NCBI GenBank assembly: GCA_902554785.1
Contig: CACDQG010000004.1
Span: 1 to 37,020, forward strand
DNA: 37,020 nucleotides
DNA from: an uncultured Pelagibacteraceae bacterium
Lineage (GTDB): Bacteria; Pseudomonadota; Alphaproteobacteria; Pelagibacterales; Pelagibacteraceae
Reading direction: 5' to 3'
Below are positions 1 to 37,020 of the stretch, piece after piece (the stretch's first letter is position 1; every line of letters begins with the position of its first letter). The notes below the pieces were generated by a model. That model saw nothing but the letters and a program-made list of their open reading frames with translations. It did no database searches and was not told the DNA's origin. The position numbers and the translations under genes are program-made.

Positions 1-806
1 ACTAAATCACCTTCACTAATTCCAGATAGAACTGAAACTTTTCCAAAGTTTCTCTTTCCAATAACAATATCTCTCTTTTCAGCTGTTGCGTCATTTACAA
101 TATAAACAAAGGCCGTATCACCCTGGATTGTAACAGCACTTTCGGGAACTCCAATTTCTTTAGTTTCATCGTAAATTATTTTTACAGTCATTAGCTGACC
201 CGGAATTATCTCAAAACTTGAATTATCAACTAATACTCTCGAAAGGATTGATCTTGTAGAAGGATCAATACGAGAACTTATTGTCTCAACTTTTCCATTA
301 AATATTTTGTTAAATGCGGAACTTGTTATTTCAGCTTTTAAACCTTGCTTAAGGACTCCTACGTAATTTTCTGGAACTTTTATATCTATTACAACGTTTT
401 TTAAATTATCTAGAGTTATAATTAAACTTTCGGAGCCTAAAACTCCTTGAGCTATTTCCCTTTTTCCCAATTTTCCATCAAAATCTGCAATTATATTACT
501 ACCATCTTTAAGATTTAAAATAATCTCACCTTTTTTTACAAATCTGTTTTCAATATCTAATTTTCCCAGAATATCGGTTGTTTTAACTCGATAGGATTTT
601 GTATTTTTAGCTATTGCAGTACCAAAAGTTTCAATACTTTTATAAAATACGGATTTTTCAACTGGTTTTATTATGACACCTGGGGCCGGCCTTACGCTAA
701 ATTTTTTTTGAAAATGAAGCCCAATAAAATGACGTGCAGCAATTATTACAAAAATAGCTAAGAAAAAAATAATTAAAAAGGTTTTAAGTTTAGTTGAAGA
801 TTTCAT
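1..806 (-). CDS. RND efflux periplasmic adaptor (HlyD/MFP family), partial; C-terminus runs off the left edge
   Basis: Not in the ORF track because truncated. Minus-strand reading from ATG at 806: MKSSTKLKTFLIIFFLAIFVIIAARHFIG...GVIIKPVEKSV...VIGKRNFGKVSVLSGISEGDLV, the typical MFP ending region. Start overlaps the sseA stop (ATGA). Confidence 0.85.
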   Translation of the reverse strand, partial: MKSSTKLKTFLIIFFLAIFVIIAARHFIGLHFQKKFSVRPAPGVIIKPVEKSVFYKSIETFGTAIAKNTKSYRVKTTDILGKLDIENRFVKKGEIILNLKDGSNIIADFDGKLGKREIAQGVLGSESLIITLDNLKNVVIDIKVPENYVGVLKQGLKAEITSSAFNKIFNGKVETISSRIDPSTRSILSRVLVDNSSFEIIPGQLMTVKIIYDETKEIGVPESAVTIQGDTAFVYIVNDATAEKRDIVIGKRNFGKVSVLSGISEGDL

Positions 807-1621
807 CAATTTTCTAATCCGTACTCTGCCCACGACCCGTCATATATTTTTGGTTTTTTACCAGTTATTAAAGAATTAGCTAGCCCTAAAATACAAGCTG
901 TAATTCCTGAACCACAGCTAAAAGCTTTGTCTTTATGAATAGAAATTTCTTTTTTCTTAAAGATGCTAGTCAATTCGTCCTTTTTTTTAAAAGTTCTATC
1001 GTTATTTATTAATAATTGAAAAGGTAAATTTATTGAATCTTTAATATGACCACTTCTCATTCCTTCCCTGGGTTCTGGCTGTAAACCTAAAAATCTTTTT
1101 TCTCCTCTAGCATCAATTAATAGAAAATTTTTCTTTTCAATATTTTCGTTTACTTGATCTTTATTTATTACCAAAGAAGTATCTTCTGTTGCTTTATATT
1201 TTGAATAAAGAATTTTCAAAATTTCTTTCGAAGTTGGCTTTTTTTCACTTAGCCACTTATTAAAATTACCATCTAAAACTGAAACTAGGTTAGGATTATG
1301 ACCAAAGTAAATAAAGTTGTACCAAACACGACATGCGCTAAATACTTCTGAGTTATCATAAACAATAATGTGATCAGAATTATTAATTCCAAGGCTAGAC
1401 ACAATATTTTCCCAATTTCTTCTAGAAGGGAGCATATGGGGTAACGATGAATTCTGATTCGAATATTTATCTATGTCAAAAAAAATTGAGTTTTTAATAT
1501 GATTTGATTTATATTCTTCTTTCGCATTTCTTTCTGAATTCGGAAGATGCCAAGAGGCGTCTAGTATTTTAACTTTATCTATATTTTCTTCTAACCAGTC
1601 TGTAGAAACTAATTGTTTCAT
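806..1621 (-). CDS. sseA: 3-mercaptopyruvate/thiosulfate sulfurtransferase (two rhodanese domains)
   Basis: 271 aa; ILDASWHLP, GHIKNSIFFDID, active-site loop CGSGITAC, DGSWAEYG C-terminus. Confidence 0.9.
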   Translation of the reverse strand: MKQLVSTDWLEENIDKVKILDASWHLPNSERNAKEEYKSNHIKNSIFFDIDKYSNQNSSLPHMLPSRRNWENIVSSLGINNSDHIIVYDNSEVFSACRVWYNFIYFGHNPNLVSVLDGNFNKWLSEKKPTSKEILKILYSKYKATEDTSLVINKDQVNENIEKKNFLLIDARGEKRFLGLQPEPREGMRSGHIKDSINLPFQLLINNDRTFKKKDELTSIFKKKEISIHKDKAFSCGSGITACILGLANSLITGKKPKIYDGSWAEYGLEN

Positions 1622-2067
1622 TATCTATTTTTTTCAATATATTTTTGATGATATGACTCGGCTTTACAATAGTTTTTAAATTTTGAAATATTAGTTTGAA
1701 TTTTTCCACCAAGCTTTTTGTTGTATTCATTAAAAACTTCCAGCGCGTCTTTTTTTTGTTCCTCTGTCTCATAAAAGATTTCACTTCTATATTGAGTTCC
1801 AATATCAGGAAATTGCATATCTTTTTGTGTTGGATCGTGCATTTTAAAGAACAAATCTAGTATCTTTTTAAAAGAAATTTTACTCTCATCAAAAGTCAAT
1901 CTCACCACTTCTGCATGGCCTGTTTTTCCAGTGCACACCTCTTCATAGGTAACTTTGTCACTTTGGCCACCTGCATAGCCAACTTCAGTCTGAATTATGC
2001 CTGGTTTAGATTTAAAGTTTTCCTCAGGTTTCCAAAAACAACCAAGTGCGAGTGTACATTTCTTCAT
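1621..2067 (-). CDS. msrA: peptide-methionine (S)-S-oxide reductase
   Basis: GCFWKPEENFKSKPGIIQTEVGYAGG; HDPTQKDMQFPDIGTQYRSEIFY. Confidence 0.93.
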   Translation of the reverse strand: MKKCTLALGCFWKPEENFKSKPGIIQTEVGYAGGQSDKVTYEEVCTGKTGHAEVVRLTFDESKISFKKILDLFFKMHDPTQKDMQFPDIGTQYRSEIFYETEEQKKDALEVFNEYNKKLGGKIQTNISKFKNYCKAESYHQKYIEKNR

Positions 2068-2106
2068 AAGTTAATTAATATATTTTGAATTTGAAAGGAT
2101 AGTAAA

Positions 2107-2988
2107 TTGTTAACCCAAAATCAAATAGGCGTATTGTACATGGTAGGAAGTGTAATTTGCTTTTCTATAATGGATATTTGCGTGAAATGGCTTGATTATT
2201 ATCCTGTCGGACAAGTTTTATTTTTGAGGTTCTTTATCGGGTTTATTCCAATTTTTTTCATCATACCAAGAGATAAACTTTTTAGTTTTTATAAAACATC
2301 TAGACCTGGTCTACATGCATTCCGTGCTATTTCTGGAGCTGCTGCGATTATTGCATTATTTATAGGATTAAGAGAATTACCATTAGCTGATGTTGTGTCT
2401 TTAACTTTTGGAGGACCGATATTTGTCACTGTAGCTTCAATTTTCTTCTTATCTGAAAAAGTTGGAATTAAAAGATGGTCAGCTGTATTTTTAGGTTTCA
2501 TTGGAATGTTACTAATAGTTCAACCAGCCTTTATTGATTTGAATTATTTTTACATAACTCCAATAGTTTTTTGTATTTTCTTTGCCTGTGTGGCAATTAG
2601 TGTAAGGTCTCTATCAAAAACTGAACCAAACTACACAATCGCTTTTTATTTCACTTTTCTTTGTACGTTGCTTGGCTTTATTACAATATTTTTTGTTGAG
2701 TGGAAAATGCCAACATTAATTGACTTAGTAATTTTTATAGTGATGGGATTATGCGGAAGTATTGCAAATCTTCTTCTTACTCAAAGTTATAGACTAGCTG
2801 AAGCCTCATTAGTTACACCAATTAAATATTTAAGTCTTGTATTTGCAATTGTATTTGGGTTTTTGATTTGGAGTGAAATACCCAAGTTTTTAACATTGTT
2901 TGGTGCTTTATTAGTCATTGCAAGTTCACTGATAATTTTCATAAGAGAGTCTCAACTTAAAAAACAAATAGTAAATCCAAGAGCATGA
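2107..2988 (+). CDS. DMT superfamily (EamA) transporter
   Basis: 293 aa, ~10 hydrophobic segments, duplicated EamA pattern. TTG start. Confidence 0.85.
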   Translation: MLTQNQIGVLYMVGSVICFSIMDICVKWLDYYPVGQVLFLRFFIGFIPIFFIIPRDKLFSFYKTSRPGLHAFRAISGAAAIIALFIGLRELPLADVVSLTFGGPIFVTVASIFFLSEKVGIKRWSAVFLGFIGMLLIVQPAFIDLNYFYITPIVFCIFFACVAISVRSLSKTEPNYTIAFYFTFLCTLLGFITIFFVEWKMPTLIDLVIFIVMGLCGSIANLLLTQSYRLAEASLVTPIKYLSLVFAIVFGFLIWSEIPKFLTLFGALLVIASSLIIFIRESQLKKQIVNPRA

Positions 2989-3608
2989 GAAAACCAAGTT
3001 ATTGGAATAAGGCAAAATCTATTTTGTCTAAGAAAGATAAAGTTATGAAAAGATTAATTAATTCCTACAAAGATGGAGCCCTAGTGACTAGAAATGATGT
3101 TTTCTATTCACTTTGCAAAAGTATAATCGGACAACAAATAAGTGTAGCTGCAGCTAATTCAGTCTTTTCAAAATTTGAGAAAAGCTGCAGAGGAAAAATT
3201 AGTGCAAAAAATGTTAATAAATTATCTTCTCAGACTTTAAAAAGATGTGGTTTAAGCAAACAAAAAGTAAGAGGTATAAAAGATTTGGCAAAAAAAACTA
3301 TATCAAAAGAATTTAAACCCTATTTAATAAATAAAATGAATGATGAAGAGGCTATTGAGTATTTATCCAATTTAAGACAAATTGGCAGATGGTCTGCTGA
3401 AATGATTTTGCTTTTCACTTTTAATAGACCAAATATTTGGCCACTACAGGATATAGGCTTGCTTAGGGCAATTTCAAATAACTATAAAAAAAAATATTTT
3501 CCTCCTAAGACTTTTTTAAAAAAACTTTATAAAAAGTTTACGCCCTACTGTTCAGTTGCAACGTGGTATCTTTGGAGATCAATAGATGAGGAGCCGATAC
3601 AGTATTAA
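2985..3608 (+). CDS. DNA-3-methyladenine glycosylase (HhH-GPD superfamily)
   Basis: SLCKSIIGQQIS..., helix-hairpin-helix LRQIGRWSAEMILLFTFNRPNIWPLQDIGLLRA with catalytic Asp; ATGA overlap with the upstream gene. Confidence 0.88.
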   Translation: MRKPSYWNKAKSILSKKDKVMKRLINSYKDGALVTRNDVFYSLCKSIIGQQISVAAANSVFSKFEKSCRGKISAKNVNKLSSQTLKRCGLSKQKVRGIKDLAKKTISKEFKPYLINKMNDEEAIEYLSNLRQIGRWSAEMILLFTFNRPNIWPLQDIGLLRAISNNYKKKYFPPKTFLKKLYKKFTPYCSVATWYLWRSIDEEPIQY

Positions 3609-3892
3609 TCACCTTCAATTGTTTGATGCTGACGTACTGCGTATCCTTTAAGAATATTATGAGCATCTTTATACTCTTTGGAATTGTAAAATTTATTAGC
3701 TTCATCATAAGATGGAAACTCAATTACAACTGTTCTAGGAGATTTTTCACCTTCGTTAGATGTTGATCTACCACCTCTAATTAAAAATTTTCCCTTATAT
3801 TTTTCAACTGCTGCTTTAGCTTTCACAGCATATTCTTTTAATTTTTCCTGATTAGTAATATTTTTATAAACACAAACAACGTATCCTTTCAT
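3605..3892 (-). CDS. DUF1330 family protein
   Basis: GKFLIRGG, RTVVIEFPSYDEANKFYNSKEYKDA. Confidence 0.85.
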   Translation of the reverse strand: MKGYVVCVYKNITNQEKLKEYAVKAKAAVEKYKGKFLIRGGRSTSNEGEKSPRTVVIEFPSYDEANKFYNSKEYKDAHNILKGYAVRQHQTIEGD

Positions 3893-3925
3893 TTACAACT
3901 CCTTTAAAATAATTTAGCTTTCTTC

Positions 3926-4453
3926 ATGGCAGATAAACTTATCATTGATTGGAAAGAGTACAATCAAATCGTAGAAAAACTCGCAATACAAATCTATAAA
4001 AGCGGCTTCAAACCTAATTTACTTATTGGCATTATGAGGGGCGGAGCTCCCATCATAGATGTCTTAAGCAGAGTTTTTAAATTGAAGTGTGCATATTTGG
4101 CAGTCGAGTCATATTCGGGCGTAGGTATTGAAGACCAACAAGGTGATTTAGTTTTTTCAAGAGAAATGAGTTCTACAGTTCAAGATATGAAAGGTAATAT
4201 TTTACTTTGCGATGACTTGTCTGACACAGGGGTTACACTTAATAAAAGCATTGATTGGTTAAAAAAATATCCTCCTATAAAAGGAAATATAAAAGAGATA
4301 AAAACTGCTGTTCTTTGGAAAAAAAAAGATTCTACTTTTGAACCTGATTTTTGTGCTCAAAGATTAAATAGTAATCCTTGGATTGTTCAACCATTCGAGC
4401 ACTATGAAGAGGTAAATGTTCAAGATTTAATTCAAAAACATCAAAAGGATTAA
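3926..4453 (+). CDS. purine-type phosphoribosyltransferase
   Basis: PRPP loop ILLCDDLSDTGVTL; LLIGIMRGGAPIIDVLSR. Confidence 0.85.
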   Translation: MADKLIIDWKEYNQIVEKLAIQIYKSGFKPNLLIGIMRGGAPIIDVLSRVFKLKCAYLAVESYSGVGIEDQQGDLVFSREMSSTVQDMKGNILLCDDLSDTGVTLNKSIDWLKKYPPIKGNIKEIKTAVLWKKKDSTFEPDFCAQRLNSNPWIVQPFEHYEEVNVQDLIQKHQKD

Positions 4454-4474
4454 GGGCCAGAGTTAACTGGCCCT
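4453..4474. terminator. bidirectional hairpin between convergent genes
   Basis: agggccag-agttaa-ctggccct, 8-bp perfect stem, followed by aaaatttt. Confidence 0.7.
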
Positions 4475-4480
4475 AAAATT

Positions 4481-5791
4481 TTAAGCTACGTAAAAACTTA
4501 TTACGCTAAATACTGCGATTACCCAAATAGCTGGAGAGGTTTTCCCAAACTTACCTGTAAATATTTGGATTAATGCATAAGATATGAATGCCAAAGCGAT
4601 ACCATTACTTATACTGTAAGTTAACGGCATTGTTATCATAGCTACTACAGCAGGACCGGACTCTGCTATGTCATCCCACTCTATATCAGTAATATTTCGC
4701 ACGAATAATATAGCTACGTATAATAATGCTGCTCCATCTATTTCTTTTGGCAAACTTGTTGCTAATGGGGAAAAGAACAAACATGCCAAGAACAACACAC
4801 CAATAACCAATGATGTCATTCCAGTTCTTCCACCTGCCTTTACTCCTGCTCCAGACTCCACATAACTTGTTACTGTTGTAGTTCCCATCATGGCACCTGC
4901 AACCGTACCAACGCTGTCAGATAGCATTGCCTTATTGATATCTTGAACTTTACCTTTTTTATCTACCTTACCTGCTACATTTGCAACAGAAGTTAAAGTT
5001 CCAGCTGTATCAAAAAAGTCTATAAATAATAAAGTGAAGACTATCGAAGCCATACCAGCAGTAAGTGCTGCTTTTAGATCAAAATCGAATAAGTATGTCA
5101 TCGGTGGAATAGATCCAACCACGCCATTGAACTTTGCTAACCCAGTAGCCCAAGCAATAATGCTAAATAATAGGATACCAATTATAATGTTACCTCTTAT
5201 TTTCATTTTTTCTAAAACAATCATAAAAACAAAAGTCAAACATCCAAGAAGTACCAACGGATTTTTAATGTCACCAAGAGTAACAAGTGTAACTGGATGA
5301 TCTCCAACTACTCCCATTATTTCTAGACCTATTATAGCTAAAAACAATCCAATTCCTGCACCGATACCAAGTTTTAAACTTCTTGGTATTGAATTTATTA
5401 GCCATGCTCTTAAAGGTGTAAGTGAAATTGCTAAAAAGATTATTCCCGCAACTAAAACTGCACCTAGTGCTGCTTGAGGTGTATAGCCCATTCCGGCAAC
5501 AACTCCATAGGCAACAAATGCATTTATACCCATACCCGGCGCTAAACCAATTGGCCAGGTTTTTCCATAAAAAGCCATTATGAAACAAGCAAGAGCTGTC
5601 GCTAAAATTGTTGCAGTGAAAACTGCACCAAAATCAAAAAAACCTTTTTCTGTTCCAGCAAACTCGCCAGATAAGATAAAAGGATTTAAAAACATGATAT
5701 ATGCCATTGTAAGAAAAGTGGTTACACCGGCAATTACCTCAGTTTTAAAATTTGTTTTATGTTTTCTATACTCAAAATATTTATCCATCAT
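4481..5791 (-). CDS. NCS2 family purine permease (guanine/hypoxanthine AzgA-like)
   Basis: 436 aa; TEVIAGVTTFLTMAYIMFLNP; GLAPGMGINAFVAYGVV; LFIDFFDTAGTLTSVA. Confidence 0.9.
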   Translation of the reverse strand: MMDKYFEYRKHKTNFKTEVIAGVTTFLTMAYIMFLNPFILSGEFAGTEKGFFDFGAVFTATILATALACFIMAFYGKTWPIGLAPGMGINAFVAYGVVAGMGYTPQAALGAVLVAGIIFLAISLTPLRAWLINSIPRSLKLGIGAGIGLFLAIIGLEIMGVVGDHPVTLVTLGDIKNPLVLLGCLTFVFMIVLEKMKIRGNIIIGILLFSIIAWATGLAKFNGVVGSIPPMTYLFDFDLKAALTAGMASIVFTLLFIDFFDTAGTLTSVANVAGKVDKKGKVQDINKAMLSDSVGTVAGAMMGTTTVTSYVESGAGVKAGGRTGMTSLVIGVLFLACLFFSPLATSLPKEIDGAALLYVAILFVRNITDIEWDDIAESGPAVVAMITMPLTYSISNGIALAFISYALIQIFTGKFGKTSPAIWVIAVFSVISFYVA

Positions 5792-5800
5792 AAAATAAAA

Positions 5801-5880
5801 CCTCCGTTCAGAGTCTATTACTCTATATATGTGATAAAATCTTAACTAAATCCTACATACCTGTTAAGATTCAACCATGG
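5801..5880 (-). promoter_or_regulatory. structured 5' leader of the purine permease; candidate purine-type riboswitch (unproven)
   Basis: Minus strand AATCTTAAC-AGGTATGTAGGATTTA-GTTAAGATT (9-bp perfect stem, plus coordinates 5838-5871); second hairpin AGAGT-AATAG-ACTCT (5810-5824) next to the SD CGGAGG. Confidence 0.45.
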
Positions 5881-5926
5881 GTAAATATATCTGTTTATAA
5901 CTTTACGTTATAATATAAGGTTTAAA

Positions 5927-6232
5927 ATGAAAAAAATATTTTGGAGAATTTTATACACATTATTATTCGTTTCTTTAATTGGCTGCCAAACAGTTTCTAA
6001 TAAAATTGAAGTCGCCACAGCTAAAGAGAAAAAAGAATTAAACAAATGGTTAAATAAAACAGAGGTGGAATTGAAAAGTTTTTTCGGACAGCCGGATAAA
6101 GTTGAATTTTTAAAATCAAGAAATAGAAACTATGTTTATATGACTGAAAAATTTAAAATTAAGTGTGAGCGAAAGTTTGAGATAAATCCAAGGAATATTG
6201 TGGTTGGTTTTAGTAGTAAAAACTGTTTTTAA
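5927..6232 (+). CDS. small lipoprotein
   Basis: Signal peptide with lipobox LIGC; 101 aa; FFGQPDK motif as in SmpA/BamE-like small lipoproteins. Confidence 0.65.
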   Translation: MKKIFWRILYTLLFVSLIGCQTVSNKIEVATAKEKKELNKWLNKTEVELKSFFGQPDKVEFLKSRNRNYVYMTEKFKIKCERKFEINPRNIVVGFSSKNCF

Positions 6233-6237
6233 TTACC

Positions 6238-6257
6238 TGCGGAGTTTTTACTCCGCA
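6238..6257. terminator. hairpin terminator between convergent genes
   Basis: tgcggagt-tttt-actccgca. Confidence 0.6.
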
Positions 6258-6269
6258 AGCAAGGCAAAC

Positions 6270-6713
6270 TTATTTTATTTCAATAAGTCTTTTTTTCTTT
6301 ATTTCAGGGATGATTTTTTCACAAGAAATAGTCAGTAAACCATCTTTTAGTTCCGCACCATTCACTTTTACATCATCTGCAATTGTGAACGACCTAGCAA
6401 AAGATCTTTGCGATATTCCTCTATGAATCACTTCATCACCTTCTTTTTCTTCAGATCTTTTAACGTCTTTTGTTTTGACTGTTAAAAGATTATCTTCATA
6501 TTCAACTTCAACATCATCTTTGTTAAAGCCAGCAACTGCTACTTCAATAGCATACTTATCTTTGCCTGCTTTTCGGATGTTGTATGGCGGGTAATTGCTT
6601 TGCACAGCAAGACTGCCATTCCCTAACATAGATTCAAATTGATCAAACATGTCATCGAATCCAATGCTAAAAGGTCTAAGTGAATTAAAGATCGATAGAT
6701 CCTTACTTGTCAT
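6270..6713 (-). CDS. Hsp20/alpha-crystallin small heat-shock protein
   Basis: DKYAIEVAVAGFNKDDVEVEYEDNLLTVKT. Start set at MTSKDL (6713), preceded by aaaggagg; the track start at 6758 is probably too far upstream. Confidence 0.9.
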   Translation of the reverse strand: MTSKDLSIFNSLRPFSIGFDDMFDQFESMLGNGSLAVQSNYPPYNIRKAGKDKYAIEVAVAGFNKDDVEVEYEDNLLTVKTKDVKRSEEKEGDEVIHRGISQRSFARSFTIADDVKVNGAELKDGLLTISCEKIIPEIKKKRLIEIK

Positions 6714-6802
6714 ATATCCTCCTTTGTTAGCAAGGTTAATGTCAGTCCCATTTGGCAACCGACAAAAGAGATATGGGAATTATTTCTATTTTTTCAAGAT
6801 TG

Positions 6803-8887
6803 TTATTTTAATATTTTTGCAGATTTTAAAATAAAAGAATATTCTTCTGCTAATTCTGTGATCGCATTGTCGCGGCCAGACATTCCTCCATGACCTGCTG
6901 CTTCCATTTTGCATTTTAATAATTGAATATTATTATCAGTTTTTCTCTCTCTAAGTTTTGCAACATATTTAACTGGCTCAGAGTAAAGAACTCTGTTATC
7001 AAAAAGAGAAGTTGTAATAAGCATTGGCGGGTAATCTTTTTTATCAAGATTGTTATAAGGTGCATAAGATAAGATATACTCAAAATACTCCTTGCTTTTT
7101 ATAGGGTTTCCCCACATTTCCCATTCGCCTGGTGTTAATGGTAATTTTTCATTTAACATAGTTGTCATTGTGTCTACAAATGGAACTAACAAAAGCATTC
7201 CAAAAAATAAATCTGGAGCCATATTAGCCACAGCTCCACCTGTCAGACCTCCAGCAGATCCACCATAAAAACAAATTCCGCCTTTGTATGTATACCTTTG
7301 TTCTATTAAGTGATTAGCACAAGCCACATAATCTAAAAAAGTGTTTTTTTTAAATTTTTTTTTACCTTCAGTGTGCCAGGCATCTGAAACATCGCCACCG
7401 CCTCTAACATGAGCAATTGCAAAAGTAATTCCTCTATCAACTAAACAAAATCTAGAGGCACTAAATGATGGAGATATGCTATGTTTGTATGCCCCGTAGG
7501 CATATAAAAGAATTTTTGATTTTCCATCTTGCTTTGTGTTTTTTAATCTCACTAAACTGATCGGAATCATTCGACCATCATGCGATTTAGCTTTAATTCT
7601 CTCTACCACATAATTTTTGGGATCATGGCCAGATGGAATTTCTGTCTCTTTAACTAATTTTTTTTCTTTAGTTAAGATATCATATTCGTAAACTCTTCCT
7701 GGAGTTGCCATACTCTCCCAACCAACTCTTATCAATGTAGTATTTGTATCTCTTTGCATTAAAGAAACACCAGGGACGCCTATTGGTTCATTTGAAATTT
7801 TAATTTCTTCTTCTTTGTTAGTTTTAATATTTCTTACAAACAGTTTTGGGATAGCATCTGACTTTTCTGATCTAAGGATATAATCGTCCAAAAATTCAAA
7901 TCCACCAATAACAGTTTCTTTTTTAGGGGGTATAAAAACTTCTAATTTATCTATCTGATTAGTCTTACATCTAAGTACTTTATAATCCCTAGCCTCTTCA
8001 TTGGTATGTACGTAAAAATAACCTTGCCAAGAGTCTATAGAATAGCGAACATCATTTTTTCTTTTTTGAAACAACGTAGGTTTAATTTCTTTAGAGTCTG
8101 TGGGAAAAAAATATTCTTCAGTTGTAATGTGATCGGAAGTTCCAATAATAAAATATTTTTCATCTGAAGTAATGCCAATACCGCAAGTAAAGGTTTCATC
8201 TTTTTCCTCAAATATAAGCTGATCTTGATCGGTTGATGTTCCAAGAACATGTTTGAAAATTTGTCTTGGCCTATGATATTGATCTAATTTTGAATAGAAA
8301 AAACTTTTGTTATCTAAAGCCCAAGTAACACTACCACTAGTATTTTCAACTACATCTTTTTCATTTTTTCCAGTTCTAAGATCTCTTAAATAAATTGTGT
8401 AATATTCTGATCCTTTTAAATCGAGAGAATATGCAATAAAATTATCACAATAAGAAGTGCTAACGGTGCCAACTCCAAAATATTCTGAACCAGATTTCTT
8501 CTTCTCTAAATCTCCATCAAAAAAAACCTCTTCAGGTTTAGAACCATCAATGAGTTGCCTCATTCTCTTACCGTAATTACCCTTAGCTTCTGTTTTTGAC
8601 CAATAATAATATCTTTTATCTTTATATTTTAATCCAGTATCATCTAATTTAATCTTTCCTTTAATTTCGTTAAATAAACTTTTCTGTAATTCTTTAACGT
8701 CTGTGAAGTAGTCTTCAGTTATTTTGTTGTTAGCTTCTATGTAATCCTTGACCTCAGTATTTAATTTTTTCGGGTCCTTTAAAACTTCAAGGATATTAGG
8801 CTGATCAACCCATGAATAATCATCCTCTAGTGGAATCCCGTGATAATTTTTCGTAGTCTTTATTTTTTTAAGTTTTGGTATAATCAT
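6803..8887 (-). CDS. ptrB: S9 family prolyl oligopeptidase / oligopeptidase B
   Basis: 694 aa; nucleophile elbow GGSAGG, RGGGDVSDAWHTEGKKKFKKNTFLDYVACANHLI, C-terminal GHGGMSGR. Confidence 0.88.
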   Translation of the reverse strand: MIIPKLKKIKTTKNYHGIPLEDDYSWVDQPNILEVLKDPKKLNTEVKDYIEANNKITEDYFTDVKELQKSLFNEIKGKIKLDDTGLKYKDKRYYYWSKTEAKGNYGKRMRQLIDGSKPEEVFFDGDLEKKKSGSEYFGVGTVSTSYCDNFIAYSLDLKGSEYYTIYLRDLRTGKNEKDVVENTSGSVTWALDNKSFFYSKLDQYHRPRQIFKHVLGTSTDQDQLIFEEKDETFTCGIGITSDEKYFIIGTSDHITTEEYFFPTDSKEIKPTLFQKRKNDVRYSIDSWQGYFYVHTNEEARDYKVLRCKTNQIDKLEVFIPPKKETVIGGFEFLDDYILRSEKSDAIPKLFVRNIKTNKEEEIKISNEPIGVPGVSLMQRDTNTTLIRVGWESMATPGRVYEYDILTKEKKLVKETEIPSGHDPKNYVVERIKAKSHDGRMIPISLVRLKNTKQDGKSKILLYAYGAYKHSISPSFSASRFCLVDRGITFAIAHVRGGGDVSDAWHTEGKKKFKKNTFLDYVACANHLIEQRYTYKGGICFYGGSAGGLTGGAVANMAPDLFFGMLLLVPFVDTMTTMLNEKLPLTPGEWEMWGNPIKSKEYFEYILSYAPYNNLDKKDYPPMLITTSLFDNRVLYSEPVKYVAKLRERKTDNNIQLLKCKMEAAGHGGMSGRDNAITELAEEYSFILKSAKILK

Positions 8888-8900
8888 ACTAGGAAATTAT

Positions 8901-9413
8901 ATGAATTTGTTTTTGTTGGGAATTATCATTTTCGTCGTAATCTACCTTTTTCTAAATTGGTTCGCTAGGGCTAGTTCAAAAAAGATAGCTACAACTATAA
9001 AAAAAATTGCAATTTATATATCATTAATTCTAGCTGTACTATTTACAATTGGCGGTAAATTCATCTTCAGTCTTCCAATGTGGTTGATCCTGCTTTCTGG
9101 GCTTAAGATTAAAGGATTTACTGCTTTGCAAATGTATCAATTATGGAGATTAATCCAATTCATGAAAAATAACGCAGGAAGATTTTCTCAAGGTCAGTTT
9201 GGTCAAACTCCAGGATCATCAAGCCTTACATCAGAAGAAGCTTATAAATTGCTAGGATTAAAAAAGGGTGCAAGTAAAGAAGAAGTTTTAAAAGCAGCTA
9301 ATCAATTGCAAAAAAAAATTCACCCCGATATGAACCGAAATGTAGACAGCTCTAGATTGAGTCAATTAGTAAATGAAGCTAAAGAAAAAATAATTAAAAC
9401 TGATTTTAGTTAG
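8901..9413 (+). CDS. membrane-anchored J-domain (DnaJ-like) protein
   Basis: N-terminal TM segments; C-terminal SEEAYKLLGLKKGASKEEVLKAANQLQKKIHPDMN with HPD. Confidence 0.85.
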   Translation: MNLFLLGIIIFVVIYLFLNWFARASSKKIATTIKKIAIYISLILAVLFTIGGKFIFSLPMWLILLSGLKIKGFTALQMYQLWRLIQFMKNNAGRFSQGQFGQTPGSSSLTSEEAYKLLGLKKGASKEEVLKAANQLQKKIHPDMNRNVDSSRLSQLVNEAKEKIIKTDFS

Positions 9414-10368
9414 TTAAAAGCTCAATACATTTATTATAAACTTTATCAAAAGAGATCTTTTCTGCACCCAAAGTATCATGGGTTGTTGTCTCTTCAGCCT
9501 CACCTTCTGGGATAATTACATTAATATTTTTTGAATACTTTCCATAAGCCAGGACTGGACTATCCATAAACAAAGCTACAGTTTTTAAATTTAGAGCCGC
9601 ACTAATATGCATAAACCCAGTATCATTTCCACAGTACAGATTACAATTAGCTATTATTGGCAAAATCTCATTTATCTTTAAATTATTTAAAGAAATACAA
9701 TCTGATCCTATATTTGAGTTTAATATTTCATCTATTAATTCTTGATCGTTCTTTCCAGCTACTAAATAAAATTTGGAAGAGTATTTTTCATTTATCTTTT
9801 TAACTAATTTTATAAAATTTTTAATTCCCCAACGCTTTGTTGGTCCAGATGCACTTACACCTAACACAATATTTTTATGACTCCGAGATATGTCCTTTCT
9901 AGCTTTAAGAATTTTTTCTTCACTAATTAAAAGTTTTGGTTGTGTTGATACAATTTTATTAAGTTCATTCTCGGTAAAGATTTTTGCAGTATTGACTATA
10001 TGTTGTCCTTTTTTTTTAAATAAAGGATATTGAGCTATTTTTTTTATACCCGCATATTTACAAATCAAAAAATATCTTATTGAACTATTAAAGATGAAGG
10101 CCTTATCAAATTTTTTTTCCTTAATATCATTTGCTAATTTAAAAAATCCATTAAAACCATCATGACTTCCAAACTTACTATTTAAACGATCTAATGTTAT
10201 CACCTCATTTATATGTGGGTCATCGAGAAATAGATCTTTTGCTCTTGTATTTTTTTTAGCTAGTATTGAAACTGGTTTTCCGTATTTTTTCGAGATTTCA
10301 TGGATATAATTTATGTGAAGAATACAGTCTCCCAGGCCTACTTTATTTATGAGAATCAGAACTTTCAT
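9406..10368 (-). CDS. glycosyltransferase family 9 (heptosyltransferase-like)
   Basis: LINKVGLGDCILHINYIHEI...; CNLYCGNDTGFMHISAALNLKTVALFMDS. Confidence 0.82.
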   Translation of the reverse strand: MKVLILINKVGLGDCILHINYIHEISKKYGKPVSILAKKNTRAKDLFLDDPHINEVITLDRLNSKFGSHDGFNGFFKLANDIKEKKFDKAFIFNSSIRYFLICKYAGIKKIAQYPLFKKKGQHIVNTAKIFTENELNKIVSTQPKLLISEEKILKARKDISRSHKNIVLGVSASGPTKRWGIKNFIKLVKKINEKYSSKFYLVAGKNDQELIDEILNSNIGSDCISLNNLKINEILPIIANCNLYCGNDTGFMHISAALNLKTVALFMDSPVLAYGKYSKNINVIIPEGEAEETTTHDTLGAEKISFDKVYNKCIELLTN

Positions 10369-10415
10369 TTTTGAAACTTATATTATATTTTATTTCAATA
10401 AATTGGGACAATAAG

Positions 10416-11300
10416 ATGTTAAAACGAGGGGTATACGCAGCAAGTTTAAGTGTTTTGAATAAAGACTTAACGTTAAACGTTGAGGCTACCATTTCCCACG
10501 GAGAAAATTTAATCAAAAACGGATTACATGGATGTTTCTTTTTTGGAAGTACGGGGATGTCCCAGCTAATTTCCAAAAGTGAAAAAATGGAGCTAATTTC
10601 AAAAATTTCTACACACAAACTAAGAAAACACTTTTATTTAGGTACAGGCTGCAACAGTCTTAATGAAAACATTGAGTTAATAAAATATGCGAGTGAGTTT
10701 AATTTTAATACAATTTTATTGATGCCAAGTGCTTACTATGTCGGTAATTCTGATGAAGGAGTTTTTGAATTCTATAAAAGAATAATTTTAGCATGTCCAA
10801 AAATAAAAATTGTAATATACAACTTTGAGAAATTATCTGGTTATTTATTTTCAATTGATGCAATTACAAAATTAGTTGAATCGTTTCCAAAAAATATAAT
10901 CGGAGTGAAAGACTCATCCTATAATTTATATGAAAATTTAAAGATAAAAGATTTTTTAATTTTTCCCGGAAGTGAGGCAAAATTACTTAAGGGATTAGAA
11001 AAGGGATCTAGTGGGATCATTAGTGCGGTCACAAACACAACTCATTCATTAGCTAGAAAGGTATTTGATGATTTCGAAAATCAAACATCACAAACAAAAA
11101 ATGACCAATTAATACGAGTAAGAGAAACGTTTGACGGCTATAATTTGATATCAGCCTTACATAGTTTTCACTCGATAAAAGACAAAAATTATAAGAATAT
11201 AATACCTCCATTAACTTTATTAAGTGAGGAAAAACAAAAAGAACTTATTGAAAAATTAAATAAATTAAAATTTATCAACGCAAAAGATTTAGCAGCATAA
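10416..11300 (+). CDS. dihydrodipicolinate synthase family protein
   Basis: GLHGCFFFGSTGMSQLISKSEKMELI; VIYNFEKLSGY; NIIGVKDSS. Start taken at MLKRGVY rather than 10371. Confidence 0.82.
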   Translation: MLKRGVYAASLSVLNKDLTLNVEATISHGENLIKNGLHGCFFFGSTGMSQLISKSEKMELISKISTHKLRKHFYLGTGCNSLNENIELIKYASEFNFNTILLMPSAYYVGNSDEGVFEFYKRIILACPKIKIVIYNFEKLSGYLFSIDAITKLVESFPKNIIGVKDSSYNLYENLKIKDFLIFPGSEAKLLKGLEKGSSGIISAVTNTTHSLARKVFDDFENQTSQTKNDQLIRVRETFDGYNLISALHSFHSIKDKNYKNIIPPLTLLSEEKQKELIEKLNKLKFINAKDLAA

Positions 11301-11303
11301 TTT

Positions 11304-12509
11304 ATGATTTTAGCAAAATTATTTACAAAAATATTCAAGGAAGGTGGAATAATATTAATTGACTCTGAAAATCAAAAATATATTTGTGGTTCACCAAGAC
11401 AAATCAAACCAATCACTATTAAACTTTTAAAAAAAGATTTAAATTGGAAAATTTTACTAAATCCTGAGCTTGAATTTCCTGAGGGTTATATGAGAGGAGA
11501 TATAGTAATTGAAAATGCCTCATTGAAAGAATTTTTAATGGAGATTTTAAAAAATCTAGGAAGAAGAGAAGTTAGCACAGCTAGTATTTTTTTTAAAAAA
11601 GTTTATCAAGCATGGAGATTTATCTCTAATTTCAATTTTCCAGGCAAATCAAAAAAAAATGTTGAGGCCCACTATGATGTTGGCGGAAGAAAAGGAGAAA
11701 TTCTTTACGACATAATGCTCGATAAGTATCATCGTCAATATAGTTGTGGATACTGGAAAGAAGAAACAAAAACTTTAGAGGAAGCGCAAGAAAATAAAAT
11801 CCAACATATAATTAAAAAACTTAATATTAAAAAAAATCAAAGAGTTTTAGATATTGGTTGTGGATGGGGCGGGCTTTGTTTTGAGATAGCAAAACAGTTC
11901 GACTGTGAAGTAACTGGAATTTCATTAAGCACCAATCAAATAAATTATTGTAAAGAGAAGGCCAAGAAGTTAGGTTTGGAAAATCAAGTTAAATTCGAAT
12001 TAATAGATTATAGATTAGTAAAGGGAAACTACGATCGTATTGTGTCAGTAGGTTTTGGGGAACACTTAGGAGTAAAGTTCTATAACACTTTTTTTAAGAA
12101 AATTAACAGTATTTTAAATGAAAATGGAAATTTCCTATTTCATCTTATTGGGGTGGTAGACAAACCTTCTGCTCCAAATCAATTCATAAATAGATATATT
12201 TTCCCAGGGGGTGTATGTCCCTCACTTAGTCAGCTTATAAAACCTATAGAGAAAACTGGTCTAATTGTTGCTGATACAGAAACTTTAATAAGACACTACG
12301 ATAAAACACTTGAGGCTTGGTTAGAAAGATTTTTGGCAAAAAGGAATGAAATAAAAGATTTGTTTGATGAAAAATTTTGTAAAATGTGGGAATTTTATTT
12401 AGCGAGCTGTGCAGCAGCTTTCAGATACCGTGATCTTGTTGTTTTTCAATTACAAATTGTCAAGAACTTTCATTCTGCTCATAGAACAAGAGACTATATA
12501 TATTCATAA
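11304..12509 (+). CDS. cyclopropane-fatty-acyl-phospholipid synthase family SAM methyltransferase
   Basis: AHYDVGG...YSCGYWK, VLDIGCGWGGLCFEIA, FPGGVCPS. Confidence 0.88.
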   Translation: MILAKLFTKIFKEGGIILIDSENQKYICGSPRQIKPITIKLLKKDLNWKILLNPELEFPEGYMRGDIVIENASLKEFLMEILKNLGRREVSTASIFFKKVYQAWRFISNFNFPGKSKKNVEAHYDVGGRKGEILYDIMLDKYHRQYSCGYWKEETKTLEEAQENKIQHIIKKLNIKKNQRVLDIGCGWGGLCFEIAKQFDCEVTGISLSTNQINYCKEKAKKLGLENQVKFELIDYRLVKGNYDRIVSVGFGEHLGVKFYNTFFKKINSILNENGNFLFHLIGVVDKPSAPNQFINRYIFPGGVCPSLSQLIKPIEKTGLIVADTETLIRHYDKTLEAWLERFLAKRNEIKDLFDEKFCKMWEFYLASCAAAFRYRDLVVFQLQIVKNFHSAHRTRDYIYS

Positions 12510-12535
12510 AAACTGTTATTAAATTAGATAACAGT

Positions 12536-13747
12536 ATGAAAAGAAAAAAAAAGAAAGTCAAAAAAGTTAAGCCAATAAAATCAAAAAAACTAAGATCCAA
12601 AAAAAATTCTAAAAAACGAAAAAAAATTATCAAAAGAAAGTCAAAAATAAAAAGAATAATTAAAAAAAAAAGAAAAAAAAATAAGTCACAAAAAAAAAAA
12701 GTTATTCCGGCTAAATTCAAAAACAGAAAAACCCAAAAAACAAGAGCGGTTGTATCAGGAATTTTAAGTTTAAGCGATAAATTGAGATCAATGCTCAGAT
12801 TTAATTTTAATCTGGATAAATCCCTTCAGAAATTTTTTCAGGGTATTGCTAATCGAGTTTCAAATATAAAAAAAATTATTCAAGAGGAAAGAGAAAAACA
12901 AAAAAAAATTAAAATTCAAGCAATGCAGAGAGAGAAAATAGAAGCGCAAAAACGTTTCAAACAACAAGAAGACCTTGCAATTAAAGCTAAAGCACTTGAA
13001 CTAAGAGAAGAAGAAAAATTAGGCCGTGAGAGAAAGATAGAATTGCAGAAATTTATAAGATTGGAGCAAGCTGAACTTAGAAAAGAGCGAGCAGAGAAAC
13101 AGAGAAAATTTTTAGAACAAATTGCTTTAGAAAAAAAGATAGAGCAATTTAGAAAAAGAGAGGCTTTAGAAATAAAAAATTTGGAGAAATATGTACTAAG
13201 TCAACAAAGAGAGTCCTACGAAGAAGTTCAACAACGTATAGAGAGAATTAAGGAAAAATATAGATCTTTAAGAGAACAAAAAGTTAATGAAGCAATCAGA
13301 GAAAGAGTTGCTCAACTAGGAATTAAAATTGAAGATACAGATAATAAGGAAACTTTATTAGAAAAAGAGAGAATTTATAATCAGGAACGAGAAAAAATTG
13401 AGTATGCTTTAGAAAGCTTTTACAGATCTGCTCATAGTTTATGCTTTCAAATAAACAAAAGATATATTCCAAAATATTTGAGTATTATGAGGGTCATTGA
13501 TCGAAGATTTGAGACTGGTGAAATATTTATAAAATGGGATGATACGGCAGAGGATGATTGGTTGATTTTAATATACATTAAAGATAATTCACCTGAAGAA
13601 GGAATAATAATTGAGGATAAATCAAATCCAGAAAAACATAACTCTTATGAATTTAAACCAACGGAAATATTTAGAGCCTCAGATATTATGGTAGACTCGC
13701 TAACTAAATTGCTTGATAGAGAAAGAAATAAAAAAAAAGTTAGTTGA
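12536..13747 (+). CDS. hypothetical protein: Lys/Arg-rich N-terminus, long coiled coil, folded C-terminal domain
   Basis: 403 aa; first ~70 residues mostly K/R, residues ~110-290 charged coiled coil, C-terminus FYRSAHSLCFQINKRYIPKYLSIMRVIDRRFETGEIFIKWDD. Confidence 0.75.
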   Translation: MKRKKKKVKKVKPIKSKKLRSKKNSKKRKKIIKRKSKIKRIIKKKRKKNKSQKKKVIPAKFKNRKTQKTRAVVSGILSLSDKLRSMLRFNFNLDKSLQKFFQGIANRVSNIKKIIQEEREKQKKIKIQAMQREKIEAQKRFKQQEDLAIKAKALELREEEKLGRERKIELQKFIRLEQAELRKERAEKQRKFLEQIALEKKIEQFRKREALEIKNLEKYVLSQQRESYEEVQQRIERIKEKYRSLREQKVNEAIRERVAQLGIKIEDTDNKETLLEKERIYNQEREKIEYALESFYRSAHSLCFQINKRYIPKYLSIMRVIDRRFETGEIFIKWDDTAEDDWLILIYIKDNSPEEGIIIEDKSNPEKHNSYEFKPTEIFRASDIMVDSLTKLLDRERNKKKVS

Positions 13748-14822
13748 TAAGGTCTTCTAATTTTTTAATCTCACCAATTTTGAATATAATTGCTTCATCT
13801 TTTTCATAGCCGAACTTTTTAGCATTTTCTTTAAACCTTACGGGAGGTTCCCAGATCGGCTCCAAACTTAATATTGCTGTTCCCCAATGCATTCCTATAA
13901 CTTTTTTTACCTTTAAGTCTTTCATTAAAGATAAAAGCTCTTCAGGATTTGCGTGAGCTGTAGATTTATCCTTGACCGGAACTAGTGGATAGAAATTATA
14001 AGCGCCCAAATTTCCAAAACCCAAATCGATAGGACCAAATTTTTTTCCTAATTCCTTGTAAAATGGAGCTGGTCCAGTATCACAAGCAAAAAAGATTTTT
14101 TTATCTTTATATTCAATTAAAAAGCTCCCCCAAAGTGATCTATTTGTATTTCCATCTCCCCAGATCCATCGTTTGGACCAATGTTGACTTGGAAGCATTG
14201 TTACTGTGATTTCATCATTAATTTTAATTTTATCAAACCAATCCATTTCTTTAACAGTATCTTTTTTATATCCATTTTTTGTAAAATATTTCCCAAGCTT
14301 AAGAGGCACAAGAACTTTAGTATTCTTATAAGGAAAGTTTTTTATCGTACGAATACTCATGTGATCATAATGATTGTGTGTCAGCAAAAATAAATCTATT
14401 TTTGGAAGTTCCTTAAGAGTTAAAGGAGACTCTATGTATTTTTTGGGTCCAAATACCATAGGCCCATAATTCTTTTCGAAAACTGGATCAGTAATAATTG
14501 TAGTGTCTCCAAGTTTAATTATAAAGCTCGCGTGATCAAGCCACATCACATATGAGTCGGATTTATGTTTTTCAAGATTTTTTAAAACTATTTTTTTATC
14601 AATTACATGTTCAGGTGGATAATCAATCTTAAGTTTCTTTTTTTCCTCCCTAAAAACTTTCCAATCCCATTTAAAATTAGGATCCCTTTTAGGACCTCCC
14701 TCAAGGTTTCTGAAAGCATATAATTTTCCGTCTTTATAAACATGATGATAAGGTTTTTTTTCCATAGCATTTAAATTAATACTTAATGAAAATAATGTAC
14801 ACAGAATAAGGGGTATTCGCAT
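13740..14822 (-). CDS. MBL-fold metal-dependent hydrolase (UlaG/NAPE-PLD-like), secreted
   Basis: LLTHNHYDHMS, ACDTGPAPFYKE, GMHWGT. Signal peptide MRIPLILCTLFSLSINLNA; start placed at ATG 14822 instead of TTG 14843. Confidence 0.85.
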   Translation of the reverse strand: MRIPLILCTLFSLSINLNAMEKKPYHHVYKDGKLYAFRNLEGGPKRDPNFKWDWKVFREEKKKLKIDYPPEHVIDKKIVLKNLEKHKSDSYVMWLDHASFIIKLGDTTIITDPVFEKNYGPMVFGPKKYIESPLTLKELPKIDLFLLTHNHYDHMSIRTIKNFPYKNTKVLVPLKLGKYFTKNGYKKDTVKEMDWFDKIKINDEITVTMLPSQHWSKRWIWGDGNTNRSLWGSFLIEYKDKKIFFACDTGPAPFYKELGKKFGPIDLGFGNLGAYNFYPLVPVKDKSTAHANPEELLSLMKDLKVKKVIGMHWGTAILSLEPIWEPPVRFKENAKKFGYEKDEAIIFKIGEIKKLEDLIN

Positions 14823-14832
14823 ACCCCTTATT
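14805..14832 (-). promoter_or_regulatory. 12-bp perfect hairpin spanning the start codon of the MBL hydrolase
   Basis: Minus strand AATAAGGGGTAT-GCGA-ATACCCCTTATT; the ATG spans the end of the first arm and the GNRA loop. Confidence 0.6.
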
Positions 14833-14860
14833 AGCACAGACAATTAAATTTAAAAGGAAA

Positions 14861-15064
14861 TTAAATATCTGAACAATTAGATTTATTTATTCTCTTATCA
14901 AATGATTTAAGTGCTTCTTTTGAAATGACCCAAACATACGAGCTTTCTTTTAAACCATTTTCATCGGCAGCTGTACATCTTTTGCCAAATTTTACTTTGG
15001 CCATGTTACTTCCAGCACAATTAGTCAACATAAGCAACAACATAAAAGTAGATAATATTTTCAT
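14861..15064 (-). CDS. small lipoprotein
   Basis: 67 aa; MKILSTFMLLLMLTNCAGSN lipobox. Confidence 0.6.
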   Translation of the reverse strand: MKILSTFMLLLMLTNCAGSNMAKVKFGKRCTAADENGLKESSYVWVISKEALKSFDKRINKSNCSDI

Positions 15065-15136
15065 GATTAAAATTTAAAGTTAGAGTCTGTGCTTTGCTTG
15101 GCATAATTTGGACCAAAAAAAGAAATTGAAACTTTA

Positions 15137-15565
15137 TTGAATAAGATAAACTTTAGCCTTATGATCGAAATTATGTCTAAAAGCCACATTTATGAATTGA
15201 AAGTTTACGTTGAAGACGTTGACTTTGGTCGAGTATTTTATTCTAGATATCTTCAGTATATCGAGAGAGCTAGAACGGAGCTAATATACGAAAAATTTGG
15301 TCTTACTTTAACTCAACTTATGAACGAGCACGATGTAATGTTTGTCGTTAGGAAATGCAACATTAAATATCTAAAATCAGCAGTTTTTGAAGATAATTTA
15401 AGTGTCGAAACAGCTGTTTTAAAAAAAACCAACGTTAGACTAAACTTGCTTCAAGAGGTTAAAAGAGGAGAGGAAGTTCTTGTTAGTGCAGAAGTAGAAC
15501 TAGCAGTGGTAGATCGAAGTGGGTCAATAAAAAAACTTTCTAAAGAATTTTTTGCAAAAATTTAA
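15137..15565 (+). CDS. ybgC: acyl-CoA thioesterase, YbgC/4-hydroxybenzoyl-CoA thioesterase family
   Basis: KVYVEDVDFGRVFYSRYLQYIERARTELI hotdog motif. True start is probably an internal Met (MIEIMSK/MSK). Confidence 0.88.
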   Translation: MNKINFSLMIEIMSKSHIYELKVYVEDVDFGRVFYSRYLQYIERARTELIYEKFGLTLTQLMNEHDVMFVVRKCNIKYLKSAVFEDNLSVETAVLKKTNVRLNLLQEVKRGEEVLVSAEVELAVVDRSGSIKKLSKEFFAKI

Positions 15566-15677
15566 ATTAGGCTAAGAAACGCCTAATATCTGCCTAAATT
15601 TTCGTTATAAACTATATTCAACTCAAGTTTGCAAATTCAGCAATACTCGTACAGTTAAAAATAAACTAAAAGGAATC

Positions 15678-15800
15678 ATGAGAATTAAACAATTTAAAAA
15701 AAACAAGTTAAAGACTAATATTAATAAGAAATTAAAAAAAATCTCTCTCTTTGAACTTCAAAATAGTCCAAAATTTCTAAATTTTAGAGTTCGAGCATAA
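15678..15800 (+). CDS. small basic 40-aa ORF, unknown
   Basis: aaaaggaatcATG; MRIKQFKKNKLKTNINKKLKKISLFELQNSPKFLNFRVRA*. Below the ORF track cutoff; followed by a terminator. Confidence 0.4.
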   Translation: MRIKQFKKNKLKTNINKKLKKISLFELQNSPKFLNFRVRA

Positions 15801-15821
15801 TCTTTCCTCCTAAATAAACAG

Positions 15822-15850
15822 TGGCTTAATCTAATTAGGCCATTGTTTTT
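15822..15850 (+). terminator. rho-independent terminator
   Basis: tggcttaat-cta-attaggcca (one G-U) followed by ttgttttta. Confidence 0.75.
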
Positions 15851-15875
15851 ATACCAATAATTGTTAAATTAATCT

Positions 15876-16361
15876 GTGAAGCGTAATAAACCGAATAATA
15901 AAGTAGCAATTATTATGGGATCTCAATCGGATCATTCCATAATGAAAGATTGCGCGAAAATTTTAAAGACTCTCAAAATTAAATATCAAATTTCAATAGT
16001 AAGTGCGCACAGAACACCAAAGAGAATGTTTGAATTTGCAGAGTCAGCCTCAAAAAACGGTTTTGGTGTTATTGTAGCTGGCGCAGGGGGCTCAGCCCAT
16101 TTGCCTGGTATGGTGGCATCTTTATCTTCTTTACCAGTAATAGGAGTACCGATAGAAACAAAAAAACTTAAGGGTTTAGATAGTTTGTTATCAATAGTAC
16201 AAATGCCACGTGGATGTCCCGTAGCCACAATGGCAATTAATGGATCTATGAATGCCGGGTTACTTGCTGCCTCGATTATTGGAAATTACGATGAAAAAAT
16301 TAAATCAAATTTAGAAAAGTGGAAACGTTTACAAACCAAATCCATAAAAAAAAAACCATAA
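15876..16361 (+). CDS. purE: 5-(carboxyamino)imidazole ribonucleotide mutase
   Basis: IIMGSQSDHSIMKDCAKIL, SAHRTPKRMFEFA, AGAGGSAHLPGMVAS; GTG start. Confidence 0.95.
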   Translation: MKRNKPNNKVAIIMGSQSDHSIMKDCAKILKTLKIKYQISIVSAHRTPKRMFEFAESASKNGFGVIVAGAGGSAHLPGMVASLSSLPVIGVPIETKKLKGLDSLLSIVQMPRGCPVATMAINGSMNAGLLAASIIGNYDEKIKSNLEKWKRLQTKSIKKKP

Positions 16362-16365
16362 TTCG

Positions 16366-17409
16366 ATGACAATAAGCACCCTAGGGATTATTGGTTCAGG
16401 TCAGCTTGGAGCATTACTTTGTCAGGCTGCAAAAAAACTTAATATTAAAACTGTAGTAATATCAGATGATGAAAATGGACCTGCCCAAAATTATTCTGAT
16501 GAATTTTTATACTCTCAATACGACAACAAAGAAAAGATAAAAGAATTTGTAAGCAAAGTCGATATTATTACTTATGAGTTTGAAAATATTCCAATAAATA
16601 TTTTAAATGAAATCGATAAAGAAAAAAAAGTTTTACCTAAACCTGAAATAAATAAAATAATTCAAAACAGAAAATTAGAAAAAACTTTCGTCAATGATTT
16701 AGGCATTAAAACTACAGACTGGGCCTTTATCAAACAGGCTGGAGATGTCGAAAAGAATAAAAACTTATTACCTGGAATTTTAAAATCAAATACACTTGGT
16801 TATGATGGACATGGACAATATGTTTTAAACTCTCTTGAAGATGTAAAAAAAAATTGGTGTTTCACTGCTGATTATATTTTAGAAAAAAAGGTAAATTTAA
16901 AAAAAGAAATATCTATTATAATAACAAGATATTTAAATGGTGAAACTTATATTTATGAGCCTATAGAAAATATTCATAAAGACCAAATCTTAAATAATTC
17001 AAAAATCCCTGCAGAAATAAGTAAAGAAATTTATGACGAAGCACAAAGTAAAGCAAAACTTATTTCAGCAAAATTAGATTATGTTGGTACGATGTGTGTA
17101 GAATATTTCATCGATCAAGGTGATAATTTGTTAGTCAATGAAATTGCTCCAAGAGTTCATAATTCAGGTCACCTAACAATAAATGCGTTTTCCGTAAGTC
17201 AATTTTCTGGACATGTTGCAGCTGTGTGTAATCTTGGTGTAAAAAAAGCTGAAAAAATTTCTAATGCTGAAATGTTTAATGTCTTAGGAAAAGATATTGA
17301 GGCTTATAGATCCAAAACATTCAGTAAAAATGAATTTTTTTATGATTACGGAAAAAAATCTATTAAAGATAAAAGAAAAATGGGACACCTTACGATTTTA
17401 AAAAAATAA
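16366..17409 (+). CDS. purK: 5-(carboxyamino)imidazole ribonucleotide synthase
   Basis: LGIIGSGQLGALLCQAAKKL; GYDGHGQYVL; VNEIAPRVHNSGH. Confidence 0.95.
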   Translation: MTISTLGIIGSGQLGALLCQAAKKLNIKTVVISDDENGPAQNYSDEFLYSQYDNKEKIKEFVSKVDIITYEFENIPINILNEIDKEKKVLPKPEINKIIQNRKLEKTFVNDLGIKTTDWAFIKQAGDVEKNKNLLPGILKSNTLGYDGHGQYVLNSLEDVKKNWCFTADYILEKKVNLKKEISIIITRYLNGETYIYEPIENIHKDQILNNSKIPAEISKEIYDEAQSKAKLISAKLDYVGTMCVEYFIDQGDNLLVNEIAPRVHNSGHLTINAFSVSQFSGHVAAVCNLGVKKAEKISNAEMFNVLGKDIEAYRSKTFSKNEFFYDYGKKSIKDKRKMGHLTILKK

Positions 17410-18219
17410 TTATTTAATTGTTATTCTATGCATAACTCTTCTACAGTTTTTTATTTCACTAGCCATATGCAGAATACTTAAATTATCCCAAAGACAGATA
17501 TCACCTTTTGTCCACTCATATGAAAATATAAACTCTTCTTTGTTTACGTGATCTACTAAATAATTTTTTAAATATTCAGCTTCTTCTTCCTTTACATTTT
17601 TAAGCCTCATTAAATGTCCTGGAGATACATAAAGAGTTTTCTTTTCATCTACAGTAATAACTATTGGATGTTCGGCCTCCATAGTTTCTGAGGATTTTAT
17701 TCCCATTTCTTTTTCTCGTTCAAGTCTTGTTATTGCTATCGGACCTGCAGATGAAAAAACTCCAGTAGCGTCCTTAACTTTTTCTTTTATGTCGTCTGGT
17801 AATTTATCGTAAGCGTTAAAGCCAGATGAGAATATAGTATTACCTTGGCCGACTGGTATTTCCATACCCATTAACATTGTATATCTCGGTCTATCACGCG
17901 CTAAATAGCTTGTATCCTGATGAAGCCAGCTAGAGCCGAAACTTAAATTTTTATCATCAGGCTTTCTCTCGATTACATTTATAAATGGAAATTTTTCATC
18001 CAAACCTTTAAGTCTTGGATATACTACGGGTTGACCTATATTCTTTGCAAAATTTTGATAAGTTTCAGGATCAAGATTTTGCTCTTTTATAAATATAACT
18101 CCGTACTTGTTTAAAATCTTTTTTATTTCTGTTGCCTGATCTTGATCTAGGGATTTTAAATTAATATCATTGATATAAGCTCCAACATTATTTTTTCCCG
18201 GTGAGATAGATAAATTCAT
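17410..18219 (-). CDS. TauD/TfdA family Fe(II)/2-oxoglutarate dioxygenase
   Basis: WLHQDTSYL (HxD), GDICLWDNLSILHMA, RRVMHRITI. Confidence 0.88.
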   Translation of the reverse strand: MNLSISPGKNNVGAYINDINLKSLDQDQATEIKKILNKYGVIFIKEQNLDPETYQNFAKNIGQPVVYPRLKGLDEKFPFINVIERKPDDKNLSFGSSWLHQDTSYLARDRPRYTMLMGMEIPVGQGNTIFSSGFNAYDKLPDDIKEKVKDATGVFSSAGPIAITRLEREKEMGIKSSETMEAEHPIVITVDEKKTLYVSPGHLMRLKNVKEEEAEYLKNYLVDHVNKEEFIFSYEWTKGDICLWDNLSILHMASEIKNCRRVMHRITIK

Positions 18220-18846
18220 TTAGTTCAAAGGTTTAATTAAAGCAGGGTCATTATTTACTGGATTATTAACATCTTTTGATATCTCATGAAACTTTAAATT
18301 GGGCGGTTTAATAGAGTTTAATATTTCCATAGCATCTTTTTTAATGTTCAAATAGTTATTAATCTGGCTTTGATTAATAATCATTGGTTCTCTGTGATGG
18401 ATGGTGCTAATTTTTTCAGTAGCTTCTCTAGTAATTATACAAAACTGGTCATTCTGATATATCCCGGCAAAATACATCAAATCATCATCCTTTTTTGAAA
18501 AATAATAGGGAGTTTTTGTTTTATCTTCCCTTTTCCATTCATAATACCCATCAGCAGGAATAATACATCTTGATGTTTGGATAAGACTCTTAAAAGTAAT
18601 TTTTTCCATAAGAGTTTCTCTTCTTGCATTAATAAGTGGAGAAAACTTATCCAATTTTTTAGACCAACTCGGAACTAATCCCCACTCATAAAGTTCAAGA
18701 GCCTTACCATTTGAATATGATTTAATTACGGGTAACTTTTGAGTAGGGTGTGCATTATAATTATCTGTATCTTCAACCTTTATGTTTGTTTTTACCAAAT
18801 CAGCCGTTTTAGTAACTGGTTTTCGAATACTATATCTTCCACACAT
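18220..18846 (-). CDS. SOS response-associated peptidase (SRAP/YedK/HMCES family)
   Basis: Starts MCGRYS (catalytic Cys2); NARRETL; RCIIPADGYYEWK; IHHREPMII. Confidence 0.93.
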   Translation of the reverse strand: MCGRYSIRKPVTKTADLVKTNIKVEDTDNYNAHPTQKLPVIKSYSNGKALELYEWGLVPSWSKKLDKFSPLINARRETLMEKITFKSLIQTSRCIIPADGYYEWKREDKTKTPYYFSKKDDDLMYFAGIYQNDQFCIITREATEKISTIHHREPMIINQSQINNYLNIKKDAMEILNSIKPPNLKFHEISKDVNNPVNNDPALIKPLN

Positions 18847-18956
18847 TATTTATTTTTTCTCTCTCTTTTAAGCTTTCTTTTTTCTTTAAAAGATAATTTG
18901 GCTTTTTTTTTAAAGCTTCTATCTTTTTGACTTTTACCCGAATATCTTTTTGACAT
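18846..18956 (-). CDS. 36-aa highly basic ORF coupled to the SRAP gene
   Basis: MSKRYSGKSQKDRSFKKKAKLSFKEKRKLKRERKNK*; TAATG overlap with the SRAP start. Not in the ORF track. Confidence 0.4.
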   Translation of the reverse strand: MSKRYSGKSQKDRSFKKKAKLSFKEKRKLKRERKNK

Positions 18957-18958
18957 AA

Positions 18959-19795
18959 TTATTCATCTATTATTTCATGAAATTGCTCACCTAGTCCATC
19001 TACTTTTAAGTGAAGTTTGTCACCTGCCTTTAGAAATTCAGGTTTTTCCATTTCCATTGCTGTACCAGCAGGTGTCCCGGTAGTGATAATTGTGCCAGGA
19101 TATAAAGTCATAAATTGACTTAAGTGAGAAATTAAAAAATTGAAATTAAAAATCATTCTCCCTGTATTTCCAGTTTGTCTTCTGTTGCCATTTACATCTA
19201 ACGTTAAATTAATATTATTTAAGTTTTTTATTTCATCTTTGGTCACAAGGTAAGGCCCTGTTGGTCCTGCTATAGATTTACCCTTGATCCATTGACCACC
19301 TCTTTCTTTTTGCCAAGACCTTTCAGATATGTCATTAACGATACAATAGCCAAATACATAATCTTGAGTATTTTCTTCTTGAATATATTTGCCTTCCCGA
19401 CCAATAATCACTCCAACTTCAACCTCGTAATCCATTTTACTAGCAGATTTAGGTTTTGCTATTTGATCATTAGGACCCTGAATACATCCAGAGCTTTTAT
19501 TAAAAACAATTGGTTCAGTTGGTAATTTTGATTTGGTGCCATCTGCATGTGCTTTATAATTTAAACCTATTGCTAAAAAATCTACGGGATTTGAGATGCA
19601 AGCCCCAATTCTAATATTTGAGTTGATTTCTTTAAGCTCTGATAATTTTAATTTTTTTAATTTATTTAATGTTTCTTCATTAATTGTTTGAGGATTTAAA
19701 TCTTTAATATGTTCTGATAAATCCCTAATGACATTATTACCGTCTAAGGCAGCAACAATTTCACTTCCTATCTCACCAACTCTTAATAATTTCAT
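18959..19795 (-). CDS. fumarylacetoacetate hydrolase family protein
   Basis: AIGLNYKAHA, MDYEVEVGVIIGREGKYI, GKSIAGPTGPYLV, TGTPAGTAMEM. Confidence 0.9.
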   Translation of the reverse strand: MKLLRVGEIGSEIVAALDGNNVIRDLSEHIKDLNPQTINEETLNKLKKLKLSELKEINSNIRIGACISNPVDFLAIGLNYKAHADGTKSKLPTEPIVFNKSSGCIQGPNDQIAKPKSASKMDYEVEVGVIIGREGKYIQEENTQDYVFGYCIVNDISERSWQKERGGQWIKGKSIAGPTGPYLVTKDEIKNLNNINLTLDVNGNRRQTGNTGRMIFNFNFLISHLSQFMTLYPGTIITTGTPAGTAMEMEKPEFLKAGDKLHLKVDGLGEQFHEIIDE

Positions 19796-19819
19796 TAATT
19801 AATTTTAGTATTGGAATCG

Positions 19820-20266
19820 TTATTTTACAAATCTTTTGATTCTTTCCTCAGTGGTCGTTTCAGGACCAGAGTATGGGGTTTCGTAACTATTAGTCCTTGT
19901 TAATACATCAATTCCTTTAGTAAAAATGAAGATAAAAAAAACAATAAAAAAGACTGCAAATATTTTTGCAGGGTTATAATTACCGGATTGAAAAACACTG
20001 ACTGGTTGTTCTTGTTTTTTGTGAAAAAATTTAAATGTTAAGTAAACTGCTATTATTAATCCAATATGTGCCATAACTACTCCAGCCCAACCAAAAATAA
20101 AAGAGGTTACACTAAATACATAGAGACTAAATACAGTGGACCAAACAAATGACAAAACAATTAAAATTTGAAGCCTTACAGACTTTGGCAAACTTCTTAA
20201 GTCATTTTTACTATCATCAAACATGATGTTTGCAGCTTCAGTCATCCAATTTTTAAAACTTTCCAT
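19820..20266 (-). CDS. hypothetical inner-membrane protein
   Basis: 148 aa, about three hydrophobic segments. Confidence 0.6.
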   Translation of the reverse strand: MESFKNWMTEAANIMFDDSKNDLRSLPKSVRLQILIVLSFVWSTVFSLYVFSVTSFIFGWAGVVMAHIGLIIAVYLTFKFFHKKQEQPVSVFQSGNYNPAKIFAVFFIVFFIFIFTKGIDVLTRTNSYETPYSGPETTTEERIKRFVK

Positions 20267-20304
20267 AACAGCCTTATATACTCTTTAAATTGAAATTTAA
20301 ATTA

Positions 20305-20883
20305 TTATAAATTTCGCACTAGTTTTCTTACTTTTTGCATATGTGAATTAAATTTTTCTTGTGTCATACCTGGTAAAACTTCATAAAATCTTATGTAGGT
20401 TGTTTCCATTCCACCAAGCTTTAAAACTCCAGCTTTAATTCTCCTAAATGGAATATTTTGAAACCAGGTTTGAATTGAAAACCAATTTCCACCGTAAGAC
20501 ATCGACATTATAGCTTTTCTACCTTTCATAGCACCAGCAACAGGATAACCCCAATTACCAACAAGTCTTTTAAAAGAGAAAAACCATTTAGGAGCTAAAG
20601 TTAAATCAATCCAATTTTCTAAAATTGCAGTCGCTCTAAGATTGTAACAAGGTGAAATCATAAATAATACATCACTTGCTTCTAATCTTTTTCTATAATC
20701 TAAAATTTGATCATTAGGTCCAGAACCGTCAAAAAAAGGAATTGGTTTTTCCTCATGTAAATTAATTAAATCAATTTGATGACCTAATTTTTTTGCTTCA
20801 TCGATAAAAACATCTCTTACAGAGGCATTAAATGATTTTTTTATATCATGATGACCGTAAACGATAAAAATTTTTTTAGACAT
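20305..20883 (-). CDS. NAD(P)H:quinone oxidoreductase / flavodoxin-like fold protein
   Basis: IFIVYGHHDIKKSFNASVRDVFIDEAKKLGHQIDLINLHEE; LENWIDLTLAPKWFF. Confidence 0.82.
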   Translation of the reverse strand: MSKKIFIVYGHHDIKKSFNASVRDVFIDEAKKLGHQIDLINLHEEKPIPFFDGSGPNDQILDYRKRLEASDVLFMISPCYNLRATAILENWIDLTLAPKWFFSFKRLVGNWGYPVAGAMKGRKAIMSMSYGGNWFSIQTWFQNIPFRRIKAGVLKLGGMETTYIRFYEVLPGMTQEKFNSHMQKVRKLVRNL

Positions 20884-20885
20884 CT

Positions 20886-21041
20886 TTATTTGTCTATATC
20901 ATTTTTTTCATTTTTTCGTATTAGAAATCCTGAACCTATCCCCACTGCAATAGCTGATATAACCCATGAGTATTCTTGTTCGCTGAAAAGAACTAATAGA
21001 CCAAAACCTATAATGATTACCCCTAAAAGCTTATTATCCAT
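20886..21041 (-). CDS. 51-aa small membrane protein
   Basis: MDNKLLGVIIIGFGLLVLFSEQEYSWVISAIAVGIGSGFLIRKNEKNDIDK*; two hydrophobic helices, just upstream of the flavoprotein gene. Confidence 0.5.
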   Translation of the reverse strand: MDNKLLGVIIIGFGLLVLFSEQEYSWVISAIAVGIGSGFLIRKNEKNDIDK

Positions 21042-21162
21042 TGACAAATATAAACCTTATATTAAAGTTTACTTACCCATCTGTCATGGGAAAAAAGACT
21101 CGGCATTCGACATGCCGGACCTATAAAGGGTTGCAAAGTCGGTAGAAATGAAAGGAGTTGCT

Positions 21163-21354
21163 ATGAATAGATTTAGCAAACTGTATGGAAATTCTGCCGT
21201 TAAAAAAGCTGAGCAGAAACTCTCAATGCAGTTAAGTAAAAACCAAAAAGCCCCCGAGGCTAACGCCAATGGAACTGCTGGTTATTTGGTTAAAAACGGA
21301 AAAAATTCCGGAAAAATTTTGAAGCATTTAAAAACTGATAAAAATCAGCTTTAA
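21163..21354 (+). CDS. small conserved-looking basic protein, unknown
   Basis: Strong SD aaaggag-ttgct-ATG; MNRFSKLYGNSAVKKAEQKLSMQLSKNQKAPEANANGTAGYLVKNGKNSGKILKHLKTDKNQL. Start moved from 21148. Confidence 0.6.
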   Translation: MNRFSKLYGNSAVKKAEQKLSMQLSKNQKAPEANANGTAGYLVKNGKNSGKILKHLKTDKNQL

Positions 21355-21365
21355 ACTTTTATAGG

Positions 21366-21387
21366 GTGGGGACTTTAAAATCCCCAC
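21366..21387 (+). terminator. hairpin terminator
   Basis: gtgggga-ctttaaaa-tccccac after the small CDS. Confidence 0.6.
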
Positions 21388-21409
21388 TCAAGTCTTTAAT
21401 ATCCTCTCA

Positions 21410-22501
21410 ATGGAAAAACAAAATTTTTATGATCTTAATTTTGATCAATTAAAAACTTTTTTAATTGAAAAAGGAGAAGTTGAGCCAAAAAAAGCAAAGA
21501 TGAGGTCTCAACAACTTTTTAATGCAGTTTATAAAAAAAATATTAAAAGTTTTGATGAGCTAACAACATTTGGAGTTGAGCTTAGAGGTAAGATCAAAAA
21601 TTTAATTAGTTTAGAAAAACCGAAAATTATAGATGTTCAAAAATCTAAGGACGGGACTATAAAATTTCTTTTAGAGCTTAAAGATAAACGTAATGTTGAG
21701 ACAGTCCTTATTCCGGATAAATCCCAAAGCAGATATACAATTTGTTTATCTGTATCAGTGGGTTGTTATCTCTCTTGCGAATTTTGTGCAACAGCTCAAA
21801 TTTCAAAAAAATTAGTAAGGAATTTATCACCAGGTGAAATAATTTCTCAAATAATTTTAAGTAAAGATTACATCAATGATTGGTCAACACAGAAAAAAAT
21901 AACCAATCAGGTATTGATGGGTGAGGGCTCACCTTTTCTGAATTTAGATAATGTTAAAGTTGCTATAGATAATTCAAAAAATAAAGATGGCTTAGAATAC
22001 GGAAGAACCAGAATCACAGTCAGCACTGTGGGAGTTGGAATTAAAAAAGATAATTTAGATGCAATAGAGTGGGCTGCAAATGAGTTAGATGTTTATCTTG
22101 CATGGAGTTTACATAGTTCTATACCAAAACACAGATCAGAATTAATGCCAATAAATGATAAATATTCAATTAATTCACTATTACCAAAACTAAAAAAGTA
22201 TTATGAAAAAACAAAATTACCTATTTTTATTGAGTGGATATGTTTAGACGAGAATTTAACAGATGCACACGCTAAAGAACTGATAAAAATTATGAAAAAA
22301 GTTCCTTCAAAATTAAATTTAATTGAATTTAATCCTCTTTCAAACAAAGATTTCAAACCAGCGACTCAAGAAAATATAGATAAGTTTTCTAAAACAATTC
22401 AAGAAGCTGGATTTCTCTCTTTGTTTAGAAGAAGTAGAGGTAGAGACATAAATGCATCTTGTGGATCGTTAGCAAATAGTAAAGCTATTCTTAATGGATA
22501 A
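21410..22501 (+). CDS. rlmN: 23S rRNA (adenine2503-C2)-methyltransferase, radical SAM
   Basis: CYLSCEFCATAQ CxxxCxxC; ITVSTVGV; WSLHSS; FRRSRGRDINASCGSL. Confidence 0.93.
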   Translation: MEKQNFYDLNFDQLKTFLIEKGEVEPKKAKMRSQQLFNAVYKKNIKSFDELTTFGVELRGKIKNLISLEKPKIIDVQKSKDGTIKFLLELKDKRNVETVLIPDKSQSRYTICLSVSVGCYLSCEFCATAQISKKLVRNLSPGEIISQIILSKDYINDWSTQKKITNQVLMGEGSPFLNLDNVKVAIDNSKNKDGLEYGRTRITVSTVGVGIKKDNLDAIEWAANELDVYLAWSLHSSIPKHRSELMPINDKYSINSLLPKLKKYYEKTKLPIFIEWICLDENLTDAHAKELIKIMKKVPSKLNLIEFNPLSNKDFKPATQENIDKFSKTIQEAGFLSLFRRSRGRDINASCGSLANSKAILNG

Positions 22502-23441
22502 TTTGCATATTTTTTTAGGTGCAACAGTTGCTGATGCAGCCACTAGACCTTTGCATTGGGTATATGATCCAAAAAAGTTAAAAAAATATATTAAGGGAAA
22601 AAAAGAAATAGCTTTTTTGAAAAAAAACAGAAGTCCATTTTACTCAATCAAAACAGGCAAAGTTTCTGGTTACAATGATGTCGGACAAGTAATGTTTAAA
22701 ACACTTATTTCAACAAAGAAAAAATCAGATGTTTTAAAAAATTTTAAGAAAAATGTTGTCCAAAACTTTGGACCAGGTTCAGCTTATTGGAAAAATTTAA
22801 GACTTAGAAAAAAATACAAAAAGATTAAATGGAAAGGGCCCATGAATGGTCCTTGGATCCACCAAAACATATTAGAAACTATTCAAAACATTAAAACTAA
22901 GAAGAGCACAACTGGAGGCAAAAAGGTAAACGAGTCCGATGGTTATTGCGCAGCTTTACCTTATTTTCTTTATAATAATTCAGAGCCAGACTTAAAAAGG
23001 ATAATAAAAAGTGTAGCTAATTCTAAAGTAAATGAAACTTACGCGTTAGCAAAATTTAAGATCATAGATCTAGCAATGAAAGGTGAGAAAAGTCCTGTAA
23101 ATGCCTTTGCTAGAAAGTATGGGAGAAAACGTTATTTCAAAGACGTTGTTGCTAATATTAAAAAGGTTTTAAGATTAAAAAAACATAATCATACTCAAGT
23201 TGTTAAGAAATTTGGAAAAGCGTGTAGCTATCCTGGCACCTTCATGGGTTCCATTCATGCCATGATTACTTCTAATAATTATAAATCTGCAATTATTAAA
23301 ACTATTAAGGCTGGGGGTTGTAATTGCTCAAGAGCTAATTTTGTAGGAGCTTATTTTGCTGCTTATAAAGGTTTTAAAAATATTCCATCATCTTGGATTA
23401 AAAAAACTTTTCCAGCTAAAAATATTATAAAATATATTTAA
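22494..23441 (+). CDS. ADP-ribosylglycohydrolase-like (DraG superfamily) protein
   Basis: GATVADAATRPLHWVYD at the N-terminus (GDALG-like position), C-terminal AGGCNCSRANFVGAYFAAYKG; overlaps the rlmN stop. Confidence 0.65.
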   Translation: MDNLHIFLGATVADAATRPLHWVYDPKKLKKYIKGKKEIAFLKKNRSPFYSIKTGKVSGYNDVGQVMFKTLISTKKKSDVLKNFKKNVVQNFGPGSAYWKNLRLRKKYKKIKWKGPMNGPWIHQNILETIQNIKTKKSTTGGKKVNESDGYCAALPYFLYNNSEPDLKRIIKSVANSKVNETYALAKFKIIDLAMKGEKSPVNAFARKYGRKRYFKDVVANIKKVLRLKKHNHTQVVKKFGKACSYPGTFMGSIHAMITSNNYKSAIIKTIKAGGCNCSRANFVGAYFAAYKGFKNIPSSWIKKTFPAKNIIKYI

Positions 23442-23698
23442 TTATTCATTGAAAAGTACTTAGCTAATTCTTCTTTGTGGTATTTATAAATGTACCGATC
23501 AATAAGATCCCAATACTTTTGTGATTTACCATTAAAACCTCTTTTTATTAATTTCGTATGATAATATATAGCAGATCCAAAAACGTATTCATTTTTAATA
23601 ACTTTCTTATTTATTCTTTCCCAGTTATTAGCTAATTGATCACAGAAATATTCATTAACTTCATGCTCATTAAATAAGTGTTTTTTTATAGACGACAT
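23438..23698 (-). CDS. 86-aa hypothetical protein, last gene of the helicase operon
   Basis: TAATG overlap with the helicase stop; MSSIKKHLFNEHEVNEYFCDQLANNWERINKKVIKNEYVFGSAIYYHTKLIKRG... Confidence 0.65.
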   Translation of the reverse strand: MSSIKKHLFNEHEVNEYFCDQLANNWERINKKVIKNEYVFGSAIYYHTKLIKRGFNGKSQKYWDLIDRYIYKYHKEELAKYFSMNN

Positions 23699-26600
23699 TA
23701 ATTTAAATTTTTTATAAGAGCTTTAAGATAATTATCAAGTTTTTTAATTTCTCTTTGTGGGTTTTGAAACCAATTAGTAGACCAAATTCTGTATATATTC
23801 CAACCAAGACCTTCAAGAACATTTTGTCTTACAATATCATTATCTCGTGCAGATACTGAACTATGATAAGCAGCTCCATCACATTCTATACCTGCTAAAA
23901 AACCATATTTAAAACTTTTGTGTTTAATACCTAAATCAATGAAAAAACCAGAAACACCTACTTGAGGAACTACAATGTAGTCTAATTTTTCAAGTTCTTC
24001 TTTTACCCAATCTTCAAAATCACTATCAGTACTTCTACTAGTATCTGCTCCTGTTTCAATTCTTTGAGTCTGAGCATAATCCAAATAACTTTTAAAAATT
24101 TGTCTTCCTTTCTCACCACCATCTTTAATTAAGTTAGGAGTTAAAGAAGTAAAAAGCTCTAATCCTTGTTTAGCTCTAGTAAATAAAACATTTAATCGTC
24201 TATGGCCTTTTGGATGATTTATCGGGCCAAATCTTTGCATGGTATTTCCATCTTTGTTAGGGCCGAATAAAGTTGATACAAAAATATAATCTCTTTCATC
24301 ACCTTGAACGTTTTCCAAGTTTTTTACTACGAAAGGTTCCATAGTCTCCTCCCAATTACTTAAATATGTATTTACCTCAGGTATTTTTGAAGCTTTAAAT
24401 CTAATTTCTTCATCTATAAGATCTCTTTGAGAATTGTTCATTGTAACTACCAAACAGCTTCTTTTGATCGATTTTTTTACACTTGTTTTCATAAATTCGA
24501 TAACAGAGTCAGATATTTCATTTGCCTCTAAAATATTTACACCAGCACGTTCGGCTACGTTTTTATCTTTCCTTTTTTTATTAGAAGTGGATGCAGTATA
24601 AATAGCTTTTTCAATATAGTTATTCGTTATAGCAAATTTATCATTAGCACTTGGAGGAATAATTAAATTATTGTTATAGAAATGATAGTTTGAAAAGTTT
24701 ATTAAACTTTCATGCCTCGATCTATAATGCCATCTAAGCATTCGATTAGTAAATTTGGATAAAGCTAGATCAAGTATCGACTCGTCATCATCCACAATAC
24801 CGTCTTCAGTATCAAATTCAGATCCACTATTAAAAAAGTTTGTAGGAGGAAGCTGTTGTGGGTCACCTACAATAATCACTTGTTTTGCTCTAAGTATGGA
24901 ACCGAGAGCATCTTCAATTTTCATTTGCGAGGCTTCATCCACAATCAAAACATCAAATATTTCAGGTTCTGGACTTACAATTTGTGATAATGAGATAGGT
25001 GAAAGCATATAACATGGTTTCATATCTCTTAAAGCTCGTCCGGCTCTCCTCATTAATTGCCTGAATGGAATGTGAGCTCTTTTTTTTGTAGTTTCTCTTT
25101 CTATCAAAGCTTTCTCAGTAAGCTGGGAAACTTTTCCCCTTGAAACACCTTCTGTAATGTCCATCGAACCTAAATTATAGATTAATTGATTTTTTTGATT
25201 TTTATAAATTTTAGTATCAAGCTCTTTTAGTTTCTTAACTTCAGTTTCGAAAGAGGTAGATACATAAGACGATAGCTCTCTTTGTTCCTCAAATAATTTT
25301 TTTGCAAGTGAATTATAAATGAGAAATTTATAAGCAAAATCAAAATATTTGAAGTTAATATTTTCCTCTATAAATGAAAAATAAATCTTTTTTAAATTTT
25401 CTTCTAAATTTTTATTGTAGAAATTTAACTGGATATAATCTGATAAAACAGAGTCATCTTTTAAATCGAGTTTATCTACTTTTGTATATATGTTTTTAAA
25501 TACTAACTGATTATCACTTAAATTAAAAAACTTATTAGGATCAACTTTATTCAAAAATTTTGTATATATTTTTTCATAAGGATTTAAATCCTTTTCAATT
25601 ATAGAAATTGTTTTTTTTATTTCTTTAAGGTTTTCTATATTAGTGTTAACCATAATCTGATCATCAGAAGCATTAAATATAAAGAAGCCTTCTATTTCAT
25701 TTACTAAATCAATATCAGTTTCCTCGGCATTAAAATTTTTAGAAAAAGCTTTGCTTACTTTCTTATAATTCTTTTTTAATCTTTGCTTTTCAGTTTGAAT
25801 TTTTTCTTTGTAATCCAAATAATTCAAAAGTTGTGTTAACGATTCTATTGCTAATTGTTTTTCATATTGATTATCTTTTTTAATCAATTGGAAGTATCTT
25901 TTTGCTTCTCTATATTTTGAATTAAATAAAAATGATAATATGAATATTGATCTTTTTATTTCAAAAAGATGAGCTTTTAACTTAGTTTTATTAAAATCGT
26001 TATCAAGATCTATTATTTTGGAAAGTTTTTTCTCTATACTAAAAAAGTTGTTATAGTTTTTTAAATCAATAGTAAATTTTTGAAATTCTTCTATCTTATC
26101 GATAGTATCAAATTTTTTTATAATATTCCTTATACCTTTATCATTAACAATTTTTGTCTTATCAAAATTATTAAATAGTTTTCTTATTTCTTCTAAATTT
26201 GAGAAATTTTTAAGTTTAAACTTTTGAATAAAATCTTTAATTTTTGGTTCAATTTTTTTGGCACCATCTTTAAGAAATGTTAAGGATTTTTTTAGCTCTC
26301 TTATTTCAAATGGATTATTTTTATCTTCAGTTAATCCATACCAAGGATGAGAAGTAATATTTTTGAATTTTATTTTAACTTTGGAAATAATTTCTTGAAT
26401 ATCTAATATACTCGCTAAATTTTTAGTAAATTCATCTTTACCTAATTCAGATGCGTTTTCTATTATTGGCTCCTCTTTTAAAAACTTAGGGAATTTGTCT
26501 ATAAAAAATTTGTATTTAGCTAAATTGGATAGGATCTCATACCCTGTTTTTTTAATTTCAAAAAACTCTGTGTCTAAGATTTTACCGTAGGAACGAATTT

Positions 26601-28077
26601 TTTTTATTTGTTCTTTGTAAGCTTGTTGATCAGATTTAAAGTTTTTATTAATACTAGGCGCTGTTAGTTCTAATCTTTTTTTTAATTCTTCAATAATAGA
26701 AGTTTTCTTTTCAGCTGTTGAACTTAATCTAAAGATAAATTTATCTAAATTTTTATCTTGTAGTTTCTTATAAACCACATCTAACGCAGCTTTTTTTTCA
26801 GCAACGAAAAGTACTTTCTTTTTTTTATAAAGGTAAGAAGCTATTATGTTTGAAATTGTTGTTGATTTTCCTGTTCCTGGTGGACCTTGAATAGCTAGGT
26901 TTTCACCGTTCATTGCATCTACAATAGTACTAAATTGAGAAGAGTCTGTTTCTTCAACTAAAATAGGTACTTTAGCATTTACAGTTGTGTCATCAACGTC
27001 ATAGCTTTCATTATTAAGACCGTCAGATTTAGACCCTGTAAATAATGTTTGAACAACTTCTTGATCGCCTAATTCTTTTCCACGTTTCTTCCAAATTTCT
27101 GGATCTAATTCCTCATACATAGACATTTTTGAATAAGTATGAATGGCTAAATTTATATATCTTCTAAGCTTCCAATCTGGCTTACTTTTTATAACTTCAG
27201 TTTCAATAAGTTGAAAGTAATCTTCAATTGTTGCCTCCTCTTTGAGCTTTGGTAATTTTATTTTAAAATCATTAAGTAATTTTCGAGATAGTGGTAGATT
27301 GGTTTGTAGTTCCCCTTCAGTACTTTCGATAAAATACTCTGGTCCTTTGCTAGAAGGTCTTTCAGTCAGTTGAACTTGAAGTAAAAGTAAAGGAGCAAAT
27401 CTAGGAGTATCTTTAGCCTCAAACCATTCTAAACAACCAAAAGACAAATAAAGTGTATTTGTGCCTTTTTCATCTAAAATTCTTTTTGTGTCTTTTCTTA
27501 TTGCTCTAGCTTTTCTTTCTAAATCTTCAGGATAAAACAATGTTTGTAAATTATTATCTGTATGCTTGGCGTCTTTTTTTGCTGAGTCCTTTGGAACTTC
27601 AAAATTTGGTTTTATGCCATGAGCCCTTGCATAATCTTGAATATTCATTGTCAATTTAGATGCTATTTTTGGCAAACCTAATTTTTTTCTAACCACATTT
27701 TTTAATTTACGAATTATTTTTAAAGAATCTTCATTAGACTCATCAAATCTTTCTCCTAAATCAGAAACAGAAGTCAAATACTCTTCGTTTATAAGTTTTT
27801 CCTCTTCATAAAGTTTTTTAAATTTATCTGTTCTTTCATCTTTAGGTTCTTCACTAGAAGGAGGCAAAGAGGAAATTTTTAATTTAGTATTATTATTTAA
27901 TTTTTCAAAAACAGAGTTTGGAAGCTCATCTATAATTCGGAGAACCTTATTAGATCTAGGGTTAAAATTTAAGTTTATTAGATTATTTCTATTAGAAATA
28001 TCTAGCAAATTTTGCCTAAACTTTTGAATAGCTTTTTGAGTAATCTTTAAAAATTGATCTTTACTTGTTGAGCCCAT
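23698..28077 (-). CDS. DUF4011-type SF1 (COG1112/Upf1-like) helicase with C-terminal Vsr/MTES_1575-like PD-(D/E)XK nuclease
   Basis: 1459 aa; N-terminal RQNLLDISNRNNLINLN; Walker A GPPGTGKSTTISNII; Walker B DVLIVDEASQM; IIVGDPQQLPP; RWHYRSRHESLI; VQGDERDYIFVS; RRLNVLFTRAKQ; C-terminal FFIDLGI...AGIECDGAAYHSSVSARDNDIVRQNVLEGLGWNIYRIWSTNWF. Confidence 0.9.
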   Translation of the reverse strand: MGSTSKDQFLKITQKAIQKFRQNLLDISNRNNLINLNFNPRSNKVLRIIDELPNSVFEKLNNNTKLKISSLPPSSEEPKDERTDKFKKLYEEEKLINEEYLTSVSDLGERFDESNEDSLKIIRKLKNVVRKKLGLPKIASKLTMNIQDYARAHGIKPNFEVPKDSAKKDAKHTDNNLQTLFYPEDLERKARAIRKDTKRILDEKGTNTLYLSFGCLEWFEAKDTPRFAPLLLLQVQLTERPSSKGPEYFIESTEGELQTNLPLSRKLLNDFKIKLPKLKEEATIEDYFQLIETEVIKSKPDWKLRRYINLAIHTYSKMSMYEELDPEIWKKRGKELGDQEVVQTLFTGSKSDGLNNESYDVDDTTVNAKVPILVEETDSSQFSTIVDAMNGENLAIQGPPGTGKSTTISNIIASYLYKKKKVLFVAEKKAALDVVYKKLQDKNLDKFIFRLSSTAEKKTSIIEELKKRLELTAPSINKNFKSDQQAYKEQIKKIRSYGKILDTEFFEIKKTGYEILSNLAKYKFFIDKFPKFLKEEPIIENASELGKDEFTKNLASILDIQEIISKVKIKFKNITSHPWYGLTEDKNNPFEIRELKKSLTFLKDGAKKIEPKIKDFIQKFKLKNFSNLEEIRKLFNNFDKTKIVNDKGIRNIIKKFDTIDKIEEFQKFTIDLKNYNNFFSIEKKLSKIIDLDNDFNKTKLKAHLFEIKRSIFILSFLFNSKYREAKRYFQLIKKDNQYEKQLAIESLTQLLNYLDYKEKIQTEKQRLKKNYKKVSKAFSKNFNAEETDIDLVNEIEGFFIFNASDDQIMVNTNIENLKEIKKTISIIEKDLNPYEKIYTKFLNKVDPNKFFNLSDNQLVFKNIYTKVDKLDLKDDSVLSDYIQLNFYNKNLEENLKKIYFSFIEENINFKYFDFAYKFLIYNSLAKKLFEEQRELSSYVSTSFETEVKKLKELDTKIYKNQKNQLIYNLGSMDITEGVSRGKVSQLTEKALIERETTKKRAHIPFRQLMRRAGRALRDMKPCYMLSPISLSQIVSPEPEIFDVLIVDEASQMKIEDALGSILRAKQVIIVGDPQQLPPTNFFNSGSEFDTEDGIVDDDESILDLALSKFTNRMLRWHYRSRHESLINFSNYHFYNNNLIIPPSANDKFAITNNYIEKAIYTASTSNKKRKDKNVAERAGVNILEANEISDSVIEFMKTSVKKSIKRSCLVVTMNNSQRDLIDEEIRFKASKIPEVNTYLSNWEETMEPFVVKNLENVQGDERDYIFVSTLFGPNKDGNTMQRFGPINHPKGHRRLNVLFTRAKQGLELFTSLTPNLIKDGGEKGRQIFKSYLDYAQTQRIETGADTSRSTDSDFEDWVKEELEKLDYIVVPQVGVSGFFIDLGIKHKSFKYGFLAGIECDGAAYHSSVSARDNDIVRQNVLEGLGWNIYRIWSTNWFQNPQREIKKLDNYLKALIKNLN

Positions 28078-28338
28078 TTAATTTTTTTTCATTAATAAAA
28101 TAATTCTTTCTCTAACTGCAGGAAGTCTTTTCTTTAGTATTTTTGCTAATGCAAATTCTGGCACTCTTTTTTTATACAAAGATAGCAACTTCTTATCATC
28201 TTCTGCCGTCCATTCAGATGTTGGTGGTATTGATGAAGTCTTTTTTTTAATATTTTTGCTTGGTGCACCACAGTTAGGACAGGATCTAGCTAGAGTAGAA
28301 ATTTCTTTATTACATTCATAACAAGGTTCTAATGGCAT
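28078..28338 (-). CDS. zinc-ribbon plus SANT/Myb-like HTH small protein
   Basis: CYECNKEISTLARSCPNCGAP (CxxC...CxxC), then EWTAEDDKKLLSLYKKRVPEFALAKILKKRLPAVRERIILL. Confidence 0.7.
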   Translation of the reverse strand: MPLEPCYECNKEISTLARSCPNCGAPSKNIKKKTSSIPPTSEWTAEDDKKLLSLYKKRVPEFALAKILKKRLPAVRERIILLMKKN

Positions 28339-28790
28339 TATTTTATAGCTTCTTTTAAAGACGTTATTTTTTCTTCTAGCTCTTTTATAGCTTTATAAAT
28401 TTTATCTTTTTCATCTTTGCTTATTTCCTCTCCAGAATCACTTTCTTCAGACATTGACTTTTCAACCTCACCCATTAGTTTTCCAACTCTCTCACCCATA
28501 GCAATCAGAGTCCTTTCTACTTTCGGTTTTTTATTATCACCGTGTAATTGAATATCTAATATTGAATTATAAACATCTAACAACGGATGGCCTTTACTTT
28601 TTTTCATTAAAGCAGCATCCACTTCTATAGCATCTCGCAAAGTTATATTTCTGTCGTGTTTATCCGGGTCTGCATATGTATTAAAAGCCTCTTTTTTTTT
28701 CTTAGTATTAGATAAATCAAGATCTGTTAGATCTTTTAAGGCATGTGATAAAGCTTGCTCAATTGTTAAAAATTCACGTATTTTAGGCAT
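28338..28790 (-). CDS. hypothetical protein, weakly reminiscent of phage CII-type regulators (first gene of operon)
   Basis: LTIEQALSHAL...FNTYADPDKHDRNITLRDAIEVDAALMKKSKGHPLLDVYNSIL, then coiled-coil tail; TAATG-coupled to the next gene. Confidence 0.55.
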   Translation of the reverse strand: MPKIREFLTIEQALSHALKDLTDLDLSNTKKKKEAFNTYADPDKHDRNITLRDAIEVDAALMKKSKGHPLLDVYNSILDIQLHGDNKKPKVERTLIAMGERVGKLMGEVEKSMSEESDSGEEISKDEKDKIYKAIKELEEKITSLKEAIK

Positions 28791-28859
28791 AAATGTCGTT
28801 CAGAATTTACCTCAATTTTGAACATTAATAAAATATATTTTGAAATCTATAAATAGTAA

Positions 28860-28926
28860 AACTCTTACAACAATCATTATCTCATTAACCCCCGGGCTCT
28901 CCTAAAATCATCCCGGGGGTTTTTTT
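28860..28926 (+). ncRNA. candidate ~65-nt small RNA ending in a strong terminator (5' end estimated)
   Basis: Possible -10 tataaa at 28848; unstructured 5' part then 10-bp GC-rich hairpin and T7. No ORF accounts for the terminator on this strand. Confidence 0.4.
28887..28926 (+). terminator. strong rho-independent terminator
   Basis: aacccccggg-ctctcctaaaatcat-cccgggggtt followed by a T run. Confidence 0.9.
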
Positions 28927-28998
28927 ATGTTCAAGTGCAGCCTCAATTTTGAACGTTAATAAAATAGAGTTTATCCAATGATTGAATAAGATTTAATT

Positions 28999-29295
28999 AT
29001 GAAAAAATTAAAAATTTTTATCTTGTTGCTTGTATTAACTGGATGTTCTTACAAGCCAATAATTGATAGCAGAGGAAATAACGGAAAAAACGTGGCCCAT
29101 AGACTTTCAGATGATATGCAAACATGTAAAGCTATTGCTAAAGATCACACTAATAACTTCGTAGAAGCTTATAAAGCGGTTTACAACTATTACATCAGAC
29201 CAGCTACTTTGTGGTTGCCTGATAAAATGGAGTTTAAATACAAATCTTTAGTAAAGAAATGCTTAACTAACAGAGGGCATAGCGTTTTAGAATAA
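28999..29295 (+). CDS. small lipoprotein
   Basis: MKKLKIFILLLVLTGCSYKPIID lipobox; TCKAIAKDHTNNFVEAYKAVYNYYIRPATLWLPDKMEFKYKSLVKKCLTNRGHSVLE. Confidence 0.7.
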   Translation: MKKLKIFILLLVLTGCSYKPIIDSRGNNGKNVAHRLSDDMQTCKAIAKDHTNNFVEAYKAVYNYYIRPATLWLPDKMEFKYKSLVKKCLTNRGHSVLE

Positions 29296-29296
29296 T

Positions 29297-30166
29297 ATGA
29301 AAACAAAAGAATTTGATAAAGTAAAACCATATACATATTTGATTATTAGAAAATCAGACAATATGAAATATCATGGTGTGAGATATGGTAATATTAAATT
29401 TGGTCGATCTCCAAGAGAGGATTTTGGAAAGAAGTATTTTGGAAGTAGTGCAGGAAGTTTTTGCGGTGAATTTAAATTAAATCCTAGGAATTTTATATTC
29501 AAATTATTATGGACTTTCGATAAATCTGATGAAGCAATTCAACATGAAAAGAAAATTAATCAAAAGATTTATAAACGCAAAGATTGGATAAATAAAAACG
29601 CATTTCCAGCCATTTATAATGAGGTACACCCCTTATTAGGAAAAAAACATTCTAAGGAATCAAAATTGAAAATATCAAAATCTCTAACGGGAAAAAAAGC
29701 TAGTCTAGAAACAAGAATAAAATTGTCAAAAATGCGAAGAGGAAGAAGACTTAGTCAATCACATGTTCAAAATATAAGAAAAGGAAATACTGGAGTTAAG
29801 AGAAGTTTGGAAACCAAATTAAAAGTAAGATTAGCAAATTTAGGAAAAAAAGCTTCAAAAGAAACAAGATTGAAAATGTCAGAAATGCGAAAGGGAGTTC
29901 CTAAAAGTGAAAAACATAAAGCAAAACTTAGAAAACATTTAAAAAAACTTATGTGGAAAAAAGGTAATGAGCCGTGGAATAAAGGAAAAAAAGGACTTCA
30001 AGTTGCCTGGAATAAAGGAAAAAAATTTTCTTTGGAGTCAAGAATGAAAATGTCTTTAAGTCACAAAGGTCATGTTCCTTGGAACAAAGGAAAGAAAGGT
30101 GTCCAAGTTCCTTGGAACAAAGGTTTCAAACTTAAACAAATAAATGAAAGGAGGATGGATGGTTAA
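29297..30166 (+). CDS. homing-endonuclease-like protein: GIY-YIG-type N-terminus with NUMOD3 repeats
   Basis: YTYLIIRKSDNMKYHGVRYGNIKFGRSPREDFGKKYFGSS; repeated GKKHSKESKLKISKSLTGKKAS / GKKASKETRLKMSEMRKG and PWNKGKKG motifs. Confidence 0.8.
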   Translation: MKTKEFDKVKPYTYLIIRKSDNMKYHGVRYGNIKFGRSPREDFGKKYFGSSAGSFCGEFKLNPRNFIFKLLWTFDKSDEAIQHEKKINQKIYKRKDWINKNAFPAIYNEVHPLLGKKHSKESKLKISKSLTGKKASLETRIKLSKMRRGRRLSQSHVQNIRKGNTGVKRSLETKLKVRLANLGKKASKETRLKMSEMRKGVPKSEKHKAKLRKHLKKLMWKKGNEPWNKGKKGLQVAWNKGKKFSLESRMKMSLSHKGHVPWNKGKKGVQVPWNKGFKLKQINERRMDG

Positions 30167-30329
30167 AAAGGATAAAGATATCTACGAAGGTTATGAACCA
30201 GATTGGAAAGATCTTAAAGCTCATGAAGAAGCATTAGCTGAGTGGAAAAAAAATAATCCAGATTGGACAGATGAAGATGCAGCTGAGTACTATGGTCAAA
30301 TGCAATGTGATTTGATGAGGGGAAAGTAA
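30159..30329 (+). CDS. small acidic protein, unknown
   Basis: SD aaaggagg then ATGG; MVKKDKDIYEGYEPDWKDLKAHEEALAEWKKNNPDWTDEDAAEYYGQMQCDLMRGK; overlaps the HEG end. Confidence 0.6.
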   Translation: MVKKDKDIYEGYEPDWKDLKAHEEALAEWKKNNPDWTDEDAAEYYGQMQCDLMRGK

Positions 30330-30330
30330 T

Positions 30331-33300
30331 TTAAACTTTGTATTGTAATAATTTACAAAAGTTATTGACTAAACGTATCTCATTTATCTTCTGACAATCT
30401 GCTAGCAATAGCTTAGGATTAAATAGAATTACAGCTACGCACTGAGCTCTCGAAATGGCTACGTTTAGACGGTTTCTACTGAAAAAAAATTCTTTGTGTC
30501 TTGGTAGATTTTCAGGGTCAGAGGAAGTCATGGATATAAAAACTACTTTAGATTCTTGACCTTGGAATTTGTCAATGGTTCCAATCCTAGCTTCTTTTTT
30601 ATTAAGTATTTTCTTTAAATTGTTAACTTGCATATTAAAAGGAGCCACCATCATAATATCATCTATAGTCATCTTCTTTTTTTGTTTATCTTCGGTGTAA
30701 TTTTTTCCTAAAATTTTTGAGCAGTAGTCTTTTATTATTTTAGCTTCTTCATCAGATTTCTGAGTGCAGTCTTGATGATCTACTGGTAGATAAAAAATCC
30801 CCTCATTTTTTATTTCTTTTAATTCAAGTGATACAGATCTTTCTTTGGTAATTGGATGAGATTTAAGCCTAGACTCATAAAAGCTTGAAGAAATATATTT
30901 ACATATTTTCTCATTTAATCTTCTCGTAACCCCTAGGAAAATCCCTCTCGATAATGGAATAGTATCGTAATCTCCAAGTAGAAAATCTAAAGCACTTTTA
31001 CCCGAGTTGCCTGAATGAATACCTTGAATAGGTTGTGAGAGTTGCATTTGGTCTCCAATTAAAATGATATTTTTTGTACTTGTAGAAATAGCAAGTGTAT
31101 TAGCTAACGAGACCTGACCTGCTTCATCAACAAAAAGATAATCCATTTTTGAGGTCCATCTAGGATCAGAAAACAGCCATGCTGTTCCGGCGTGTAGAAG
31201 ATATTCAGATGGAAACTCTTTCATTCTACCACTTACATCTTCTATAATTTCACCTTTAAGTTTGTCTTCATCCTTACTCGATTTTTTCATTCCTTTAAAA
31301 GTAAAATTCTCTTCAAGGGCAAACTTTTCAATTTGTTTAAGTAGATTATTTATAGCTTTATGAGAGTTGCTCGTAATACCAACTCTTTTATTATCTTTAA
31401 GCAAACTTAAAATTATTTTTGCTGAAGTATAAGTTTTACCAGATCCTGGAGGACCCTGTATTAACAAGTAAGATGAATTTAATTGTTTAACAGCTTTAAT
31501 AGATTCATCTACAAGATCATTTTTATCATCTATAATGGGATTTCCTTTATTTATATTCTTTAAATCAGGATAATCTTTTTTTAAAATATCCAATCCACAT
31601 TTAAACGCTAGCTTGTCTCCCTCTGTATAATTAAGAATGAATTTATTTAGAGCACCAGCAATTGTTGCGGTATTCACCACAGGGCCAGGTCCAAAATCAA
31701 AAAGCTTCGGCGGTTCTCCAACTTTAGTAATTCTTTTCCCTGTTATTGTTAATTCAATATAATTTTCATCATCTTTTATTTCATCGATTTTTGTTATTTT
31801 TCCAAATGAAAGATCAGAAGTAACATCATAAGCTTGATCTCCTTCTTTTAATTTAAAATTTTGTTCATCAAATTTATATAGATAAACAATATTATCAGTA
31901 TCTTTAATTTTGGTTTTTTTGACAAAAATTGCACCCCCAATGCACTCAGGATCATCCAAAAGTTCATCAGGCCCCTTGTCTAATCGATCAAACTTTTCCC
32001 AATACTTTGATTTGTTTTCTCTTCTATGAAAACCAACTAAATGTTTTAAATTTTCCTTAACTTCTTCTTCATCATCTTTTAAATTTCCAATAACTTTTAA
32101 TTGAATTGCAGACTCCTTAACCTCAAAGTCTTTTACATCAGTGTTTTTAAATTCTTCTTCTGCAGAAAGTTTAAAGAAAGGAAAATCTTTAGGTCTATTT
32201 TTTATTAAAAACTCTCTCAAATCGTAAGTAGATATGCAATCTTCCTCATTATAGGCTATGACATCTTTTAAATCTTTATCATTTTTAGTTGTTAACCAAC
32301 TTTCAAATAATCTAATACTATCATCAGCAGTTTTAATATCAGCGCTTCTTTCATCCCGGTAAAATTTTTCTATCGATTTTAGAGACAAGTCTTTTTCTGA
32401 TGTTTGCATGCACTGTGAAACTACCCGGTATAAATCTACAAATTTTTCTAATCTTAAAAGCTTATCGACAAAATTATTACCTTTAATAAATGTTGCAGAA
32501 TAATCAGAAGCTAATTCTCTTAAAGCTCTCTTTTCATAATCATTATAATGGTAGAGGTATGCTTTAGGGTATTTATCAAAATGTTTTTCTAGAAATTCTA
32601 TAAGATCTTTAAAAATTTTTTCTTCTGCTGCTTTGGTAAAGTCTTTGACTGTAAAATCTTTGAATTCGAATTCTTTTCCATTATAGAAATATATACCGTG
32701 AAGATATTCAAAAGGTCTTTGATCAGCTTGAGGGAAACCTTCAATGTCGTAAAAAACATCTCCTTCATTTGGTTCTGGCATTTTATAAAAGCCTTTATTG
32801 GTCTCAGTTTTATTAAAAATAAACTTACTTTTGTTAGTTAACCTTTTTTCCTCTTGTAACTTGGCTTGTTGAGTGAGCTTTACTTTAGAACCAGGATTTA
32901 TCTTTGATTTAATTTTTTTTGGATCAGTTTTTGCAAGTTTCTCAATTGTAGATATGTTTTCTTTTTTTAGTTTAGAAACTTGTGATGATCTAATACCACA
33001 AACTTGATTAATATAATTATCTTCATCCCATTTTTTAGTACAAACATCTTGCCAATCACAAATATTACAAAATGAACATTTCTCAGGATACATTTTTTCT
33101 TTTAAAACAGTCGAGAGAAATTTTTCAAAATTGTTTTTAGTAAATAAAAAATAATCAACAAATTCGTTTACATTAAAGGAATTTATTAGTTGGGTGCCAT
33201 CAACCAGATGCATTTTTTTTGGCATCAATCCTTGAATTTTACTTAATAAGAAAGAGTAGCCTGTGGTTTGTAATACGTGCTTAGGTCTAAGAGTTTTTGT

Positions 33301-33705
33301 AACTTTAGTATCATAAACCTCAAAGCTAAAATCACCTAGATCTGATTTAGATTTATTTTTTATTAGAAAATCAATTTCTCCACCAAAATATTCATGCATA
33401 AGATAAGCCTTATAGATTAGATCATATCCATCTTTGATGGCTTTGATTGTGTCCTCATATTTTTTTTCAGCTGATTGCTTAGGATCTATTGTTATGTGTT
33501 TTTTATGTTTTTTAGATAATATTTTAAAGTATTCCTGTTCATGTTTTTTTCCGTATTCAATACGCAATTTTAAGTCAGCACTTTTTTCTTTTTTAGTTAA
33601 GTTAAGTTCTTTAGCGATAAGATCATTCTTGATGTGATATTTACAGGATACAAAATTATTTAGATCGGTTGGTGAATAAGAAATTTTATTATTATTAATT
33701 TTCAT
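30331..33705 (-). CDS. TM0106-type RecB/Cas4-like nuclease + DEDD exonuclease-like domain + SF1 helicase fusion
   Basis: 1124 aa; SYSPTDLNNFVSCKYHIKND, GGEIDFLI, VYDTKVTK, LQTTGYSFLL, C-cluster CSFCNICDWQDVC; VFYDIEGFP and NEEDCISTYDLREFL; helicase QGPPGSGKT, LFVDEAGQVS, ILIGDQMQLSQP, FQGQESKVVFISM, RNRLNVAISRAQ. Confidence 0.88.
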   Translation of the reverse strand: MKINNNKISYSPTDLNNFVSCKYHIKNDLIAKELNLTKKEKSADLKLRIEYGKKHEQEYFKILSKKHKKHITIDPKQSAEKKYEDTIKAIKDGYDLIYKAYLMHEYFGGEIDFLIKNKSKSDLGDFSFEVYDTKVTKTLRPKHVLQTTGYSFLLSKIQGLMPKKMHLVDGTQLINSFNVNEFVDYFLFTKNNFEKFLSTVLKEKMYPEKCSFCNICDWQDVCTKKWDEDNYINQVCGIRSSQVSKLKKENISTIEKLAKTDPKKIKSKINPGSKVKLTQQAKLQEEKRLTNKSKFIFNKTETNKGFYKMPEPNEGDVFYDIEGFPQADQRPFEYLHGIYFYNGKEFEFKDFTVKDFTKAAEEKIFKDLIEFLEKHFDKYPKAYLYHYNDYEKRALRELASDYSATFIKGNNFVDKLLRLEKFVDLYRVVSQCMQTSEKDLSLKSIEKFYRDERSADIKTADDSIRLFESWLTTKNDKDLKDVIAYNEEDCISTYDLREFLIKNRPKDFPFFKLSAEEEFKNTDVKDFEVKESAIQLKVIGNLKDDEEEVKENLKHLVGFHRRENKSKYWEKFDRLDKGPDELLDDPECIGGAIFVKKTKIKDTDNIVYLYKFDEQNFKLKEGDQAYDVTSDLSFGKITKIDEIKDDENYIELTITGKRITKVGEPPKLFDFGPGPVVNTATIAGALNKFILNYTEGDKLAFKCGLDILKKDYPDLKNINKGNPIIDDKNDLVDESIKAVKQLNSSYLLIQGPPGSGKTYTSAKIILSLLKDNKRVGITSNSHKAINNLLKQIEKFALEENFTFKGMKKSSKDEDKLKGEIIEDVSGRMKEFPSEYLLHAGTAWLFSDPRWTSKMDYLFVDEAGQVSLANTLAISTSTKNIILIGDQMQLSQPIQGIHSGNSGKSALDFLLGDYDTIPLSRGIFLGVTRRLNEKICKYISSSFYESRLKSHPITKERSVSLELKEIKNEGIFYLPVDHQDCTQKSDEEAKIIKDYCSKILGKNYTEDKQKKKMTIDDIMMVAPFNMQVNNLKKILNKKEARIGTIDKFQGQESKVVFISMTSSDPENLPRHKEFFFSRNRLNVAISRAQCVAVILFNPKLLLADCQKINEIRLVNNFCKLLQYKV

Positions 33706-33765
33706 ATCAAATTTTTAATACACTTTTGTACACCTTCATCTTAAAAAAAAAAATTATAATTACTA

Positions 33766-33793
33766 TTGACTTTAAAATTGTGTGGTGTATATT
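33766..33793 (+). promoter_or_regulatory. predicted sigma70-type promoter for the ExoI leader transcript
   Basis: TTGACT (33766-33771), 16-nt spacer, TATATT (33788-33793). Confidence 0.6.
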
Positions 33794-33810
33794 GAAAATA
33801 CTAAATATAA

Positions 33811-33966
33811 CTACTTGTTTAGATGTGATTGTTTAGTAACCTTTCGTACCTTTCTTTCATCTAAACATTTATCAAATAAGTAGCTAAATTAGTAAACCGA
33901 CTACTCGTTTAGAAGTTGGATGTTAGTTCTTGCCTTTCTGTTTAACATTCTCTTCTATTCAGTAGT
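33811..33966 (+). ncRNA. two tandem related stem-loop elements in the ExoI leader
   Basis: Element A CTACTTGTTTAGATG...CATCTAAAC...AAGTAG (33811-33883); element B CTACTCGTTTAGAAG...CTTCTA..AGTAG (33901-33965); 90-nt offset; compensatory T-A to A-T change in the shared stem. Confidence 0.6.
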
Positions 33967-33983
33967 TAAAAGTAAAGAAAAAT

Positions 33984-35414
33984 ATGAATATAGTTATTTG
34001 GGATATTGAAACAGATTCAAGTAATACTTTTTTTGGAACTATTATCGAGATAGGAGCGATCCTTTTAAACGAAAATTTTCAAGAATTAGACAAATTAAAT
34101 ATCAGATGCAGGTTGCCTGAAGGTGTTATTCCTCAGGCGGGAGCTTTATTAGTGAATCAGTCTAACGTTTCTATGCTTACCAAAGCTAATTACTCGCATT
34201 ACCAAATGCTTCAAGAAGTTGAGTCAACTTTCAAAAGGTGGAGCCCAGCAGTATTTTTAGGCTACTCGAATATAAATTTTGACGATGAAATGCTGCGCAA
34301 AGAGTTTTTTAAAGGTCTTCGTCAGCCTTTTTTAACAAACACAAATGGAAATAAAAGACAAGATGGTCTTAACATCGTTAGAGCAGCCTTTGCAGTGAAT
34401 AACAAAATTATGAAAACAGAAATCAATGAAAAAGGAAATGCCGTTATGAAATTGGAATCACTTGCTAGGATGAACGGAATTGAGTCAGGCGGAGCTCATA
34501 ATGCATTATTTGACGCAAGCTTAACCAAACTTATTTTAGAAAAAATTTATAAAGAACAAAATATTACTTGGCGTTCAGCTATGATGACAGGAAGTAGAGA
34601 GGAAGTAGAAAACTTTTCAAGAAAAGAACTAATGTTTACTTTAAGCGAATATTTTTATGGACGATCGAAACTTTTTCTCGTTACACCATTACATCCTGAG
34701 CATATGTTACATCCTATCTACAAATGGGTTCAGGCATTTGATTTAAGATTTGATCCCAAAAATTATTTTGATCTTCCATTAAACGAGCTTAAAGCTGAAA
34801 TACAAAAAACGCCAAAATTTTTAAGAACGATCCGCTCTAACAAAGGGCCAGTATTGCTACATCCTGATTACGGATGCAAAGCAGACCCTTACGTTGGCAT
34901 TAGTAAAGAAATTTTAACTGAAAGAGCACATGCGATTAAAGAAAATAAAGATTTTTGCGGCAGAGTAACTCTAGCTTTAGCAGAAATTGCTCAAGAAAAA
35001 AAAGACTCAGGAGATCAATCTGATATTACCCCCGAAGAAAGTATTTATGTAAAATTTGTAGATAACAAAGAAGTTCCTAAAATGCAGAAATGGCACCAAG
35101 CTAATTGGGAAGATAAATTTAAACTTTTAGACAAATTTGAAGACGAGCGTTTAGTGGATTTTGGTAAGAAAATTATTTATCAAGAAGCTCCACAAGTATT
35201 ACCTGAAAGCGTTACAAAAGAAATTAAAAGAGGCATTGCCAAAAGAATTTTAAGCACAAATAAAGAAAAATGGACAACCTGTTCTGACTTTTATACTGAA
35301 TGTGATCATTTTAGAGTTCAGTTTGAAAAAGATGGTAATAAGGAAAAATTGAATTTTTTAGATGAGATAAATCAATTTGTAGAGAATATTCAAAAAAAAT
35401 ATGAAGCTGCCTAA
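33984..35414 (+). CDS. sbcB: exodeoxyribonuclease I (DEDDh)
   Basis: VIWDIETDSSNTFFGTIIEIGAI; RCRLPEGVIPQAGALLVNQSNV; GYSNINFDDEMLRKEFF; GGAHNALFDASLT; LHPDYG. Confidence 0.9.
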   Translation: MNIVIWDIETDSSNTFFGTIIEIGAILLNENFQELDKLNIRCRLPEGVIPQAGALLVNQSNVSMLTKANYSHYQMLQEVESTFKRWSPAVFLGYSNINFDDEMLRKEFFKGLRQPFLTNTNGNKRQDGLNIVRAAFAVNNKIMKTEINEKGNAVMKLESLARMNGIESGGAHNALFDASLTKLILEKIYKEQNITWRSAMMTGSREEVENFSRKELMFTLSEYFYGRSKLFLVTPLHPEHMLHPIYKWVQAFDLRFDPKNYFDLPLNELKAEIQKTPKFLRTIRSNKGPVLLHPDYGCKADPYVGISKEILTERAHAIKENKDFCGRVTLALAEIAQEKKDSGDQSDITPEESIYVKFVDNKEVPKMQKWHQANWEDKFKLLDKFEDERLVDFGKKIIYQEAPQVLPESVTKEIKRGIAKRILSTNKEKWTTCSDFYTECDHFRVQFEKDGNKEKLNFLDEINQFVENIQKKYEAA

Positions 35415-35748
35415 GAAAGAACTAAATAGATATCATTATGCTTTACAAGAAAGTATAAGATCTCGAAAAGAATGGATTACTTATTATACGATTAGAATTA
35501 GATGGAAAAAATTAAGGCAAAGAGCTAGCTACTATATGCTTTGGAATAATCCAATTATTGGTATTTTTCTATGGATTTTAAATTTACCGTCTTCAATGTT
35601 AAAGTTCTTAGATACACAAAAACTTAAGTATGAGCTTAAAGAAACTGAAGCTGAGATAAAAGTTTTAGAAGATGAAATGATTTACGTTGACCAAATAAGA
35701 TGGAACCAAGAAGAAGAAAAAAAACTTAAATTACTTGATGAAAAATAA
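35401..35748 (+). CDS. hypothetical protein, one hydrophobic segment plus coiled coil
   Basis: 115 aa; overlaps the sbcB 3' end and the next ORF. Confidence 0.6.
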   Translation: MKLPKKELNRYHYALQESIRSRKEWITYYTIRIRWKKLRQRASYYMLWNNPIIGIFLWILNLPSSMLKFLDTQKLKYELKETEAEIKVLEDEMIYVDQIRWNQEEEKKLKLLDEK

Positions 35749-37020
35749 ACTTAAAGATCCACATCCAATCACAGACGTTTACCATGTATCAAATATACTT
35801 GTTGATGCTGCAACGGTAACAGTTACAGATTTATGTGAAAATTTATCGAATTTTCTAGACACACATGTAGACAGTATTGAAGATGATATAAAAAAAATTA
35901 ATACAAAAAAATTTAATGCAATTTCTGTTGGAAATGGAGCTGACGGCATTTACCCTGTCTGGGTTGGTGTAGATAAAAATAGTAAAGTGCGGAAAATATT
36001 TGCCGAAACCTCTATTGGAAGTTTTACTAGTTTTGAAGTTGCTGGAATTAACTCATGGAGCTGGAATAAAGAAGAGTTAAACGATCAATTTTTTTATAAA
36101 AATAATAACGAAATAAAAAGAATTAAACTTTTTGATATTAATGTAAATTCAGGAGTTATAGCGTTTACAGATCATGGTGGAAATTTTTGGTACGAACATC
36201 ATGACGTCGTCAAAGAGGCTCTTGACGAAAATTATTTCAAAAAAAATAAAGTTTTCCAAAATAATTATCCAATCGGATTATATAAATTTGTTTTCGGAAA
36301 TACTGAAATTAGTGAACCGTCATCACTTAGTTCATCAAAAATTCATGAAGAAAAAATTGTAAAATTAAGCCATTATAAACCAACTATTTTTACTGAATTT
36401 TTAAGCAATCTATTAGATGATGAATGCTACCCCACAAAGTATATATTTCAAGATTATTTAGAAAATGAGGAAGATCATAATGGGAACATAATAGTAAAAA
36501 TTAATGATAAAAAGTTATCAAGCCAATATTTAATACAAAGATTGCCTAAAGCACTAAATATTTTAAAAAAACAAAATAAAATTTTATTTAAAAAAAGATC
36601 TAAGGAAGTCCACGAAATAAGAAAAAATCAATTTGAAAATTTTATAATTTCTATAATTAAGGATCTAGAACCTCAAGAAGTTAAAATAACCAAATTTGGT
36701 AAGGTTTCAGATAAAAAAAAATTATTTAACAACAAATTATCCGTAAGCACTGTTGGTAACCCCGACGTCCAAGAAATGCTCTATAAAGGTTATACACTTA
36801 AATCTAACCCAGTCTTAAAAAACAATAGTCTTTTTCCTGTTAAAAATGGGAAATACCCTTGCTATCTACACATGTATCCTGAAAAAAATAATAGTGATGA
36901 CGACTATTCTTATAATTATATAAAAATTGCCATAGAAGGTATTGAAGGTTGTTATCTAAATAAAGATAAAGAAGGGAAAATAGTACTAAATAAAAAATTT
37001 GAAGATAATCCATTAATTCA
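35738..37020 (+). CDS. large uncharacterised protein (at least 427 aa), runs off the right edge
   Basis: Not in the ORF track (truncated). ATG at 35738 overlaps the previous stop; open through 37020: MKNKLKDPHPITDVYHVSNILVDAATVTVTDLCENLSNFLDTHVDSIEDDIKK...NPLI. Confidence 0.8.
   Translation, partial: MKNKLKDPHPITDVYHVSNILVDAATVTVTDLCENLSNFLDTHVDSIEDDIKKINTKKFNAISVGNGADGIYPVWVGVDKNSKVRKIFAETSIGSFTSFEVAGINSWSWNKEELNDQFFYKNNNEIKRIKLFDINVNSGVIAFTDHGGNFWYEHHDVVKEALDENYFKKNKVFQNNYPIGLYKFVFGNTEISEPSSLSSSKIHEEKIVKLSHYKPTIFTEFLSNLLDDECYPTKYIFQDYLENEEDHNGNIIVKINDKKLSSQYLIQRLPKALNILKKQNKILFKKRSKEVHEIRKNQFENFIISIIKDLEPQEVKITKFGKVSDKKKLFNNKLSVSTVGNPDVQEMLYKGYTLKSNPVLKNNSLFPVKNGKYPCYLHMYPEKNNSDDDYSYNYIKIAIEGIEGCYLNKDKEGKIVLNKKFEDNPLI

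Follow-up and report, generated by a model that had tools for sequence, protein, structure and literature searches.

A Hhe-type helicase-nuclease, probably anti-phage, carried in an exchangeable insertion at a Pelagibacteraceae (SAR11) defence hotspot

Does a run of four tightly spaced genes around a giant helicase-nuclease, in DNA of an uncultured Pelagibacteraceae bacterium, constitute a dedicated and uncharacterised antiphage system, as an initial annotation had proposed? Phages heavily infect the SAR11 bacteria, which abound in the ocean, yet we found little in the literature that we searched on the location of their defence genes. We analysed a stretch of 37,020 nucleotides (the window) containing these genes, denoted here cii, znr, HEL, and o86 (Table 1).

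The four genes form the minus-strand run that had been described, with coordinates and junctions confirmed: TAATG between cii and znr, TAAATG (immediate adjacency) between znr and HEL, and TAATG between HEL and o86. Based on spacing and motifs, they are probably transcribed as one unit. An open frame of 1459 codons has a chance probability of about 1e-52 at the local base composition under a simple stop-codon model, and the HEL reading frame is therefore not a chance event. While the genes stand at the positions first given, the locus itself extends further, since DNA comparison with genome G178 revealed a clean insertion that encloses all four genes and additional cargo.

Table 1. Features of the HEL locus and its surroundings (positions in the window).
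Feature	Position	Strand	Description
Left flank	21410..23441	plus	rlmN and ADP-ribosylglycohydrolase; conserved in the genus
o86	23438..23698	minus	86 aa; small ORF at the end of the unit; related genes occur without HEL in G104 (Ssp-type island), G298, and G262
Whole insertion	23442..33744		10.3 kb; relative to G178, where the flanks are contiguous
HEL	23698..28077	minus	1459 aa; DUF4011, SF1 (Upf1-like) helicase, and C-terminal Vsr-like MTES_1575 nuclease; PDC-S37/Hhe-type
znr	28078..28338	minus	86 aa; putative zinc ribbon and SANT/Myb-like tail
cii	28338..28790	minus	150 aa; probable DNA-binding regulator resembling phage CII (CP76); leads the coupled unit
Candidate operator 1	28798..28823		GTTCAG-N14-TTGAAC; immediately upstream of cii
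Terminator-like hairpin	28887..28926	plus	8-bp G-C stem and T7; between operators 1 and 2
Candidate operator 2	28929..28954		GTTCAA-N14-TTGAAC; upstream of the divergent o98-NUMOD-o61 genes
Divergent cassette	28999..30329	plus	o98-NUMOD3 protein-o61; accompanies cii, but not HEL, at this site in G015, G062, and G080
Second accessory helicase-nuclease	30331..33705	minus	TM0106 RecB-like/RNase H-like and SF1 helicase; same insertion
Right flank	33984..35414	plus	exodeoxyribonuclease I-like gene (exoI)

HEL matched Pfam profiles for DUF4011 (E 4e-31), the AAA_11/AAA_12 helicase, and the MTES_1575 nuclease (E 4e-33). As the initial annotation had stated, the helicase motifs (GPPGTGKS, VDEAS, GDPQQ, and WHYRS) and the nuclease residues (E20, D46, ECDG, H70, and RD in domain-alignment numbering) are intact, and alignment indicates that these catalytic motifs are common to Hhe and 12-15 homologues. 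A model of the nuclease domain (pLDDT 88) resembled homing endonuclease I-Bth0305I in fold (E 9e-4); its match to Vsr was weak.

Comparison with known defence families indicates what HEL resembles. The PADLOC profile PDC-S37, which comes without a PADLOC cut-off, matched HEL as a single gene over its full length (E 1e-301; residues 14-1456 on model positions 7-1343 of 1550), with the C-terminal part of the model absent from HEL. PDC-S37 is itself listed by PADLOC as a phage-defence candidate only, and our literature search returned no paper on PDC-S37 and no phage assay for HEL or any PDC-S37 member. The Hhe profile in the PADLOC search also matched (E 8e-211), whereas the NCBIfam Hhe model (NF042953; proteins of this type are named ‘Gao Hhe’ in PMC13249269) scored HEL at 1036 bits, short of its curated cut-off of 2000, and we therefore did not file HEL as Hhe itself. 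Like HEL, Hhe combines DUF4011, an SF1 helicase, and an MTES_1575 nuclease in a single chain, with identical order and motifs, and is encoded by a single gene of patchy occurrence that is often plasmid-borne. HEL is shorter than the Klebsiella Hhe (1459 versus 1911 aa). Its identity to a plasmid Hhe is 34% across 82% of HEL, and identity to Hhe is about 31% N-terminally and 46% across the last 475 residues. The anti-phage protein ProA (NF058533) matched across HEL residues 13-1456, below its curated cut-off (900 versus 1500 bits), and aligned at model positions 356-1708 only, the first 355 positions having no counterpart in HEL. Mokosh (MkoA/MkoC) matched HEL solely in the SF1 helicase core; it carries PLD-type domains (PMC10952713), whereas HEL has no PLD domain and instead carries a Vsr-like nuclease. 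Judged by its sequence, HEL is a new, distant relative of the known single-gene anti-phage helicase-nuclease Hhe; it extends a known family and does not open a new one. The view that the system was uncharacterised was thus not borne out, the architecture being that of the known Hhe and not an unfamiliar one. A DUF4011 domain alone is not proof of defence, because a DUF4011 gene in Pseudomonas aeruginosa is a core gene that flanks a defence hotspot rather than forming part of its cargo (PMC10250203).

HEL was present in two of 397 genomes of the family, one of them in the genus, and a partial copy in AG-900-N22 is 78% identical. It is accordingly an accessory gene, and a constant core or housekeeping locus, one of the readings that the initial annotation had named as fatal to its proposal, can be rejected. 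Over 481 codons of HEL, dN/dS was about 0.11, which indicates purifying selection. No relative of HEL was identified in an IMG/VR scan at the sensitivity used; phage records contained two weak partial matches.

The insertion site is a chromosomal defence hotspot, because the same flanks (rlmN-ADP-ribosylglycohydrolase and exoI) enclose either nothing or various recognised defence genes in other genomes. The site was empty in about 36 of 58 inspected relatives and was filled in others by HerA-NurA, DruA, SspC with DUF4007 and a PAPS-reductase domain, methylase-Vsr pairs, or other cargo; relatives of the second helicase-nuclease occupy it in G059 and G336. A rmuC-type gene that normally precedes exoI is missing here. 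Comparison with G015 had suggested that the ADP-ribosylglycohydrolase gene (22494-23441) was also cargo, and this was rejected given its presence in 122 of 169 genomes of the genus, including all 14 that are near-complete. Screening of positions 23000-34100 for known RNA families returned nothing credible, with one match below the gathering score. The site resembles cDHS1 and cDHS2 of P. aeruginosa (PMC10250203) in being a fixed position between conserved genes with variable immune systems inside; it differs in its host family, in its rlmN-ADP-ribosylglycohydrolase and rmuC-exoI flanks, and in being mostly empty. Our literature search found no description of this SAR11 site.

Collectively, these observations suggest, with a probability that we place at roughly 0.7, that HEL was acquired horizontally and acts as an anti-phage helicase-nuclease of the Hhe/PDC-S37 type in a single polypeptide, forming part of the exchangeable cargo of a Pelagibacteraceae defence hotspot and most likely regulated by the CII-like gene. 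A role in defence, which the initial annotation had favoured, remains the best reading, supported by homology to Hhe and PDC-S37, patchy distribution, insertion in a hotspot beside other defence genes, and purifying selection. The DUF4011 and SF1 modules would engage abnormal or invading DNA (ends, gaps, or replication intermediates), HEL would move along this DNA using ATP, and the C-terminal Vsr-like nuclease would cut it. Meanwhile, the cii protein would bind its operator and control its own promoter and, in turn, downstream transcription that includes HEL, and znr may serve as a DNA-binding helper. We infer these roles in regulation, DNA cutting, and phage defence.

An alternative is that the four genes form a dedicated system in which cii acts as the regulator, znr loads the helicase or targets it, HEL does the cutting, and o86 inhibits or assists. 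The tight coupling across all four genes favours such a system, as does the recurrence of zinc-binding elements near HEL: by inspection, the G401 homolog has a SWIM-like CxC...CxH sequence at its N-terminus and is adjoined by a zinc-ribbon-like gene. Moreover, Pif1-like helicases encoded at this hotspot in other genomes end in a znr-type tail, and G401 has a cii-like gene near HEL. However, neither znr nor o86 was found beside HEL in G401, in AG-900-N22, or in alphaproteobacterial homologues with readable flanks, and relatives of znr, o86, and cii all occur without HEL. The o86 gene is also not strictly the ORFan that it had been called, since a 75% identical copy is present in another genome of the genus and weaker copies occur elsewhere. 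Because znr and o86 do not accompany HEL elsewhere, an outcome that the initial annotation had said would refute its proposal, a fixed four-gene system is unsupported, and we reject it on these neighbourhood data; only a cii-like gene recurs, and only in G401. A dedicated multi-gene system appears unlikely.

The place of cii in the preferred reading, a single-gene Hhe-type system under CII-like control, is more nuanced. Members of the cii-like family occur in 48 of 397 genomes, in most cases with no HEL and, at the same site, with the o98-NUMOD-o61 cassette instead, which argues against a dedicated four-gene system. Yet in G401 a cii-like gene bearing an operator of its own lies about 1.5 kb from HEL, transcribed divergently to the HEL operon. 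A CII-like regulator is thus found next to the operon at both of the HEL loci in Pelagibacteraceae that have readable flanks. The CII-like and zinc-ribbon assignments were recovered as weak matches: Pfam CP76 (PF06892) matched cii at E 0.008 (16.5 bits, below the gathering score of 26), and a zinc-ribbon profile matched znr at E 0.002, below its curated cut-off. Phage 186 CII accounted for most of the best-ranked fold matches to a model of cii (pLDDT 80), at E of about 2, such that neither the sequence nor the fold match is significant; the cii family also differs from phage 186 CII in residing in chromosomal islands without a recognisable prophage.

Palindromic candidate operators of the cii family have 6-bp arms and usually a 14-bp spacer, forming inverted repeats with half-site centres about 20 bp apart. 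Operators of phage 186 CII likewise have a half-site spacing of about 20 bp, centre to centre. The two candidate operators in the window are the only matches in the 690-kb genome. A related form, GTGAAA-N14-TTTCAC, was identified at 14 distinct sites in 2.18 Mb, each lying in the promoter region of a cii gene or of a neighbour, and spacers of 8-13 or 15-20 yielded none. Palindromes in general were only weakly enriched upstream of the cii genes taken together, and other island genes contaminated the control set; we therefore relied on these sequence-specific counts. A layout similar to the operator-hairpin-operator arrangement was observed in G015 and G269. A promoter scan returned sites no commoner than in shuffles. 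It found no terminator, as its loop limit is smaller than the loop of the hairpin in Table 1. Most likely, cii encodes an operator-binding regulator of its own promoter, and hence of downstream genes including HEL. More tentatively, a family of CII-like regulators may control the accessory islands that SAR11-type genomes exchange, through inverted-repeat operators dedicated to it; here, two operators around a short terminated transcript might drive the Hhe-type HEL, a defence that a phage-like switch would restrain and activate in a streamlined host.

In another reading, the insertion is a remnant of a mobile element or phage satellite under CII-like control, with HEL its own weapon against competing phages. 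This reading draws on the CII-like regulator, multi-site operators around island genes, the NUMOD3 homing-endonuclease-like protein, and the divergent promoter region with its internal hairpin. We consider it more doubtful than a dedicated system, given that the insertion showed no integrase, transposase, tRNA, or structural gene, that the IMG/VR scan at the sensitivity used recovered no HEL relative, and that genomes differ in cargo piece by piece at one fixed site, which fits homologous exchange of the flanks. The least probable reading, that HEL is a helicase-nuclease for DNA repair or replication forks with a housekeeping or stress role, would suit the DNA metabolism genes rmuC and exoI flanking the hotspot, the Upf1/Sen1-like sequence of HEL, and the core status that DUF4011 genes can have elsewhere (PMC10250203), but HEL is missing from nearly all relatives, lies in an insertion at a site of other defence-type genes, and has anti-phage proteins as its nearest named relatives.

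These results provide a concrete hotspot in SAR11, empty in most inspected relatives and occupied by diverse immune systems in others, that can be mined for further systems. The CII-like protein and its recognisable candidate operators also offer a testable idea of how costly nucleases may be controlled in a streamlined cell.

The four minus-strand ORFs of the initial annotation (cii, a phage CII-like gene; znr, a zinc ribbon with a SANT-like tail; the helicase-nuclease HEL; and o86, an 86-aa ORF) are present, joined in that order by TAATG, TAAATG, and TAATG, and the observation holds as a whole for ORFs, coupling junctions, and motifs. Their tight spacing suggests that they now form one transcription unit. 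The further proposal of an antiphage system stands in that HEL reads as a defence gene; a new, fixed four-gene system does not emerge.

HEL shares every helicase motif and its conserved nuclease residues with homologs, among them a plasmid Hhe. PADLOC ranked the candidate phage-defence family PDC-S37 first (E 1e-301, full length) and Hhe second (E 8e-211), whereas NCBIfam scores fell below the curated cut-offs for both Hhe (1036 against 2000 bits) and ProA (900 against 1500 bits). A Klebsiella plasmid Hhe has the same domain order and is 34% identical across 82% of HEL, but is longer (1911 versus 1459 aa). These scores and this comparison place HEL in the DUF4011-helicase-nuclease group and indicate that, under the curated rule, it is not Hhe itself. 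The nuclease domain is PD-(D/E)XK/Vsr-like in its predicted model (pLDDT 88); the closest solved structures are mitoribosomal RAP-domain proteins and the homing endonuclease I-Bth0305I (E 3e-4 to 1e-3), with Vsr a weaker match.

The insertion site is bounded on the left by an ADP-ribosylglycohydrolase gene kept in 122 of 169 genus genomes and in 14 of 14 near-complete ones. In a DNA alignment with another Pelagibacteraceae genome (G178), counterparts of window positions 19459-23441 and 33745-34001 abut, and 23442-33744 is therefore extra sequence. The region downstream of ADP-ribosylglycohydrolase was mapped in 40 genomes and then in a larger set, picked for similar ADP-ribosylglycohydrolase rather than randomly. 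Occupancy, counted by reading the locus table for rlmN-linked copies only (n = 58), showed about 36 empty loci, with ADP-ribosylglycohydrolase followed directly by rmuC and the exodeoxyribonuclease I-like gene exoI, and about 22 carrying other genes. Judged by its gene content, the site between rlmN-ADP-ribosylglycohydrolase and rmuC-exoI in Pelagibacteraceae is a defence-gene insertion hotspot.

Features of the window, of HEL, and of related loci, with cargo at the insertion site
Feature	Location	Detail
Hotspot with flanks	window 21410-35414	loci L089-L128, L193-L226
o86	window 23438-23698 (-)	
HEL	window 23698-28077 (-)	
DUF4011	HEL residues 23-267	
SF1 helicase core	HEL	divided by long insertion
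MTES_1575 nuclease	HEL residues 1354-1450	C-terminal
znr	window 28078-28338 (-)	
cii	window 28338-28790 (-)	
GTTCAR-N14-YTGAAC	window 28798-28823, 28929-28954	candidate operators
NUMOD3-repeat protein	window 29297-30166 (+)	
Second large helicase-nuclease	window 30331-33705	TM0106 RecB-like/RNase H-like + SF1 helicase; same insertion as HEL
Leader region	window 33745-33972	fold z-score -2.6
rmuC-type ORF, point of absence	window 33968-33969	
Ion-channel gene	L005 2023-2757	AG-900-N22
o86-like ORF and neighbors	L189 5273-7185	G262
Pif1-like helicase	L120:4024-5523	
GTGAAA-N14-TTTCAC, four copies	L054 7326, 7838, 13007, 14545	G134, one island
Cargo: HerA + NurA	G018, G038, G183, G342	
Cargo: DruA	G049	E 1e-121
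Cargo: SspC + DUF4007 + PAPS-reductase domain	G104	E 2e-276
Cargo: C5 methylase + Vsr	G064, G135	
Cargo: N6/N4-type methylase + Vsr-like protein	G330	
Cargo: Pif1-like helicases	G074, G043, G057	
Cargo: RecB-like helicase akin to the window's own	G059, G336	

An rmuC-type ORF precedes exoI in G178, G095, and G259 and is absent from the window; relative to these genomes the missing stretch (330 aa in G095) runs almost exactly from start to stop, and it was not found elsewhere in the window's incomplete assembly (690 kb, 58% complete). The leader upstream of the rmuC-type gene/exoI has two predicted hairpins, is highly conserved in the same three genomes, and has no Rfam match.

HEL occurs in 2 of 397 family genomes, the window's own and G401, of a different genus, where the operon encodes proteins of 78 aa, 58 aa (zinc-ribbon-like), and 266 aa (PDDEXK_1 nuclease) and then HEL. 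Relatives were found in 26 of 318 genomes sampled class-wide, mostly as a stand-alone gene. Contrary to the idea of a dedicated four-gene set, znr, o86, and cii adjoin none of the class-wide relatives with readable flanks, several contigs stopping near HEL. The four-gene unit is better described as an assembly of exchangeable parts, because cii, o86, and the znr tail recur elsewhere in other settings. Together with the divergent o98-NUMOD3-o61 cassette, cii lies at the same hotspot in G015, G062, and G080, where HEL, znr, and o86 are all absent; a copy of o86 (75% identical) lies within the Ssp-type island of G104; and the SANT-like tail of znr matches the end of Pif1-like helicases at the hotspot in three genomes.

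The znr tail is ~50% identical to the C-terminus of these helicases. The NUMOD3-repeat protein, accompanied by cii, o98, and o61, resembles homing endonucleases; Pfam recognized no nuclease domain in it. In G262, an o86-like ORF adjoins a DUF2779 protein with a C5 methylase nearby, a defence-like setting.

The cii family is present in 48 of 397 genomes. Its predicted model is helical, with top fold matches, below significance, mostly to phage 186 CII. Two GTTCAR-N14-YTGAAC palindromes lie in the divergent stretch that precedes cii. The motif occurs nowhere else in the window's genome, and no shuffle of the window contained two. 186 CII likewise uses inverted half-sites about 20 bp apart. Related cii genes carry GTGAAA-N14-TTTCAC. 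The sequence compared, 2.18 Mb in all, contained 14 distinct sites; many of its loci were chosen for their cii relatives, so that the count reflects linkage and geometry, not genome-wide specificity. These sites lie within about 100 bp of the starts of cii or other same-island genes, and spacers of 8-13 or 15-20 gave no pairs in the same sequence. CGTAGG-N16-CCTACG is found with a second cii subfamily, to which the G401 gene belongs, and G015 has two copies of GCCTAA-N13-TTAGGC. A strong terminator-like hairpin in the cii divergent region of the window, G015, and G269, flanked by the paired palindromes in the first two, suggests a short terminated transcript. In G134, TTGACG follows three of the four GTGAAA-N14-TTTCAC sites at equal distance, as if they precede a promoter.

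The nearest named match of HEL, from uncultured Pelagibacteraceae isolate AG-900-N22, is 78% identical over residues 3-481, which marks the organism as SAR11-like; low dN (0.16) against dS (1.43; 481 codons) indicates purifying selection on the protein. In AG-900-N22, the HEL relative is immediately preceded by an ion-channel gene in the same orientation. As Pseudomonas aeruginosa shows, DUF4011 genes are sometimes core, which urges caution in a defence reading (PMC10250203). A role of HEL in defence is nevertheless the best reading, favored by homology, site, and selection. HEL would detect and then cut invading DNA, and would be transcribed behind the CII-like regulator. The SAR11 hotspot and the putative CII-like operators are the more interesting parts of the case.
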